Program-made: the position numbers and the translations under genes | In this document: in pieces, positions 1 through 64,000 of the stretch | Layout of the letters: every line of letters begins with the position of its first letter | Position numbering within the stretch: position 1 is the stretch's first letter | The notes under the pieces: model-generated | Told to the model about the DNA's origin: nothing | Databases searched by the model: none | What the model saw: the letters and a program-made list of their open reading frames with translations, nothing else | DNA from: Luteimonas deserti | GTDB taxonomy: Bacteria; Pseudomonadota; Gammaproteobacteria; Xanthomonadales; Xanthomonadaceae | Direction of reading: 5' to 3' | DNA length: 64,000 nucleotides | Assembly (NCBI RefSeq): GCF_013425765.1 | Contig: NZ_JACCJZ010000020.1 | Location: 124,001 to 188,000 of the forward strand

Positions 1-2
1 AG

Positions 3-1601
3 ATCTACCGGCTCGAGGCCGGCTTCCAGACACCGGCGCACACCATGCGCGACGGCGTGGACTACGTGCCGACCAACAAGTTCGTGCTGTGGGGACATCA
101 CTTCACTTCGGTTGCCGGTGCGGCGCCGATCGTCGGGCCTGCGATCGCGGTGATCTGGGGCTGGGGGCCGGCGTTCCTGTGGGTGGTCTTCGGGACGGTG
201 TTCTTCGCGGGCGTGCACGATTTCGGCGCCTTGTGGGCCAGCGTGCGCAATCGCGGCAAGTCGATGGGCATGCTCAGCGGCAGCTACATCGGCCGCCGCG
301 GGCGCAACCTTTTCCTGGTCGTGATCTTCCTGCTGCTGCTGATGGTGAATGCCGCCTTCGCGGTCGTGATCTCGAACCTGCTGGTGTCCACGCCCACGTC
401 GGTGATCCCGGTCTGGGGCGCGATCGTCGTGGCCCTGGTCATCGGCCAGTTGATCTACCGCTTCAAGGTCGGCCTGCTGTGGCCGTCGATCATCGGCGTC
501 GCGGTGCTCTACGGTCTGATCTGGCTCGGCAGCCTGTACCCGATCGCGCTGCCCGAGACGGTGCTCGGAATGAGCCCCAATTCCACCTGGATCGTGCTGC
601 TGTTCCTCTACGCCGGCATCGCGTCGCTGCTGCCGGTGTGGGTGCTGCTGCAGCCGCGCGATTACATCAATGGTCTGCAGCTGTTCGTCGGTCTCGGGAT
701 CCTCTACGCCGCGGTGCTGATCGCGTCGCCGACCATCGTCGCGCCCGCGTTCAACAGCGCCGTGCCGGCAGGTACGCCGAGCATCGTGCCGCTGCTGTTC
801 GTCACCATCGCCTGCGGTGCGATCTCGGGGTTCCACGGCATGGTCGCCTCCGGCACCACATCGAAACAGCTGGACAAGGAAACCGACGCCCGCTTCGTGG
901 GGTATTTCGGCGCGGTCGGTGAGGGCATGCTCTCGCTGGCGGCGATCATCTGCTGCACCGCCGGGTTCGCCACGCTGGTCGACTGGCAGGCGGTGTACAG
1001 CAGCTTCGGCGGCGGCAACGTCACGGCCTTCGTCAACGGCGGCGAGGCATTGATCTCCGCGGGTCTCGGCCTGCCGCAGAACCTGGGCGCGACGCTGCTG
1101 GCGACGATGGCGATCCTGTTCGCGGCCACGACCATGGACACCGGCCTGCGCCTGCAGCGCTTCGTGGTGCAGGAGGCGGCCGAACTGGCCGGCTTCAAGG
1201 TCGGTACGATGCTCGGCACGGTGATCGCTTTGGCGGTCTGTCTGGCCCTGGCCTTCGGCGCGGGCAGCGGCGGCAGCGGCGGCATGATCATCTGGCCGCT
1301 GTTCGGCACCACCAACCAGCTGCTGGCCGCACTGACCCTGTCGATCATCACCGTCATCCTGATCCGCAAGGGACGCAACCCCTGGTTCACCGGCATCCCG
1401 ATGGCCTTCCTGATGGTGATGTCGGTCTATGCGCTGGTGGTGCAGCTGGGCACGTTCTACAACGATGGCAAGTGGCTGCTGCTGGTGATGGACATCGTGA
1501 TTCTGATCGCGGCGCTGTGGGTGGCGTTCGAGGCGGCCATCGCGATGCGCAAGGGCCGCGAGGCCGGCCCGGGTGATGCCGTGGACGTGCCGAACGCCTG
1601 A
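3..1601 (+). CDS. cstA: CstA-family carbon starvation transporter (5' partial)
   Basis: This is an integral membrane protein of the CstA/BtsT family, which takes up peptides or pyruvate in carbon-limited cells. The reading frame is open to the left edge of the window. The first in-window ATG (base 45) sits in the middle of the conserved DGxDYVPTNK stretch, which is followed by the family's GHHF segment, so the true start lies upstream. About 14 residues before that ATG are also coding. The 532 visible residues contain many hydrophobic helices and the conserved TTMDTGLRLQR and FGTTNQLLAAL segments. The next gene starts 1 bp after its stop, so a cstA, small CC-protein, arsA-like operon is likely. 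Confidence in the family is high; the substrate cannot be read from sequence. Confidence 0.93.
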   Translation: MYRLEAGFQTPAHTMRDGVDYVPTNKFVLWGHHFTSVAGAAPIVGPAIAVIWGWGPAFLWVVFGTVFFAGVHDFGALWASVRNRGKSMGMLSGSYIGRRGRNLFLVVIFLLLLMVNAAFAVVISNLLVSTPTSVIPVWGAIVVALVIGQLIYRFKVGLLWPSIIGVAVLYGLIWLGSLYPIALPETVLGMSPNSTWIVLLFLYAGIASLLPVWVLLQPRDYINGLQLFVGLGILYAAVLIASPTIVAPAFNSAVPAGTPSIVPLLFVTIACGAISGFHGMVASGTTSKQLDKETDARFVGYFGAVGEGMLSLAAIICCTAGFATLVDWQAVYSSFGGGNVTAFVNGGEALISAGLGLPQNLGATLLATMAILFAATTMDTGLRLQRFVVQEAAELAGFKVGTMLGTVIALAVCLALAFGAGSGGSGGMIIWPLFGTTNQLLAALTLSIITVILIRKGRNPWFTGIPMAFLMVMSVYALVVQLGTFYNDGKWLLLVMDIVILIAALWVAFEAAIAMRKGREAGPGDAVDVPNA

Positions 1602-1602
1602 C

Positions 1603-1875
1603 ATGACCGAGGACGCGTCCGGTTCGGCGCTGGCCCGCCTCTCGGCGGGCCTGCGCGAGTTCTATGCGGCGCCGTACCGGCGCACGTTCGCCCGTGCGCA
1701 GCGCGACGAGGACGACCTCTTCATGCTGATGGTGTTCTCCGAATCGCTCGGTGTGCCCAGCCCGGTGGGCTACTACACGCTCGAGCTGATGCCCGTGATG
1801 TACGAACGTTTCCACGACTGGCACCGGCGCATGGGGCTCGAACGCTCGCCGCTGGACCACGTCGCGTGCTGCTGA
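1603..1875 (+). CDS. Small Cys-Cys-terminated protein (cory-CC-star type), CstA-associated
   Basis: A 90-residue soluble protein that ends in Cys-Cys immediately before the stop codon. It contains the segments FYAAPYRRTFARAQRDEDDL and YYTLELMPVMYERFHDWHRR, followed by MGLERSPLDH. I recognise this as the cory-CC-star type of small protein, which occurs beside CstA transporters. It parallels the unrelated YbdD/YjiX partners of CstA, which also end in Cys-Cys. ATG 1603 is chosen because it follows the cstA stop by 1 bp; an in-frame ATG at 1573 would overlap cstA by 29 bp. The 3' end overlaps the ATPase gene by 10 bp, implying translational coupling. The function is unknown; the paired terminal cysteines suggest metal binding or thiol chemistry (inference). 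Confidence 0.8.
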   Translation: MTEDASGSALARLSAGLREFYAAPYRRTFARAQRDEDDLFMLMVFSESLGVPSPVGYYTLELMPVMYERFHDWHRRMGLERSPLDHVACC

Positions 1876-2885
1876 CCACAGCGTCCGCGCGCCGCGTCGT
1901 CTTCATCGGCGGCAAGGGCGGGGTCGGCAAGACCTCGGTGGCGTCGGCGCTCGCGCTGGCCCAGGCGCAGGCCGGGCGCCGCGTCCTGCTGGTGTCCACC
2001 GATCCCGCGCACAACCTGGGCCATCTCTGGCAGTGCACGATCGGTGCCGGGCCACGGGCGCTGGCGACGGGCCTCGACGCCATCGAGATCGATCCCGAGG
2101 CCACCGTCGCCGCGCATCTCGCCCAGGTGGGCGATGCCCTGCGTCGGCTGATGCCGTCGCATCTCGCGGGCGAGGTGGACAAGCATCTGGCCCTGTCGCA
2201 GGACGCGCCCGGCATGCACGAGGCGGCCCTGCTCGAGCGCATCGCCGAGCTGGTGCACGATGGGCCCGAACGCTACGACCTGCTCGTGTTCGACACTGCG
2301 CCGTCCGGACACACCGCCCGGCTGATGGCATTGCCGGAGATGCTGACGGCCTGGACCGAGGGTCTGCTGCAACGGCAGGAACGCAGTGAACGCTTCGGGG
2401 CCGCGCTGCGCAATCTGGGTCGCGACGACGGGGTGGGTGCGCGTGCGCTCGGCGGCGAAGCGCCGTCGGCGACGCCGGCGGATCGCGACCAGGCCATCCG
2501 CAGCTTGCTGCATCGCCGTCGCCATCGCTTCGAGCATCTGCGCGCCACGCTGGCGGATCCAGCGCGCACGGCCTTCTTCATCGTGCTGGCAGCCGAACGC
2601 CTGCCGGTGCTCGAAACCATCGAACTGCACGCGCAACTGCAGCGCACCGGTATCGAGGTCGCCGGTCTGCTGGTCAACAAGCGCGCACCACGCGATGCCG
2701 GCGAATTTCTCGCTGCCCGGCACGCGCAGGAAGCGGTGCACCTGGCCACGCTGCGTGATGCCCTGCCGACCCTCCCGTTGCAGGAAGTGCCACTGCTGGG
2801 CGCCGATGTCGTCGGGGCGGCTGCCCTCGCGGCCTTCGCGGGCCTGCTCGGCGAGGCCGCGACACCGGCCGCGCGTACGGATTGA
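1866..2885 (+). CDS. ArsA/Get3-like P-loop ATPase
   Basis: A 339-residue ATPase of the ArsA/Get3 (TRC40) group in the SIMIBI class. Visible motifs are the deviant Walker A GGKGGVGKT (residues 15-23), switch I STDPAHN (44-50) and switch II DTAPSGHT (143-150). Family members energise arsenite export or chaperone tail-anchored membrane proteins. No arsB or arsenical resistance gene is nearby, and the gene is coupled to the CC-protein and cstA, so a role in maturation or regulation of the transporter is an inference. Translation starts at GTG 1866 inside the end of the preceding gene. It converges on corA with only 16 bp between stops. Length is close to a single ArsA half. Confidence 0.85.
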   Translation: MLLTTASARRVVFIGGKGGVGKTSVASALALAQAQAGRRVLLVSTDPAHNLGHLWQCTIGAGPRALATGLDAIEIDPEATVAAHLAQVGDALRRLMPSHLAGEVDKHLALSQDAPGMHEAALLERIAELVHDGPERYDLLVFDTAPSGHTARLMALPEMLTAWTEGLLQRQERSERFGAALRNLGRDDGVGARALGGEAPSATPADRDQAIRSLLHRRRHRFEHLRATLADPARTAFFIVLAAERLPVLETIELHAQLQRTGIEVAGLLVNKRAPRDAGEFLAARHAQEAVHLATLRDALPTLPLQEVPLLGADVVGAAALAAFAGLLGEAATPAARTD

Positions 2886-2901
2886 GGCGACGGCTGCGCG
2901 A

Positions 2902-3924
2902 CTAGAGCCAGCGCGCGCGCTTGAACATGCGATACAGCACGGCCATCACCGCGATCACGCCGCCGATCAGCACCGGATAGGCGTAGCGTCCGTCCAGCTC
3001 GGGCATCATGTGGAAGTTCATGCCGTACCAGCTGGTGATCAGCGTCGGCGCCGCCAGCAGCGCCGCCCAGGCGCCCAGCCGTTTGACGGTCTCGCCCTGG
3101 GTCAGGGTGACCAGGGCCTGATTCACGCTCAATGCCGTGCCGAGCATGTCGCGGATGGCATCCACGGTCTCGTTGATGCGCACCGAATGGTCCAGCACGT
3201 CGCGCATGTACAGCTTGGCCTCGGCCGGAACGAGCGGGCTGCCCGAGCGCACCAGCTGCGAGAGCACGTCCTGCAGCGGGGTCACCGCCACGCGCATGTA
3301 GGTGAGCTCGCGTTTGAGCGCGTACAGCCGGATCACGATCCCGCGGTGGAACTGTTCGCTGACGATCTTCTTCTCGAGCGTGTCCAGCGTCAGCCGGAAG
3401 TCGTCGACGATCGGCAGGTAGTTGTCGACGATCGCATCGAGCACGGCATACAGCGCGGCTGCCGGACCCAGCGCCAGCAGCTGGGGCTCGCGCTCGATGC
3501 GCAGGCGCGCCGGCGCATACGACAACGACGCGCCGTGGCGCACGCTCACGAGGTAACGCGGGCCCAGGAACAGATGGGTTTCGCCGTAGGCGATGCGCTC
3601 GTCGATGGCCTGCGCGGTCTGCGCGACGATGAACAGAGAATCGCCGTAGGCCTCGATCTTGGGGCGCTGATGTGCCTTGCCGGCGTCCTCGATCGCCAGA
3701 TCGTGCAGGTCGAATTCCGCCTGGAGCACGGCCAGCACCCCGGCATCTGGTTCGAACAAGCCGATCCACGCGAACGCGTCCGGATCGCAGGCCAGCGCCG
3801 CGCCGATCTCCGCCAGCGGGACATCGCGCTTGCCCGCGGGCCCGTAGAGCGCACAGTTCACGACGCTGGAGGGATTGCCGGTGGGAGCTGCGGACGGGCT
3901 GGTCATCGCGGCATGGTCGGCCAT
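2902..3924 (-). CDS. corA: CorA-family Mg2+/divalent cation channel
   Basis: A 340-residue CorA-type channel that passes Mg2+ (and Co2+/Ni2+ in some members) across the inner membrane. The signature YGMN (residues 300-303), followed by MPEL, sits between two C-terminal transmembrane helices. A long cytoplasmic alpha/beta and coiled funnel domain precedes them. A second in-frame ATG seven residues in would give a slightly shorter protein. It stands alone, convergent with the arsA-like gene and downstream of the GH97 gene on the same strand. Nothing appears truncated. A Zn2+ exporter role (ZntB-like) is the main alternative, but the intact GMN motif does not separate the two. Confidence 0.92.
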   Translation of the reverse strand: MADHAAMTSPSAAPTGNPSSVVNCALYGPAGKRDVPLAEIGAALACDPDAFAWIGLFEPDAGVLAVLQAEFDLHDLAIEDAGKAHQRPKIEAYGDSLFIVAQTAQAIDERIAYGETHLFLGPRYLVSVRHGASLSYAPARLRIEREPQLLALGPAAALYAVLDAIVDNYLPIVDDFRLTLDTLEKKIVSEQFHRGIVIRLYALKRELTYMRVAVTPLQDVLSQLVRSGSPLVPAEAKLYMRDVLDHSVRINETVDAIRDMLGTALSVNQALVTLTQGETVKRLGAWAALLAAPTLITSWYGMNFHMMPELDGRYAYPVLIGGVIAVMAVLYRMFKRARWL

Positions 3925-3948
3925 GCCGCACGCGGCGACAAGCGCGCG

Positions 3949-5988
3949 TCAATGCGCGACGAAACGGATCGCCTGCCCACCGCCGGGCGCCATCGCCACT
4001 GTGAGCACGCTCGAGGCGCCGATCTCGCGCGCTTCGATCACCAGGGCGTGCGGATCCGCCTGCCACCCGGCGCCGGGGCCGTCGCGGTAGATCTGCGCGG
4101 TGTAGCGGCGACCGGGTTCGAGGAAGTCCAGGGCGACCTCGACATTGCGCGGCGTGTCGTCGGTCACCGCGCCCAGATACCAGTCGTCGCCGCCGCGTTG
4201 ACGCCGGGCGATCACCGCGAACTCGCCGACCGCGCCGTCGAGCGCGCGCGTCTCCTCCCAGTCCACCGGCACGTCGCGGACGAACTGGAACGCCTCGGGG
4301 CGCGCCTCGTAGTGGTCGAGCAGGTCGGCGGCCATCTGCAGCGGACTGTAGATCACCACGTACAACGCAAGCTGCTTGGCCAGCGTCGTCGCCATCGGTG
4401 CACCGGACCTGGTGTCCATGCCGAAGATGCCGGGTGTGAAATCCATCGGCCCGGCGAGCAGGCGCGTGTAGACCAGCGTCGCCTCGTGCTCCGGCGGATT
4501 GCCCGGCTGCCCCCAGGCGTTGTACTCCATGCCCCGCGCGCCTTCGCGCGTCACCAGGTTCGGATACGTGCGGCGCAGGCCGGTGTCCTTGACCGGCTCG
4601 TGCGGGTTGACGCTGATCCGGTGCTGCGCCGCGGCCTCCACGACGCGCTGGTGATGCCGCACCATCGCCTGGCCTTCGTGCCAGGCGTAGCGCAGCGCGC
4701 CGTCGTCGCCGCGCACCTTGGCCTGCCCGGCGTCGGCGACATAGCCGGTCTTGACCGCCTGCACGCCGAGACGGCCGTACAGCGCCATCGCATCGTCGAG
4801 CTGCGCTTCGTAGTGCGCCGCGTGGCCCGACGTCTCGTGGTGACCGATCAGGGTCACGCCCTTCTCGCGCGCGTGGCGGGTGACGGCCTCGATATCGAAG
4901 TCGGGGTAGGGCCTGGTGAAGCTGAAGGTCTCGCCGTTGCCGAACCAGTCGCCGTCCCAGCCGACGTTCCAGCCCTCGACCAGCACGCCGCCGATGCCGT
5001 TCGCCGCGGCGAAATCGATGTGGCGGATCGCATGCGCGGTGGTGGCGCCGTGCTTCGGTCCCGAGGCCCAGGTCTTGCGATCCAGGTGCATCTCCCACCA
5101 GATACCGACGTATTTCATCGGCCGCACCCAGGAGACATCACCGAGCGCGTCGGGCGCGTTGAGGCTGAGGATCAGGCTTGATTCGACCAGTCCACCGGCG
5201 CGCTCGCTGATCTGGATCGTGCGCCAGGGTGTCGCGAACGGCGCGGCCACCTCGACCTTCGCCGCGCCGATTCCGGGCGTCAGTGCGGCCTTGAAGCGGC
5301 GGCCTTCCGCGCGCGTGAGGTTCATGCCCGAATAGTCGACCAGCGCCGCTTCGTGGATCGACAGGTGCAGGCCATCGCCGGTCCGCAGGGTGATGGGCGT
5401 CTGCGCCAGCCCGACTTCCTCGACCGGGGTGCGGTGATAGATGTACTCCTCGCGGTTCCACTCGAACGCGGGGATCCACCACGCGGTCGCGGCGTCGGCG
5501 ATGTCGAACTCGGTCAGCTCCTCGGCGATCGACAGGCGGTCGAGCCCGGGCTGCTTCGGCACGTCATAGCGGAAGCCGACACCGTCGTCGAACACGCGGA
5601 ACACCACGTCGAAGCGACGCTTCGGTCCCGCGGTCTCGGCCAGCGTGACCCGCAGTTCGTTGTGGTGGTCGCGCATCTGCCGGCGCTCGCCCCAGGGCTG
5701 CTCCCAGCGTTCGTCATGCGTTTGCGTGGCTTGGCCGACGATCGCCAGATTGCGTTCGAACTTGCGCGTATCGGTGAACATCAGGCCCAGGCGCGACGGC
5801 GCGATGACCGCGCGGCCATCGCGACTGACGGCGTAGCTGGCGCGGCCCTCGTTGTCGGTGGTGACCTCCACGGTGATGCGGGCATCCGGCGAGGCGATAC
5901 GCGCGCTGGTGCGCGGCTCGGAAGCCGGCGTGGCGAAGGTGGCGAGTGGCAGCAGCGCAGCCAGCAGTCCGGCAAGACGGTTCGACAT
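3949..5988 (-). CDS. Glycoside hydrolase family 97 (alpha-glucosidase/alpha-galactosidase type), secreted
   Basis: A 679-residue GH97 protein. The N-terminus is a Sec signal peptide (LAGLLAALLPLATFATPA), then an N-terminal beta-sandwich, a TIM barrel and a small C-terminal domain. Glutamates expected of the inverting branch (SusB-like) are visible in HHETSG, in the NPHEP segment, and in MEYNAW. GVLVEGWNVGWDGDW is typical of the family. ATG 5988 is chosen because a purine-rich GGGAGGG precedes it and the signal peptide follows directly; a longer in-frame version to 6195 adds a non-hydrophobic leader. It probably acts in the periplasm on alpha-linked oligosaccharides (inference from family). 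No sus-like partners are present in the window. Confidence 0.9.
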   Translation of the reverse strand: MSNRLAGLLAALLPLATFATPASEPRTSARIASPDARITVEVTTDNEGRASYAVSRDGRAVIAPSRLGLMFTDTRKFERNLAIVGQATQTHDERWEQPWGERRQMRDHHNELRVTLAETAGPKRRFDVVFRVFDDGVGFRYDVPKQPGLDRLSIAEELTEFDIADAATAWWIPAFEWNREEYIYHRTPVEEVGLAQTPITLRTGDGLHLSIHEAALVDYSGMNLTRAEGRRFKAALTPGIGAAKVEVAAPFATPWRTIQISERAGGLVESSLILSLNAPDALGDVSWVRPMKYVGIWWEMHLDRKTWASGPKHGATTAHAIRHIDFAAANGIGGVLVEGWNVGWDGDWFGNGETFSFTRPYPDFDIEAVTRHAREKGVTLIGHHETSGHAAHYEAQLDDAMALYGRLGVQAVKTGYVADAGQAKVRGDDGALRYAWHEGQAMVRHHQRVVEAAAQHRISVNPHEPVKDTGLRRTYPNLVTREGARGMEYNAWGQPGNPPEHEATLVYTRLLAGPMDFTPGIFGMDTRSGAPMATTLAKQLALYVVIYSPLQMAADLLDHYEARPEAFQFVRDVPVDWEETRALDGAVGEFAVIARRQRGGDDWYLGAVTDDTPRNVEVALDFLEPGRRYTAQIYRDGPGAGWQADPHALVIEAREIGASSVLTVAMAPGGGQAIRFVAH

Positions 5989-6278
5989 CGTGCAGCGCCC
6001 TCCCGGACGCAGTGGGTGATGCGTTCGCCGGGAGTCTGGCACGCGGAATCCACGCGGCTCGGGTGCATACGTATGCAGGGATGCGTGCGCCGGCGTGATC
6101 CGCAATGGCGCGCGCGACCGCACCTGGATCACCGGGAGGCCCATGGTGCGGAGACGGCGGGAGGCCAGTGGCGTCCGGCCGGAGCACGGACGCACGGCGG
6201 ATTTCGCCTGAGACCGGGCTGGGCCTTGTCCGGGCGGATCTGCGGCTCAACCGTCTGCGCGGAATTCCCGGATTGCCG

Positions 6279-7508
6279 TCAGGAGCGAAGCGAAGCCGGC
6301 GCTGCAGGGCGTCGCAGCGCCCAGTACAGCGCGACGTGCACCGGCATCAGCAGCGACAGCCAGGCCGCGTTGCGCTGCGGCAGCACCGGCAGCCAGTGCA
6401 GGAACAGGGCGGCCACCCCGGCCAGCAGGACCGTCACGAGCGTCCAGCGGAACAGGGGACCCGCGTCGCGCCCGCGGGCGATGCGCCAGCCGCCCCGCAG
6501 CAGCAGCAGGCACAGCGGATTGAACAGCAACAGGTTGTGGTTCTGCCACGCGAAGTGGTGCGCGGTGGCCCACCACAGCAGCAGCATCACCAGGCCGAGC
6601 AGGGCGCACAGCGACCAGAACGGCAGGGCCGCTGCGGCGACCACGCGGGGCGCACGCGTACCCGCCGCCAAAAGCGCACCGCCGATCGCGAGCCCGGCGA
6701 GCAGCCAGGGCCACAGGCGGCGCGCACGTTCCGGGGGCTCGGCCTGCTGCCGATGGGCGATGACCGTGGTTTCGCCGCGCACGAGTGGGCGACCGTCGGC
6801 GCGGCGAACGCTGCGCAATGCGTCCGCCAGACGCATCGGCACGAAGGCGTCGTCCCAGAGTGCATTCGGCCGGTCCGATGCGGGGCCCAGGCCGATATCG
6901 AAGCCCAGCCACATCCAGGGGGCCGGCGAGGCCAGGCGCACGGCGTCGCCGCGATAGGTGTTGCCGCGCGATCGTCCCTGCAGCTGGCGTCGTAGCAGGC
7001 CGTCCAGCGCACCGTCGAGAGCGTCGCGCACGCGCGTCGAACAGTTGTCGGTGAAGTAATCGTAGCGGTAATGCGCGTTCTCGGGCCGCGCGTTCTCGGC
7101 CAAGGCGTCCGCGAGCCGCAGCGCCTGCTCCGGGTCGAGATCGAGCCACTGGATGGTCACGCCGCGCCCGACATCGCGGTAATAGGCGAGATCTTCGAAC
7201 AGCGGCAGCGCCATCAGCTGGTAGCGCATGTCCCCACGGAGGAAGCGCCCGATGAAGCCCGGCTCGGCCGGGTCGAAATACCCGAAGTTGTAGGACACCG
7301 GGCCCGGCGCATCCGGCGCGTCCACCACGATGGCGTTGTGGCCGAAGCGCTCGAAGAACACGTCGCCCGGCTGCATCGTGGCCACGCCGATGCGTGGTAC
7401 CGGCGCTGCCGGGTCCTGGGCCAGCGCCGGCCACGCCAGCGCCAGGCACGTCACGAGCACCGCCCGCCACCATGCGGCGGCGGGCCGGAGCCGGTCAGTC
7501 GGCCGCAT
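6279..7508 (-). CDS. DUF4105 / Lnb-like periplasmic thiol-fold domain protein with C-terminal membrane helices
   Basis: A 409-residue protein with a signal sequence, a periplasmic DUF4105 domain (about residues 40-240) and roughly five hydrophobic helices at the C-terminus. Putative active-site residues are His57 in RFGHNAI and Cys156 in DNCSTR, matching the His and Cys positions of this NlpC/P60-like fold. In Bacteroides, the Lnb proteins with this domain N-acylate lipoproteins. ATG 7508 overlaps the end of corC by 14 bp, so the gene is translated with ybeZ-ybeY-corC, in the slot that lnt holds in many gammaproteobacteria. A lipoprotein-acyl or membrane-lipid role is an inference; the domain assignment is firm. 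Confidence 0.82.
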   Translation of the reverse strand: MRPTDRLRPAAAWWRAVLVTCLALAWPALAQDPAAPVPRIGVATMQPGDVFFERFGHNAIVVDAPDAPGPVSYNFGYFDPAEPGFIGRFLRGDMRYQLMALPLFEDLAYYRDVGRGVTIQWLDLDPEQALRLADALAENARPENAHYRYDYFTDNCSTRVRDALDGALDGLLRRQLQGRSRGNTYRGDAVRLASPAPWMWLGFDIGLGPASDRPNALWDDAFVPMRLADALRSVRRADGRPLVRGETTVIAHRQQAEPPERARRLWPWLLAGLAIGGALLAAGTRAPRVVAAAALPFWSLCALLGLVMLLLWWATAHHFAWQNHNLLLFNPLCLLLLRGGWRIARGRDAGPLFRWTLVTVLLAGVAALFLHWLPVLPQRNAAWLSLLMPVHVALYWALRRPAAPASLRS

Positions 7509-8364
7509 GCACGCTGACGTGCAACGCATGCAGCCGGCGCGAGTCGGCGTCGGTGATGCGAAAGGCGAAGCGGCCCAGGGTCAGTTCCTCGCCCACCTCG
7601 GGCAGGTGGCCGATAGCGCCGATGATCACGCCGCCGATGGTGTCGTACTCGTCGTCGTCGAAGTCGGCGCCGAAGCGCTCGTTGAAATCGGCGATGGGGG
7701 TCAACGCGCTCACCGCGAACTGGCCGTCGGCCTGGGCGGCGATCAGCGCGTTCGGATCCTCGGCGTCGTCGTGCTCGTCGTCGATCTCGCCGACGATTTC
7801 CTCCAGGACGTCCTCGATCGTCAGCAGGCCCGCGACGCCGCCGTACTCGTCGATCACGATGGCCATGTGGTTGCGCGACTGGCGGAACTCGCGCAGCAGC
7901 ACGTTGAGCTTCTTGGATTCGGGGATCAGCACCGCAGGACGCAGCAGCTCGTGGATCGTGCCGGGCCCGTTGTCGGCGACCACGCCGCGCAGCAGGTCCT
8001 TGGCGAGGAGGATGCCCAGGATCTCGTCCTTGTCCTCGCCGTGCACCGGGAAGCGCGAGTGGCCGGATTCGACCACCTTTCGCATCAGTTCCAGGAACGG
8101 GGCATCCGCCGGCAGCGCCACCATCTGCGCGCGCGGGATCATCACATCGCCCACGGTCTTGCTAGAGATGCCCAGCGCGCCCTCGAGCATGCGCAGCGTG
8201 TCGGCGTCGATCAGCCCGTCTGCATGGGTGTCGCGCAGCAGTTCGACGAGGTCGTCGCGGTTGCTGGGTTCGCCGGAGATCGCCGAGCTCAGGCGCTCGA
8301 GCCAGCCGCGTCGGCGTTCATGGGGTTCGGAACCGGGGGAGGGTCGACTGTCGTCCTCGGACAT
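7495..8364 (-). CDS. corC: CorC/HlyC family protein, CBS-domain pair
   Basis: A 289-residue soluble CorC (YbeX) homologue without the CNNM membrane domain. An acidic N-terminus leads to two CBS domains (about residues 70-190), with the motifs VMIPRAQM and DEYGGVAGLLTIEDVLEEIVGE interrupted only by normal family spacing. The CorC_HlyC C-terminal domain follows (about 210-285). E. coli CorC has been linked to Mg2+/Co2+ efflux with CorA and to ribosome and membrane homeostasis through the ybeZYX operon. It lies 70 bp downstream of ybeY and overlaps the DUF4105 gene by 14 bp, so all are probably one transcript. Confidence 0.94.
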   Translation of the reverse strand: MSEDDSRPSPGSEPHERRRGWLERLSSAISGEPSNRDDLVELLRDTHADGLIDADTLRMLEGALGISSKTVGDVMIPRAQMVALPADAPFLELMRKVVESGHSRFPVHGEDKDEILGILLAKDLLRGVVADNGPGTIHELLRPAVLIPESKKLNVLLREFRQSRNHMAIVIDEYGGVAGLLTIEDVLEEIVGEIDDEHDDAEDPNALIAAQADGQFAVSALTPIADFNERFGADFDDDEYDTIGGVIIGAIGHLPEVGEELTLGRFAFRITDADSRRLHALHVSVHAAD

Positions 8365-8434
8365 GGTGCGGATCTGGTCAGGTCGCGTCCGGATGGACGC
8401 ACGGAGAGTCTAACAGGCCGGCGCGAACGGCCCG

Positions 8435-8926
8435 TCAGCGCACTTCGCCGGCGTAGGGATCGCCCACGCCGAGCCCGGCGAGAATCTCGCGTTCCAGCTG
8501 CTCCATCGCCTCGGCCTCGGCGGTGTTGTCGTGGTCCCAGCCCAGCAGATGCAGCACGCCGTGCACCGTGAGGTGGGCGTAATGGGCATTCAGGGTCTTG
8601 CCTTGCTCGGCAGCCTCGCGCGCGACCACCGGCGCGCACAGCACCAGGTCGCCGAGCAGCGGCAGACGCACGCCCTCGGGCAGCCCTTCGGGCAGTTCGG
8701 CCGGAAAGCTCAGCACGTTGGTGGCGTAGTCCTTGCCGCGGTAGTGCCGGTTCAGCGCCCGGCCCTCGTCCTCGCCGACGATGCGGATCGCGAGGTCCGC
8801 CTCGCGGATGCGGCCGGCGAGCGCCGCGCCGGCCCAGCGCCGGAAGGTCGCGGCAGCGGGCACCCCCTTGCGCGCCGTGGCATACCCGACGGCGACCTCG
8901 AGATGAACGGGCCCGCGGGTCATCAT
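8435..8926 (-). CDS. ybeY: Endoribonuclease YbeY, 16S rRNA maturation
   Basis: A 163-residue YbeY (UPF0054), a single-strand endoribonuclease involved in 16S rRNA 3' end maturation and ribosome quality control. The zinc-binding motif [11 protein letters not shown] (residues 122-132) supplies the three metal-ligand histidines, His122, His126 and His132. The conserved [13 protein letters not shown] lies at about 63-75. The start overlaps the ybeZ stop by 4 bp (ATGA), a standard coupled arrangement. Length is typical, with nothing missing. Confidence 0.96.
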
Positions 8927-9915
8927 TCGGAACCGCGTTGCCCGCTGGCGGCCGCATCGGCATCGCGGCGCTCGTAGGCGCTCACGATCCGCGCCACCAG
9001 CGGATGCCGCACCACGTCGCGTGCCTCGAAGAAGGTGAAGCTGACCCCGTCGACGCCCTTGAGCACCTCGATCGCGTCCTTGAGCCCGGACCGCACGTGC
9101 TTGGGCAGGTCCACCTGGGTCATGTCGCCGGTCACCACCGCGGTACTGCCGAAGCCGAGCCGGGTCAGGAACATCTTCATCTGTTCGATGGTGGTGTTCT
9201 GCGCCTCGTCGAGGATCACGAACGCGTCGTTGAGCGTGCGGCCGCGCATGTAGGCCAGCGGCGCGATTTCGATCACGTTGCGCTCGAGGAGCTTGGCGAC
9301 CTTTTCGACGCCGAGCATCTCGTAGAGCGCGTCGTACAACGGACGCAGATACGGATCGACCTTCTGGCTCAGGTCGCCGGGCAGGAAGCCGAGCTTCTCG
9401 CCCGCCTCGACCGCGGGGCGCACCAGGATCAGGCGTTGCACCCGCGACTCGTTGAGCGCATCGACCGCCATCGCCACCGCAAGGAAGGTCTTGCCGGTGC
9501 CGGCCGGACCGATACCGAAATTGATGTCGTGGGTGGTAATGCGGTGCAGGTACTTGGCCTGGTTGGCGCCGCGGCCGCGGATGGTGCCGCGCTTGACCCG
9601 CACCGCGACCTCCTGCGGTGCGTAGTCCGGGTCGTCGTTGACCACGTTGGCCTCGCTCAGGCGCAGCGCGATGCCCTGGGTGTCGAACACCTCGGTCTCG
9701 GTCTCGGCGTAGAGGGCCTTGAGCAGACGTTCGGCATCGTCGAGCGCGCCGAGCTCACGTCCGCTGATACGGAAGATATTGCCGCGGTTGGCGATCTCCA
9801 CACCCAGTCGCAGCTCGATCTGGCGCAGGTGGGTGTCGAAGGGGCCGGCGAGATTGGCGAGCCGCCCGGTATCGGAGGGCTCGAGCAGGAAGTTGCGTTC
9901 GTGGAGATCGGTCAT
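8923..9915 (-). CDS. ybeZ: PhoH-like ATPase YbeZ
   Basis: A 330-residue PhoH-family P-loop ATPase. A KH-like N-terminal region (about 20-75) precedes the ATPase domain. Walker A is GPAGTGKT (136-143) and the Walker B region reads VILDEAQN. YbeZ binds YbeY and is thought to act as a nucleic-acid-dependent helicase or ATPase partner in ribosome maturation. It is the first gene of the minus-strand ybeZ-ybeY-corC-DUF4105 run. In related genomes miaB often precedes it directly; here a divergent ampR/bla pair separates the two. Confidence 0.95.
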
Positions 9916-10015
9916 GGCGCGGATTCTAGCGGCCCGCCTGCAACGCCGCCGTGTAGCGGGCAGCTGCCGTTATCGTGCGCCGGCTGCGGCCGGGGGCGGC
10001 CGCCGCCCGCGCCGG

Positions 10016-10891
10016 TCATGCCGTGACGCCCCCTTCGGCCTGCAGCCAGTGGCGGAAGCGCGCCGCCGCTTCGCTGTCCGGGCGCGAGCGCAGCTGCGTG
10101 AGCCAGTAGCGCCCGAGCTCAAGGGTCTGCGCGAAGACCTGGACCAGTCGTCCCTGGGCCAGGTCCTGCTCGAACAGTTTCAATGGCAGCAGGGCGACCC
10201 CGCTTCCGGCCGCGGCCGCGCTGGCGAGGGTCAGCGACGAATCGAAGACCGGACCGCGGGCTTCGAGTCCGGGCATGCCGGCGGCGCGCAGCCAGCGCGG
10301 CCACTCGTCGCTGCGGTAGGACCGCAGCAGCGGCACGCGCGCGAGGTCCTGCGGCTGCATCACGGTCCGCGCCAGTGCGGGCGCGCACAGCGGTGCGAAC
10401 GGGGCGTCGAGCACGGGTGTACACAGCTGGCCCTGCCAGTCGCCGTCCCCGAAGCGGATGGCCAGGTCGAGACCGTCGCCTGCCAGATCGATCCGGTTGT
10501 TGTGGGTCTGCAGGCGCAGCTCGATGTCCGGGTGCCGGGCGGAAAAGCCGGCGAGGCGCGGCAGCAGCCAGCCGGTGGCGAACGTGCCGACCACGCCCAC
10601 GTGCAGCACCGTCTGCGCCGGACCCTCGACCAAGCGATCGAGGCTGGCCGCGATACGGTCGAATGCCGCATTGAGTGCCGGGTAGAGCCGGGCGCCCTCA
10701 TCGGTCAGGGCGACGCCACGCGGCAGGCGATGGAACAGCGCCGTGCCCATGCGGTCCTCCAGGCTGCGGATCTGGTGGCTCAGCGCGGCCTGGCTCACGC
10801 ACAGTTCGAGGGCGGCGCGGGTGAAGTTCTGGTGCCGCGCGGCGGCTTCGAACGCGCGCAGGGCATGCAGCGGCAGCTGGGAGCGGAGCAT
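10016..10891 (-). CDS. ampR: LysR-type regulator AmpR-like
   Basis: A 291-residue LysR-family activator. The winged helix-turn-helix is N-terminal (ALRAFEAAARHQNFTRAA through the ALSHQIRSLE recognition region, residues about 8-60). The C-terminal part is a two-lobed effector-binding domain. Divergent pairing with a class A beta-lactamase marks it as the AmpR regulator, which in related bacteria senses muropeptides and switches bla from repression to induction. ATG 10891 is preferred because the family N-terminus LPLHALRAFEAA begins a few residues later; upstream in-frame codons run into the shared regulatory region. Confidence in LysR is very high and in AmpR function high from context. Confidence 0.9.
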   Translation of the reverse strand: MLRSQLPLHALRAFEAAARHQNFTRAALELCVSQAALSHQIRSLEDRMGTALFHRLPRGVALTDEGARLYPALNAAFDRIAASLDRLVEGPAQTVLHVGVVGTFATGWLLPRLAGFSARHPDIELRLQTHNNRIDLAGDGLDLAIRFGDGDWQGQLCTPVLDAPFAPLCAPALARTVMQPQDLARVPLLRSYRSDEWPRWLRAAGMPGLEARGPVFDSSLTLASAAAAGSGVALLPLKLFEQDLAQGRLVQVFAQTLELGRYWLTQLRSRPDSEAAARFRHWLQAEGGVTA

Positions 10892-11096
10892 CGGCGTGAC
10901 GTGAGCGGAGTTGATACCAGTCTCGCATCGCCCAGTGCATTCGGCGCAGGGGTCAGCGCGATGGGGCGATCGGCCGAATGTGGCCGAGCGCCTGGCGCAA
11001 CGAGGCATCAGTCTGCCTCATGTCTCTTCCTTGGAATCGTTGCTGGTGAGCGGACCGGCCTGTTCCGATACTGGAGTCCCAGCTCCGGAGATGCCC
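10892..11096. promoter_or_regulatory. ampR-bla divergent control region with 8-bp inverted repeat
   Basis: A 205-bp region between divergent ampR and bla. It contains an inverted repeat with arms CATTCGGC (10938-10945) and GCCGAATG (10973-10980) separated by 27 bp. A further CGGCCGA-type repeat overlaps the right arm. LysR regulators bind such dyads between divergent promoters. Assignment as the AmpR operator is an inference; no clean -35/-10 pair was identified. Confidence 0.35.
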
Positions 11097-12005
11097 ATGC
11101 CCGCCCGACGTCAATTCCTCCTCTGGACCGGCGCTGCCGCCGTCGCCGCCCTGGCCGGCAGGGTGCCTGCGGCCGACCGCGCGCCCGCTGTCGCGGATGC
11201 GGCAACGCGTCAGGACTTCGCCACGCTCGAGGCCGCCAGCGGCGGGCGCCTCGGCGTCACTCTGCTCGACACCGCGAGCGGGTGGCGCACCGGTCATCGT
11301 CAGGACGAACGGTTTCCGATGTGCAGCACCTTCAAGTTCGCGCTGGCGGCGGCGGTACTGCGCGGCGCCGACCGTGGCGTCCTGTCGCTCGATACGCGCG
11401 TGCCGGTGCGCCGGCAGGACATGGTGTCGCATGCTCCGGTGACCTCGCGCCATGTCGGCAAGGACCTGACCCTGCGCGACCTGTGCCGCGCGACCATGAT
11501 CACCAGCGACAATCCGGCCGCGAACCTGCTGCTGGGCCAGATCGGCGGGCCGCCAGGACTGACCCGGTTCCTGCGCGAGAGCGGCGATGCCGTCACCCGT
11601 AACGACCGCACCGAGCCGGCGATGAACCGCTTCGCCCCGGGCGATCCGCGGGACACCACCAGCCCGGCCGCGATGGCCGCGAGCCTGCAGCGCTTCGTGC
11701 TCGGCGAGACCCTGTCGCCCGCCTCGCGCCAGCAGCTGGCCGACTGGCTGATCGACAACGAGACCGGTGACGCGCGCCTCCGCGCCGGACTGTCGCCGGC
11801 CTGGCGGGTGGGCGACAAGACCGGCAGCAACGGCGAGGACACCAGCAACGACATCGCGATCCTGTGGCCGCTCGCGGGCGGCCCGGCCTGGGTCCTGACC
11901 GCCTATCTGCAGGGCGCGAGAATCCCGGATTCCGAGCGCAACGCCGTCCTGGCCCGCGTCGGCCGCATCGCCGAGACCATCATCGCCGGACGCTCCGGCG
12001 CCTGA
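11097..12005 (+). CDS. bla: Class A beta-lactamase, L2-like, probable Tat export
   Basis: A 302-residue serine beta-lactamase. Active-site motifs are all present: Ser77-x-x-Lys80 in CSTFK (Ambler 70-73), SDN at 137-139 (Ambler 130-132), Glu173 in EPAMN (Ambler 166) and KTG at 241-243. Cys76 precedes the nucleophile, but no partner Cys follows KTG, so the carbapenemase-type disulphide is not expected. The leader has twin arginines (ARRQFLLWTGAAAV), as in Tat-exported L2-type enzymes. ATG 11097 has CGGAG six bases upstream; ATG 11091 abuts that sequence and is less likely. It would hydrolyse penicillins and cephalosporins in the periplasm and is probably inducible by AmpR. Confidence 0.93.
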   Translation: MPARRQFLLWTGAAAVAALAGRVPAADRAPAVADAATRQDFATLEAASGGRLGVTLLDTASGWRTGHRQDERFPMCSTFKFALAAAVLRGADRGVLSLDTRVPVRRQDMVSHAPVTSRHVGKDLTLRDLCRATMITSDNPAANLLLGQIGGPPGLTRFLRESGDAVTRNDRTEPAMNRFAPGDPRDTTSPAAMAASLQRFVLGETLSPASRQQLADWLIDNETGDARLRAGLSPAWRVGDKTGSNGEDTSNDIAILWPLAGGPAWVLTAYLQGARIPDSERNAVLARVGRIAETIIAGRSGA

Positions 12006-12045
12006 AGCCGGCGTCGACCGGCCCCGGTGCCTGTTCGGCCGGGAC

Positions 12046-12070
12046 GCCGCGGCTCCGTCGGGGCCGCGGC
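12046..12070. terminator. GC hairpin between convergent bla and miaB
   Basis: Two copies of GCCGCGGC (12046-12053 and 12063-12070) form an 8-bp stem with a 9-base loop in the 74-bp gap between converging stop codons. There is no T-tract, so a bidirectional terminator role is only suggested. Confidence 0.35.
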
Positions 12071-12079
12071 AGGCAGTGA

Positions 12080-13528
12080 TCAGGCCGCGGCGATCCCGGA
12101 CACGACCACCCGCCCGCGCAGGGAATTGCTGAGCGCCGCCGTGATCTCGACGTCGACGAACCGGCCGATCAGCCGCGCCGGCGCGGGAAAGTTCACCGAA
12201 CGCATGTTCTCGGTCTTGCCGGTGAGCTCGGTCGGATCCTTGCGCGACGGGCCTTCGACCAGCACCGTCTGCACGGTGCCGACCATGCGCTCGGAAATGC
12301 CGGCGGCATACGCATTGATGTGTGCCTGCAGCCGCGAGAGGCGGGCGTGCTTTTCCTCCGGGGTCACCGAGTCCTCGAGATCCGAGGCCGGTGTGCCCGG
12401 GCGACGCGAATAGATGAAGGAGAACGACTGGTCGAAGCCGACGTCCTCGATCAGCTTCATGGTCTTCTCGAAATCCGCTTCGGTCTCGCCGGGAAAGCCG
12501 ACGATGAAATCCGAGGAGATCGAGATGTCGGGACGCACCGCGCGGAGTTTGCGGATCTTCTGCTTGAACTCGAGCACCGTGTAGCCGCGCTTCATCGCCG
12601 ACAGGATGCGGTCGCTGCCGGCCTGCACCGGCAGGTGCAGGTAGTTCGCGAGTTTCGGTACGTCGCGGTAGGCCTCGATCAGCGAGTCGGAGAATTCGAG
12701 CGGATGCGACGTGGTGAAGCGGATGCGGTCGATACCGTCGATCTCGGCGATGGTGCGGATCAGCAGGCCGAGGTCGGCGGTCGCGCCGTCGCCCATGTCG
12801 CCGCGGTAGGCATTGACGTTCTGGCCGAGCAGGTTGATTTCGCGCACCCCCTGGGCGGCCAGCTGCACCACTTCCACCAGCACGTCCTCGAACGGTCGGC
12901 TGATCTCGGTGCCGCGGGTGTAGGGCACCACGCAGAACGAGCAGTACTTCGAACAGCCTTCCATGATCGACACGAACGCGGTCGGGCCCTCGGCGCGCGG
13001 CTCGGGCAGCCGGTCGAACTTTTCGATCTCGGGAAAACTGATGTCGACCTGGGGCAGGCCGGTCTCGCGCTTGGCGCGGATCAGCTCGGGCAGGCGGTGC
13101 AGGGTCTGCGGGCCGAACACCAGGTCCACGTAGGGCGCACGCTTGACGATGGCCTCGCCTTCCTGCGACGCCACACAGCCGCCGACGCCGATCAGCACCG
13201 GCCTGCCGTCCTTCTTCAGCGCCTTCCAGCGGCCGAGCTGGCTGAAGACCTTTTCCTGCGCCTTCTCGCGGATCGAGCAGGTGTTGACGAGGACGACGTC
13301 GGCTTCCTCGACGTTGTCGGTCAACTCCAGGCCGTCGCTCGCGGCGAGCACGTCGGCCATCTTGGCCGAGTCGTACTCGTTCATTTGGCAGCCGTGGGTC
13401 TGGATGAAGAGCTTGCCGCGCGACGGGGCCGCGCGCTGCGGGCTGCAGGCAGCCCCAGGCAGGGTGGCGTCGGGGATCGGTGCGAGCGCGGCGGGCGGCG
13501 CGGGCGCCGTGGAAGCGGTCTGGGTCAT
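12080..13528 (-). CDS. miaB: tRNA-2-methylthio-N6-dimethylallyladenosine synthase MiaB
   Basis: A 482-residue radical-SAM methylthiotransferase that adds the methylthio group to i6A37 of tRNAs. The N-terminal cluster cysteines are Cys47, Cys84 and Cys118. The radical-SAM CxxxCxxC is Cys192, Cys196 and Cys199 in GCSKYCSFC. The C-terminal TRAM domain ends near the stop. ATG 13528 follows from the conserved N-terminus; about 35 extra Ala/Pro-rich residues precede the catalytic part, which is not unusual in this family. It is divergent from the transglycosylase gene. In many gammaproteobacteria miaB is followed by ybeZYX; here ampR/bla lies between. Confidence 0.96.
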
Positions 13529-13672
13529 GGCGTGTCCGGGGCGCGGCGTTGAGTCCGGGCCGGAAGGCGGTGAGGGGAGCGAAGTGTAGCGACATCGCCC
13601 GGGCGTGCGCGGCCCGACGTGTTCAGGATCAAGCACTTGGCAAGCGCTCCGGAAGCAGGGACACTCCGCACC

Positions 13673-14623
13673 GTGAAACGGGGATGGGGACTCATCGTGG
13701 CGCTTGGTCTGCTGGCGGCCTTTCCGGCTGCCGGCAGCACGCTGTATCGCTGCGATACCGGCGACGGAATCCCGCAGTACGTCAGCAAGCGCGTTGCCGG
13801 GGCCAGCTGTCGCCTGGTCAGTTCCGGCGCGCCTGCGCCGCGTCGTGCACCAGCGTCCGGCGCGCCGGCTTCCGCCACGCGAACGGCTTCGCCCCCGGCC
13901 GGCATCGACAGCAATCCACCCGCCACGTTCATGGGCACGAGCACCGCCGAGTCCGTGCGGACCGCCGCGACGGCGCCCGCCCCGGCGGCTGCGACGCCGC
14001 CCGCGACCCAGCCTGCGGGTGCCGGCGGGCAACCGCAGCGCCGGCTGCAGCAGGGGCAGGTGTATTCGTACATCAAGGACGGCGTCCGCCACTACAGCAG
14101 CAGCCGGCCCTCCGGTGCGGGCCAGGTCGCGGCGGTGCGGACCATCCAGTACAGCTTCTTCGAGACCTGCTACGCCTGCGGCGCCGCGCCCGGGGTCAAT
14201 TTCGGCACCGTGCGGCTCAACCACGACGCGTACCGCGACGAGATCGCCCGCGCGGCGCGCGATTTCGGCGTCGAGGAAGCGGTGGTGCGCGCGATCATGC
14301 ATGCCGAGTCGGCCTTCAATCCCAACGCGCTTTCGCGCGCCGGCGCGCAGGGCCTGATGCAGTTGATGCCGGCCACGGCGCGGCGCTTCGGCGTGGTCAA
14401 TGCCTACGACCCGGAGCAGAACATCCGCGGCGGCGTGGAGTATCTCGCCTGGCTGCTGAAGCGGTTCAAGGGTGACCTGACCCTGGCCGCCGCCGGCTAC
14501 AACGCCGGCGAGGGCGCGGTCGACCGCCACAAGGGTGTGCCGCCCTACAGCGAGACCCAGCGGTACGTGGTCCGCGTGGCCCAGCTGGCCGAGCGTTACC
14601 GCGGCCAGGTCGCCACCCGCTGA
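13673..14623 (+). CDS. Lytic transglycosylase, SLT domain, exported
   Basis: A 316-residue murein lytic transglycosylase of the Slt/MltE type. A signal peptide ([17 protein letters not shown]) is followed by a DUF4124-like segment (LYRCDTGDG...), then an Ala/Pro/Thr-rich linker and a second such segment ([16 protein letters not shown]). The C-terminal SLT domain has catalytic Glu212 in HAESAFNP, plus [11 protein letters not shown] and [10 protein letters not shown]. The start is taken at GTG 13673, which puts the signal peptide at the N-terminus; an in-frame GTG at 13619 would add 18 residues. The enzyme would cleave peptidoglycan with anhydro-muropeptide formation in the periplasm. Confidence 0.9.
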
Positions 14624-14644
14624 GCGCGAAGACGCTCGCACCGA

Positions 14645-14674
14645 TTGTTCCTCGATTCAGGCTTCCGTTACACT
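14645..14674 (+). promoter_or_regulatory. Probable sigma70 promoter of petABC
   Basis: TTGTTC (14645-14650) and TACACT (14669-14674) are separated by 18 bp in the gap before petA, about 90 bp upstream of its ATG. The match to consensus is fair, and this AT-richer patch stands out in the GC-rich background. Confidence 0.45.
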
Positions 14675-14762
14675 CGGGCGTCTTTTGCGGCCGGCCGGTG
14701 GAAGAGGGCGGTTCCGCGGCAGCCAGTACACAACAGCTACCGAAAAAAGAGCGGAGTACCGG

Positions 14763-15404
14763 ATGGTCGACGAAGCGGTGATCGGGCCTGGGGATGGGGA
14801 AGCCCCGGTCAATGAAGGGCGGCGCCGGTTCCTGACGGCCAGTACCCTGGTCGTGGGGGCAGTGGGCGCGGGCATCACCGCGATCCCGTTCATCAAGTCG
14901 TGGAATCCCAGTGCGCGTGCGCGGCTCGCCGGTGCGCCGGTGACGGTCGATATCGGCGCGCTCGAGGAAGGTCAGCGGCTGATCGCCGAGTGGCGCGGCC
15001 AGCCGATCTGGATCGTCCGCCGCTCCAAGGCGATCCTCGAGGCCCTGCCGACCCTGGACGCGCAGTTGCGCGACCCGGAGTCGACCAACGCCGACCAACA
15101 GCCGGACTACGTGCTGCAGGCCAATCCGGAGCTGCGCTCGCTCAAGCCCGACATCTCCGTGCTGGTCGGCCTGTGCACGCACCTCGGCTGCTCGCCCGAA
15201 ATGGTCGCCGAGATCCGGCCCGCGCCGTTCGACGCGAACTGGAAGGGCGGCTACTTCTGCCCCTGCCACAAGTCGAAGTTCGACATGGCCGGACGCGTCT
15301 ACGATGGCGTGCCGGCGCCGACGAATCTGCTGGTTCCCCCGCATCACTACGCCGATGACACCACCCTGGTGATCGGTGTCGACCCGTCCGAGGGGAACGC
15401 CTGA
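14763..15404 (+). CDS. petA: Ubiquinol-cytochrome c reductase Rieske iron-sulfur subunit
   Basis: A 213-residue Rieske protein of the cytochrome bc1 complex. It has a twin-arginine type N-terminal anchor (GRRRFLTASTLVVGAVGAG). The 2Fe-2S ligands are Cys138 and His140 in CTHLGC, and Cys166 and His169 in CPCHKSKFD; the disulphide cysteines are Cys143 and Cys168. It passes electrons from quinol to cytochrome c1 on the periplasmic side. ATG 14763 is chosen because the anchor begins shortly after it. It overlaps petB by 1 bp and is first in the petABC operon. Confidence 0.97.
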   Translation: MVDEAVIGPGDGEAPVNEGRRRFLTASTLVVGAVGAGITAIPFIKSWNPSARARLAGAPVTVDIGALEEGQRLIAEWRGQPIWIVRRSKAILEALPTLDAQLRDPESTNADQQPDYVLQANPELRSLKPDISVLVGLCTHLGCSPEMVAEIRPAPFDANWKGGYFCPCHKSKFDMAGRVYDGVPAPTNLLVPPHHYADDTTLVIGVDPSEGNA

Positions 15405-16690
15405 TGGCCGGCAACGACCAGAAATCCATGCCGAACAACCCCGTCATGGGGTTGGTCGGCGGTGCGCTGAACTGGGTGCACGAGCGCGCGCCCGGCATGA
15501 TGCCGTTCTACCGCAAGCACATGAGCGAGTACTACGCGCCGAAGAATTTCAACATCTGGTACATCTTCGGCGTTTTGTCGCTGGTGGTGCTGGTCAACCA
15601 GATCCTGACCGGCATCTTCCTGACGATGCACTACAAGCCGAGCGCGGCGGAAGCCTTCGCCTCGGTCGAATACATCATGCGCGACGTGGAGTGGGGCTGG
15701 CTGATCCGCTACATGCACTCCACCGGTGCCTCGCTGTTCTTCGTGGTGGTCTACATCCACATGTTCCGCGGGCTGATGTACGGCAGCTACAAGAAGCCGC
15801 GCGAGCTGGTGTGGATCCTCGGGATGCTGATCTACCTCGTGCTGATGGCCGAGGCGTTCCTCGGCTACGTGCTGCCCTGGGGCCAGATGTCGTTCTGGGG
15901 CGCCAAGGTGATCATCTCGCTGTTCGGTGCGGTCCCGGTGATCGGCAACGGCCTGACCGAATGGATCATGGGCGACTACCTGCCCAGTGATGCCACCCTC
16001 AACCGGTTCTTCGCGCTGCACGTCATCGCGCTGCCGCTGGTGCTGCTGCTGCTCGTGGTGCTGCACCTGGGCGCGCTGCACGAAGTGGGCTCGAACAATC
16101 CGGACGGCGTGGACATCAAGAAGGGCCCCAAGGGCAACCGCTGGTCGGCCACCGCGCCGGCCGACGGTATCCCGTTCCATCCCTACTATTCGGTCAAGGA
16201 CGGGTTCTACGTTTCCTTCTTCCTGATCATCGCGGCCTTCATCATCTTCTTCGCCCCGGCGTTCGGCGGCTGGTTCCTCGAACACGACAACTTCACCGAG
16301 GCCAACCGCCTGGTGACCCCCGAGCACATCAAGCCGGTCTGGTACTACACGCCGTACTACGCGATGTTGCGCGTGGTGCCGAACAAGCTCGGCGGCGTGC
16401 TGGTGATGTTCGGCGCGATCGCGATCCTGTTCCTGGTGCCGTGGCTGGATCGCTGCAAGGTGCGCTCGCACCGTTACCGTGGTCCGTTGACCAAGATCAT
16501 GCTCGCCCTGCTGGTGGTGTGCTTCGTCTGGCTCGGCAAGATCGGCGCCGGCCCGGGCACGGACCCGGTGGAGACGATCATCGGCCGCGTGCTGACGTTC
16601 CTCTACTTCGCTTTCTTCATCACGATGCCGCTGTGGACCAAGCTCGACAGCACCAAGTCCGTGCCGGAACGGGTGACGACGCATGACTGA
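15404..16690 (+). CDS. petB: Cytochrome b of the bc1 complex
   Basis: A 428-residue polytopic cytochrome b that carries hemes bL and bH and both quinone sites. The family landmarks MHSTGASLFFVVVYIHMFRG, YVLPWGQMSFWGAKVI and the DATLNRFFALH segment are present, with histidine ligands spaced as expected on two core helices. The length fits the fused bacterial form with eight or more helices. It starts within the petA stop (TGATG) and overlaps petC by 8 bp, so the three subunits are co-translated. Confidence 0.97.
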   Translation: MAGNDQKSMPNNPVMGLVGGALNWVHERAPGMMPFYRKHMSEYYAPKNFNIWYIFGVLSLVVLVNQILTGIFLTMHYKPSAAEAFASVEYIMRDVEWGWLIRYMHSTGASLFFVVVYIHMFRGLMYGSYKKPRELVWILGMLIYLVLMAEAFLGYVLPWGQMSFWGAKVIISLFGAVPVIGNGLTEWIMGDYLPSDATLNRFFALHVIALPLVLLLLVVLHLGALHEVGSNNPDGVDIKKGPKGNRWSATAPADGIPFHPYYSVKDGFYVSFFLIIAAFIIFFAPAFGGWFLEHDNFTEANRLVTPEHIKPVWYYTPYYAMLRVVPNKLGGVLVMFGAIAILFLVPWLDRCKVRSHRYRGPLTKIMLALLVVCFVWLGKIGAGPGTDPVETIIGRVLTFLYFAFFITMPLWTKLDSTKSVPERVTTHD

Positions 16691-17441
16691 CCACGCCTTC
16701 GCCCGCCCGTTCTTCGCGCGCATCGCCACGGCCGCCGCGGGCCTGCTGCTGTCGTTCGGTGCGTTCGCCGCGGCCGGCGGGCCGGTCGAGCAGTCCGGCA
16801 CCGACATCGGCGACCGGGCTTCGCTGCAGCGCGGTGCGCAGCTGTACATGAACTACTGCGCCGGCTGCCACTCGCTGAAGTTCATGCGCTACTCGCGCAT
16901 GGCCGAGGACCTGGGCCTGACCGAGGACGAGGTGATGAACAACCTCAACCTCACCGGCGCGGCCTTCGGCGAGCACATCATCTCGTCGATGCCGGCCGCG
17001 CAGTCGGCACAGTGGTTCGGCCAGACGCCTCCCGACCTGAGCCTGATCACCCGCGTGCGCGGGAGCGACTGGGTGTTCACCTATCTCAAGTCGTTCTACA
17101 TCGACGAGACGCGGCCGCTGGGCTGGAACAACACCCTGTTCCCGAACGCGTCGATGCCCAACCCGCTGTGGGAGATGCAGGGCGTGCTCCGGCCGGTGCA
17201 CGGCGAGCCCGACGACATCGGCGAGCCGACCGTCGCGCATCTGGAAGTCGGCACGCCCGGCAGCCAGAACGCGCAGCAGTTCGACCAGACGGTGCGCGAC
17301 ATCACCGCGTTCCTGGAATACGTCGGCGAGCCGGCCGCGCTCAAGCGCCAGCGGCTCGGCGTCTGGGTGCTGCTGTTCCTGACGTTCCTGACGTTCATGG
17401 CCTGGCTTCTGAAGAAGGAGTACTGGCGGGACGTGCACTGA
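16683..17441 (+). CDS. petC: Cytochrome c1 of the bc1 complex
   Basis: A 252-residue c-type cytochrome. A cleavable signal peptide (residues 1-31) precedes the heme-binding CAGCH at residues 59-63. The PDLSLITRVRG segment follows in the middle, and a single C-terminal membrane anchor ends in KKEYWRDVH. It accepts electrons from the Rieske protein and delivers them to soluble or membrane cytochrome c. It is the last gene of petABC; sspA follows after 169 bp, the order common in Xanthomonadaceae and other proteobacteria. Confidence 0.97.
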   Translation: MTDHAFARPFFARIATAAAGLLLSFGAFAAAGGPVEQSGTDIGDRASLQRGAQLYMNYCAGCHSLKFMRYSRMAEDLGLTEDEVMNNLNLTGAAFGEHIISSMPAAQSAQWFGQTPPDLSLITRVRGSDWVFTYLKSFYIDETRPLGWNNTLFPNASMPNPLWEMQGVLRPVHGEPDDIGEPTVAHLEVGTPGSQNAQQFDQTVRDITAFLEYVGEPAALKRQRLGVWVLLFLTFLTFMAWLLKKEYWRDVH

Positions 17442-17610
17442 GTCGCGCTGCCGGCCCGTGCATGCGGGCATCCCTGCCGGGCGTCGTTGCCGGTCGCGGC
17501 GGGGAAATGCGAGACTCGGGAACCGCGACGACCGTCTGCGAGGGGCAGCCGGCGTCACGGGGCTGGCGGATCCAGCCTCCGGAAGGCCGACGACGGCCGC
17601 GAGTGCATCC

Positions 17611-18231
17611 ATGCGAAATGTCCTGACGCTGTTTTCCTCGGTCGATGATGTGCTGTGCCACCGCGCGCGCCTGGTGCTGGCGGCGAAGGGCGTCACCTAC
17701 GACATGGTCGTGGTGGATCCGCAGAACCCGTCCGAAGACCTGATCGACCTCAATCCCTACCATTCGGTGCCGACCCTGGTCGAGCGCGAGCTGGTGCTGT
17801 ACGCGGCGAGCGTGGTGAGCGAATACCTCGACGAGCGTTATCCGCACCCGCCGCTGATGCCGGTGGATCCGCTGTCGCGTGCGCGCCTGCGTCTGGCGAT
17901 GCTGCGCATCGAACACGACTGGGTGCCCCAGGTGCAGGCGATCCAGATGGGCAACAAGGCCCAGGCCGAAACGGGGCGCAAGCGCCTGAAGGAACTGCTG
18001 ACCGCGTCGGTCCCGTTGTTCAAGGCCAGCAAGTTCTTCCTCAACCCGGAAATGAGCCTCGCCGACTGCGCGATGGCGCCCATCGTCTGGCGCCTGCAGG
18101 CCCTGGAGATTCCATTGCCGCGCGATGGCGCCAAGGCGATCGAGGACTACGGCAACCGCATCTTCCGCAGCCCGGGCTTCGTGCGCAGCCTCACGCCGCA
18201 GGAGCGCGCGCTGCGGCCGCTGCCCGAGTGA
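17611..18231 (+). CDS. sspA: Stringent starvation protein A (GST-like RNA polymerase partner)
   Basis: A 206-residue SspA. It has an N-terminal thioredoxin-like GST domain (LFSSVDDVLCHRARLVLAAKG...PTL) and a helical C-terminal domain. SspA binds RNA polymerase and modulates transcription in stationary phase and stress. ATG 17611 matches the family N-terminus; upstream in-frame codons are not conserved-looking. It is followed 41 bp later by sspB, the usual pair. Confidence 0.94.
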   Translation: MRNVLTLFSSVDDVLCHRARLVLAAKGVTYDMVVVDPQNPSEDLIDLNPYHSVPTLVERELVLYAASVVSEYLDERYPHPPLMPVDPLSRARLRLAMLRIEHDWVPQVQAIQMGNKAQAETGRKRLKELLTASVPLFKASKFFLNPEMSLADCAMAPIVWRLQALEIPLPRDGAKAIEDYGNRIFRSPGFVRSLTPQERALRPLPE

Positions 18232-18272
18232 GTGCCCGGTTCGCGGCGCTGCTGAGTCGTTAGACTGTCGGC

Positions 18273-18755
18273 ATGACGGAACGATCTCCCGCGATGACCA
18301 GCCACCGCCCGTACCTGTTGCGGGCGTTGTACGAATGGATTGCCGACAACGGCATGACCCCGCACATCCTCGTCGATGCGCGCCTGCCCGGCGTGCGCGT
18401 GCCTGCGCATACGGTCAAGGATGGCCGGGTGGTGCTCAACATCGCGGATCGCGCGGTGGCCAAGCTCGAAATGGACGACGACAGTGTGCGTTTCTCGGCG
18501 CGCTTCGGCGGTGTGAGCCAGGCGGTGATGGTGCCGATTCCGGCGGTGCTCGCGATCTACGCGCGTGAGACGGGGCAGGGCATGGCCCTGCCCGAGGACA
18601 TCGTCGGCTCGACCGAGGACGGGATGCACGACGACGCGGACACCGACGAGCGGCCGGCGCTCGAGGCCATCGACGGCCAGGGCCCGGACGAGCCCCCGGA
18701 CGACGGCGGGCCGCCGCCGGAGCCACGCCGCGCGCATCTGCGCGTGGTCAAGTAG
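18273..18755 (+). CDS. sspB: ClpXP adaptor SspB
   Basis: A 160-residue SspB, which delivers SsrA-tagged proteins to ClpXP. A conserved peptide-binding core (YLLRALYEWIADNGMTPHI to about residue 110) is followed by a flexible acidic and Pro-rich linker. The tail LRVVK at residues 156-160 is the ClpX-binding motif. An alternative ATG at 18294 would remove seven residues. It follows sspA on the same strand. Confidence 0.93.
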   Translation: MTERSPAMTSHRPYLLRALYEWIADNGMTPHILVDARLPGVRVPAHTVKDGRVVLNIADRAVAKLEMDDDSVRFSARFGGVSQAVMVPIPAVLAIYARETGQGMALPEDIVGSTEDGMHDDADTDERPALEAIDGQGPDEPPDDGGPPPEPRRAHLRVVK

Positions 18756-18764
18756 GGCGGCCCT

Positions 18765-18782
18765 GCGGCCGCTGGAGGCCGC
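18765..18782 (+). terminator. GC hairpin downstream of sspB
   Basis: GCGGCC (18765-18770) and GGCCGC (18777-18782) form a 6-bp GC stem with a 6-base loop 10 bp after the sspB stop. No U-run follows, so intrinsic termination is uncertain. Confidence 0.3.
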
Positions 18783-19060
18783 GCAGCCGCCGACCGGTGA
18801 ATGCCGCTGTACCCGGGACCCGGGTCAATGGGGTCCAGGACGTCCGGCCATCCCGCGTTGTGCGCGCTGGCGAGGTTCGACAGTGCCGGAGCCGCTCGCG
18901 ACGAGGCCCCGACGGGTGGCATCCCGGTACCGGATGCGCCGGGCGCGGAACGACCGGACGCCGTGGCCGCCGTTGCGAACCGGACACATGGTTGCGCGCC
19001 CTGAGGGCGCTGTTCCGGCTGCGTGGTTCGGCCTGATGGCGCGTCGACGCGCCGCCACGC
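18783..19060. other. Gene-free interval between convergent sspB and DUF3301 gene
   Basis: Apart from the hairpin at its left edge I see no coding frame with recognisable protein features, and no repeat. The long open frames here are Arg/Pro/Ala-rich artefacts of high GC. Confidence 0.5.
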
Positions 19061-19393
19061 TCAGGACAGCGTGGCGACCTGCGGGCGCGCCGGACCGCTG
19101 AAGGCGACGAGCTGGTCTCCGCGCAACACCAGATGCCCGATGTGGCGTTGCACGCCGTCGTCGGAATACTCGAAGCGGAAACTGCGTTCGACGCGCAGGC
19201 GGCCATCGTCGCCGCGGCGCAGGCGCATCGAATGCGCGTGCACGCTCTGGTCGAGCCACTGCACGCCCGCTCGCGCGCAGGCGTCGCGGCCCAGCCGACC
19301 GGCGCGTTCGGCGGCCGCACGCGCGGCGCTCCACCACTGGAACGCGGCGAAGCCGGCCAGCATCGTGAAGATCATCGTCGGGAAATCGGGCAT
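19061..19393 (-). CDS. DUF3301 small membrane-anchored protein
   Basis: A 110-residue protein with one N-terminal membrane helix (FPTMIFTMLAGFAAFQWW). The conserved DUF3301 body includes the RDACARAGVQWLDQSV segment and RLRVERSFRFEYSDDG. Members occur across gammaproteobacteria and have no known function. ATG 19393 gives the family-typical start just before the helix; a longer frame to 19936 adds only Arg-rich, low-complexity residues. It is monocistronic and convergent with sspB. Confidence 0.82.
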   Translation of the reverse strand: MPDFPTMIFTMLAGFAAFQWWSAARAAAERAGRLGRDACARAGVQWLDQSVHAHSMRLRRGDDGRLRVERSFRFEYSDDGVQRHIGHLVLRGDQLVAFSGPARPQVATLS

Positions 19394-20041
19394 GCGCGCA
19401 CTGTGGCGGTGCGACGGCGCGGGCGCAAGCGTGCTCGCGGGCCGGAGCGTTGCTCCACCCGCGACTGCGGCCTCGACACGTCGCGCAGCAGGCGCGCGTG
19501 GCCGCCGCGCACGGCGCCCACGCGATCGGGAGCGGACGCCGTCGGGGTCGCGGTGCAGCGCAACCCGGCACGTCGCCTCGCGCGTGTGGTCGCGACCCGC
19601 GACGCGGCGTGGACGACGGCGACAGCCGCTCGATGCGCGGGTCCGCGTGTCCGGCACCGGGTGACGACGCGCCGCCATCGGTCGGATCGGCAGGCGCCCC
19701 GGCGCTGCGCGGACACGCAGCGGGCGTGCCGGGGTTCCATGGGCGCGGCAGCACGAGGCGAGGCGCCGCCGCGAGGACGTCGCGACGCGGTGTGGTCGGC
19801 CCTGCGCCTCGCACCGCCCGGATCTCCGCGAGGGCCCGGCGGGCGCAGCGCACGCGCCCGCGAACAGGGAGACGGGTGTCCGGCGTCCGGGTCCGAGGGC
19901 GCGGCGCGTAGAGGCTGCGCGGGAATCCCGATGCAAGTGTCGGTGCGGCGACGCGCCGGATCGTGCGCTTCAGGCCCGCCGCGTTCGCGGCAGGTGTCGG
20001 AGCGATGCGGCATCGTCCGCCTCCGTCTGTGCACCAGCGTG
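19394..20041. other. 648-bp interval with no recognisable gene
   Basis: Very GC-rich, with long open frames on both strands whose translations are Arg/Ala/Pro-rich and lack hydrophobic cores or family motifs. It separates the DUF3301 promoter side from the nadC stop. No repeat or hairpin stood out. Confidence 0.5.
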
Positions 20042-20914
20042 TCAGCCCGGCGCCGGTCCCAGTTTCAGCGACAGGTCGATCGCCCGCACGTGCTTGGTGA
20101 GCCCGCCGATGGAGATGCAGTCGACACCGTCCTGCGCGATCGCGCGCAGTCCGTCGAGATCCACGCCGCCGGACACTTCCAGCGGAATGCGGCCATCGAA
20201 GGGCGCCGCACGCGCGATGCGCACCGCCTCGCGCCGGGCGGCCGCATCGAAGTCGTCGATCAGCACGCGGGTGCAGCCCGCGGCCAGTGCGTCACGCAGC
20301 TCGTCCAGGGTCTCCACCTCGACGATCAGGGGCAGATCCGGACTCGCAGCGCGCGCGCGTGCGATCGCCCCGGCGATACCGCCGGCCGCGCGGATGTGGT
20401 TCTCCTTGAGCATCACCGCGTCGTAGAGGCCCATGCGATGGTTGTGCCCGCCGCCCACCCGGACCGCGTACTTCTGCGCCTGGCGCAGGCCGGGCAGGGT
20501 CTTGCGGGTGTCGAGGATGCGGGTGCCGGTACCGGCCACCGCTTCGACGTGGCGCGCGGTGGCGGTGGCGGTCGCGCTCAGGGTCTGCATGAAGTTCAGC
20601 GAGGTGCGCTCGGCGCTGACCAGCGCCCGTGCTCGGCCGCGCAGGGTGGCGAGGACGGTGCCCGCGACCACACGGTCGCCTTCCGCCACACGCCAGTCGA
20701 TCGCCACGTCCGGATCCAGGCGCCGGTGGCAGGCGTCGAACCAGGGACGGCCGCAGACCACCGCATCCTCCTTGCACAGCAGGTAGGCGGTGTCCGCGGC
20801 GTCGGGCAGCAGCGCCGCGGTGACATCGCCGTCGCCGATGTCTTCGGCCAGGGCCGTCGCGACATCCGCCGCCACCGCGGCGTGCGGCACGGCGAAGCGG
20901 TCGTCGCCGGTCAT
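20042..20914 (-). CDS. nadC: Nicotinate-nucleotide pyrophosphorylase (quinolinate phosphoribosyltransferase)
   Basis: A 290-residue NadC, which converts quinolinate and PRPP to nicotinate mononucleotide in de novo NAD synthesis. Characteristic segments are [50 protein letters not shown] and the barrel end LEVSGGV...[11 protein letters not shown] 20914 overlaps the stop of the upstream Trm112-like gene by 4 bp, indicating coupled translation. Full length. Confidence 0.96.
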
Positions 20915-21180
20915 GCCTTGGGGAAATCGGCGACCTGGCCAGTGGCGATGCCGTCTTCCACCAGCAGCACGGGGATGCCGTCGTCCACCCGGTAGACGCG
21001 CTTGCGGTCGTGGGTCACGAGGGCTTCCCCGAGCGGCTCGGCCTGCGCGGCGCCATCTTCGCGCCGGACCTCGCCGGCGGCGATCGCGCTGTTGAGCGCG
21101 TCGAGTCCGGCGCGGTCGAGCAGGGCGAGCGGCTGGCGGCTGGCGGGGCAGACGAGGATGTCGAGCAGCTTGCGGTCCAT
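20911..21180 (-). CDS. Trm112/YcaR-like small protein with reduced zinc site
   Basis: An 89-residue member of the Trm112/UPF0434 family. It starts [14 protein letters not shown] and ends with the conserved [11 protein letters not shown]. Typical members are about 60 residues with CPxC at the N-terminus; here the second cysteine is Ser, and about 20 residues are inserted around the TH(D)[10 protein letters not shown] region. Bacterial homologues can act as partners of methyltransferases. It overlaps nadC by 4 bp. Whether it still binds zinc is doubtful. Confidence 0.8.
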
Positions 21181-21309
21181 GGGTGTCGTCGGGGCTGGAT
21201 GGAGCGCGACAGCGTAGCACCCGCCCGGCGGCGGACCCGTGCGCCGGAGACGGGCGGCCGCGATCCACGGAACCGGATAAAATGCCGCTTTGTGGCCGGG
21301 AACCGTCTG

Positions 21310-21813
21310 ATGACCACCAGTTCCAACCCGCCGAGAGTCGGCATCGTGATGGGCTCGCGTTCCGACTGGGAGACGATGCAGCACGCGGCGCAGAAGCTCG
21401 AGCAGCTGGGCATCGCCCACGAGATCCGGGTGGTGTCCGCCCATCGCACGCCCGACGTGCTGTTCGACTACGCGGCGACGGCGCGCGAACGCGGTCTGCG
21501 CGCGATCATCGCCGGTGCCGGCGGCGCGGCCCACCTGCCGGGCATGCTGGCGGCCAAGACCGCCGTGCCGGTGCTCGGTGTGCCGGTGCAGTCGAAGGCG
21601 CTCAACGGCCTGGATTCCCTGCTGTCGATCGTGCAGATGCCGGCCGGCGTTCCCGTGGCCACGTTCGCGATCGGCAACGCCGGCGCGGCGAATGCGGCCC
21701 TGTTCGCCGCGGCGATGCTGGCCTCGGGCGATGCCGGCGTGGCCGAGGCCCTGGACGCCTTCCGCGCCCATCAGACCGATGAAGTCACCGCGCACGACGA
21801 TCCGCGCCGATGA
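21310..21813 (+). CDS. purE: N5-carboxyaminoimidazole ribonucleotide mutase PurE
   Basis: A 167-residue class I PurE, which converts N5-CAIR to CAIR in purine synthesis. Motifs are [21 protein letters not shown] (with the catalytic His) and [15 protein letters not shown] 21310 is taken from the family N-terminus; the frame is open far upstream. An AT-rich GATAAAAT about 35 bp upstream may be a -10 element. It is divergent from the Trm112-nadC pair and 124 bp before purK. Confidence 0.96.
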
Positions 21814-21937
21814 CCTCCCACGTCCGGTTTGAAGCGTTCTCCCCTATGCGACGCACGTCCGTGGCCTGCCGCACGTCGCGACGCGGTGCGCAGCGTTGCA
21901 GCGCCGCATCCCCGCACGCGCCGGCGCGGAGGCGCGC

Positions 21938-23095
21938 ATGACGACCGTCGGCATCCTCGGCGGCGGCCAGCTCGCGCGGATGCTCGCGCTGTCGGGCGCG
22001 CCGCTCGGTCTGCGCCTGCTGGTGATGGACACCGCAGACGACGCCTGCGCAGGGCAGTTCGCGCCTCTGCTGGTCGGCGATTACCGTGACGAAGCCGCGC
22101 TGGCGGAGTTCGCGGGCAAGGTCGACGTCGCCACGTTCGACTTCGAGAACGTGCCCGCCGAGAGTGCGCGCTGGCTGGCGGACCGGATCCCGGTGTTTCC
22201 CAATCCGGGCGCGCTGGCACTCACCCAGGACCGGCTGGCGGAGAAGACCCTGTTCCGCGAGCTCGGCATTCCGGTGCCGGACTTCGCGGATGTCGCCACG
22301 CGCGCCGATCTCGAGACGGCCGTCGCGCATATCGGCACGCCGTGCATTCTCAAGACGCGGCGGCTGGGCTACGACGGCAAGGGCCAGTTCCGGATCAAGT
22401 CGCCTGCCGATCTCGATGCGGCATGGACGGCCCTGGGCGCGCAGGCGTCGAGCGTCGGGCTGATCCTGGAAGGGTTCGTCGCGTTCCAGCGCGAGCTCAG
22501 CGTGGTCGCCGTGCGCGGACGCGACGGCGAATTCCGCGCCTGGCCGCTGACCGAGAACTGGCATGTCGACGGCGTGCTTTCGGCCAGCCTCGCACCGGCC
22601 CGGGTCGATACGGCGCTGCAGGCGACGGCGATGGCGCACGCGCAGGCGATCGCCGAGCGCCTCGACTACGTCGGGGTGTTCGCGCTGGAACTGTTCTGTC
22701 GCGACGGCGAGCTGCTCGCCAACGAGCTGGCGCCGCGCGTGCACAACTCCGGCCACTGGACCATCGAAGGCGCCGAAACCTCGCAGTTCCAGAACCATCT
22801 GCGTGCCGTGCTGGGCCTGCCGCTCGGCGACACCTCGGTACGCGGCATGGCGTGCATGCTCAACTGGATCGGGACGATGCCCGAGGCCGCGCCGGTGCTG
22901 TCGGTCGCAGGCGGGCACTGGCACGATTACGGCAAGCAGTCGCGCGACGGGCGCAAGGTCGGCCACGCCACGCTGCGCGCCGACGGGGCGGAACGCCTGG
23001 CCGTGCGGCTGGCGGATGTCGGTGAGGCGCTGGGACGTCAGGCGCAGGTCGCACCGGTGGTGGCGCGGCTGCGCGAGACCCCATCGAGCGAATGA
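21938..23095 (+). CDS. purK: N5-carboxyaminoimidazole ribonucleotide synthase PurK
   Basis: A 385-residue ATP-grasp enzyme that makes N5-CAIR from AIR, ATP and bicarbonate. It begins VGILGGGQLARMLALSG, contains the ATP-binding KTRRLGYDGKGQ segment and the PRVHNSGHWTIEGAETSQFQ motif typical of PurK. ATG 21938 has GGAGG about 6 bp upstream. It pairs functionally with purE just before it and converges on the VOC gene. Confidence 0.96.
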   Translation: MTTVGILGGGQLARMLALSGAPLGLRLLVMDTADDACAGQFAPLLVGDYRDEAALAEFAGKVDVATFDFENVPAESARWLADRIPVFPNPGALALTQDRLAEKTLFRELGIPVPDFADVATRADLETAVAHIGTPCILKTRRLGYDGKGQFRIKSPADLDAAWTALGAQASSVGLILEGFVAFQRELSVVAVRGRDGEFRAWPLTENWHVDGVLSASLAPARVDTALQATAMAHAQAIAERLDYVGVFALELFCRDGELLANELAPRVHNSGHWTIEGAETSQFQNHLRAVLGLPLGDTSVRGMACMLNWIGTMPEAAPVLSVAGGHWHDYGKQSRDGRKVGHATLRADGAERLAVRLADVGEALGRQAQVAPVVARLRETPSSE

Positions 23096-23184
23096 TCATC
23101 GTCGACGGTCCCGCGGCCTCAGCGGGGCGTTGAGTCCGTGACAGGCGGTCGCGGCATGCGCATCGAACGGCGCGGGCGGCCGGT

Positions 23185-23616
23185 CTAGGCCCGGGACGGG
23201 TCCGCCCACGGGTCGTAGCTGCCGAACCACCAGAGATGGCCTTCCGGGTCGCGGCAGGCATAGCCGCGACCGCCATAGGGCTGGTCGGCGATCGGCTCGA
23301 CGATCTCCGCCCCGGCGGCCCTGGCCCGTGCGTAGTGCGCGTCCACGTCGGCGACGACGACGCACGGGCCCTGGGTGGTGCGGCCGTCGAGATCGCGCGG
23401 CTGGGTGATCAGTCCGCCCCAGGCGCCGTCACGCTGGGTGGACCCGAGCATCAGCATGCCGGTGCCGAACACCAGCTGCGCGTGGTGCACGGTGTCGCCG
23501 TCGGCGTACACGGCCTGGGCCTCGAAGCCGAACGCCTCGCACAGCCAGTCGAGCATGCGGCGCGCATCGTCGTAGCGCAGGCAGGGAATGATCGTAGAAC
23601 CGGCGGCGGACGGCAT
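23185..23616 (-). CDS. VOC-superfamily (glyoxalase/PhnB-like) protein
   Basis: A 143-residue vicinal-oxygen-chelate fold protein with two beta-alpha-beta-beta-beta modules. TIIPCLRYDDARRMLDWLCE begins the first. YGGRGYACRDPEGHLWWFGSY is the typical second module with DPEGH. Members include glyoxalases, dioxygenases and antibiotic-binding proteins; the exact substrate cannot be read. ATG 23616 starts immediately before the first strand. Monocistronic. Confidence 0.82.
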   Translation of the reverse strand: MPSAAGSTIIPCLRYDDARRMLDWLCEAFGFEAQAVYADGDTVHHAQLVFGTGMLMLGSTQRDGAWGGLITQPRDLDGRTTQGPCVVVADVDAHYARARAAGAEIVEPIADQPYGGRGYACRDPEGHLWWFGSYDPWADPSRA

Positions 23617-24087
23617 GCGCGTGACCTCGTGCGGGTGGACCGGCGCGCCAGAGGGAGTGCGCCCCGGGCGTCGAGGACGCGCCTCGGCGAGCGGAGACCA
23701 TAGCGCGGTTCCGGCGGCCTGCGGAGCGTGGAGGGCCACGGCGCACGGGGCGTCGACCGGGGCGCCGTGGTCCCGACGGAATCGCCGGGCCGTTCCCCCG
23801 CGCAGGCCTCGGGGGCGTCGAACGAGCTGGCCGGTTCACCGGTTCGAGGCTCGACGGCGGCTTTAGAGATGCGCGCGGGCCCGGGCAGGCTTCGCGTCCG
23901 ATCGCGCTGCGCCATAGGCCGCTGCGCCTGCCGGACTCTCCCGAAGACGGCTCGCGGCGTCCGTCCGGGTGCACCGGGCTCAGGACGGCGCCGCTGCGCG
24001 TCGCGGTGCGTCAGTGGCGGTGGGGATGGATCGCGGACACCTTGAAGGGTCGTGAGCTGTCCGCAGGAAACCCGCAGCGGGCCCGCG
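23617..24087. other. 471-bp interval without recognisable gene
   Basis: Lies between the start of the VOC gene and the end of the hmuV-like gene, both on the minus strand. Only compositional open frames are seen. The right part should hold the 3' end of the iron-import operon; no strong hairpin with a T-tract is visible. Confidence 0.45.
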
Positions 24088-24873
24088 TCAGCGCGGGTCG
24101 TCGCTGACCACCAGCGGCACGCCGCGGGTGGGGTGCTCGAGCACCAGCACGGGCTGGGCATAGACGTGTTCGATGGTCTCGCGGGTGAGCACCTCGCGCG
24201 GACGTCCATCGGCGGCGATGCGCCCGGCATGCAGCATGACGATGCGATCGGCATGGCCCGCGGCCAGGTTGAGATCGTGCAGCACCACGATGACGCAGGC
24301 CCCGGCATCGGCGAGGCTACGCGCGATCCGCAGGACGGCCTCCTGGTGCTGCAGGTCGAGCGCGGCTGTCGGCTCGTCGAGGAACACCACCGGCGTGGTC
24401 TGCGCCAGCACGCGGGCGAAGGCGGTGCGCGACGCTTCGCCGCCGGACAGGGTCTGCACGTCGCGCGCGCCGAGATGGGTGACGTCGGCAGACCCCAGGG
24501 CGGCCTCGACGATGCGGTCGTCGGCCGCCGGGTCCGGTGCATGCGGCAGCCGGCCCATCGCGACGACTTCGCGCACGCTGAAACCGAAGCGCACGGCGTG
24601 ATCCTGCGGCAGCACGCTGCGCTCGCGCGCCAGTGCCCTGGCCTTCCAGTCACCCAGGTCCGCGCCGGCCAGGCGCACCCGGCCCGCAGCCGGCACCAGG
24701 TCGCCACTGGCGACGGCCAGCAGCGTCGACTTGCCGGCGCCGTTCGGTCCGACCAGTGCGGTCAGCGTGCCGCGTGCGAACTGCAGGTCCACCGCATCGA
24801 GGATCGCGCGTCCGTCGATGCGCACGCTCACGCCGTCGAGTGCCAGCACAGCATGCGTGAGGTCGTCGCTCAT
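24088..24873 (-). CDS. hmuV: HmuV/FecE-like ABC transporter ATPase
   Basis: A 261-residue ABC ATPase of the iron-chelate/heme importer group. Walker A is GPNGAGKST (residues 42-50), the signature is LSGGE and Walker B reads VVFLDEPTAALD. It energises uptake across the inner membrane with the FecCD-type permease encoded just upstream (4-bp overlap). It is last in a minus-strand operon that starts with the TonB receptor. Whether the cargo is heme or ferric catecholate is not decided by sequence. Confidence 0.9.
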   Translation of the reverse strand: MSDDLTHAVLALDGVSVRIDGRAILDAVDLQFARGTLTALVGPNGAGKSTLLAVASGDLVPAAGRVRLAGADLGDWKARALARERSVLPQDHAVRFGFSVREVVAMGRLPHAPDPAADDRIVEAALGSADVTHLGARDVQTLSGGEASRTAFARVLAQTTPVVFLDEPTAALDLQHQEAVLRIARSLADAGACVIVVLHDLNLAAGHADRIVMLHAGRIAADGRPREVLTRETIEHVYAQPVLVLEHPTRGVPLVVSDDPR

Positions 24874-25937
24874 GCCGCGCCCCTGCGCCGCAGCACCAGC
24901 CACAGGAAGAACGGCGCACCGAGCGCAGCCGAGAACAGGCCGAGCGGAATCTCCGACGGTGGATCGAGACTGCGTGCCGCGGTGTCGGCGACGACGATCA
25001 GCAGGCCGCCGGCGACCGCCGACAGCGGGATCAGCCAGCGGTGGCCGGGCCCGGCGAGCAGGCGCACGAAATGCGGCACGACCAGGCCGACGAAGCCGAC
25101 CACGCCGGCGAACGCCACCGCCGAGCCGACCAGCAGCGCGCAGACCGCGATCAGCATCAGGCGCGCGCGTTTGACGTCCAGGCCGATGTGCTGGGCCTGG
25201 CGTTCGCCCAGCGCCAGCATGTCGAGCGGCGTCGCCAGTGCGCGCAGGGCGAACGCACCGAGGGCGAATGCAGGCAGCGCGGCCAGCATCGACGTCCAGT
25301 CGGCCATCGCCAGCGACCCCATCTGCCAGAACACCAGCGACTGCAGGTCGTCGGCATCGGCGATGTAGGTGAAGAAGCCGATCGCCGCCGAGCATGCGGC
25401 CGCGATCGCGATGCCGACCAGCAACAGCGTCGCGGTGCCGGTGCTGCGATCGGGGCGCGCGAGCAGGTAGATCAGGGTCGTCGTCGCCGCGCCGCCCAGG
25501 AACGCGGCCACCGGGATCGTCCATGCGCCGAAGGCGGTGACGCCGAGCACGATCGCGCCGACCGCGCCCAGCGCCGCGCCATGGGTCACGCCGACGATGC
25601 CGGGATCGGCGAGCGGATTGCCGAACAGCCCCTGCAGGCCGGCGCCGGCCATCGCCAGCGAGGCGCCGACGATCACTGCCAGCAGTGCGCGCGGCACGCG
25701 CAGGTTCCACACCACCGAGATGTCGCGCTGGCTCAGGCGTCCGGCATCGACCAGGCCGAGCTTGTGCGCGATCACGTGGACGACGTCGCCGGGCGGAATG
25801 CGCAGCGGTCCGATGCCGAACGACAGCACGATCACCACCACCAGCAAGGCGAGCAGGCCGGCGCACAGGAGCCCGCCCGGTGGGCGCCGGACCAGGCCGC
25901 TGCGGCGTGTGTGCATGGCGCCCGACGCGCCGGTCAT
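24870..25937 (-). CDS. hmuU: FecCD-family iron-chelate/heme ABC permease
   Basis: A 355-residue permease with about ten membrane helices. Family landmarks are RVPRALLAVIVGASLAMAGA, NPLADPGIVGVTHGAA, GVVGFVGLVVPHFVR and a C-terminal SEIPLGLFSAALGAPFFLWL. It forms the inner-membrane channel of the HmuTUV-like importer. The start overlaps the hmuT stop by 4 bp (ATGA), and its stop overlaps hmuV. Confidence 0.92.
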   Translation of the reverse strand: MTGASGAMHTRRSGLVRRPPGGLLCAGLLALLVVVIVLSFGIGPLRIPPGDVVHVIAHKLGLVDAGRLSQRDISVVWNLRVPRALLAVIVGASLAMAGAGLQGLFGNPLADPGIVGVTHGAALGAVGAIVLGVTAFGAWTIPVAAFLGGAATTTLIYLLARPDRSTGTATLLLVGIAIAAACSAAIGFFTYIADADDLQSLVFWQMGSLAMADWTSMLAALPAFALGAFALRALATPLDMLALGERQAQHIGLDVKRARLMLIAVCALLVGSAVAFAGVVGFVGLVVPHFVRLLAGPGHRWLIPLSAVAGGLLIVVADTAARSLDPPSEIPLGLFSAALGAPFFLWLVLRRRGAA

Positions 25938-26983
25938 GTGCCCGCGGGGGCGTCGAGTTCGATGGCCAGCGCCGCCAGCGCTTCGGCCAGTGCGATCGCT
26001 CCGGCGCCACCGGCGATGCTGCTGACCTTGAGTTGGGTGTCGGGCATCACCCAGACCCGGTTGGCGAAGCCGGCCGGCGTCTGCGCCAGCGACGGATACG
26101 CCTTCCACAGACCGTCGGCCCCGCCGAAGACGCGCAGGTCGTCCTCGCTGACCAGCACCACGTCGGGTTCGGCCGCGACGATGCCCTCGTTGCTGAGCTG
26201 CGAATAGTTGGCCACCTTGGCCTCGTCGCCGACGTTGATTCCGCCCGCGAGGCGGATCATCTGCGCCGCGGCCGTGTCGGCGCCGCCCACCGTGGGCGAG
26301 CCGCCACCGCCGGTGGCCGACACGTGGATCACGCGCGGCCGCCGCGCGTGCGTCGTCGCGATCCGCGCGGCTTCGTCGAGCTGCTGCTGCACCTGCGCGG
26401 CGAGCTGCTCGCCTTCGTCGGCGTGGCCGAACACCGCGGCGAGCTTGCGCACCTTGTCGGGGATCGGCTGCAGTTCGTCGACGATCACCAGGGCCTGGCC
26501 GGCGTCGCGCAGCGGCTGGGCGAGCTTGCCGTGGCGACGCAGGCTGTTGCCCACGAACAGCGTGCCGTCGAGGCTGAGGATGCCTTCCACCCCCGTGGTG
26601 CGGTTGAACAGGAAATGATGCCGGGCGTTGCGGCCGGTCTCGGTGACCGCGTTGGTCGGCGCGGCGAACACCTGGTCCGACAGGCCGAGCGCCTCCATGA
26701 CCATCACGATGTCGTCGTTGCCGACGATCGTGCGCGACGTATCGGTGATCGTGACGTCCACGCCGTCGTCGGAACGCAGCGTGACAGGCAGATCCTGCCG
26801 CGAACGTTCGACCCGCGGGATGTCGCTGCCGGCCACCCTGCGCCAGCCCTCCGGCAGTGCGTCGCGCGACGCCGCGACCGGGGCGCGGGTCGCGCCCGCC
26901 TCCGGCGCCGGCCCGGAGGGCGTGCATGCGGCCAGGGCGCAGGCCAGCGCGAGGAGCAGTGGAGCGTGGCGGCGTGCGGACAT
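25934..26983 (-). CDS. hmuT: HmuT-like periplasmic iron-chelate/heme binding lipoprotein
   Basis: A 349-residue substrate-binding protein. The N-terminus is a lipoprotein signal with lipobox LAAC, then an Ala/Pro linker and a helical-backbone binding fold. The TGGGGSPTVGGADTAAAQMI segment is typical of the heme-type branch. In the catecholate siderophore context it may instead bind a ferric catecholate. ATG 26983 directly precedes the signal. It lies 67 bp after the YncE-like gene. Confidence 0.87.
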   Translation of the reverse strand: MSARRHAPLLLALACALAACTPSGPAPEAGATRAPVAASRDALPEGWRRVAGSDIPRVERSRQDLPVTLRSDDGVDVTITDTSRTIVGNDDIVMVMEALGLSDQVFAAPTNAVTETGRNARHHFLFNRTTGVEGILSLDGTLFVGNSLRRHGKLAQPLRDAGQALVIVDELQPIPDKVRKLAAVFGHADEGEQLAAQVQQQLDEAARIATTHARRPRVIHVSATGGGGSPTVGGADTAAAQMIRLAGGINVGDEAKVANYSQLSNEGIVAAEPDVVLVSEDDLRVFGGADGLWKAYPSLAQTPAGFANRVWVMPDTQLKVSSIAGGAGAIALAEALAALAIELDAPAGT

Positions 26984-27050
26984 CGACGGGTTCCGGTACG
27001 GATTGAATGCGACGGCGACCGGACTGCCGGCCGCCGCTGAAGCCGCGATT

Positions 27051-28430
27051 TTAAAGGGTTTTCGGCCGGATCCGGCGGATCTGGTCGCCTGCCGCGTCGT
27101 CCGCGCCACGCGACTTGTTGATCGCGTACACCGTGCCGTCGCCGACCGGCAGGACGTGGTTGGGGAACGTGCCCCCGTCGAGGTTGGCGACGATGGTGCC
27201 GTTCGCGTCCACCGCCGTGATCGTGCCGGCGCCGCGGCTCGCCACATAGGCCAGCTTCGTGTGCGGATCGAAGGCGACGTACACGGCGCCGGCGCCGACG
27301 TAGACGTCGTGCAGCACCTCGCCGGTATCGGCGTTGGCGATCACCAGGTTGTCGCTGCCCTGCGCGGCGACGTAGAGGCGGCGTCCCTCGGGATCGATCG
27401 CGACGCCGATGCCACCGTTGATGGTCGGGAAGCGGAACATGTTGTCCACCGCGCCGGTGGCGCCATCGAGCACCACGACCTCGCCGGTCGACAGCCCCAC
27501 GGAGTACAGCTTGCCGGCCACCGGGTCGAGGGTCAGCGCCATCGGGCCGAATTCCCCGCCGCGCACCTTCGACTCCACGGTCAGGTCCTGCACGACCTCG
27601 AGCGTCGTCGCGTCGAACGCCACGAACTTGCCGCCGCCGAAGCCGCTGGCCCAGACGCGGTTGTCCTTGGTGTCCACGACCAAATCGCGGCCGTGCGGCA
27701 GGACGCCCGGTTCGAACTGCTTGACCAGCGACAGGTCCGACTGGCGGTAGACGGCCACGGTGTCGTCGCGCGTGTTCGTGACCCAGACGTTGCCGTTGGC
27801 ATCGTCGACGGCGACGCCGTAGACGGCGTAGACGCGGCCATCCGTCTGGCCCTCGACCTGCGCCGGCGTGACGCGTGCGGTGATCTCCAGCGTCTGCGGA
27901 TCCACCTTGAGGAGTTCGGACTGCTTGACCGGCGGCCGGCCCACGGCCGCGGTCACGAACAGCGCATCGTTGCGCGCGCTGTAGGCCACCTGGTAGAGGC
28001 CCTGCACCAGATCATTGGTGGCCACGTCGAAGCGATCCGCGCCCGACAGCGGCACGTCCTTGGAGACCTTGAGCTCGATCACGGCAGCGGCATCCGGGTT
28101 GGCGACACGCACGACCACCGGATGGCGGCCGACGGACGCATCGGCAGGCACCTGCACCCGGCCGCCGATACGGCCTTCGGCATCGGCGGTCCAGGGACGG
28201 TTGAGCACGGTCTCGCCGCGCAGCAGGGTCACGGACTGGCCGGGTTTGAAGCCCTGGCCGGTCATCTCGACCGAATCGCCGGCCTTGATCACCGGGCTCG
28301 CGGCGCGCACGGCGCCCTTGAAGTCGGGATCGGGCTGGGCGAAGCCCTGCGCGCCGGCGACGCCGGCAGCGGCGCAAAGGGCAAGGGACAGGGCAGCGAA
28401 CCGCAGGCGACGCGAGGACAGCTTTTGCAT
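27051..28430 (-). CDS. YncE-like periplasmic beta-propeller protein
   Basis: A 459-residue exported protein. A signal peptide (LRFAALSLALCAAAGVAGA) and an Ig-like segment (about 40-125, with the MTGQGFKPGQSVTL type) lead into a seven-bladed YVTN/YncE propeller. Blade repeats such as GVAVDDANGNVWVTNTRDD and VAIDPEGRRLYVAAQGSDN are visible. E. coli yncE lies beside the TonB receptor gene yncD; here it sits in the receptor-importer operon. A role as a scaffold or chelate-handling protein is an inference. Confidence 0.85.
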   Translation of the reverse strand: MQKLSSRRLRFAALSLALCAAAGVAGAQGFAQPDPDFKGAVRAASPVIKAGDSVEMTGQGFKPGQSVTLLRGETVLNRPWTADAEGRIGGRVQVPADASVGRHPVVVRVANPDAAAVIELKVSKDVPLSGADRFDVATNDLVQGLYQVAYSARNDALFVTAAVGRPPVKQSELLKVDPQTLEITARVTPAQVEGQTDGRVYAVYGVAVDDANGNVWVTNTRDDTVAVYRQSDLSLVKQFEPGVLPHGRDLVVDTKDNRVWASGFGGGKFVAFDATTLEVVQDLTVESKVRGGEFGPMALTLDPVAGKLYSVGLSTGEVVVLDGATGAVDNMFRFPTINGGIGVAIDPEGRRLYVAAQGSDNLVIANADTGEVLHDVYVGAGAVYVAFDPHTKLAYVASRGAGTITAVDANGTIVANLDGGTFPNHVLPVGDGTVYAINKSRGADDAAGDQIRRIRPKTL

Positions 28431-28555
28431 GACGAACTCCTGGAGCTGGGGTTTGGCCGGCGCTGGATGGCACCGGCTCGAGACTGCGGGGTGTATGTGG
28501 ATCGCCGTCATGCCACGGACGAGCGTCTTTGCGCGGATGTCCTGCGCCGGGCTGC

Positions 28556-29596
28556 TCACCGCGCCGGCTCCACGCCGTCGGCACGGCTCGGGGTGTCGCT
28601 GTGGTCGGCGATCCCGGTGACCACGTGCAGCGCCCACATCAGCGAGGCGCGGAACATCGGGCCATGGGTCAGCCCGTGGAATTCGCGGTAGGTCACCTGC
28701 AGTCCGTCGACCGCCGACAGGCGCCCGGCAAGTTTCTCGGCCGAGTCCGGCGGCGCCGCCGCGATGCGGCGCAGGTGCACCTGCACGCGCGGATCGCCGA
28801 GATCGCGGTGCGCGACCTGGCGTTCGCCGCCGCCCAGGCCGATCAGCACGCGGGCCCGGCGCCCGGCGTTGTGGGCCACGAACCGCTGCTCGGGCGCGCC
28901 GAGCAGGGCGCCATCGCCCCACCACAGCGACGGGCTGCCGGCGGCATAGGTGTCGAAGGCGCCCGCGCGGGTGTAGAGCGTATGCAGGGCGAACAGGCCC
29001 GCCAGCGAATGGCCCCACAGGGTCTGGCGGTCGGGGTCGGTGGGCACGCGGCGCGCGACCTCGGGGCGCACGTCGCGCTCGATCACCTCAAGCAGCGCAT
29101 CCCCGCCGCCGCCGCCGGTGATGGTGGTGCCGTCGCGCACCGGACGCTCGCCGGGGAACGGGGTGTAGTCGCGCGTGCGCGCTTCGGAATCGATGCGCAG
29201 GTCGTTGGCGTAACCCACGAACACCAGCGCATGCGGCACCGGCTGCGCGGCGAGTTCGGCGAGCAGGGCCTGATCGAACTCGATCAGCGCGGCATTGCCG
29301 TCGAGCATCCAGAACGCCGGCCAGCCGCCTTCGGGCGCATCGCCCTTCGGCGCCGCGACATGGACGCGCCAGATCCGCTGGCCATCGGCGCTGCGCACCT
29401 CGAACCGTTCGAACGCGTAGTGCGGCGAGGGCTGGCTGGCGACGGTCTCGCCGATCGAGCGCGTCGGATCACGCTGCTGCGCGGACGCGGCCTGGGGCAC
29501 GGCCTGCAGCGCGAACAACAGGCCGGCGGCCGCGGCGAGCGTGGTCAGGCGCAGCGGACGGGTGGCGGAGGATCTGCGGAGCGTCATGCGGGGCAT
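28556..29596 (-). CDS. IroE/Fes-like siderophore esterase (alpha/beta hydrolase), exported
   Basis: A 346-residue alpha/beta hydrolase with a signal peptide (TTLAAAAGLLFALQAVPQAASA). The nucleophile elbow is GHSLAG; a late His in FHGLTHGP and an acidic residue complete the expected triad. The PAFWMLDGNAA and VFVGYANDLRID segments match periplasmic IroE-type esterases, which linearise or cleave enterobactin-type tri-esters. The position between receptor and importer genes fits release of iron or processing of the siderophore. Start ATG 29596, or 29587 three residues later. Confidence 0.85.
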   Translation of the reverse strand: MPRMTLRRSSATRPLRLTTLAAAAGLLFALQAVPQAASAQQRDPTRSIGETVASQPSPHYAFERFEVRSADGQRIWRVHVAAPKGDAPEGGWPAFWMLDGNAALIEFDQALLAELAAQPVPHALVFVGYANDLRIDSEARTRDYTPFPGERPVRDGTTITGGGGGDALLEVIERDVRPEVARRVPTDPDRQTLWGHSLAGLFALHTLYTRAGAFDTYAAGSPSLWWGDGALLGAPEQRFVAHNAGRRARVLIGLGGGERQVAHRDLGDPRVQVHLRRIAAAPPDSAEKLAGRLSAVDGLQVTYREFHGLTHGPMFRASLMWALHVVTGIADHSDTPSRADGVEPAR

Positions 29597-29708
29597 CGTG
29601 GGTGCGGGGTCCGATCTTCGGGCGACGAGCCGGATGCGTCCAGGTTGTCGCGGCGTGGAGGCCGGACCGCAGTGGGTCCGTGCGGATGCGGCCCGAGGCC
29701 GCGTTGCA

Positions 29709-31970
29709 TCAGAAGCCGATGTGCATGCTGACGTAGTAGGCGCGGCCGGGCTCGTTGTAGGTCGCAGCGCCGGCCTGGCTGCTGCTGGATTCGCGGAACA
29801 GCTGCTTGTCGAGCACGTTGTTGACGCCGCCGCCGAGGCTCACGGTGTGGGTGATCCGGTAGCGCGCGCCGAGGCCCCAGACGCTGTAGGGCCCCCGCAC
29901 CTGGCGCAGCGACGCGCAATCGGCACCGGCCTCGCTGCAACGGTCGTCGTTGTTCATGTCGCGCGTCGCCGGTTCCTGGCGTCCATAGAAGGTGCCGGTG
30001 AGCAGCAGCGACAGCGCGTCGCTGGCCTGCCAGTCGAGCGAGGTGTTGACGGTGTATTCGGGAATCACCGACAGCGGCTGGCCGGTCAGCTTGTTCTCGT
30101 TTTCGATCATCCAGGTGACGTTGTTGTTCCACTTCAGCACGTCGCCGCGGGTCCCGAGCAGCGGGATGTTGAGATTGCCTTCGAGTCCCTGGACCACGGC
30201 CTCGGGGGCGTTATCCCAGCGGAAGATGCGCGCCGGCTGCACGCCCGGCGGCGGCTGTGTCTGTCCCACCGGCACGTAGCCCGAGACGATCTTGTCCTCG
30301 TAGTCGTTGTGGAAGTACGTCAGCGAGGCATGGTGGCCACTGGCCGGCGCCCATTCGATGCCGATTTCCTTGTTGAGGCTGGTCTCGGCGTCGAGGCCGG
30401 CGTTGCCCTGCACGTAGCAGCCCGAACCCAGGCTGGCGTAGGTGTCCGGGCAGCCGTTGCCGCGCGTGTAGTAGAGGTAGCTGGGGTTGGACTGGTAGAG
30501 GTTGGGCGCCTTGAACGCGCGCGCCACGCCGCCCTTGAGCTTGACCTCGTCGTTGATCGCGAACTGCACGTTGAGGCTGGGGCTGGTGTTGTTGCCGAAC
30601 TGGCTGTGGTGGTCGAAGCGCAGGCCCGGCGTGACGATCCAGCGCTCGCCCAGGTAGATGTTGTCCTCGATGAAGCCTGCCGTGGTGCGCGCCTCGGCCC
30701 GACCGCCGCCGCGGGACGGGTCGAGGCCCGGGACACCGCCGCCGGCGCTGCCGGACTGCGACACCGAGTAGGGATCTTCCAGTTCGCTGTCACGGTGTTC
30801 GAAGCCGACCGTCCAGATGTGCTCCGCCGCGCCCAGGGTCGTGGGCAGGCTGAACTCGCCATCGATGGCGGCATTGCGCAGGCGCGAGGTGGACCAGGCA
30901 TGGGGATCCCCGATCGAGCCTTCGGGCCCACCGGCGAGACCTTCGTTGAGGCGCTTGTTGTTGGTGCCTTCGAAGGCCAGCGTGAGGCGCGAGGACCCGT
31001 CGCCGAAGCGCCCGCGGTGGGTCAGCGCACCGCTGTTGCGGTACATGCGGTTGGTCTCGGCGCCGGCATTGGCCAGTTCGGTGAGCAGCGGGGTGCCGTC
31101 GAGGCTGACCGCGCGATCACCGGCGAAGATATTGCCCTGGCGGCTGGTGCCGGCCTCGAATTCGAGCACGTGCGCGTCGCTGATATCCCAGCGCAGCAGC
31201 GCGTTGAGGTCGCGGTTGCGCACGCCCTCGCGGCCGGCCGGCGGGGTGACGCCGTTGCCGGTGAGGAAATCGGCGTTGAGGTCGAGCGAATCGGCGTCGG
31301 TCTTGTTGACGTTGCCGTATAGGCGGAACGACAAGGCATCGGTCAGCGGGCCGCTCAGGGTCACGCCGGCGCGCTGGCTGCCGCCTTCATCGCCGTGCTG
31401 CGGGACCTGGCCGAACAGGCTCAGCGCGCCGGTCAGCTCGCCGGTCGGGCGCCTGGTGATGATGTTGACCACGCCGCCGGATGCGCCGGAGCCGTAGCGC
31501 GCCGCAGCCGGGCCGCGCAGCACCTCGATGCGCTCCACCGCCTCGGCCGGCACCCAGTTGGTGTCGCCGCGGGTGTTGCGCTCGCCGCTGCGGCCCATGC
31601 GGATCGAATCGCGCGAGCCGACCGGCTTGCCGTCGACCAGGATCAGGGTGTTTTCCGGCCCCATGCCGCGCAGGTCGATCTGGCGGTTGTTGCCGTACTG
31701 GCCCGAGGCGCTGTTTCCGGTGAGGTTGACGCCCGGCATCGTGCGGATCAGTTCCGACAGATCGTTCGCCGGCGGTCGGCGCTCGATGTCCTCGACCGTG
31801 ATGACCGAGCTGCCCAGGGCCTGGCGCGCGATTGCCGCGGCGGTCACGCGGACGGTATCGAGTTCGGTCGCTTCCCCGGTGTCGGAGGTCTGGGCCAGGG
31901 CGGGCGTGGTGAGCAGCAGGGCAAGCGACACGAACAGGGCGGTACGGGTCTGGCGACGGGACGGGGACAT
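29709..31970 (-). CDS. FepA-like TonB-dependent catecholate siderophore receptor
   Basis: A 753-residue outer-membrane receptor. A signal peptide (RTALFVSLALLLTTPALAQ) is followed by a TonB-box-like ELDTVRVTA. The plug domain (about 50-190) has RQIDLRGMGPENTLILVDGKP and RIEVLRGPAAARYGSGASGG, then a 22-strand barrel ending in aromatic GF. The plug resembles FepA/PfeA/BfrD receptors for catecholates. ATG 31970 is picked for the signal peptide; upstream in-frame codons enter the promoter. It is the first gene of a six-gene import operon. Confidence 0.93.
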   Translation of the reverse strand: MSPSRRQTRTALFVSLALLLTTPALAQTSDTGEATELDTVRVTAAAIARQALGSSVITVEDIERRPPANDLSELIRTMPGVNLTGNSASGQYGNNRQIDLRGMGPENTLILVDGKPVGSRDSIRMGRSGERNTRGDTNWVPAEAVERIEVLRGPAAARYGSGASGGVVNIITRRPTGELTGALSLFGQVPQHGDEGGSQRAGVTLSGPLTDALSFRLYGNVNKTDADSLDLNADFLTGNGVTPPAGREGVRNRDLNALLRWDISDAHVLEFEAGTSRQGNIFAGDRAVSLDGTPLLTELANAGAETNRMYRNSGALTHRGRFGDGSSRLTLAFEGTNNKRLNEGLAGGPEGSIGDPHAWSTSRLRNAAIDGEFSLPTTLGAAEHIWTVGFEHRDSELEDPYSVSQSGSAGGGVPGLDPSRGGGRAEARTTAGFIEDNIYLGERWIVTPGLRFDHHSQFGNNTSPSLNVQFAINDEVKLKGGVARAFKAPNLYQSNPSYLYYTRGNGCPDTYASLGSGCYVQGNAGLDAETSLNKEIGIEWAPASGHHASLTYFHNDYEDKIVSGYVPVGQTQPPPGVQPARIFRWDNAPEAVVQGLEGNLNIPLLGTRGDVLKWNNNVTWMIENENKLTGQPLSVIPEYTVNTSLDWQASDALSLLLTGTFYGRQEPATRDMNNDDRCSEAGADCASLRQVRGPYSVWGLGARYRITHTVSLGGGVNNVLDKQLFRESSSSQAGAATYNEPGRAYYVSMHIGF

Positions 31971-32049
31971 CGGGGGGGAGGCTCCGGCGGAGAAGACGCG
32001 CCTTGGCGGTTTGGCAGGCGATGGGCCGCCGTATCGGCGGGGAGCGGCG

Positions 32050-32078
32050 ATAGTAGAATTAATGCGAACAATTCTCAA
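32050..32078 (-). promoter_or_regulatory. Promoter of the receptor-import operon
   Basis: Read on the minus strand, TTGAGA (32078-32073) and TACTAT (32055-32050) are separated by exactly 17 bp. This is a near-consensus sigma70 promoter, about 80 bp upstream of the receptor ATG. A Fur-box-like sequence overlaps the -35 and spacer. Confidence 0.7.
32063..32077. promoter_or_regulatory. Fur box over receptor promoter
   Basis: TGCGAACAATTCTCA matches the 7-1-7 Fur consensus (TGATAATnATTATCA) at 10 of 14 defined positions. It lies across the -35/spacer of the receptor promoter, so iron-loaded Fur would block polymerase. Assignment rests on match and context. Confidence 0.65.
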
Positions 32079-32137
32079 TCACCCGACTCGGACGACTGCT
32101 GCGTCCCACTGCAGCGCCATCCGCTCAAATGCGACCT

Positions 32138-32149
32138 GTTATCATTCTC
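32138..32149. promoter_or_regulatory. Fur-box-like element before siderophore synthesis operon
   Basis: GTTATCATTCTC reads on the other strand as two consecutive hexamers, GAGAAT and GATAAC, close to the GATAAT unit. It overlaps TATCAT (32140-32145), a plausible -10 for the MFS-ent operon, 89 bp upstream of the MFS ATG. No good -35 is seen. Confidence 0.55.
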
Positions 32150-32233
32150 CCACCAGAGCCGGGCTCCGGCATTCCTTCCAGGCACGCGGCGCCGTCCTCC
32201 TGCGCTGCCGTGCGCGCCGTCGATCGAGACCAG

Positions 32234-33442
32234 ATGCACACCGCGACTACCACGCGTCCTGCCGCTTCCGCCCTGCCGGTGCTGGTGTTCACCGCGCTCA
32301 CGGGCACCATGGCGATGATGGCGTTCGTGGCCGTGGTCGGGCCGGTCGTGCGCCTGCTGGGCCTGGCGGAATGGCATGCCGGCCTGTCGGTCACGGCCGC
32401 CGGCGTGTTGTGGATGCTGTCGGCGCGACGCTGGGGCCGCCTGAGCGACCGAATCGGACGCCGCCGTGTGCTGCTGGCCGGACTGGCCGGATACGCGGTC
32501 GTCTACATCGTGATGGCGGTGTTCGTGGATTCGGCCTTGCGCGCGCCGCCTGCGGTCTGGCTCTCGGTCGTCGTACTGGTGGCGACCCGCGCCCTGGTCG
32601 GCCTGTTCTATGCGGCGATTCCCCCGACCGCAGCGGCGATGGTGGCCGACGAGGTAGCGCCGGGCCAGCGCGGCGCGGCAATGGCCAAGCTCGGTACGGC
32701 CAATGCGCTGGGCATGGTGCTGGGCCCGGCGGCTGCCGGCTGGATCGCCTTCCACAGCATCGCCATGGCGCTGTACGTCGCCGCTGCGTTGCCGCTCCTC
32801 GCGCTCGCGGTGTTGTGGTGGCGGCTGCCGGACACGCCGCCGGTCGACGCCGCGTCCCGGAACCCCCGGCCACCGATGGCGCTGGCCGATGCGCGGCTGC
32901 GGCTGCCGCTGATGACCGTCTTCGCGGCCATGGTGTCGGTGAGCATCGCCCAGGTCGTGGTCGGGTTCTTCGCGATCGACCGGCTGCAGCTTTCTCCCGC
33001 CGATGGCGCGCGCGTGGCCGGCCTGTCGCTGACCGTGGTCGGCATCGGCCTGGTGTTGGCGCAGGCATTGGTGATGCGCTTGAGGTCGGTGGCACCCGCG
33101 CGCTGGATCACGGTGGGGGCGCTGGTCTCGGGCGCAGGCTTCGCCTCGGTGGCCCTGATCGGCACGCAGTGGCAGCTGCTGCTGGCCTACGGCGTCTCTG
33201 CGTTCGGCATGGGCCTGGTGTTTCCCTCGTTCCAGGCGCTGGCGGCCGATTCGGTCGAAGCGCACGAGCAGGGCGCGGCTGCCGGTACCGTTGCGGCTGT
33301 GCAGGGCATGGGCATGATCGCGGGTCCGCTGCTCGGCACCGTGCTCTACCGCTGGTCGCCGGCGCTGCCGTATCTGTTCGTCGGCATCGTGCTCGCTTCG
33401 CTGGCAGCCGTGGCCGCGACCCATCCGGCGCGCCGCGCATGA
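32234..33442 (+). CDS. MFS exporter, probable siderophore efflux
   Basis: A 402-residue major-facilitator protein with 12 predicted helices. The loop 2-3 signature GRLSDRIGRRRVLLAG is intact. It heads the ent operon and its stop overlaps the entC start by 4 bp, so it most likely exports the finished catecholate, as EntS does in E. coli (inference from position). ATG 32234 follows the Fur-type element; the frame is open further upstream without MFS features. Confidence 0.83.
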   Translation: MHTATTTRPAASALPVLVFTALTGTMAMMAFVAVVGPVVRLLGLAEWHAGLSVTAAGVLWMLSARRWGRLSDRIGRRRVLLAGLAGYAVVYIVMAVFVDSALRAPPAVWLSVVVLVATRALVGLFYAAIPPTAAAMVADEVAPGQRGAAMAKLGTANALGMVLGPAAAGWIAFHSIAMALYVAAALPLLALAVLWWRLPDTPPVDAASRNPRPPMALADARLRLPLMTVFAAMVSVSIAQVVVGFFAIDRLQLSPADGARVAGLSLTVVGIGLVLAQALVMRLRSVAPARWITVGALVSGAGFASVALIGTQWQLLLAYGVSAFGMGLVFPSFQALAADSVEAHEQGAAAGTVAAVQGMGMIAGPLLGTVLYRWSPALPYLFVGIVLASLAAVAATHPARRA

Positions 33443-34611
33443 GCGCCGTCGCCCGCCCGATGCCCCCTGCGCAGGCCGCCGGGGACGACCATGGGACCGA
33501 CGGTTTCCGTCTGTCCGCGCCCGGCCGGCACCTGGCCACCGAAGGCGTGCAGGCCCGTCTGCCCGCCGGTGCGACGTCCACCCTCGGGGCGCGTGTCGGT
33601 GCGTTCTTCTCGGCGACGCGGTCCGGGCCGGATCTGCTGGTCGGGGCGCTGCCGTTCGATCCCCACCACGACGACGCGCTGTACCAGCCGCTGCAGCGCT
33701 CGGCCAGGCCTGCCGGCACCCAGCCCGCGCCCGCTGGGCGCGTGATCGCGACTGCCGAGCAGCCCTCCGCCGACGACTATGCAAGCGCGGTGGGGCGCTG
33801 CATCGAGCGCCTGCGTGCAGCGCCGGACGGCGCCGAGGCACTGCGCAAGGTGGTGCTGGCGCGCGGGCTGCGGGTGGAGGCGGACGCGGCGATCGACCCG
33901 CACGCGCTCGCCGTGCGGCTCGGCCGCGATGCCAGCGTGACCACCTATGTCGTGCCGCTGCCGGTGGCGCCCGGTGAGGCGCCGGCGTGGCTGGTCGGCG
34001 CCACGCCCGAGCTGCTGGTGTCGCGGCGCGGGCGGGAGGTCGTGTCGCATCCGCTCGCGGGTTCGGCGCGGCGCCTTGGCGACGGCGCTGCCGATCGCGC
34101 CTGCACCGATGCCCTGCTGGCGTCGGCCAAGGACCTCGGCGAACACCGTTTCGTCGTGGAGGCGATCCTCGACGGCTTGGCGCCGCTGTGCAGCCAGCTG
34201 CGCGCGCCGCCACGGCCGTCGCTGCTCGCGACCGAGACGATGTGGCACCTGGCCACGCGGATCACCGGCACCCTGAAGAACGCAGAGACGTCCTCGGCCA
34301 CGCTCGCCGGACTGTTGCATCCGACCCCGGCGGTCTGCGGCACGCCGCGGCTGCCGGCGCTGCAGGCGATCCGCGCGCTCGAGCCCTTCGACCGTGGCTT
34401 CTACGCCGGCGCGGTCGGCTGGACCGATTCGTCCGGCGATGGCGACTGGTACGTCTCCATCCGCTGCGCGCGGGTGCAGGGCAATGCGATGCACCTCTTC
34501 GCCGGGGCCGGTATCGTGGCCGACTCCGTGCCCGCGCTCGAGGTCGAGGAGACCGCGGCGAAGTTCATGGCCTTGCGTAATGCGCTGGGCATCGACGACG
34601 CCCGCGCCTGA
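33439..34611 (+). CDS. entC: Isochorismate synthase EntC
   Basis: A 390-residue chorismate-utilising enzyme that converts chorismate to isochorismate, the first step to 2,3-dihydroxybenzoate. Conserved segments include LRKVVLARG, ATPELLVSR, the SHPLAGSARR stretch, HPTPAVCGTPR and FYAGAVGW, ending with AGAGIVADSVPALEVEET. The start overlaps the MFS stop by 4 bp. The catalytic core is complete. In this operon the product goes to EntB. Confidence 0.94.
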   Translation: MSAVARPMPPAQAAGDDHGTDGFRLSAPGRHLATEGVQARLPAGATSTLGARVGAFFSATRSGPDLLVGALPFDPHHDDALYQPLQRSARPAGTQPAPAGRVIATAEQPSADDYASAVGRCIERLRAAPDGAEALRKVVLARGLRVEADAAIDPHALAVRLGRDASVTTYVVPLPVAPGEAPAWLVGATPELLVSRRGREVVSHPLAGSARRLGDGAADRACTDALLASAKDLGEHRFVVEAILDGLAPLCSQLRAPPRPSLLATETMWHLATRITGTLKNAETSSATLAGLLHPTPAVCGTPRLPALQAIRALEPFDRGFYAGAVGWTDSSGDGDWYVSIRCARVQGNAMHLFAGAGIVADSVPALEVEETAAKFMALRNALGIDDARA

Positions 34612-34629
34612 GCGACGCCCCTGAAGACG

Positions 34630-36285
34630 ATGTACCGCATGTCCGATCCGACACCCCGAATACCGCTGCTTCAGCGCTGGCCCGACGCATTCGTCGCGCG
34701 CTACCGCGCTGCGGGCCACTGGCGCGGCGAGACCTTCCCCGGTTTCCTGCGCGAGCGCGCGTCGCGTTGCGCGCACTCGATCGCCGTCGTCGGCGGCGAC
34801 ACGCGCTGGACCTATGCGCAGCTGTGGACCGAGGCCGAGCGCATCGCCGCCGGCCTGCTCGCGCAGGGGCTTGCACCGGGCGACCGTGTGGTGGTGCAGC
34901 TGGGAAACGTCCCGGAATTCATCGCCGTGGTCAGCGCGCTGTTCCGCGCGCAGCTGGTGCCGGTCTACGCGTTGCCCGCACACCGTCTCACCGAAGTCGC
35001 GCACTTCGCGCGCAAGGCCGAGGCCTGCGCCTACGTCTGCGCGGAGCGCTATGAGGCGTTCGATTACCGCGCACTGGCCCGCCAGCTACAGGCGGAAGTG
35101 CCGGCGATGCGGCATGTGTTCGTCGTCGGAGATGCCGCGGAGTTCGTGTCCATCGCAGCGCTCGACGGCGCGCGCGATGCGCTGCCGGGCGATCCCGATC
35201 CGCAGTCGGTCGCATTCCTGCAGATTTCCGGCGGCAGCACCGGCCTGTCGAAGCTGATCCCGCGCACCCACGACGACTACATCTACAGCTTCCGCGCCAG
35301 CAACGATCTGTGCGGTATCGGCGCGGACAGCGTCTACATGGTCGCGCTGCCGGCCGCGCACAACTTCCCGATGAGTTCGCCGGGCTTCTTCGGCGCGCTG
35401 TATGCCGGCGCGCGCGTCGTGCTGAGCCCCGGTCCGGGGCCGGACGCCGCGTTTCCGTTGGTCGCACGCGAGCGCGTGACCTGCGTCGGCCTGGTGCCGC
35501 CGCTGGCGCTGCTTTGGGCCGATGCCGCGGGCAAGACCGCGTTCGATCTGTCGAGCCTGCAGGTGCTGCAGGTCGGCGGCGCCAAGCTGGTGCCGGAAGC
35601 CGCGCGGCGCGTGGTCGCGGGCCTGGGTTGCCGGCTGCAGCAGGTGTTCGGCATGGCCGAAGGTCTCGTGAACTACACCCGCCTCGATGATCCCGACGAA
35701 CTCGTACTGACCACACAGGGCCGGCCGATCAGCGACGACGATGAGGTGCTGGTGGTCGACGACCACGGCGCCCCGGTCGCCGACGGCGAGATCGGCCATC
35801 TGCTCACGCGTGGCCCGTACACGATCCGCGGCTATCACAACGACGATGCGGCGAACACGCGGTCGTTCACCGACGACGGCTTCTACCGCACCGGTGACAT
35901 GGTGCAGCGGCTGCCGAGCGGGCATCTGATCGTGCAGGGCCGGGCAACCGACCACATCAACCGCGCCGGCGAGAAGATCTCGGCCGAGGAGATCGAAGAC
36001 CATCTGCTCGCGCACCCGCAGGTGTTCGATGCCGCGGTGGTGTCGATTCCCGACGACTTCCTCGGCGAGCGCAGCTGCGCGTTCGTGATTCCGGGCGATA
36101 CGACGCCGCGTCCGGCCGAGCTGAAGGCCTGGGTGCGCGGACGCGGCCTGGCCGCGTTCAAGGTGCCGGACCAGATCGTGTTCGTCGATGCGTTCGGCAC
36201 CACGGCGGTCGGCAAGATCAGCAGGCGGGAACTGCGTGCGCAGCTGCGCGCGCGTTTCCTCGACGAGCAGAAGGACGCCGGCTGA
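34630..36285 (+). CDS. entE: 2,3-dihydroxybenzoate-AMP ligase EntE
   Basis: A 551-residue ANL-family adenylating enzyme. It activates 2,3-DHB and loads it on the aryl carrier protein. The phosphate-binding A3 motif SGGSTG is at residues 200-205 in [15 protein letters not shown]. The DHB-binding region [17 protein letters not shown], the A8 region [13 protein letters not shown] and the C-terminal lysine in [10 protein letters not shown] are all present. An alternative ATG three codons later is possible. It is 18 bp after entC and overlaps entB by 1 bp. Confidence 0.95.
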
Positions 36286-36920
36286 TGGGCCTGCCGAAGA
36301 TCGCACCGTATCCGCTGCCGACGGCCGACGAATTGCCGGCCGCGCGCGGCCAGTGGACGCCCGAAACCTCTCGCGCCGCGTTGCTCGTCCACGACATGCA
36401 GCGCTATTTCCTCGCCGCATTCGCGCAGGACGACGCGCCGTTGGCGCCCGCGCTCGAGAACCTCGCGCGCCTGCTCGCGCATTGCCGCGAGCGCGGCATT
36501 CCGGTGTTCTTCACCGCGCAGCGCGGCAACCAGGACCGGCGCGATCGCGGGCTGCAAGCCGATCTGTGGGGCCCCGGCATGCAGGCGATCCCGGAACACG
36601 AAGCCATCATCGACGTCCTGGCACCGGCCGACGGCGACCACGTGCTGGTCAAGCATCGCTACAGCGCCTTCCAGCGCAGCAATCTCGACACGCTGCTGCG
36701 CGCGCGTGGCCGTGACCAGCTGCTGATCACCGGCGTCTACGCCCACATCGGCGTGCTGTCGACGGCGACCGAGGCCTTCCAGCGGGATATCGAGACCTTC
36801 GTCGTCGCCGACGCGATCGCCGATTTCTCGCGCGCCGACCACGACCTCGCGCTGCACTGGATCGCGCGCACCTGCGGCGTGCCGCTGACCACCGACCGAC
36901 TTCTGGAACTGCTGCCATGA
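36285..36920 (+). CDS. entB: Isochorismatase EntB (no carrier domain)
   Basis: A 211-residue isochorismatase-fold hydrolase that converts isochorismate to 2,3-dihydro-2,3-dihydroxybenzoate. The catalytic Asp is Asp37 in LLVHDMQRYF; KHRYSAF carries the catalytic Lys, and ITGVYAHIGVLSTATEAF is the conserved oxyanion segment. E. coli EntB (about 285 residues) has a C-terminal aryl carrier domain. Here the protein stops before it, and the carrier is encoded separately by the next gene (4-bp overlap). Confidence 0.95.
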   Translation: MGLPKIAPYPLPTADELPAARGQWTPETSRAALLVHDMQRYFLAAFAQDDAPLAPALENLARLLAHCRERGIPVFFTAQRGNQDRRDRGLQADLWGPGMQAIPEHEAIIDVLAPADGDHVLVKHRYSAFQRSNLDTLLRARGRDQLLITGVYAHIGVLSTATEAFQRDIETFVVADAIADFSRADHDLALHWIARTCGVPLTTDRLLELLP

Positions 36921-37180
36921 CCACCACCGACCGCACCGGCCCGCTGACCCTCGAGCGCATGCGCGCCGACGTCGCCAAGCTCGTCGGCGAGGCGCCCGAG
37001 GACGTGGGCGACGACGACAACCTGATGGATCTCGGCCTCGATTCGATGCGCGTGCTGGGTCTGGTGATGGCCTGGGGCGAACACGGCATCGCGCTGGAGT
37101 TCTCGCATCTGGCCGAGCACACCACGCTCGCCGGCTGGTGGCAGGTCGTGCAGGGCCTGCAGCGCGACACGCCCGCCTGA
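36917..37180 (+). CDS. entB': Free-standing aryl carrier protein EntB'
   Basis: An 87-residue acyl-carrier-fold protein. Ser43 in DLGLDSMR is the phosphopantetheine attachment site. It resembles the C-terminal carrier half of E. coli EntB, which EntE loads with 2,3-DHB and EntF condenses with serine. Coding overlaps are 4 bp with entB and 1 bp with entF. The split entB/entB' layout matches the entCEBB'FA operon described for Stenotrophomonas maltophilia (from memory). Confidence 0.9.
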   Translation: MTTTDRTGPLTLERMRADVAKLVGEAPEDVGDDDNLMDLGLDSMRVLGLVMAWGEHGIALEFSHLAEHTTLAGWWQVVQGLQRDTPA

Positions 37181-40100
37181 TGAGCCCGAAGGCGTCACCT
37201 GTCGATACCGATGCCCCCGCATCGGCCACGGCCCGGCCGCTGACCGAAGCGCAGGCCGGGCTCTGGTATGCGCAGCGACTGGCGCCGGACAACCCGGCGT
37301 TCAACACCGCGCACGCGCTGTGGATCGACGGCGCGCTGGATGTGGCGGCCTTCACGCGCGCGGCGAACCGGGCGGCCGCCGAGGCGCCGGCGCTTGCGCT
37401 GCGCATGCGCGAGACCGGCGATGGGCCTGTGCAATGGATCGATCCGGGACACGCGCCGACACTCGAGCTCATCGATCTGTCGGCCGAGGCTGTGCCTGAA
37501 GCCGTTGCACGCGAGGGGATGTCGCGCGATCGCCTGACGCCGGTCGACCCGGCGCGCGACCGCCTCGCGCTGCAACGTCTGTACGTGCTCGGTGGTGATC
37601 GCTACGTCTGGTATCTGCGCGTGCATCACCTCGCGACCGACGGCTACGGCATGGCGCTGCTGACCGAACGCGCCTGCGCGCTGTATGCCGACGCATCTGC
37701 CTTTGGGTCCTTCGCTCCGCTCGATGGCGTGCTGGCCGAGGACGCGGCGTATCGCGCGTCCGAGAAGCGTGCGACCGATGCGGCCTACTGGCGCGACACG
37801 TTGGCCGGCATGCCGGCCGCGACCGGCCTCGGCGGCGGCTTCGCCCACGCTGCGTTTGATTGCCTGCGCCATGTCGAAGCGCTCGATGCGGCGTTCCGTG
37901 AGCGCCTCGCACGCGCGGCGGCGGCGCTCGGCCAGCCGTGGCCCGATGTGCTGACCGCACTCACCGCCGCCTACTGCCGGCGTTTCGGCGGGCAGGGCGA
38001 GGCGGTCGTCGGCGTGCCCTTCATGGGCCGCCTCGGCAGCGCATCCGCGCGGGTGCCGGCGATGGTCATGAACGTGCTGCCGCTGCGCGTGCCCGCGTCG
38101 CCCGATGCGCCCATCGCGGAATTCGTGCAGACGATGGTCCGCGCCCTCCTGCGCGGCCGCCGGCATGGGCGCTACCGCGGTGAACAGCTGCGGCGCGACC
38201 TCGGCCTGATCGGTGGCCAGCGCCGCCTGCATGGTCCGCTGATCAACGTGCAGCCGTTCTACCGGCCAGTGGCGCTCGCCGGCACGCACGCGTCGATGGA
38301 AATCCTCGCGACCGGACCGGTCGACGACATCACACTCGGCTTCCGGGGCGATGGCGTGCAGGCGCTCGATCTCGAGATCGAGGCCAATCCCGATCTGTAT
38401 TCGGCCGTGGACGTCGCCGCGCATGCGGCGCGGCTGCGCGGTTTTCTCGTCGCCGCATTCGAACTCGCGTCCCGACCCGATGCCTGCCTCGACGACGTGC
38501 CGCTGGCGACGCCGGCCGAAGCCGCGCGGACGCTGTTCGACTTCAACGCCACCGCGCATCCGCTTCCCGACACGACGCTGACCGCGCTGATCGAAGCGTC
38601 GATGGCGACGACGCCCGATGCGCCGGCGCTGGTCTTCGACGGCAAGGTGCTGACCTACCGCGACCTCGACACCCGCAGCCGCGCGCTCGCGCAGGCGCTG
38701 CGGGCGTGCGGCGCCGGGGCCGACACCGTGGTCGCGGTCGCCCTGCCGCGCTCGATCGAACTGGTGGTCGCGCTGGTCGCCGTGCTGCGCGCGGGGGCCG
38801 CGTATCTGCCGATGGACCTGGCCCATCCGATCGATCGGCGTGCACGCATCCTGCGGTCCGCGCAGCCGGTCGCGCTGCTCGCGCTCGATGACGACGGCAT
38901 CGATTGGCCGGACGCCGTGCCGCGTCTGGCACCGCGCGAATGGCCGCGGACCGCGGGCGACACCGCGCTGCCGGCGGTCGCCCCGCAGCACGCGGCCTAC
39001 GTCATCTACACCTCCGGCTCGACCGGCGCGCCGAAGGGCGTCGTCGTCGAGCATCGCGCGATCGTCAACCGACTCGAATGGATGCGTAGCCACTACGGCA
39101 TCGACGCCTCCGACCGCATCCTGCAGAAGACTCCGGCCACGTTCGACGTTTCGGTCTGGGAATTCTTCCTGCCGCTGCTCGCCGGCGCCACGCTGGTGGT
39201 CGCGCCGCCTGACGCGCACCGCGATCCGGTCGCGATCGCGCGGCTGGTGCGTGAGTGCGGCATCACCACGCTGCATTTCGTGCCGTCGATGCTGGCCGCG
39301 TTCCTCGCAGCACCGGAAGCCCGCGGGCTGTCGCTGCGTCGCGTGTTCGTCAGCGGCGAAGCGCTGGATGCGGATCTGCGCGACCGCTTCCACGCGTCCA
39401 TGAAGTCGGAACTGCACAACCTCTACGGCCCGACCGAAGCCGCGGTCGACGTCAGCTTCTGGCCGGCGGGCGCGCAGGACACCTCGCGCCCGGTGCCGAT
39501 CGGCTTCCCGGTCTGGAACACCCGTCTATACGTGCTCGATGCACGCATGCGCGCGCTGCCGCCCGGTGTGGTCGGCGATCTGTATCTCGGCGGCGTGCAG
39601 CTCGCGCGCGGGTATCTGGGCCGCGACGATCTGACCGCCGAGCGCTTCTGCGACGATCCGCATCGGCCCGGCGAACGCATCTACCGCACCGGCGATCTCG
39701 CCCGCTGGCGCGATGACGGCGCGCTCGAGTTCCTCGGCCGCAGCGATCACCAGGTCAAGCTGCGCGGCCTGCGCATCGAACTGGGCGAGATCGAAGCGGC
39801 GATGGTCGGCAGCGGATTCGCATCGCAGGCGGCGGTCATCGTGCGCGAGGACCGGGCAGGGGATCGGCGACTCGTCGGCTATCTGCAAGCAACCGGTGAA
39901 TTCGATGCCGCGGCACTGCGCGCTTCCATCGCCGCGCAGTTGCCGGACTACATGGTACCGGCCGCCTTCGTCGCACTCGCCGACTGGCCGGTCACCGCCA
40001 ACGGCAAGCTGGACCGCGACGCGCTGCCGGCGCCCGCATTCGAAGTCGGCCCGCTCGCGCCGCCGCGCACGCCGACCGAGACCGCACTCGCGGCGCTGTT

Positions 40101-41100
40101 CGCCGAAGCGCTGGGCATCGAGCGCGTCGGCGCGGATGCGGATTTCTTCGCGCTCGGCGGTGATTCGCTGCTCGCCGTGCATCTGCTGCTCGCAATCCAG
40201 CAGCGCTTCGGTCGCGATCCCGGACTCGGCGCCCTGTTCGCCAGCCCGACCGTCGCAGGACTGGCTGCCGCGCTCGATGCCGGCGCGGGCGAGGATCCCG
40301 ACCATGGCCTGGCGCCGGTGATCGCACTCGCGCAGGGCGAGGCGCAGCATGCACCGGTGTTCGTGGTGCATCCTGCCGGTGGCATCGCCTGGTGCTACCG
40401 CGAACTGGCGCGCAGCCTCGCGCCGGCGCGCAGCGTCTACGGCCTGCAGTCGCCGGCGCTCGATCTCGCCGAGCCGCTGCCGGGCAGCATCGATGCCCTG
40501 GCGGCCGAGTACGCCGGACGCGTCATCGCGCTGCAGCCGACGGGCCGGGTGCATCTGCTGGGCTGGTCGGTCGGCGGCATCCTCGCCCAGGCCATGGCCG
40601 TGCGCCTGCGCGCCCTCGGCCGCGAGATCGGTGTGCTCGCATTGCTCGACGCGTATCCGGCCGAGGTGTGGCGGGCGGAACCCGAACCCGATCCGGTCGC
40701 TGCGTTGCGGGCCTTGCTGGCGATCGCCGGCTATGACCCGGACGCGTATCCGGAGCTGCAGAGCCGCGAAGCCATCGTCGACTTCCTGCGCCGCGGCGAC
40801 AGCGCGCTCGGCAACCTGCCCGGGGCCGTGCTCGACGGCGTGGTGCGGGCGGTCACCGACACCAACCGGCTCGTGCGCCTGCATCACCATGGATATTTCG
40901 ACGGCGCTCTGCTGCATGTCCGCGCCGGACGCGACCACGCCGACCAGCCGCAACTGCAGTCGGCGCTGTGGGCGCCGCATGCGGCGCAGGTCGATTCGAT
41001 CGAACTGCCGTTCCTGCATGCCGAGCTGACCGGCCGCGATGCGACCGCGCGCATTGCGCCGTTGCTCGATGTCCGGCTGGCGATGTTCGACCCCATGTAG
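37180..41100 (+). CDS. entF: NRPS EntF, C-A-T-TE, serine-activating
   Basis: A 1306-residue single-module NRPS. The condensation domain has HHxxxDG at residues 149-155 (HHLATDG). The adenylation domain has the A3 motif from about residue 611 (TSGSTGAPKG). The specificity residues, read against EntF (FDVSVWEF, LHFVPSM, VFVSGE, NLYGPTEAAVD), fit the serine code DVWHFSLV. The carrier Ser996 lies in GGDSL. The thioesterase GWSVGG has nucleophile Ser1130. It would condense DHB with serine and, via the TE, oligomerise or release it. Length and domains match E. coli EntF. The start is fused to the entB' stop (TGATG). No MbtH-like gene is adjacent. Confidence 0.95.
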   Translation: MSPKASPVDTDAPASATARPLTEAQAGLWYAQRLAPDNPAFNTAHALWIDGALDVAAFTRAANRAAAEAPALALRMRETGDGPVQWIDPGHAPTLELIDLSAEAVPEAVAREGMSRDRLTPVDPARDRLALQRLYVLGGDRYVWYLRVHHLATDGYGMALLTERACALYADASAFGSFAPLDGVLAEDAAYRASEKRATDAAYWRDTLAGMPAATGLGGGFAHAAFDCLRHVEALDAAFRERLARAAAALGQPWPDVLTALTAAYCRRFGGQGEAVVGVPFMGRLGSASARVPAMVMNVLPLRVPASPDAPIAEFVQTMVRALLRGRRHGRYRGEQLRRDLGLIGGQRRLHGPLINVQPFYRPVALAGTHASMEILATGPVDDITLGFRGDGVQALDLEIEANPDLYSAVDVAAHAARLRGFLVAAFELASRPDACLDDVPLATPAEAARTLFDFNATAHPLPDTTLTALIEASMATTPDAPALVFDGKVLTYRDLDTRSRALAQALRACGAGADTVVAVALPRSIELVVALVAVLRAGAAYLPMDLAHPIDRRARILRSAQPVALLALDDDGIDWPDAVPRLAPREWPRTAGDTALPAVAPQHAAYVIYTSGSTGAPKGVVVEHRAIVNRLEWMRSHYGIDASDRILQKTPATFDVSVWEFFLPLLAGATLVVAPPDAHRDPVAIARLVRECGITTLHFVPSMLAAFLAAPEARGLSLRRVFVSGEALDADLRDRFHASMKSELHNLYGPTEAAVDVSFWPAGAQDTSRPVPIGFPVWNTRLYVLDARMRALPPGVVGDLYLGGVQLARGYLGRDDLTAERFCDDPHRPGERIYRTGDLARWRDDGALEFLGRSDHQVKLRGLRIELGEIEAAMVGSGFASQAAVIVREDRAGDRRLVGYLQATGEFDAAALRASIAAQLPDYMVPAAFVALADWPVTANGKLDRDALPAPAFEVGPLAPPRTPTETALAALFAEALGIERVGADADFFALGGDSLLAVHLLLAIQQRFGRDPGLGALFASPTVAGLAAALDAGAGEDPDHGLAPVIALAQGEAQHAPVFVVHPAGGIAWCYRELARSLAPARSVYGLQSPALDLAEPLPGSIDALAAEYAGRVIALQPTGRVHLLGWSVGGILAQAMAVRLRALGREIGVLALLDAYPAEVWRAEPEPDPVAALRALLAIAGYDPDAYPELQSREAIVDFLRRGDSALGNLPGAVLDGVVRAVTDTNRLVRLHHHGYFDGALLHVRAGRDHADQPQLQSALWAPHAAQVDSIELPFLHAELTGRDATARIAPLLDVRLAMFDPM

Positions 41101-41115
41101 GAGCGCGCTCCTACA
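41098..41115. repeat. 18-bp perfect palindrome spanning the entF stop
   Basis: GTAGGAGCGCGCTCCTAC is a perfect 18-bp palindrome that includes the entF TAG stop codon. GTAGGAGC is the head of REP-type elements common in Pseudomonas and Xanthomonadaceae. It may attenuate or stabilise the message between entF and entA. Confidence 0.55.
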
Positions 41116-41193
41116 ATCGCGGTGGGGCAGGCGCATCGCGAGACCGGGCGTGCCTCCCACTCCCCACCGCCATCACCGATCCGGGACATCCGC

Positions 41194-41949
41194 ATGCAAC
41201 TCACAGGCTTCGACGGAAAGATCGCCCTCGTCACCGGCGCCGCCGGTGGCATCGGTGCAGCGGTGGTGCGGGCCTTGCGTGACAGTGGCGCGGTGGTCGT
41301 TGCGAGCGATCGCGTCGCGCCGTCGTCCGAGCACGGCGAGCATTCGTTCGTGCTCGACGTCACCGACGCGGCCGCGGTCGATGCCCTGGTGGCGCATGTC
41401 GAAGCGGACCTGGGGCCCATCGATGTCGCCGTCAACGTGGCCGGCGTGCTGTCGACCGCACCGGTGCTGGAGCTCACGACCGACGAATGGCGCCGCACGT
41501 TCGCGGTCAACACCGACGGCGTGTTCCATGTCTCCCAGGCGCTGGCCCGGGTGATGGCGCCACGGCGCCGCGGTGCGATGGTCACCGTCGGCTCGAACGC
41601 CGCGGGCGTCCCGCGCCAGAACATGGCGGCCTACGCGGCATCCAAGGCCGCGGCGGCGATGTTCGTGCGCTGTCTCGGCCTGGAACTGGCACCGCTCGGG
41701 ATCCGTTGCAACATCGTCGCACCGGGCTCGACACGCACGCCGATGCAGACCGGCATGTGGACCGACACCGGGGGCGAGGCGCGCACGATCGCCGGCACGC
41801 TCGAAACCTTCAAGAGCGGCATCCCGCTGGGCAAGCTGGCCGAACCCGGGGACATCGCGAACGCGGTGATGTTCCTGCTGTCGGACCAGGCAGGCCACAT
41901 CGCGATGAGCGATCTCTACGTCGACGGCGGCGCCACGCTGCGGGCTTGA
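41194..41949 (+). CDS. entA: 2,3-dihydro-2,3-dihydroxybenzoate dehydrogenase EntA
   Basis: A 251-residue short-chain dehydrogenase. It oxidises 2,3-diDHB to 2,3-dihydroxybenzoate with NAD+. The cofactor motif is TGAAGGIG (14-21); the catalytic Ser134, Tyr147 and Lys151 are in place, with VNVAG for the structural NAG-type motif. ATG 41194 gives the normal N-terminus. It is 93 bp after entF, with a palindrome between, so it may be expressed somewhat separately although still on the operon strand. Confidence 0.94.
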   Translation: MQLTGFDGKIALVTGAAGGIGAAVVRALRDSGAVVVASDRVAPSSEHGEHSFVLDVTDAAAVDALVAHVEADLGPIDVAVNVAGVLSTAPVLELTTDEWRRTFAVNTDGVFHVSQALARVMAPRRRGAMVTVGSNAAGVPRQNMAAYAASKAAAAMFVRCLGLELAPLGIRCNIVAPGSTRTPMQTGMWTDTGGEARTIAGTLETFKSGIPLGKLAEPGDIANAVMFLLSDQAGHIAMSDLYVDGGATLRA

Positions 41950-42952
41950 AGCGCGCCGGGCGCCTGGCTCCGTGCCCGGACACGGCTCGCGAGCGGCCAT
42001 CGTCCGCTGAGTGAGCAGTCCGCGCGGGCGGATCGGCCGGCAACGGTGATGCCGCCAGTGACCCATGGCATCGGCCGCAGTCTTCGACAGCACCCGGGGC
42101 GTCCGCCTCCGCGAACAGGCGCTTGCCCGGTGCAGCCCCGATGCGGATCCCGCAGAACTGGCCCTCGACCTGGGCGCTCGGCCTGATCCTGTGTGCGGCC
42201 CGCCGCACTGGCGGGGAGGGGATCGGAGACTCGCCACGGAGCAGCGGCATGCGGCGAGCCCCTGCCTCGAATTGCGCGACCTTGGCGCGGAGCGGGTGCG
42301 CAATTGCCAGCCCAGCGCTCGGCACACGGGGGATCCTGCGTGGCGAACCCGGCCGTTGGCGCCGCGGGACTCAGCGCCCCCGACGCCGCCCGACGCGCCA
42401 CAGGCATTGCGACGTGAGCATCGCCTGGCGACCGCGCGTCGTGATCCTCCGCTTCCCCTGTCTGCTTGCATGCGGGTGTCCGTATCGACCACCGCATGGA
42501 GGCGGGTGACGGTTCGCGCCGGGTCACGTCGGATGGATACTCCAGGCGGGGCTTCGCGACGATCAGGCTGCGCGCGTGCGCGAGGCATGTCCGGGCTGCA
42601 GCGTCGGAGGGCGGCCGCCGCCGCGGTACGTTGCCTGCTGCACCGTCGCTTGTCCGGCGCCTGGCCGGAGACGACACACATGCGAGGGCGGCCTCGCCGA
42701 ACCGGGTGCGGCGGGCCCGATGGATGCTGCCGCCTCCCGTCCGTGTCCAGACGCGCTGCCTGCGCCAGTGGTCTGCGCGCGAGCAAAGTTCGCCGTCATC
42801 GGACGGGCCGTGCGCCCACGCTGCGCACCCGTTGCGGTCGCGCACGACACATCCGGGTGCGCGGATCAAGCGCTGGTTTCAGGGCCGATGCGGGGCGTGG
42901 CGATTTCCTGACCACGCGTCGCGACGCCGCTGCTGGCGCGGCATGCCCGCGC
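41950..42952. other. 1-kb interval without recognisable gene
   Basis: Separates the siderophore and xylan islands. Both strands have long open frames, but the translations are Arg/Ala/Pro-rich and I recognise no family or fragment. Whether decayed genes lie here cannot be settled by eye. Confidence 0.5.
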
Positions 42953-42998
42953 TTATCCACACCTTTGTCATCACGCCATCCACAGTGCATGTGGACAG
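42953..42998. promoter_or_regulatory. Triplet of DnaA-box-like sequences (copy 1)
   Basis: A perfect DnaA box TTATCCACA (42953-42961) is followed by CCATCCACA (42976-42984, 7/9) and an inverted TGTGGACAG (42990-42998, 7/9). Start-to-start offsets are 23 and 37 bp. The same three elements with the same offsets occur at 63066-63111. CTTTGTCATC follows the first box in both copies. Confidence 0.55.
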
Positions 42999-43263
42999 CG
43001 GGATGCAGCAATGTGCAGCGTCTGGCGTCAAGTGTCGTGCCGCGGCCGGGTGTCCGCGCCGCGGATACGATGGGCGCACATGGCTTTGCGCATTTCCGGG
43101 CGAGGGTCGGCACGTCGATGCAACGCGTTCGGGCTTGGAGATTCCGCACCGCAGCAAGCATCTTCCGACGTAGCTGCTAGAGTGCGGAGACTGTCTTTTT
43201 CGTCCCGCATCGCGCCATGTCGCCAGTCGTCCTTCCGCAGTCTCTTTTTTTTGTGTCGCGAAA

Positions 43264-43277
43264 TGTTAGCGCTAACT
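43264..43277. promoter_or_regulatory. xyl-box operator upstream of xylB
   Basis: TGTTAGCGCTAACT contains the perfect 12-bp palindrome GTTAGCGCTAAC, 22 bp upstream of the xylB ATG. It closely matches the Xanthomonas XylR 'xyl-box' (TGGTAGCGCTAACA) and the general LacI-family dyad. The local LacI-type gene is the likely binder. Confidence 0.75.
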
Positions 43278-43299
43278 TTTCCGTGTCCGGGGGCTGCGC

Positions 43300-44811
43300 A
43301 TGACGGTGGTCGCGGGGCTCGATGCGGGCACCCAGAGCGTCAAGCTGGTCATCTACGACGCGCAGGCGCGCTCGGTGATCGCGGGCGCGAGTGCGCCGCT
43401 CGAGCTGGCCAGCCGCGACGACGGCAGCCGGGAGCAGCATCCCGCGGCGTGGGTCAATGCGATGCGCGCCTGCTTCGGGGCGATCGATGCGGGCGTGCGG
43501 CGCCGGATCGTCGCGATCGGGGTGTCGGGCCAGCAGCACGGCTTCGTGCCGGTGGACGCTGCCGGTGACGTGCTTGCGCCGGCCAAGCTCTGGTGCGACA
43601 CCAGCACCAGCGCCGAGTGCGAGCAGATCATGCAGGCGGCAGGCGGCGCGGCAAATTGCATCGCGGAGGCGGGCAATCCGATTCTCGCGGGCTATACGGC
43701 GTCCAAGCTGCCGTGGACGCGCCGGCATCGGCCGGACGTGTACGCCCGGCTCGCGACCATCCTGCTGCCCCACGATTATCTGAATTTCGTGCTGACCGGC
43801 GAGCGCTACTGCGAACACGGGGACGCATCGGGCACCGGCTGGCTGGACGTGCGCACGCGTGCCTGGTCGGCGGCCATGCTCGCGGCAACGGATGCGGAGC
43901 GTGACCTCGGCGCCTGCCTGCCGCCGCTGGTGGAGGCGGATGCCAGCTTCCCGATCACCGCGGCCATGGCCAGCGCGCTCGGGCTGTCTCCACAGGTGCG
44001 CATCTCGGCCGGCGGCGGCGACAACATGATGGCCGCGATCGGCACCGGCTGCGTCGCGGAGGGACGGCTGACGATGAGTCTCGGCACCTCGGGCACGCTG
44101 TTCGCCTACGCCGACCGGCCGATCGTCGACGACGCCGGCGCGTGGGCCGCGTTCTGTTCGTCCAGCGGCGGCTGGCTGCCGCTGATCTGCACGATGAACT
44201 GCACCGTGGTGACCGAACACGTCGCGCGCATGTTCGGCTTCAGCACGCGCGACGGCGATGCACGTGTCGAGGCGACACCGCCCGGCGCCGACGGCCTGAC
44301 CTTCCTTCCGTTCCTCAATGGCGAACGCACCCCCGATCTGCCCCTGGGCAAGGGCGTGCTGGCGGGGCTCGCCGCGCACAACATGCACGAGGCCCACCTC
44401 TATCGCGCGGCGATGGAAGGCGCCACCTTCAGCTTGCGCTACGGCTACGACGCGTTCGTCGGCGCGGGGATGGGCTTCGAACGCATCGCGCTCACCGGCG
44501 GCGGTGCCAACAGTGCCGCATGGCGGCAGATGGTGGCCGACGTGTTCGACTTGCCGGTCGACGTGCCGGCGCAGGTCGAGAGTGCCGCCTTCGGCGCGGC
44601 GCTGCAGGCGCTGTGGTCCCTGCAGCGTGCACAGGGGGATTCGAACACGTTGGCCGAGGTCGCCGCCGCGCACGTCGCGGTCGATCCGGCGCTGGCCTCC
44701 ACGCCGGATCCGGAGCGCGTGCGCAGGTACGCACCGGCATACCGGCGGTTCCTGCGCCATCTCGATGCAGCACGCCCGGTGTACGCCGCAGCAGCGGCAT
44801 CCTCCGCGTAG
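43300..44811 (+). CDS. xylB: Xylulokinase
   Basis: A 503-residue FGGY-family sugar kinase. It phosphorylates D-xylulose for the pentose phosphate pathway. It starts VVAGLDAGTQSVKLVIYD (phosphate-1 region). Substrate-binding SGQQHGFVPVD follows, then SLGTSGTLFAY and the adenosine motif LTGGGANSAAWRQ. It stands first in a xylB-xylA operon, preceded by the operator at 43264-43277. Xylulokinase rather than ribulo- or glycerol kinase is supported by QQHG and by xylA next to it. Confidence 0.94.
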   Translation: MTVVAGLDAGTQSVKLVIYDAQARSVIAGASAPLELASRDDGSREQHPAAWVNAMRACFGAIDAGVRRRIVAIGVSGQQHGFVPVDAAGDVLAPAKLWCDTSTSAECEQIMQAAGGAANCIAEAGNPILAGYTASKLPWTRRHRPDVYARLATILLPHDYLNFVLTGERYCEHGDASGTGWLDVRTRAWSAAMLAATDAERDLGACLPPLVEADASFPITAAMASALGLSPQVRISAGGGDNMMAAIGTGCVAEGRLTMSLGTSGTLFAYADRPIVDDAGAWAAFCSSSGGWLPLICTMNCTVVTEHVARMFGFSTRDGDARVEATPPGADGLTFLPFLNGERTPDLPLGKGVLAGLAAHNMHEAHLYRAAMEGATFSLRYGYDAFVGAGMGFERIALTGGGANSAAWRQMVADVFDLPVDVPAQVESAAFGAALQALWSLQRAQGDSNTLAEVAAAHVAVDPALASTPDPERVRRYAPAYRRFLRHLDAARPVYAAAAASSA

Positions 44812-44894
44812 CCGACCGTCCGTCCCGGCACCGTGGACATGCCCGACCACGCAGCCGTATTCCGCATTCATTCTAGGCCCACACGAGACCCGAC

Positions 44895-46229
44895 ATGAGC
44901 AAGCACCCTTTCATTGGCGCCCGGGAATACTTCCCCGGCATCGGCAGCATCCCCTTCGAGGGCCGCGGCTCCGACAATCCGCTGGCCTTCAAGGTCTACG
45001 AGGGCGATCGCCGCGTCGGCGGCAAGACCATGGCCGAGCACCTGCGGTTCGCCGTCTGCTACTGGCATACGTTCTGCAACTCGGGCCAGGATCCGTTCGG
45101 CCCCGGCACGCGCCGGTTCCCCTGGGAGACGGGCGCTCCGCTCGCAGCCGCCGAAGCCAAGCTCGACGCCGCGTTCGAGTTCTTCACCAAGCTCGGTGTG
45201 CCGTACTGGTGCTTCCACGACATCGACCTGGCGCCGGATGCGGACGACATCGGCGAGTACGAGGCGAACCTCAGACACATGGTGGCACTGGCAAAGGAAC
45301 GCCAGCAGGCCACGGGCATGCGCCTGCTCTGGGGCACGGCGAACCTGTTCTCGCATCCGCGCTACATGAACGGTGCATCGACCAATCCGGACTTCGCCGT
45401 CGTCGCGCGCGCGGCCGTGCAGGTCAAGGCCGCGCTCGAGGCGACGGTGGAACTGGGCGGCGACCACTACGTGTTCTGGGGTGGCCGCGAAGGCTATGCC
45501 AGCCTGCACAACACCGACATGAAGCGCGAACTCGCGCACATGGCGCGTTTCCTCACCATGGCACGCGACTACGGCCGCAGCATCGGACTTAAGGGCAATT
45601 TCCTGATCGAGCCCAAGCCGATGGAGCCGATGAAGCACCAGTACGATTTCGACAGCGCGACAGTCGCCGGCTTCCTCAAGGAGCACGGGCTGGAGAAGGA
45701 TTTCAAGCTCAACATCGAGGCCAACCACGCGACGCTGTCGGGGCACACCTTCGAGCACGATCTGCAGGTCGCCAGCGATCACGGGCTGCTCGGCAGCATC
45801 GACGCCAACCGCGGCAATCCGCAGAACGGATGGGATACCGACCAGTTCCCGACCGATCTCTACGACACCGTCGGCGCGATGCTGGTGGTGCTGCGCCAGG
45901 GTGGCCTGGAAGGCGGCCTGAACTTCGACGCCAAGCCGCGCCGAGAATCCACCGACATGGAGGACATCTTCATCGCGCACATCGGCGGTATGGATGCGTT
46001 CGCGCGCGGTCTCGAAGTGGCGCACGCGTTGCTCGAAAGTTCGCCGTGGGAGCAGTGGCGCAAGGAGCGCTACGCGAGCTTCGATTCCGGTGACGGCCAG
46101 GTCTTCGAGCAGGGCGGCCTGTCACTGGCCGATCTGCACGGGATCGCCGCGAAGGCCGGTGAGCCGCAGCAGCGCAGTGGCCGCCAGGAGGCCTTCGAGA
46201 ACCTGCTCAATCAGCACCTGCTGCGCTGA
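44895..46229 (+). CDS. xylA: Xylose isomerase
   Basis: A 444-residue class II (long N-terminus) xylose isomerase. It interconverts D-xylose and D-xylulose. The catalytic His region is [10 protein letters not shown], and metal and substrate ligands are in [34 protein letters not shown] and the [16 protein letters not shown] segments. It lies 83 bp after xylB on the same strand and converges on xylR. Full length with all expected metal-site residues visible. Confidence 0.97.
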
Positions 46230-46312
46230 GCGACACTATGCCGGTCCGGGTCGCCGACGCAGCAGCCCGGGAACGGCCCGCGACGTCGGCGGGCCGGCCC
46301 GGCGGGCAGCGA

Positions 46313-47389
46313 CTACTTCGTCGCGGACGGACGCGCGACCGAGGCGCGCGCGATCAGGCGGTGTGCGATCACGTGGTCGGACAGGATCCGCGTGGTGCTG
46401 TCGTTGCGGCGGATGCCGCGCACCAGCACTTCGATCGCGGTGTTGGTCATCGCCTCGATCGGCTGGTTGATCGTGGTCAGCTCGGGCCAGACCGTGGTCG
46501 CGGCCGAGCTGTCGTCGAATCCGACGACCGACAGGTCGCGCGGCACATCGAGGCCGCGCCGGTGGGCGACCGAAATCGCCGCGGCGGCCATGTCGTCGTT
46601 GCTGGCGAAGATCGCGGTCGGCGGCTTGCGCAGTGCGAGCAGCGTCTCGGTGGCGGCCAGCCCGGAGCGGTAGGTGTAGTCGCCCTGCTGGACGAGGCCT
46701 GCGTCGAGCGGGATGCCGGCCTCGGTCAGCGCCGCCTTGAAGCCCTCGAAACGCCGCGCGGTGGCGCTGAGGTAGGTGCCGCCCTTGATGCAGGCGATAC
46801 GGGTGTGGCCGTGCTCGATCAGATGCCCGGTGATTTCCTTCGCGGCGCGGAACTCGTCGACGCGCACGCAGGAGATGTCGTCGCTGAAGCGTCCCGACGC
46901 GATGGCGACCACCGGCACGCCCGCGCGCACGAATTCGGTCACCGCCGCCTTGGATTCGCACAACGGCGGCGGCAGGATCACGCCGTCGACGCGCTTGGCG
47001 AGCGCGCGCGCGGCCTTGCGCTCGGCATCGGCGTCGAGTTCGTCCCAGTAGTCGATGACCAGCTGGATGGCCGTGCCCGAGGCCACGCGCAGCAGACCCA
47101 GCAGCAGTTCGCGCAGATACGCGCCGCTGGGGTTGGTGTACACCAGCGCGATACGCGTGTGCTGGGCGGCAGCGAGCGAACTGGCCGCGAGGTTCGGCGT
47201 GTAATTGAGTTCGCGCACCGCGCGCATCACGCGCTCGCGCGTGCTCTCGCGCACCTTGCCCTGTCCGTTGATCACCCGCGAGATGGTCATCGGCGACACG
47301 CCGGCGAGCTCTGCGACTTCGGCGATGGTGACGCCGCGGGTCTTGCGGCGCACCGATTTCTTGGTCTTCTCCAACGTCCGTTCCTTCAC
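46313..47389 (-). CDS. xylR: LacI-family transcriptional regulator XylR
   Basis: A 358-residue LacI-type repressor. The helix-turn-helix with hinge (TIAEVAELAGVSPMTISRVI, residues 21-40) follows a basic N-terminal tail. A periplasmic-binding-protein-like effector domain with FVR...SVVGFDDS follows. Set between xylA and the GH67 gene, it is the obvious reader of the four xyl-box operators in this island. Xanthomonas XylR represses xylan genes and is released in the presence of xylose-type inducers (family knowledge). The gene is divergent from GH67 and convergent with xylA. Confidence 0.92.
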   Translation of the reverse strand: MKERTLEKTKKSVRRKTRGVTIAEVAELAGVSPMTISRVINGQGKVRESTRERVMRAVRELNYTPNLAASSLAAAQHTRIALVYTNPSGAYLRELLLGLLRVASGTAIQLVIDYWDELDADAERKAARALAKRVDGVILPPPLCESKAAVTEFVRAGVPVVAIASGRFSDDISCVRVDEFRAAKEITGHLIEHGHTRIACIKGGTYLSATARRFEGFKAALTEAGIPLDAGLVQQGDYTYRSGLAATETLLALRKPPTAIFASNDDMAAAAISVAHRRGLDVPRDLSVVGFDDSSAATTVWPELTTINQPIEAMTNTAIEVLVRGIRRNDSTTRILSDHVIAHRLIARASVARPSATK

Positions 47390-47466
47390 TCGCCAGGCGA
47401 TGGGCCATGCCCGTGGTACGCGGCGGGCCCATGCGCATGAAAGCCGGTTCCGGGGAAGGAATCCAT

Positions 47467-49677
47467 ATGCCGAAGATGTTACCGCTAACTCCTGCGACCG
47501 GCGAGATGCGCCGGCCGCGCGCCGTCCGGTTCGCGCTGTCGTTGCTGTTTGGGATCACGTTGCTCGCCGGCGCGCCCGCGCTGCAGGCCGAGGACGGCTA
47601 CCAGCTGTGGCTGCGTTACGCGGCGCCCGGCGCCGCATCCGCGACGGCGTCACCCGGCATCTCGCAACTGGTGGCCATCGCCGATTCGCCGGTGCAGAAG
47701 GCGACGCAACACGAGCTGCAGCGTGGGCTCCAGGCCCTCTCGGGGGCCGCGCCGGTCGGCGCGAAGACGGTCACGCGCGCCGGTGGACTGCTGGTCGGAA
47801 CGCCGGCCTCGTCACCGCAGATCGCGCGCCTGGGGCTCGATCTCGACGGGCTGGGGCGCGAGGGTTATCGCATTCGCAGCGCGGTCGTCGACGGTCATGC
47901 AACGACCGTCGTGGCTGCGAACGAGGATGTCGGGGCATTGTACGGTGCGTTTCACGTTCTGCGCCTGTTGCAGACCGGACAGCCGCTGCGCGATCTCGAC
48001 ATCCACGAAACGCCGCGCATCGCGGTGCGCGTGCTCAACCACTGGGACAACCTCGACCGCTACGTCGAACGCGGCTACGCCGGCCAGTCGATCTGGGACT
48101 GGCACCGCCTGCCGGGCTGGCTCGACCCGCGCTACACCGACTACGCGCGTGCCAACGCGTCGATCGGCATCAACGGCACCGTGCTCAACAACGTCAACGC
48201 CAATGCCGAGGTGCTGACGCCGATGTACCTCGACAAGGTCGCGGCGATCGCCGGCATGCTGCGGCCCTACGGCATGAAGGTCTATCTGAGCGCGCGTTTC
48301 AGCGCGCCGATGGAGATCGGCGGCCTCGCGACGGCCGATCCGCTCGATGCCGGCGTGCAGCGCTGGTGGAAGACGAAGGCCGACGAGGTCTACGCGCTGA
48401 ATCCCGATTTCGGCGGCTTCCTGGTCAAGGCCAATTCCGAAGGCCAGCCGGGGCCGCAGGACTACGGCCGCAGCCACGCCGACGGCGCCAACATGCTGGC
48501 CGATGCGGTGGCGCCGCACGGCGGCATCGTAATGTGGCGCGCGTTCGTCTATTCCGACGAAGAGCCCGTGGACCGCGCCAAGCAGGCCTACAACGAGTTC
48601 GTGCCGCTCGATGGCACGTTCCGCGACAACGTGCTGGTGCAGGTCAAGAACGGCGCGATCGATTTCCAGCCGCGCGAGCCCTTCCATCCGCTGTTCGGCG
48701 CAATGCCGAAGACGCCGCTGATGATGGAGTTCCAGATCACCAAGGAATATCTCGGCTTCTCGACCCATCTGGCCTACAAGGCACCGCTGTACGAAGAGGT
48801 GCTGGACGCCGACACGGAGGTGCAGGGGCCGGGTTCGACCGTCGCGCGCGTGATCGACGGCTCGCTCGACGGCCACGCACTGACCGGCATCGCCGGCGTC
48901 GCCAACATCGGCAGCGACCGCAACTGGAGCGGCTCGCACTTCGACCAGGCCAACTGGTACGCGTTCGGGCGCCTGGCGTGGAATCCGGATCTGGCGTCGC
49001 GCGATATCGCGGCCGAATGGACGCGGATGACGTTCTCCAACGATCCGGCCGTCGTCGAGCCGGTGGTCGGCATGATGATGGCCTCGCGCGAGGCGGTGGT
49101 GGATTACACCGGCGCGCTGGGCCTGCACCACGTGATGGGCCGCGGCCACCACTACGGGCCCGGGCCGTGGGTGGAAGGCGGTCCGCGCGCGGACTGGACG
49201 TCGGTGTATTTCCACCGCGCCGACGCCAACGGTATCGGCTTCGACCGCACGCGGCGCGGCAGCGATGCGGTGTCGCAGTACGCGCCGCCGGTGGCCGAGA
49301 TCTTCGACGACGTCGCGCGCACGCCCGAGGAATTCCTGCTGTGGTTCCACCACGTGCCATGGAACCATCCGATGCGCAGCGGGCGTCCGCTGTGGGACGA
49401 GCTGGTGCTGCGCTACGACCGTGGCGTGGGCACGGTGCGCGACATGCGCGCGACCTGGGCCGGTCTCGACGGCCGCATCGATGCCGAGCGGCATGCGCAG
49501 GTCGCCGCATTCCTCGCGATCCAGCAGGACGAGGCGCAATGGTGGCGCGATGCCAGCATCGCGTATTTCCAGTCGATCTCCGGCCTGCCGCTGCCCGCGG
49601 GCGTGGCGCCGCCGCCGCATCCGCTCGGGTACTACAAGGCGCTGGAGTTTCCGCATGCGCCGGGGGACACGCAGTGA
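47467..49677 (+). CDS. agu67: GH67 alpha-glucuronidase
   Basis: A 736-residue secreted or periplasmic GH67 enzyme. It removes 4-O-methylglucuronic acid from the non-reducing end of xylo-oligosaccharides. The signal peptide is LSLLFGITLLAGAPALQA. The catalytic acid Glu is in KANSEGQPGPQ, and the catalytic Asp/Glu pair lies in AIDFQPREP and MMEFQITKEYLG. ATG 47467 has GGGGAAGGA six bases upstream and is preferred. ATG 47506 would give a shorter leader and would place the xyl-box outside the coding region. It overlaps the esterase gene by 4 bp. Confidence 0.93.
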   Translation: MPKMLPLTPATGEMRRPRAVRFALSLLFGITLLAGAPALQAEDGYQLWLRYAAPGAASATASPGISQLVAIADSPVQKATQHELQRGLQALSGAAPVGAKTVTRAGGLLVGTPASSPQIARLGLDLDGLGREGYRIRSAVVDGHATTVVAANEDVGALYGAFHVLRLLQTGQPLRDLDIHETPRIAVRVLNHWDNLDRYVERGYAGQSIWDWHRLPGWLDPRYTDYARANASIGINGTVLNNVNANAEVLTPMYLDKVAAIAGMLRPYGMKVYLSARFSAPMEIGGLATADPLDAGVQRWWKTKADEVYALNPDFGGFLVKANSEGQPGPQDYGRSHADGANMLADAVAPHGGIVMWRAFVYSDEEPVDRAKQAYNEFVPLDGTFRDNVLVQVKNGAIDFQPREPFHPLFGAMPKTPLMMEFQITKEYLGFSTHLAYKAPLYEEVLDADTEVQGPGSTVARVIDGSLDGHALTGIAGVANIGSDRNWSGSHFDQANWYAFGRLAWNPDLASRDIAAEWTRMTFSNDPAVVEPVVGMMMASREAVVDYTGALGLHHVMGRGHHYGPGPWVEGGPRADWTSVYFHRADANGIGFDRTRRGSDAVSQYAPPVAEIFDDVARTPEEFLLWFHHVPWNHPMRSGRPLWDELVLRYDRGVGTVRDMRATWAGLDGRIDAERHAQVAAFLAIQQDEAQWWRDASIAYFQSISGLPLPAGVAPPPHPLGYYKALEFPHAPGDTQ
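47477..47490. promoter_or_regulatory. xyl-box operator at the GH67 start
   Basis: TGTTACCGCTAACT differs from the xylB operator by one base in 14. It lies 10 bp inside the preferred GH67 start codon (or 16 bp upstream of the alternative start) and 88 bp from the xylR ATG, so one site could control both divergent genes. Confidence 0.68.
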
Positions 49678-51677
49678 ATCGCGCGTCTGCCGGTGTCCCG
49701 CGTCGGCCGGCCGGTGCACATGCCCCCATCGGACTGGCGATGCTGCTGCTCGGCCTCGCAGCGTTCGCACCGGCGATGGCCGACGACGCCGAAGCGGCAC
49801 TGCTGCATCCGCTGTTCCAGGATCAGGCCGTACTCCAGCGCGACCAGCCGATCCGCATCTGGGGCGAGGCGGCGCCCGGTGCGACCGTGCAGGTCGCACT
49901 GGCGCGCCATCGTCGCAGTGCACGCGCGGACGCCGCGGGGCAATGGTCCGTTGAACTGCCGGCGCTTCCTGCCGGCGGGCCGCACACGCTGACCGCACGC
50001 GCCGGCGAGGCGTCCCGCACCGTCGCCGATGTGCTGATCGGCGATGTCTGGCTGTGCTCCGGACAATCGAACATGGAGCTGCAGGTCTGGCGCTCGCTCG
50101 ATGCGCGCGCGGAGATCGCCGGCGCGGACAGCGACACGATCCGTCTGCTGACCGTGCCGCAGGCCGGACACCCGGCGCCGCAGGCGCGGTTCGGCGCCGA
50201 GACGCGCTGGCACACCGTGACCCCCGATTCGATCCGGGATTTCTCGGCGGCCTGTTACTACTTCGCGCGCGAGTTGCAGAAGACCGTCGACGTGCCGATG
50301 GGCCTGGTCAACGCGGCGTGGGGCGGCTCGCGCATCCAGGCCTGGACCAGTGCCGACGCACTGCGTGCCGGCGGCGGGCTCGACGCCGAACTCGACGTGC
50401 TGGCGCTGTATGCCGACGCGCCCGACGCCGCCGTCGCGCGCTGGGGGCAGGTGTGGACCGGCTGGTGGCGACAGCGCCCGGGCATCGCCGCCGATGACCG
50501 TCCCTGGGCGGGCGACGCCAGCGGCGCGGACTGGCGCGATGCACCGCGCGATCTCGGCGCCTGGGAACGCTGGGGCGTGCCGGAGCTCGCCGCGTTCGAC
50601 GGCATGCTGTGGTATCGCACGCAGGTGTCGCTGACCGGGGAGCAGGCCGCGCAGCCGGCGATCCTCGTGCTCGGGCCGGCCGACGAGATGGACACCACCT
50701 GGGTCAACGGCCAGGCCGTCGGCAGCACCTACGGCGCCGGCACGCCGCGCACCTACGCACTGCCTGACGGCCTGCTGCGCGCCGGCGACAACCCCATCGT
50801 CGTCAACGTGCTCGACACCTATCGCGAGGGCGGGCTGGCCGGGCCGGCGTCCGCGCATGCGTTGAACTTCGCCGACGGCAGCACGGTGCCGCTCGATGGC
50901 GGCTGGCGCTATCGCGTGGTGCCGAACGCGGTCGGCTCGCCGCCGCGCGCGCCGTGGCAGTCGGCGTCCGGACTGTCGACGCTGTACAACGGCATGATCG
51001 CGCCGCTGTCGGGCATGCGCCTGCGCGGCATGCTCTGGTACCAGGGCGAATCCAATACCTTCGAGGCCGGAGCCTACGCCGGCCTGCTGCGCGGCCTGCG
51101 CGACGACTGGCGCGGGCGCTTCGGGAATCCCGAGCTGCCATTTCTCGTCGTCCAGCTTGCCAATTACGGCACGCCTGCCGACACGCCCGGCGACAGCGAC
51201 TGGGCGGCCTTGCGCGAGGCGCAACGCGTCGTGGCCACCGATCCGCACAGCGCGCTCGCGGTGACGATCGACATCGGCGACCGCTACGACATCCATCCCG
51301 CCAACAAGCAGGTGCTCGGCACGCGCCTGGCGCGTGCCGCGCGGCAGGCGGTCTACGGCGAGCGAATCGCGCCGTCCGGTCCCGTGCCGCAGCAGGCGCG
51401 CCGCGAGGGCGACGACGTGGTGGTGACGTTCGCCGATGTCGAGGGCGCCCTGGTCGCGTACGGCGCGGCCGGGCCTGTCGGCTTCGAGCTGTGCGGGGCG
51501 GCGGCCGGCAGCTGCCGGTTCGTCGATGCGCGGGTGGACGGTCGCCGGGTGCGCTTGCACACCGGCGACGGCCCGGTGCCGATGCGCGTGCGCCACGCCT
51601 GGGCCGATGCGCCGCTGGTCAACCTGTTCGATGCCGCCGACCAGCCCGCGGGCCCGTTCGAGATCGAGATCCGCTGA
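49674..51677 (+). CDS. Sialate-O-acetylesterase-type SGNH esterase (probable acetyl-xylan esterase)
   Basis: A 667-residue exported esterase. After a signal region comes an Ig-like domain (about 42-120), then the SGNH hydrolase core. The nucleophile is Ser132 in SGQSNM, followed by WYQGESN and the DIHPANK Asp/His end. A galactose-binding-like jelly-roll insert (about 320-425) interrupts the core. In a glucuronoxylan cluster the natural role is deacetylation of xylan (inference). The start is taken at GTG 49674, which overlaps the GH67 stop and has GGGGGA upstream; ATG 49740 is an alternative. Confidence 0.88.
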   Translation: MNRASAGVPRRPAGAHAPIGLAMLLLGLAAFAPAMADDAEAALLHPLFQDQAVLQRDQPIRIWGEAAPGATVQVALARHRRSARADAAGQWSVELPALPAGGPHTLTARAGEASRTVADVLIGDVWLCSGQSNMELQVWRSLDARAEIAGADSDTIRLLTVPQAGHPAPQARFGAETRWHTVTPDSIRDFSAACYYFARELQKTVDVPMGLVNAAWGGSRIQAWTSADALRAGGGLDAELDVLALYADAPDAAVARWGQVWTGWWRQRPGIAADDRPWAGDASGADWRDAPRDLGAWERWGVPELAAFDGMLWYRTQVSLTGEQAAQPAILVLGPADEMDTTWVNGQAVGSTYGAGTPRTYALPDGLLRAGDNPIVVNVLDTYREGGLAGPASAHALNFADGSTVPLDGGWRYRVVPNAVGSPPRAPWQSASGLSTLYNGMIAPLSGMRLRGMLWYQGESNTFEAGAYAGLLRGLRDDWRGRFGNPELPFLVVQLANYGTPADTPGDSDWAALREAQRVVATDPHSALAVTIDIGDRYDIHPANKQVLGTRLARAARQAVYGERIAPSGPVPQQARREGDDVVVTFADVEGALVAYGAAGPVGFELCGAAAGSCRFVDARVDGRRVRLHTGDGPVPMRVRHAWADAPLVNLFDAADQPAGPFEIEIR

Positions 51678-51722
51678 AAATCCCGCCTGCCGCAGGCAGG
51701 TCCAGTCCATGGAGATGCGACG

Positions 51723-53498
51723 ATGAAACGATCCGACACTGCAGCGACACCGGTCCCGACCGTGGAGCGCCGCGCCATGAGGTTCCGCAGCACGCTGCTC
51801 TGCGCGCTCGTGGTCTTGGCCGCGGCCGGCGCGAGCAGCAGCGTCATCGCCCGAACGCCGGCGGACCCCGCGCCCGCGGTAACCGGCACGGCCGCCCCCG
51901 TCCTGTTCGACTGGTTCGAATACACCGGCCGCGATCGCGCGTTCGAGTTGCCGCTGCCCGAGGGGCATTTCCGCAGTCCGATCCTCGCCGGCTTCCACTC
52001 CGATCCGAGCATCGTCGCCGCGCGCGGCAAGTTCTACATGGTGCATTCCACGTTCACCTATTTCCCCGGCATCCCGGTGTTCGAGAGCGAGGACCTGGTG
52101 CACTGGACGCAGGTGGGCAGTGCGATCCATCGCCCCGGCCAGCTGGATTTCGACGGCCTCGGCCTGTCGCGCGGCGTGTTCGCACCGACGATCGAATACA
52201 ACGACGGCACCTTCTACGTGGTCAATACCTCGGTCGACGGCGGCGGCAACTTCATCGTCACCGCGACCGATCCTGCCGGGCCCTGGTCGGACCCGGTGTG
52301 GCTGCCGGGCATCGGCGGCATTGATCCCTCGCTGTTCTTCGACGATGACGGTCGCGCCTACATCCTCAACAACGACGAGCCCGAGGTGCCGGTGCGCTAC
52401 GACGGCCACCGCGCGATCTGGATGCAGGCGATCGACATCGACACGCTGACGCCCTTCGGCCCGCGCAAGGTGCTGATCGACGGCGGCGTGAAGCCGGAAG
52501 AGAACCCGATCTGGATCGAAGGCCCGCACATCTATAAGGTCGACGGCTGGTACGTGCTGTCGAATGCGGAGGGCGGCACCGGGCCGCAGCATTCGCAGGT
52601 CGTGCTGCGCAGCCGCGATGTCTGGGGACCCTACGTTCCCTACGAACACAACCCGATCCTCACCCAGCGTGACCTGCCGCCCGATCGCGACCTGCCGATC
52701 ACCAACGCCGGCCACGTCGACATGGTCGAAGGCCCGGACGGCAGCTGGTGGGCGGTGTTCCTGGCCAGCCGCAACTACGACGTGCGCCAGTACAACACCG
52801 GCCGCGAGACCTTTCTGCTGCCGGTGACCTGGAACGACGGCTGGCCGACCATCCTGCCGCTGGGCGAAACCATCCCGTACACGCTGCCGGCGCCGTCGTG
52901 GATGACGCGGACGGCCGATCAGGCGCCGATGTCGGGCAACTTCACCGTGCGCGACGAGTTCGACACGCCGCAACTCGGACGCGAATGGATGTTCGTGCGC
53001 GTGCCCAAGCGCGACTGGGCGGATCTGGCCTTGCACCCCGGCCGGCTCGCGATCCATCCGCTGCGCGAGGGTCTCGACACGCTCGGCAACCCGTCCTTCC
53101 TCGCGCGTCGCCAGCAGCATCTGGTGTTCGAGGCCAGTGCCGCGCTCGTGCCGCCGACCGCGGGCGTGGCCGCGGGCCTCGCGGCCTTTCAGAGCGGCAA
53201 CCACTGGTACGTCGTCGGTGCACGCCGCGATGCCGACGACGCGCTGCAGCTGTTCGTCGAGCGCGCCAAGGGCGAGGGCGCGACCGTCGAGGTGCTGGCC
53301 ACGCGCACGGTCGCGACCGCGGACGCGCTGCGCCTGCGGATCGCGGGCGACGAGGGCGCGATCGCATTCGCATACGCAGCCGACGACGGTGACTGGCAGA
53401 CGCTGTTGGAGGGCGCGGACGCGACCATGCTCAGTACCGACGATGCCGGCGGCTTCGTCGGCGTGACGCTGGGCCCGTACGCACGCGACGAGCGATGA
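51723..53498 (+). CDS. GH43 beta-xylosidase/alpha-L-arabinofuranosidase, exported
   Basis: A 591-residue GH43 protein. A five-bladed propeller (about 75-390) carries the three catalytic acids in GFHSDPSI, IDPSLFFDDDG and IEGPHIY. A C-terminal beta-sandwich (about 410-590, DUF1349/XynB-C-like) follows. The leader MRFRSTLLCALVVLAAAGASS is a signal peptide; either ATG 51723 or ATG 51777 may be the start. The segment FYMVHSTFTYFPGIP is typical of xylosidase-type members. It follows the esterase after 45 bp and overlaps the uxuB remnant by 4 bp. Confidence 0.92.
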   Translation: MKRSDTAATPVPTVERRAMRFRSTLLCALVVLAAAGASSSVIARTPADPAPAVTGTAAPVLFDWFEYTGRDRAFELPLPEGHFRSPILAGFHSDPSIVAARGKFYMVHSTFTYFPGIPVFESEDLVHWTQVGSAIHRPGQLDFDGLGLSRGVFAPTIEYNDGTFYVVNTSVDGGGNFIVTATDPAGPWSDPVWLPGIGGIDPSLFFDDDGRAYILNNDEPEVPVRYDGHRAIWMQAIDIDTLTPFGPRKVLIDGGVKPEENPIWIEGPHIYKVDGWYVLSNAEGGTGPQHSQVVLRSRDVWGPYVPYEHNPILTQRDLPPDRDLPITNAGHVDMVEGPDGSWWAVFLASRNYDVRQYNTGRETFLLPVTWNDGWPTILPLGETIPYTLPAPSWMTRTADQAPMSGNFTVRDEFDTPQLGREWMFVRVPKRDWADLALHPGRLAIHPLREGLDTLGNPSFLARRQQHLVFEASAALVPPTAGVAAGLAAFQSGNHWYVVGARRDADDALQLFVERAKGEGATVEVLATRTVATADALRLRIAGDEGAIAFAYAADDGDWQTLLEGADATMLSTDDAGGFVGVTLGPYARDER

Positions 53499-54060
53499 GG
53501 CCACCGCCGTCGGACGCCTGCGTCGCCGCGCTCCCCACGGTCGCGCGATCCGCGTACTCGCGCACGCGCACCTGCGCGCGCACCCGCACCCGCATCGGCA
53601 TCGGCATCGGCATCGTCCACCTGGGCGTAGGCGAATTCCATTGGGCGCATCACGCGGTCTACGTGGACGATGTCCTGGCCGGAGACCCGGGCTGGACGAT
53701 CTGCAGTGTGTCGCTGCGCAGTCCCGACATGCGCGATGCACTGCGCCCGCAGGACAGGGCCGTACACGCTGGCCCAGCTGGGCGGGGGCATGTCTGCGGG
53801 TGATCGGCGCGCTGCGCGGGGTGCTGTGCGCGGCGACGCACGTGACGCCGGGCTCGAGCGGCTCGCCCATCCCGATGGGCGCCTGGTGATGCTCACGGTC
53901 CGCGAAGAAGGCGATCGCCTCTCGGCGCATGGCGTGGAGTTGGCGCGACGGGACATCGTCCGTGACCCCGCCGCGCCGGAATTGCCGTCGAGTGCAGTCG
54001 GCGTCGGTGTCGCCGGACTGCGTCGCGGCGCTCGCCGCGGACACGCCGGATCCCGTGGCC
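53495..54060 (+). pseudogene. uxuB: Decayed UxuB/mannitol dehydrogenase-family gene
   Basis: The N-terminal quarter of a D-mannonate/fructuronate-type dehydrogenase is recognisable in pieces in three frames. GIVHLGVGEFHWAHHAVYVD and SLRSPDMRDALRPQD lie in the first frame, which stops at 53801-53803. YTLAQLGGGMS lies in the second, RVIGALRGVLCA in the third, and RLAHPDGRLVMLTVREEGDR through PSSAVGVGVAGLRR in the second again. At least three frame changes, and loss of the C-terminal two-thirds, show decay. Its start overlaps the GH43 stop (ATGA), so it was once the last gene of the glucuronoxylan operon, feeding glucuronate catabolism. Confidence 0.85.
53594..53615 (+). repeat. ATCGGC hexanucleotide repeat in the uxuB remnant
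   Basis: Three full ATCGGC units plus a partial one encode an extra Gly-Ile run just before the normal GIVHLG start of the UxuB fold. CGCAC-type repeats precede it. This suggests slippage-driven change at the 5' end. Confidence 0.6.
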
Positions 54061-54227
54061 GGGGCCTGGCCGCGGCGTGGGCCGCGATTGCCCGGATCGC
54101 CAGCCCGGTCTGGTGGCGTAGACGCTGCTACGCGGGTGCCGGCAGGTACTCGCGTGGGGAAACACCGGTCTCGGCGGGCTTACAGATACAGGCAGGCAGT
54201 GGCCTCGGTTCGTGCCCGCGCGGTTAC

Positions 54228-54342
54228 TGGATTCCCGCCTGTGCGGAATGACGGGATGCTCAGGACGCCCGCCGGATCAGCTGCGACAGCATCCGACTGT
54301 AGAAAGCACGCCGACACGCCTGCGCAGGCGGGAATCATTGCC
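54228..54342. repeat. Pair of proteobacterial ATTCCCGC palindromic repeats
   Basis: GGATTCCCGCCTGTGCGGAA (from 54228) and CCTGCGCAGGCGGGAATCAT (about 54322-54341) are copies of the widespread GGATTCCCGCC...GGCGGGAAT intergenic palindrome in near-opposite orientation, about 90 bp apart. They fill the gap between the uxuB remnant and the convergent xylanase gene. The rest of 54061-54379 shows nothing else. Confidence 0.55.
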
Positions 54343-54379
54343 TTCGAGCCAGACGGTTTCGCGAGAGCCGGATGCCCGG

Positions 54380-55597
54380 TCAGCGTGCGCCTGCCTCCGC
54401 AGGCACCGCCAGCACCGCCCCCAGCGCCGGCTTCGGCTGGCGCTCGCGATCGAACAGCAGGGTGTAGTTGGTCCGGTTCGGGATCGGATAGTCGTTCTTC
54501 CACGACATGCCGTCCTCGACGCCCCAGACGCTGACGCGGTCGATGACGTCGCGCTTGCGGTGGAACAGGCGGAACAGCTCGGCGTAGCGATCGGCCAGCT
54601 GCTGCTGCACGTCGGCCGGCAGCCCGTCGCGGTAGGAATCGAGATAGCGCTTGAACTCGGGCAGCTGGAACTGCGGGTGCAGCATGCCGGTGCCGATGAT
54701 CTGGCCTTCGCGGGTCAGCGGCAGCACGTCGACGTCCAGTTCGGTGATCATCACCTTGACCCCGAGCGCGGCATAGGCGTCGATCGAGGCTTCGATGTCG
54801 TCGAGCGACGGATAGTTCAGGCCCCAGTGGCCCTGCATGCCGATGCCGTCGATGCGGATGCCGGCGTCCTGGAGCATGCGCACCATTCGCACGATGCCGG
54901 CGCGTTTCTCCGGCCGCCAGGCATTGAAGTCGTTGTAGTACAGCGCGGTATCGGGCGCATGCTGGCTGGCAGCCTCGAACGCCAGGCGCACCACCGCGTC
55001 ACCGTCGCCGCCGAAGGCGCGCGTCCAGACGGTGTCGCGGTAGTCGCCGTCTTCACCGATGATTTCGTTGACCACGTCCCAGGCATCGACGCGACCGGCG
55101 TAGCGGCCTGCGACGACTTCGATGTAGCTGCGCAGGCGCTCGGCCATTACCTCGGGCCCGGCAGGCGTGCCGTCGTCGGCTTCGAAGAACCACGCCGGCG
55201 TCTGGTTGTGCCACACCAGGGTGTGGCCGATCAGGTACATGCCGTGGCGTTCGCCATAGGCGACGAACGCATCGGCCGGCCCGAAATCCCAGACGCCGGG
55301 TTGCGGATGCAGCACCTCGGCCTTCATCACGTCCTCGGCGGTCAATGCATTGAAATGCCGGGGCACCAGCGCTTCGCTGCGCGGATCGCGGCCGGCGACG
55401 ATGTCGTCATTGACGGCGGTGCCGAGCAGGAAGGCGCCGCGGTAGGCGTCCTTGAGCGTCGATGCCGATTCGCCTGCGGTGGTGGTGGTCTGGTCGCGGC
55501 CCGGGCTGCGCGACGCTGCCGTTGCGGGCGCGGAGAACACGAGGCCACAGAGCAGGCCGACCGCGAGTGCAGGTGCAAGACAGGTGCGTCGGGTCAT
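54380..55597 (-). CDS. GH10 endo-xylanase, exported
   Basis: A 405-residue GH10 beta-1,4-xylanase. It has a signal peptide (LAPALAVGLLCGLVFSAPATA) and a full TIM barrel. The acid/base Glu178 lies in DVVNEII, the nucleophile Glu286 in ITELDVD. GHTLVWHNQTPAWFF and the TNYTLLFDRERQPKPA end are typical. It would cut the xylan backbone in the periplasm or outside. ATG 55597 starts just before the signal. It is on the opposite strand to the GH43 operon and lies 633 bp downstream of the second xylanase gene. Confidence 0.95.
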   Translation of the reverse strand: MTRRTCLAPALAVGLLCGLVFSAPATAASRSPGRDQTTTTAGESASTLKDAYRGAFLLGTAVNDDIVAGRDPRSEALVPRHFNALTAEDVMKAEVLHPQPGVWDFGPADAFVAYGERHGMYLIGHTLVWHNQTPAWFFEADDGTPAGPEVMAERLRSYIEVVAGRYAGRVDAWDVVNEIIGEDGDYRDTVWTRAFGGDGDAVVRLAFEAASQHAPDTALYYNDFNAWRPEKRAGIVRMVRMLQDAGIRIDGIGMQGHWGLNYPSLDDIEASIDAYAALGVKVMITELDVDVLPLTREGQIIGTGMLHPQFQLPEFKRYLDSYRDGLPADVQQQLADRYAELFRLFHRKRDVIDRVSVWGVEDGMSWKNDYPIPNRTNYTLLFDRERQPKPALGAVLAVPAEAGAR

Positions 55598-56230
55598 GCA
55601 ATCTCCGTGGGGTCGAAGGTGGCGATCACGCCGGCCCTGTTGCCACAGCCTGCGAGCGGGTGAGGCCGGGCCTGCGGTGTGTTCGATCCGGCTTGCGGCC
55701 CGCCGCCCACCGCGTGGTGCGCGCGCGTTCGCCCCCGCAACGCGTTGCGTGTGTCCGAAGGTGCCGGTGGCGCGACACGTCTGCGCACCCGAAGCGCGCC
55801 CGGTCGCCGCGCATCCCTCCCCGCGCCCTCGCGCCCCCAGGTCCGCCTCGACGAGCGGCGCACGAGACCGGTCGCGATGGCGGTCGCCTCGGGCTCGTCG
55901 ATGCGGCGACCAGCCGGCCGGAGCGTGCGCTGTCCGCACGGCCGGCCACGTTGTGCCAGGCCGGCTTCGACAGGAACGCGCAGGTGCGGTGGTTGAAGCC
56001 GACGTGGGCGTGGCGCCCGGGGTGCTCCGACTGCGCGCCGGACGGTCCCATGTTTTCCCGCGCATCGACGCGCCACCACGCCGGCCCGAGGAACAGGCGG
56101 ATGGCTCGACCGGCGGGAGGCGCGCATTTCCATGGGCCGGCAGACGGCGGCGCAATGCAGCCGGCGCAGTCCGTGCGATGCGCCCGGGCCGAGGTCTGCC
56201 ACCGAGATGCAGGCCTGCCGCGGACCGCCG
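55598..56230. other. 633-bp interval between the two xylanase genes
   Basis: No recognisable gene. No xyl-box-type palindrome is visible here, so the first GH10 may be expressed by readthrough from the second or from an unseen promoter. Confidence 0.45.
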
Positions 56231-57274
56231 TCATCGCTCCGCCTCGCCGCGCACGTAGCGGCGCAGCCACCCGAGCGCCGGCCGCTCGCTGCCGTCCTCG
56301 CGGATCAGATAGGCGCCCTGTTCGTCGCGCCAGAGACCGCGGCGGAACCCCCACAGCGTCATGCCCCCGACCGCCGGATGCTCCCAGAACACCGGGAAGA
56401 CGCGCTGGTAGCTGGCCAGTTGCACCGCGTCGTCCACGCCGTCGATGTCAAACTCGGTCACGTGCACCGGCAGCCCGGTCGCGCCGAGTGCATCGAGATT
56501 GGCGCGGTGCACGTCCATCGGGGTTTCCTCGGTGGTCGCGAACGCATGCCCCTGCACACCGATCACGTCGATCAGGTCCTCTGCCTGCAGCAGCCGCACG
56601 ATCTCGAGATAGCGCTGGGTGGCATCCTCGCTGTTGGTCACGCTGTATTCGTTGAGCATCAGCTTCGACCCCGGGAAATGCTGGCGTGCGAGGCGGAATG
56701 ATTCGAGGATCCAGTCCCAGCCGGTTTCGCCATCACCGCCCAGCGCCCTGGCGTAGTTCCCGCCGTCCTCGTCATCCTTCGACGGTGGATCGTTGAGCGG
56801 CTCGTTGACCACTTCCACGATGTCGATGCCCGGATAGCGCGCCGCCACGGCCGCGAACCATTCCTCGATTTCCGCACGCTGCTCGTCGGGCGGCAGGGTG
56901 CGGATCCATTCGGGCTGCTGGTTGCCCCAGACCATCACGTGCATCTGGAAGGGCAGCCCGTTGTCCTTGGCCACGCGCCAGGCCGCATCGAGCTCGTCCC
57001 AGTTCATGACGTCGCGCTCGGCCTCGACCTCACCCCACTTGCCGCCGTTCTCGGGAGTGACCTTGTTCCAGTACTCGGCAAAGCCTTCGGCCTGCGGCGC
57101 GCTGTGTGCGCTGCCGAGGAACTTGTCCTGTCCAGCGGCCAGGGCGGTGGACGCAGGCGCGGCAGGCTGCACGCTGTCCGCTCCGGACTGCGTCGGATCC
57201 TGCGCGCCACAGGCCGACAGGAGCAGCGGAAGCAGAATGGACGCAGCGGTCGGGGCGGTACGGGAGCGGTGCAT
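56231..57274 (-). CDS. GH10-family xylanase, lipoprotein
   Basis: A 347-residue GH10-fold protein with a lipoprotein signal (lipobox LSAC, Cys22), so probably anchored in the outer or inner membrane. Catalytic residues are Glu158 in VEVVNEPL and Glu274 in HVTEFDID. It is shorter than the other GH10 and diverges in the N-terminal strands (FLGSAHSAPQAEGFAEYWNK), typical of the smaller GH10-like subgroup. ATG 57274 is set by the lipobox. It faces the transporter gene across a 1.3-kb interval with two xyl-boxes. Confidence 0.88.
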   Translation of the reverse strand: MHRSRTAPTAASILLPLLLSACGAQDPTQSGADSVQPAAPASTALAAGQDKFLGSAHSAPQAEGFAEYWNKVTPENGGKWGEVEAERDVMNWDELDAAWRVAKDNGLPFQMHVMVWGNQQPEWIRTLPPDEQRAEIEEWFAAVAARYPGIDIVEVVNEPLNDPPSKDDEDGGNYARALGGDGETGWDWILESFRLARQHFPGSKLMLNEYSVTNSEDATQRYLEIVRLLQAEDLIDVIGVQGHAFATTEETPMDVHRANLDALGATGLPVHVTEFDIDGVDDAVQLASYQRVFPVFWEHPAVGGMTLWGFRRGLWRDEQGAYLIREDGSERPALGWLRRYVRGEAER

Positions 57275-57761
57275 GGGCGGCAGGCCTCCTGGTGTCGGTG
57301 GTTGCGGTTGGTCAGCGGTCACGGCCTGGGGAGCGCGGTTGCGGGATGCCCGGGGTGTAAGTGGCGCAAGGCACAGCGAAACGCACTGGCCAGGCCCGCC
57401 AGCGCATTCGCGACCGTGGCGAACGCCCCTGATCGTCGGGGCTGCTGCGGCCCAGGCCCGGGCTGCACCCGTCGATGACCCTCTGGCGAAGGGGATGTCG
57501 ATGGAGTGCGCGGACGGGCGACACGCTGATCGCGCTGTCGTCCCCATCGCGCCAGTCGAACCCCGTACAGGGCGAGGGACCCGAGCATCGCGCGGTCGAC
57601 ATGACCGGGCGCGGTGACCCCAGGCAGCGCGCAGGCTCTCCGGCGAGAGCGAGCCGCTACGATCGCCGGGCTCAGCTCCGGAGACGAAGTCATCGGAAGA
57701 TGCCGAAAACGCTGGACCCGGCTCTCGGCAGAAGCAGTAGCGTCAGCATGGAATGCCTCTA
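57275..57761. other. Long upstream region of the lipoprotein xylanase
   Basis: 487 bp between the xylanase start and the first xyl-box. No protein family recognisable in any frame. It may be 5' leader or relic sequence. Confidence 0.45.
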
Positions 57762-57779
57762 AGTGATAGCGCTATCACT
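57762..57779. promoter_or_regulatory. xyl-box, 18-bp perfect palindrome
   Basis: AGTGATAGCGCTATCACT is an 18-bp perfect dyad with the TAGCGCTA core shared by the other operators. It lies in the divergent region between GH10 and the transporter. It is the best dyad of the four and is probably bound by XylR. Confidence 0.75.
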
Positions 57780-57931
57780 AACACAGGTCACCGACGTGTG
57801 CGTTCTGCGGCGCATCATCCGTGGTTGGGCCGTCACTGCCAGTTGCGCAAAACCGCGAAAAAAAAGCCGCATTCTCCGATCGACGAGTGCCTCGGCGGCC
57901 CATGCTGCTGCGCAGCGTGACGACAGCGTAA

Positions 57932-57945
57932 TGATAGCGCTACCT
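57932..57945. promoter_or_regulatory. Second xyl-box in the xylanase-transporter region
   Basis: TGATAGCGCTACCT shares TGATAGCGCTA with the palindrome about 170 bp to the left. Two operators at this distance would permit looping by a tetrameric LacI-type repressor, or separate control of each divergent promoter (inference). Confidence 0.65.
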
Positions 57946-58564
57946 TCAAGTCCGCGTCCGGTCGGCGGGATTGGCCGGCAACGCGGGGGTCGAAGAACAC
58001 GCTGCTGACGCGCCCTCGCAATCGGGCGGTCAGTGCGCAGAACCGGAAGGGGAGTGCGTTGCAGGCACAAGGGAGAACACCGTCGCCACGCTGCGCATGT
58101 CCTGCACCCGGCAGAACGGGATGCTGGCGCCGGCGCGGACCGGCGGGGCTTGATGCAGGCGCGGATCTTCAGAGGCGACCGCGACCGGTCCGCCCTTGCA
58201 ACGAGCCCCGCTGTTCGATGCCGGGTCGCGGCTGCAGACCACCCTCGACCTCAGCGACCTCACCGGCCAAGCACGGCGCGCCGACTTCTGGGGCGCCAAT
58301 GCAGTCCGCGATCCCTGCGTTGCAGGCCGCGCCGGCCGCATCGGCACCCGGGGCGCCGTCTGATCGGCCTGCAATCGTCTCCCCACGGTCTGTCCCGGCG
58401 CTCCGGCGTCGGGGCGGGCCGTGTTCCAGCCACCGGCGTCGAATGCATACCGGTATCGTCTGCGCCCGGGCGGTGCACGGGATATGGCTATGTGATCGCG
58501 CGCCATGCGTCATCCGCCGTATCCACGACCGCGGCCACGTCAACCCCACGGGTGCCTCCCCGCA
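57946..58564. other. Long leader before the symporter gene
   Basis: No gene recognised. One frame around 58190-58350 reads as protein-like (LQTTLDLSDLTGQARRADFW) for about 50 residues, but no family could be assigned. It may be relic coding sequence. Confidence 0.4.
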
Positions 58565-60064
58565 ATGAATCCCGCGTCCTCGTTCCACGCCACCGAAATC
58601 CTGTCCGTCCGCGAGAAGCTGGGTTACAGCCTCGGCGATCTCGCCGCCAATCTGATCTTCCAGACGCTGGTCACCTACCTCGCGTTCTTCTACACCGACG
58701 TCTATGCACTGCCGGCCGCGACCGCGGCGACGATCATCTTCGTCGTCGGCCTGCTGGGCGCATTCGTGTTCACCCCGATCATCGGCATCCTCGCCGACCG
58801 CACGCATACGCGGTGGGGCAAGTTCCGGCCGTGGATCCTGTGGACCGCGATCCCCTTCGGCGTGCTGTCGCTGCTGGCCTTCAGCACGCCGGATCTCGGC
58901 GAGCGGGGCAAGGTGGTGTATGCGCTGGTCACCTATACGCTGCTGGTGCTGGTGTACGGCGCCAACAACCTGCCGTACTCGGCGCTCAGCGGCGTGCTCA
59001 CCGGCAATATGGCCCAACGCAACAGCCTGTCGTCCTACCGTTTCGTCGCGGTCATGGTGGCGCAGTTCGTGATCCAGGTGCTGCTGCTGCCGATGGTGCT
59101 GATCCTCGGCGACGGCGACCGGGTGCGCGGCTTCGAGCAGGTGATGACAATCTTCGCCGTGGTCGGCACGGTGTTCTTCCTGATCACCTTCCTCACCACG
59201 CGCGAGCGCATCGTCCCCGCGCAGACGCAGTCCTCCGGAGTGATGCAGGACCTGGGCGATCTCGCCCGCAACCGCCCGTGGATGATCATGCTTGCCCTGA
59301 CGGTGCTGGTGTTCATCACCCTGGCGCTGAAGGGTGGCATGACCATCTACTACTTCCAGTACTACCTCGACGAGACGGCGCTGGCGGCGTTCTTGCAGAA
59401 CACCGGCTTCAACGGCTTCATCGGCGGGCTCAACGCCATGCTCACCGGCGCCGGCCTGGCCGGCTTCCAGTGGCCGGAGGACGCCCCCACGTCGGCCTTC
59501 AGCCTGTTCAACGCCGGCGGCATCATCTTCATGATCCTCGGCATCGGACTGTCGCGGCCGCTGGCCGACCGCTTCGGCAAGCGCGACGTGTTCGGCGGCG
59601 CGCTGTTCGTCTCGACCCTCTTCGTGCTTGCGTTCTACCTCTACCCGCCGGACGCGATCTGGCTGGTGTTCGGCTCGCAGATCCTGCACGGCTTCTTCTA
59701 CGGCATCACCATCCCGCTGCTGTGGGCGATGATCGCCGACGTCGCCGACTACTCGGAATGGAAGAATCATCGCCGTGCGACGGCGATCATCTTCTCGGCG
59801 ATGCTGTGCGGCCTGAAAGTTGGCCTGAGCATCGGCGGTGCACTGGTGGCGGCGATCCTCGCGCGCTACGGCTACGAGACCGGTGGCGGCGCGCAGTCCG
59901 CGACGGTAGTGGACGGTATCCGGCTCGCGATCAGCGTGTACTGCTCGCTCCCGTTCCTGCTCGCGGTCGGCCTGCTGTTCCTCTATCGCATCGACAAGAC
60001 CATGGAGTCGCAGCTGGAACGCGACCTGGCCGAACGCCGCATGCAGTCGGGAGTGACGGCATGA
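58565..60064 (+). CDS. GPH-family sugar:cation symporter, probable xyloside/xylo-oligosaccharide importer
   Basis: A 499-residue transporter with 12 membrane segments of the glycoside-pentoside-hexuronide group in the MFS superfamily. The N-terminus REKLGYSLGDLAANLIFQ and the GILADRTHTRWGKFRPWIL loop are diagnostic. The second signature WAMIADVADYSEWKNHRRAT is also present. It starts an operon with GH43 and an epimerase, so it likely brings xylo-oligosaccharides or xylosides into the cytoplasm (inference). ATG 58565 begins the conserved N-terminus. Confidence 0.92.
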   Translation: MNPASSFHATEILSVREKLGYSLGDLAANLIFQTLVTYLAFFYTDVYALPAATAATIIFVVGLLGAFVFTPIIGILADRTHTRWGKFRPWILWTAIPFGVLSLLAFSTPDLGERGKVVYALVTYTLLVLVYGANNLPYSALSGVLTGNMAQRNSLSSYRFVAVMVAQFVIQVLLLPMVLILGDGDRVRGFEQVMTIFAVVGTVFFLITFLTTRERIVPAQTQSSGVMQDLGDLARNRPWMIMLALTVLVFITLALKGGMTIYYFQYYLDETALAAFLQNTGFNGFIGGLNAMLTGAGLAGFQWPEDAPTSAFSLFNAGGIIFMILGIGLSRPLADRFGKRDVFGGALFVSTLFVLAFYLYPPDAIWLVFGSQILHGFFYGITIPLLWAMIADVADYSEWKNHRRATAIIFSAMLCGLKVGLSIGGALVAAILARYGYETGGGAQSATVVDGIRLAISVYCSLPFLLAVGLLFLYRIDKTMESQLERDLAERRMQSGVTA

Positions 60065-61110
60065 GCGCACATCCCGCCGCGCCTGTCGGCGCGACCGCAG
60101 GGGACGAGGCGCTGTCGGCCGAGCTCGACCTGCTCACGTCCCGCGCCATCTCGCAGCCGCTGGTCACCCACATGTACACCGCCGATCCCTCGGCGCACGT
60201 GTTCGAAGGCCGTCTCTACATCTACCCCTCGCACGACATCGATGCCGGCACCCCCTTCGACGACGAGGGCGGCCACTTCGGCATGCAGGACTACCACGTA
60301 CTGCGCATGGACTCGCCGCATGCCGAGGCGGTGGATTGCGGCCTCGCGCTGCACGTATGCGACGTGCCGTGGGCGAAACGCCAGATGTGGGCGCCCGATG
60401 CCGCCTGTCGCAATGGTCGCTACTACTTCTACTTCCCCGCCAAGGACGCGCAGGACGTGTTCCGTATCGGTGTCGCGGTCGGCGACCGGCCGGAAGGCCC
60501 GTTCACCGCGCGGCCCGAACCGATGACCGGTGCCTACTCGATCGACCCCGCCGTGTTCGACGACGGCGACGCCCACTACCTGTACTTCGGCGGCATCTGG
60601 GGCGGGCAGCTGCAGAAATACCGCGACAATGTCTACGCGCCGGAGCATGCCGAACCGCTCGGCGCTGAAGCTGCGCTGGGCGCGCGCGTCGCGCGCCTGC
60701 GCGACGACATGCTGGAACTCGCCGAGCCCACGCGCGAGGTCGTCGTGCTCGACGAACACGGCGCCCCGCTGCGCGCCGACGACCATGCCCGGCGCTTCTT
60801 CGAAGGACCGTGGGTGCACAGGCATGCGGGCCGGTATTACTTCTCGTATTCCACCGGCAACACCCACCTGCTGTGTTACGCCGTAGGCGACAGTCCCTAT
60901 GGACCGTTCACCTACCAGGGCGTGATCCTCGAGCCCGTGGTCGGCTGGACCACGCACCATTCCATCGTCGAGTTCGAGGGGCGCTGGTGGCTGTACTACC
61001 ACGACGCACTGCTGTCGGGCGGCGTGACCCACCTGCGCTCGCTCAAGGTCACCGAGCTGCATCACGACGACGACGGGCGAATCCGCACCATCGATCCCTA
61101 TGGCGGATAG
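60061..61110 (+). CDS. GH43 beta-xylosidase/arabinofuranosidase, cytoplasmic
   Basis: A 349-residue GH43 without a signal peptide, so probably cytoplasmic. Catalytic acids are in YTADPSAHVF, SIDPAVFDDGD and FFEGPWVHRH. It has the single propeller and no C-terminal sandwich, unlike the exported GH43 at 51723. Its start overlaps the symporter stop by 4 bp (ATGA), fitting hydrolysis of imported xylo-oligosaccharides to xylose. It overlaps the epimerase gene by 11 bp. Confidence 0.93.
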   Translation: MSAHPAAPVGATAGDEALSAELDLLTSRAISQPLVTHMYTADPSAHVFEGRLYIYPSHDIDAGTPFDDEGGHFGMQDYHVLRMDSPHAEAVDCGLALHVCDVPWAKRQMWAPDAACRNGRYYFYFPAKDAQDVFRIGVAVGDRPEGPFTARPEPMTGAYSIDPAVFDDGDAHYLYFGGIWGGQLQKYRDNVYAPEHAEPLGAEAALGARVARLRDDMLELAEPTREVVVLDEHGAPLRADDHARRFFEGPWVHRHAGRYYFSYSTGNTHLLCYAVGDSPYGPFTYQGVILEPVVGWTTHHSIVEFEGRWWLYYHDALLSGGVTHLRSLKVTELHHDDDGRIRTIDPYGG

Positions 61111-61927
61111 GCAGGTCGACGGCGCACTGGCGCCGAGACCCTCCGGCCCGCTGCGCAGGATCGAATGCGGTGCGCTCTCGGCAAGCGTCGCGCCGCGGGC
61201 AGGGGGGCGCATCGCGCAGATCACCTTCGCCGGCGAGCCGCTGCTCGTCGGACCCGCCGATGGCCATCCGGAAACCATCGCCTGGGGCTGCTACCCGATG
61301 GTGCCGTGGGCCGGCCGCCTGCGTGCCGGACGCTTCCGCTTCGACGGCGCGGACCACGTGCTGGCCACCAACCTGGGGCCGCATGCCATCCATGGCCTGG
61401 GGTTCTCGATGCCGTGGCAGGTGCAGCTGCACACCGTCGACTGCGTCGTGCTGTCGCTGCAGCTGCCGCGCGATGCGCGCTGGCCGTTCGGCGGCACCGT
61501 GCGTCAGACGGTGCGGGTCACCCCCCGGCGCCTGCGCCTGACGATGACACTGCACGCACAGGTCCTGGCCATGCCGGCAGTCATCGGCTGGCACCCGTGG
61601 TTCCGCAAGCCCGAGCGGCTGGAGTTCGCCCCGACCGGCGTCTATCCGCGCGATGCCGATGGCATCGGCACCCTCCCGCTGGCCGCGCCGCCGCCCCCGC
61701 CCTGGGACGACTGCTTCACCGGGGCCGACGGCGCCGTACTCCACCGGGGCGGACAGCGGATCATGCTCGCATCCGACTGCAGCCACTGGGTGGTGTACGA
61801 CGCGCCTGCCCATGCCACCTGCGTCGAACCGCAGACCGGACCTGCGGACGCCTTCAATCTGGAACCCCAGCGGCTGGAGCCGGGACAGGGCATGACGCGC
61901 TGGTTCGAGATGGTCTGGGGCCGCTGA
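61100..61927 (+). CDS. Aldose 1-epimerase family protein
   Basis: A 275-residue beta-sandwich galactose-mutarotase-like protein. PMVPWAGRLRAGRF, HAIHGLGF and IGWHPWFRKP carry the conserved histidines expected at the active site. In this operon it may speed alpha/beta interconversion of xylose or arabinose released by GH43. The start overlaps the GH43 gene by 11 bp. It is not the classic long GalM but the shorter bacterial type. Confidence 0.88.
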   Translation: MADRQVDGALAPRPSGPLRRIECGALSASVAPRAGGRIAQITFAGEPLLVGPADGHPETIAWGCYPMVPWAGRLRAGRFRFDGADHVLATNLGPHAIHGLGFSMPWQVQLHTVDCVVLSLQLPRDARWPFGGTVRQTVRVTPRRLRLTMTLHAQVLAMPAVIGWHPWFRKPERLEFAPTGVYPRDADGIGTLPLAAPPPPPWDDCFTGADGAVLHRGGQRIMLASDCSHWVVYDAPAHATCVEPQTGPADAFNLEPQRLEPGQGMTRWFEMVWGR

Positions 61928-62229
61928 GGCCGGCGCCCGGCGGGGGGTGCGCCGTCGCGGCGCGATGTCCGGGCGCGACGCGCGATGCGTGCGCACCGCA
62001 CAGCCCCGGTGCGGGACGACGTCTGGCGCAAGGCCGGGACACCCGCCAGGGTGTGGGCGCGGCACGTGCATGTCGTCCGATACGCCGATCAGACGCTTCC
62101 ATATCGAAACGACTCGCCTTAAGCGATCCCTGCGATTCCTGCAGCGCCTCCCCGCAGTGCGCTTCGTATGCTCCGTTGGCGGCCACGTGGACGCGGCCGG
62201 CCGACAGGATCGCGCGGCTTTCCGTTTCA
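61928..62229. other. Gene-free leader before the DUF2628 remnant
   Basis: About 300 bp with no family recognised. It may hold the decayed promoter and N-terminal part of the pseudogene that follows. Confidence 0.4.
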
Positions 62230-62570
62230 GAGGCGGGAAACGCCGGTTCCGTCCGATCGAGAAGGCAGCGGGCTCCCGGAGCTTCCGGGCGTCCGCCGAC
62301 TGCCGGCCGGCGAGCGCTTCGGCCTCGACTTCAACGTCCCGGCCTTCTTCTTCGGCCCCATCCATCTTCTGGTCGAGGGTCTCTGGCGCCAGGCTGTGGT
62401 CCAGCTGTTCAGCGCCATCGCCATGGTGATCAGCGTCGGACCGATGGGCCCGGGACGCCTCGACCGTGGCGTTGGGCCACGGCCTCGCCGCCGTCTGCGC
62501 GATGCGGGTGAACGTCGGCTGCGACCGCAGGATGATCCTGGGGACGCCCCCTGGTTCCGACGGCGTTTTT
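62230..62570 (+). pseudogene. Frameshifted DUF2628 membrane protein gene
   Basis: Pieces of a DUF2628 protein in two plus-strand frames can be stitched in order. KRRFRPIEKAAG (to about 62270) is followed by LPELPGVRRLPAGERFGLDF and NVPAFFFGPIHLLVEGLWRQ in a second frame. ALGHGLAAVCAMRVNVGCDR and RMILG lie back in the first frame (about 62467-62540). DAPWF may mark another shift. The FNxxAFFFGP signature and the C-terminal AMRxNV...RRxxLG are diagnostic of the family. At least two indels plus no intact start indicate a decayed gene rather than programmed frameshifting. Confidence 0.72.
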
Positions 62571-63065
62571 GCAGGCGGGCGGCGATCTGCTGTCGGTCCA
62601 TCGTCGGCGAGTCCGGTCCGCTCGGGACCGCTGCCGCATTGCAGGGCATGCCGCAGGTGGACATGTTCGGATGTCCGGCGATGGATTGCGGCCGGAGGTC
62701 GGGCAGCGCGAAACAGCGGTTCCCTCGCATCGGCGGGCGCCGGTCTCGGCGTGAACCGCGCCGCAGCAGGGCGTCGATACCGGCCGCGGCCCGGCGGCAT
62801 CGTCCGGTCGTTCGGGCGGCTGGTGCCTCCGAGCGCGGTCGTCGGGTGCGACAAGCCTCGCCCGGCACCCGCCCGGGGTGATGCCGCTGTGCATCGCGCA
62901 TGTGGCGCGCGGCCCGGGGCAGGCGCACCTGCGACATCGACGACGTGGCCGACGTCCCGCTGCGCGGCCGATGCGCGGGCCGAGCAGGTGCCGTCACCCA
63001 CCGGAGGAGTGTGGTGAAGGATTGACCAGGACACTCGCGCCGCGTCACCGGGGGCGTCGGACGGG
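62571..63065. other. Gene-free interval after the DUF2628 remnant
   Basis: Approximately 495 bp, GC-rich, with no recognisable coding motif on either strand. Confidence 0.45.
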
Positions 63066-63111
63066 TTATCCACATCTTTGTCATCGAAGCATCCACACCG
63101 GTTGTGGACAA
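63066..63111. promoter_or_regulatory. Triplet of DnaA-box-like sequences (copy 2)
   Basis: TTATCCACA (63066-63074) is perfect. GCATCCACA (63089-63097) is 7/9 and the inverted TGTGGACAA (63103-63111) is 8/9. Spacing is identical to copy 1 at 42953-42998. It lies 31 bp beyond the stop codon of the small winged-helix-like gene on the minus strand. Confidence 0.6.
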
Positions 63112-63141
63112 GCGCGGAACGCGCCGCCTGTGTCGCCACGG

Positions 63142-63441
63142 TCAGGTGTCGGCGTCCCGTCCGCGTCCGTCCGCGCCGCCTGCGCGCTCATCGAGCGATG
63201 CGGCCATCGCGTGCCCTACGTCGGTCAGGCGTGCGTGTCTGCGCGCACCGATGTCGACGAGCTCCACCCAGCCCGGGCCACGCCGGCCTCCGAGCGATGC
63301 CTCACCGAGGTAGGCGAGGGTGCGGAGCAACACGCTCATGCGGATGTCGAGCTGTTTGCAGAGTCTCGGCAGCGAGACGCCATCAGGCGCCGCGGCGAGC
63401 GTCACCAGCAGCGCGCGAAGTGTCTGCGCCTCAGCGGACAC
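63142..63441 (-). CDS. Small winged-helix-like protein next to the molybdopterin oxidoreductase
   Basis: A 99-residue protein with an N-terminal helical HTH-like region (VSLPRLCKQLDIRMSVLLRT) and a beta-wing (GPGWVELVDIG). A GTG start at 63441 overlaps the oxidoreductase stop by 11 bp, the sign of a coupled pair. I recall similar small proteins beside formate-dehydrogenase-like genes in xanthomonads, but no named family or function is certain. It might act in regulation or cofactor assembly (inference). Confidence 0.62.
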   Translation of the reverse strand: MSAEAQTLRALLVTLAAAPDGVSLPRLCKQLDIRMSVLLRTLAYLGEASLGGRRGPGWVELVDIGARRHARLTDVGHAMAASLDERAGGADGRGRDADT

Positions 63442-64000
63442 CGGCCGGAATGTCGCGCTGGCGCGGACGCACCGGAGCGGCGTGCGGCGCGTGCGGGGTG
63501 ACGACGACGGGCACCGATTTCGAGGTCGGCGTGCGCGAGCCCTCGGCCATGCTCGACAGCGGCACCAGCACATTGGTCTCGGGGTAGTACGCGGCCAGGC
63601 AGCCGCGCGGGATGTCGTAGGGCACCAGCATGAAGCGCGGGGCCTGCCGTTGCACGCCATCCTCGCCGGCACTGTGCAGGTCGACCCAATCGCCCGGCGC
63701 GAGACCGAGCGCGGCGATGTCCTGCGCGTGCGCGAACACCACGCGCCGCTCGCCGTAGACGCCGCGGTAGCGGTCGTCGAGCCCGTAGACCGTGGTGTTG
63801 TACTGGTCGTGTGCGCGGATCGTCGCCAGCGTGAACACCATTTGCGCACCGTGGGCCAGACGTACCCGGGAGGCCGGGGTGTCGATCGGGACCGGGCAGG
63901 GGACGAACACGGCCTTGCCGGCAGGATTCGTCCACCGGCGCTCGCGTGCCGGATTGGGCAGGCGGAAGCCGCCCGGCACGCGGACGCGGGCATTGAAGTC
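63431..64000 (-). CDS. FdhF/YdeP-type molybdopterin oxidoreductase, C-terminal part
   Basis: The final 189 residues of a molybdopterin-dependent oxidoreductase. The frame is open to the right edge, where the first visible residues are DFNARVRVPGGF. The C-terminal cofactor-binding barrel shows IRAHDQYNTTVYGLDDRYRG, FAHAQDIAALGLAPGDWVDL and CLAAYYPETNVLVPL, typical of the FdhF/YdeP family. The catalytic part lies outside the window. Family members include formate dehydrogenase-like and acid-resistance proteins. A small HTH-like gene follows and overlaps it by 11 bp. Confidence 0.87.
   Translation of the reverse strand, partial: DFNARVRVPGGFRLPNPARERRWTNPAGKAVFVPCPVPIDTPASRVRLAHGAQMVFTLATIRAHDQYNTTVYGLDDRYRGVYGERRVVFAHAQDIAALGLAPGDWVDLHSAGEDGVQRQAPRFMLVPYDIPRGCLAAYYPETNVLVPLSSMAEGSRTPTSKSVPVVVTPHAPHAAPVRPRQRDIPAGVR

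Follow-up and report, generated by a model that had tools for sequence, protein, structure and literature searches.

In proteobacteria Lnt is commonly taken to carry out the final step in making mature lipoproteins, and it is regarded as a drug target. In E. coli K-12 its gene follows in the order miaB-ybeZ-ybeY-ybeX(corC)-lnt. The stretch of 64,000 nucleotides from Luteimonas deserti analysed here (contig NZ_JACCJZ010000020.1, positions 124,001 to 188,000; the window) continues the same synteny with a gene of the Lnb type in the lnt slot. This raises the question of whether that gene has taken the place of Lnt or has been added to it. The arrangement of ybeZ-ybeY-corC followed by a DUF4105 gene in the position of lnt, as proposed by a sequence-only reading, was borne out by open reading frames and Pfam matches (Table 1). 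A LysR/beta-lactamase pair is located between miaB and ybeZ.

Table 1. Features of the ybeZ-ybeY-corC-lnb locus in the window and of the predicted protein.
Feature	Position	Strand	Basis
Lnb-type lipoprotein N-acyltransferase (predicted)	6279..7529	-	Pfam, NF051878, AlphaFold2, VIA-align
Predicted nucleophile Cys163 codon (Cys156), motif DNCST, helix N-terminus	7041..7043	-	invariant; helix 163-174 in model
Predicted catalytic His64 codon (His57 from 7508 start), motif RFGHN	7338..7340	-	invariant in alignments
Layout of the window protein: helix 16-36; permuted NlpC/P60-like domain ~45-257; helical membrane domain 273-405			prediction
corC/ybeX (CBS + CorC_HlyC)	7495..8364	-	CorC_HlyC 4.6e-19
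ybeY endoribonuclease	8435..8926	-	PF02130 1.4e-32
ybeZ/phoH	8923..9915	-	PF02562 (PhoH) 6.3e-97
miaB (approximate start)	12080..13630	-	UPF0004, Radical_SAM, TRAM

The fourth gene of the series indeed codes for a DUF4105 protein. Its product matched Lnb_N (PF13387, which we take to be the former DUF4105) at residues 51-177 with an E-value of 2.4e-17 and 5TMH_Lnb (PF25221) at residues 281-394 with 9e-7. The scores of 63.5 and 29.5 bits exceeded the respective Pfam gathering cut-offs of 22.2 and 25.2. LNT_N and CN_hydrolase were both absent from the Pfam matches of the gene at E ≤ 1. NF051878, the model for the lipoprotein N-acyltransferase Lnb, matched residues 34-387 with 1.4e-43, spanning almost the entire model; the score of 149.3 bits was below the equivalog cut-off of 550. 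All 46 aligned relatives matched Lnb_N and 45 of them 5TMH_Lnb (E ≤ 0.001). The closest named relative found, from Luteimonas terrae, was 76% identical, in a search from which the records closest to the window may have been missing; this fits the Lysobacter/Luteimonas affiliation assumed in the sequence-only reading. Translation from the first ATG (7529) yields 416 amino acids and an overlap with corC of 35 bp, the two predicted catalytic residues being His64 and Cys163. The previously proposed His57, Cys156 and overlap of 14 bp hold for the alternative ATG at 7508, yet not for the first one. Start positions differ among 80 relatives of the gene, and both ATGs are candidates.

His64 and Cys163 were unchanged in 46 of 46 aligned relatives (alignment A2) and in 14 of 14 rows of alignment A1. 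In the 46-row alignment the membrane part likewise showed no variation at H324, N330, N332, Q385 and W390. An AlphaFold2 model of the protein had a pLDDT of 87.9 and a pTM of 0.82. In VIA-align the N-terminal domain of the model matched TseH with Z 11.0 (149 aligned residues, rmsd 3.3), YiiX with Z 10.8 (164 aligned, rmsd 4.1) and 3kw0 with Z 9.0 (136 aligned, rmsd 3.1). The match to PLAAT4 with Z 7.8 (104 aligned, rmsd 2.9) was below Z 8, where the tool flags matches as possibly unspecific. With Z 9.0-11.0 for TseH, YiiX and 3kw0 the model resembles permuted NlpC/P60 enzymes, while the Foldseek signal was weak: used alone, the program found nothing in the PDB at E ≤ 0.001, its top match being TseH with E 0.02. 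Searches for PDB relatives by sequence returned none with phmmer and three chance-level matches with a profile. The helical part matched JAGN1 with Z up to 8.2, which is probably an unrelated protein. TseH and YiiX are assigned to the permuted group, and lipids are named as targets of LRAT and YiiX relatives, in the consulted parts of PMC12994826.

The gene slot is conserved far beyond the window. Among 80 loci from titled records corC adjoined lnb in 77, and phoH-ybeY-corC-lnb was complete in 69. Of the 116 order genomes with both genes, 105 have lnb no more than 400 bp downstream of corC, whereas outside the order corC-lnt adjacency was found in 37 of 40 genomes of the class. Moreover, Lnb and CorC distances correlated with r=0.763 in 77 loci, the maximum of 500 permutations being 0.105. 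The frequency of adjacency in the loci and in the order genomes ruled out that corC and lnb are neighbours by chance. That an accident of annotation or assembly put them side by side in one genome has a negligible probability, and it is refuted by the same counts together with that of the complete four-gene series.

The distribution of Lnb and Lnt was complementary. Lnb was counted by matches to NF051878 at E ≤ 0.001 in the family and order samples and at E ≤ 1e-12 in those of the class and phylum. The family sample had it in 114 of 119 genomes and the order sample in 117 of 121. The class sample yielded 3/229 and the phylum sample 10/398, with every match inside the order. None of the 121 order genomes reached the NF051878 cut-off of 550, while the control Bacteroides ihuae was above it. 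Two of the 117 order matches were weak or partial, with 21.5 bits in G165 and 49.4 bits beside a contig end in G201. Lnt exceeded its cut-off in 206 of 229 genomes of the class sample (205/226 outside the own family), in 19/121 order and in 28/119 family genomes. Lnb was also present in 27 of these 28, showing that the two genes are not exclusive. A high-scoring Lnt (298-305 bits) occurred in three order genomes, all of which belong to the four that lack Lnb. LNT_N over cut-off was absent from 97 of 121 order genomes, and 96 of those have Lnb. These counts of Lnb, Lnt and LNT_N ruled out that the order as a whole had merely gained Lnb next to a canonical Lnt.

Five family genomes had no Lnb match (G030, G036, G094, G110 and G114). 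Three of them had no corC match at E ≤ 1e-30 and two only a paralog of 28-30% identity, so the locus is absent from those assemblies or lineages. G094 has an Lnt over cut-off; the other four, 85-94% complete, had neither Lnb nor Lnt over cut-off. In a further genome (G158) the corC match occupies bases 4210-5013 of a contig of 5135 bases. An apparent split of Lnb in G066 was an artefact of the HMM alignment, as one frame spans residues 1-409. The real exceptions are family f6 (G123 and G133) with corC-lnt, where 60 and 63 bp separate the corC match from the start of Lnt, and G135 with miaB-phoH-ybeY-CorC-like-lnt. A corC tree of 36 rows, in which f6 was unplaced and the G135 row dropped, needed two changes; a single change sufficed in only 8% of bootstrap trees.

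The sequence-only reading had considered replacement of Lnt or addition to it possible. This is supported, and at the level of the order the frequencies of Lnb and Lnt and the position of lnb after corC point to replacement. We hold, with a probability of about 0.83, that the window gene codes for a predicted Lnb-type lipoprotein N-acyltransferase that replaced Lnt at its own locus, the simplest timing being early in the order. The replacement is best read as non-orthologous, by a predicted cysteine acyltransferase of the Lnb type. The third fatty acid is probably added to lipoproteins by a different chemistry in these bacteria.

In Luteimonas deserti itself the case is less simple. An lnt elsewhere in the genome had been suggested as a check, and a Lnt-like gene of 816 amino acids was found on another contig (C10, with corC on C19), where it does not adjoin corC. 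It scored 183.3 bits against the TIGR00546 cut-off of 132.9 and has LNT_N and CN_hydrolase domains. The protein keeps Glu, Lys and Cys, presumably the Lnt catalytic set, but shows CLD in place of the CYE of nine canonical Lnt rows. This goes only halfway towards the canonical, fully active lnt that would have spoken against the sequence-only proposal. Such a protein could perform the bulk of N-acylation, leaving to the Lnb-type protein a subset of lipoproteins or another substrate. The score, domains and retained residues of the Lnt-like gene speak for this addition, as does G011, a family genome with a long Lnt-like gene whose Lnb coding sequence changes frame. Still we regard addition as unlikely, because Lnt over cut-off is sporadic in the family while Lnb is near-universal, and 87 of the 114 Lnb-bearing family genomes lack Lnt over cut-off. 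Most order genomes even lack LNT_N over cut-off, nearly all of these having Lnb. Furthermore, 27 of the 28 family Lnt matches have open frames of at least 816 amino acids and the long ones score 166-209 bits, compared to the 298-305 bits of canonical Lnts of the order. Of 18 aligned long rows 17 have CLD and one CRD instead of CYE. Fifteen lower-scoring Lnt matches of the order come from genomes in which corC was matched too, and none of them adjoins corC.

It is less probable still that the protein is a phospholipase, or an acyltransferase on another acceptor, resembling LRAT, PLAAT or YiiX, that its place after corC is coincidental and that the lipoproteins remain diacylated. The fold group does contain lipid-targeting toxins and phospholipases, and the role of DUF4105 was once guessed from gene context to be transport or translocation (consulted parts of PMC10318531). 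In addition, a paper of 2023 describes X. campestris B100 as being without Lnt and models diacyl anchors; in the consulted parts of that paper the diacyl anchor is inferred from the absence of Lnt, not measured (PMC10368991). Both Lnb domains over nearly the full length, the conserved slot and the complementarity with high-scoring Lnt argue against this alternative.

For the replacement of Lnt by the Lnb-type protein we infer reaction, donor, substrate and topology as follows. The permuted NlpC/P60 domain would lie in the periplasm, anchored to the inner membrane by one N-terminal helix and the C-terminal helical domain. With His64 activating Cys163, a phospholipid would donate an acyl chain to this cysteine, forming a thioester. 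The chain would then move to the diacylglyceryl-cysteine that Lgt and LspA leave behind, at its free alpha-amine, yielding a triacylated lipoprotein for Lol export. The second, Lnt-like protein of this genome may share the task or serve another.

A broader proposal is offered tentatively, the odds being somewhat against it. In the whole order with Xanthomonas, Stenotrophomonas, Lysobacter and Luteimonas, Lnt with its nitrilase fold may have given way, at the same locus, to a cysteine enzyme of the NlpC/P60 type that is unrelated to it, so that supposedly diacylated lipoproteins would be triacylated. A divergent Lnt paralog (open frames mostly of at least 816 amino acids, with CLD and a C-terminal extension of about 300 amino acids) would persist or have re-entered in a minority with another acceptor, so some cells would run two unrelated N-acyltransferases. 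If the replacement holds, an order with Xanthomonas and Stenotrophomonas completes its lipoproteins by a different enzyme, and Lnt inhibitors should have no effect where Lnb acts alone. The diacyl anchors inferred for Xanthomonas (consulted parts of PMC10368991) would then need revision; the window gene suggests that X. campestris anchors are other than diacyl. The shared slot argues from genetics, without recourse to biochemistry, that enzymes of the Lnb type and Lnt can stand in for each other.

The principle of an exchange between Lnb and Lnt is already published: the consulted parts of a 2026 paper describe three genomic contexts across which Lnt has repeatedly displaced DUF4105 proteins (PMC12994826). 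CorC, YbeY, Xanthomonas and Lysobacter do not occur in its main text, where Stenotrophomonas appears a single time, within a reference. A link between Lnb and Xanthomonas was absent from the consulted parts of PMC13103446 and PMC11694511. Searches for Lnb with Xanthomonadales lipoprotein found no paper, nor did those for Stenotrophomonas with triacylated and Lnt. The literature searched, with Armbruster et al. 2024 covered via citing papers, nowhere described an exchange at the corC locus across a whole order.

Lnb is the lipoprotein N-acyltransferase of Bacteroides (Armbruster et al. 2024 PNAS, as cited in the consulted parts of PMC12994826, PMC13103446, PMC11694511 and PMC13251419). The window protein has in common with it Lnb_N and 5TMH_Lnb, a near-full match to NF051878 and a conserved His/Cys pair, with conservation judged among the window gene's own relatives. 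It differs in its score, which at 149 bits does not reach the equivalog threshold of 550, and in that its type occurs in one gammaproteobacterial order in the ybeZ-ybeY-corC locus. With Lnt of E. coli (ybeX-lnt) it shares the gene slot and presumably the reaction, yet it is a cysteine NlpC/P60-like protein without LNT_N or CN_hydrolase instead of a nitrilase-fold enzyme. The permuted NlpC/P60 lipid enzymes TseH, YiiX, PLAAT/LRAT and Tox-Act1 have the predicted fold and the order of His before Cys in common with the window protein, which in contrast to them has a helical membrane domain and resides in a housekeeping locus.

The sequence-only reading had placed the Lnb-type (former DUF4105) gene fourth after ybeZ, ybeY and corC, the position of lnt in E. 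coli, and ORFs, domains and miaB synteny agreed with this. The gene order of E. coli K-12 is miaB-ybeZ-ybeY-ybeX-lnt. Because miaB was present upstream in the window, matching this order, lnb occupies the lnt slot. The window gene was confirmed as a predicted Lnb-type enzyme in that slot. A LysR/beta-lactamase pair separates miaB from ybeZ here; in E. coli the two adjoin. The earlier His57, Cys156 and 14-bp overlap with corC are correct if the start is at 7508; the first ATG yields His64, Cys163 and a 35-bp overlap.

Features of the locus in the window, and the Lnt-like ORF elsewhere in the same genome (G000)
Feature	Position	Strand	Domains or remarks
phoH/ybeZ	8923-9915	minus	
ybeY	8435-8926	minus	
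corC	7495-8364	minus	
lnb (416-aa ORF)	6279-7529	minus	Lnb_N + 5TMH_Lnb
LysR regulator (-) and beta-lactamase-family gene (+)	10016-12005	divergent	ORFs overlap
GH97 glycosidase	3949-6195		immediately downstream of lnb
CorA-type transporter gene	2902-3924		beyond GH97 glycosidase
Lnt-like ORF	L001:1291-3741 (G000:C10)		LNT_N + CN_hydrolase

In the 416-aa protein Lnb_N (2.4e-17) and 5TMH_Lnb (9e-7) exceeded their Pfam gathering scores, and the NCBIfam Lnb model covered residues 34-387 (1.4e-43). H64 and C163 were unchanged in 46/46 aligned rows, as were five residues in the membrane part (H324, N330, N332, Q385, W390). An AlphaFold2 model built with 46 sequences (pLDDT 87.9, pTM 0.82) showed a helix (16-36), an alpha/beta domain and then longer helices (273-292, 294-321, 338-351, 358-379, 388-405), with C163 at a helix start. 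The composition of the loops would fit a catalytic domain in the periplasm, with the invariant polar loops facing the same side.

Foldseek gave no PDB match to this model at E<=0.001, the top match being TseH (E 0.02). VIA-align, run on Foldseek's match list, aligned the N-terminal domain with TseH (Z 11.0), YiiX (Z 10.8), Bacillus cereus 3kw0 (Z 9.0) and PLAAT4 (Z 7.8). Matches of the helical part (Z up to 8.2, JAGN1) were not trusted. TseH, YiiX and LRAT form a permuted NlpC/P60 group, whose LRAT-like members transfer or release phospholipid acyl chains (PMC12994826, section 11). This similarity of fold suggests that Lnb would hold the acyl chain as a Cys thioester intermediate and then pass it to the amine of diacylglyceryl-cysteine.

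At least 444 relatives of the window protein were confirmed, and the best 80 of these were analysed. They were mostly from Luteimonas, Lysobacter, Xanthomonas, Stenotrophomonas and Pseudoxanthomonas, some being named to family or class only; the closest named relative among the matches listed was Luteimonas terrae (76%). The sequence-only reading had proposed to compare the gene order in Lysobacter and Luteimonas; across these 80 loci corC lay directly upstream of lnb in 77, with the full phoH-ybeY-corC-lnb order in 69. Two of the other three loci had wider gaps and one contig was too short. Distances of Lnb and CorC correlated with r=0.763 (77 loci; top of 500 permutations 0.105), as expected from joint inheritance.

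The samples of family, order, class and phylum overlap, each being drawn evenly from the larger group. Lnb was found in 114/119 genomes of the family Xanthomonadaceae and 117/121 of its order (E<=0.001; two of the 117 weak or partial). At E<=1e-12 it was found in 3/229 class and 10/398 phylum genomes, all inside the order. In the five family genomes without an Lnb match, corC either went unmatched at E<=1e-30 or matched a distant paralog only; four of them also lacked Lnt over the cut-off. Where both genes matched within the order, Lnb followed corC on the same strand by <400 bp in 105/116 genomes and by 521-1375 bp in five; in six it lay elsewhere or on other contigs. At one locus (L184, G011:C15) the Lnb frame shifts after about residue 176, by decay or sequencing error; this genome also has a long Lnt-like gene.

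Lnt scored over the TIGR00546 cut-off in 206/229 class genomes (205/226 of those outside the family). Outside the order, corC-lnt spacing was taken from the 40 best-scoring of the 206: lnt lay 191-494 bp after corC in 37, 3.2 kb away in one and on other contigs in two. Over the cut-off, Lnt was present in 28/119 family and 19/121 order genomes; at E<=1e-12 the order count was 36/121, the remainder being below cut-off. Canonical-like scores (298-305 bits) occurred in three order genomes, G123, G133 and G135. Four order genomes had no Lnb match: these three and G158, which is 80% complete and has a contig end just after corC. The remaining 16 Lnt matches reached 147-204 bits, and each of these genomes had an Lnb match too (weak in G165). 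LNT_N was over its cut-off in 24/121 order genomes; 96 of the other 97 carried Lnb. Thus the proposal that Lnb replaces Lnt is supported by these sequence data at the order level, given the frequency of Lnb, the corC slot and the restriction of high-scoring Lnt to genomes without Lnb.

In G123 and G133 the distance from the corC match to the start of lnt is 60 and 63 bp, respectively. The corC tree gave two changes between Lnt and Lnb and left the family of these two genomes unplaced, so that one swap is indistinguishable from a swap plus reversal. G135 has a miaB-phoH-ybeY-CorC-like-lnt cassette (L150, G135:C1:970000-988000) and no Lnb match; its CorC is ~30% identical to that of the window, and the cassette was perhaps acquired whole. 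LNT_N proteins of six further order genomes (G195, G209, G190, G138, G225, G120; open frames ~480-540 aa) matched TIGR00546 only to about position 278 of 395 and are possibly another Lnt-derived family.

The sequence-only reading had left room for an lnt elsewhere in the genome, and a divergent Lnt-like ORF of 816 aa was found on C10 (match G000:C10:87738-88946, 183 bits). Pfam had no match in the ~320 residues C-terminal to its CN_hydrolase domain, and an adjoining ORF narrowly missed the Pfam gathering cut-offs for GDSL lipase families. Glu, Lys and Cys were kept in 18/18 aligned long Lnt-like rows, which read CLD (17/18) or CRD (1/18) in place of the CYE of nine canonical Lnt rows; shorter Lnt rows read CYE (G102, 533 aa) and CYD (G203, 434 aa). 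The 816-aa protein may be a second N-acyltransferase. This long subfamily is sporadic across the order. The genome also encodes a second Lnb_N protein on C16 (L004:730-2625, 631 aa) with an N-terminal DUF7844; neither 5TMH_Lnb nor the NCBIfam Lnb model matched it.

Repeated displacement of DUF4105 proteins by Lnt, in three genomic contexts, is stated in section 11 of PMC12994826, which cites the Bacteroides Lnb work; therefore the principle is already in print. We found no statement in the open-access papers searched of an order-wide Lnt/Lnb swap at the corC locus. The Lnt gene is reported absent from X. campestris B100, for which diacyl anchors were therefore modelled (PMC10368991, available part). 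Here lnb followed corC in other Xanthomonas species, X. campestris itself not being among the loci seen.

The window protein resembles Bacteroides-type Lnb in domain content and predicted fold, and is predicted to work like it. Yet it reached 149 bits with the NCBIfam model, below the equivalog cut-off of 550, and so is not filed as that equivalog. Thus we regard it as a variant of Lnb.
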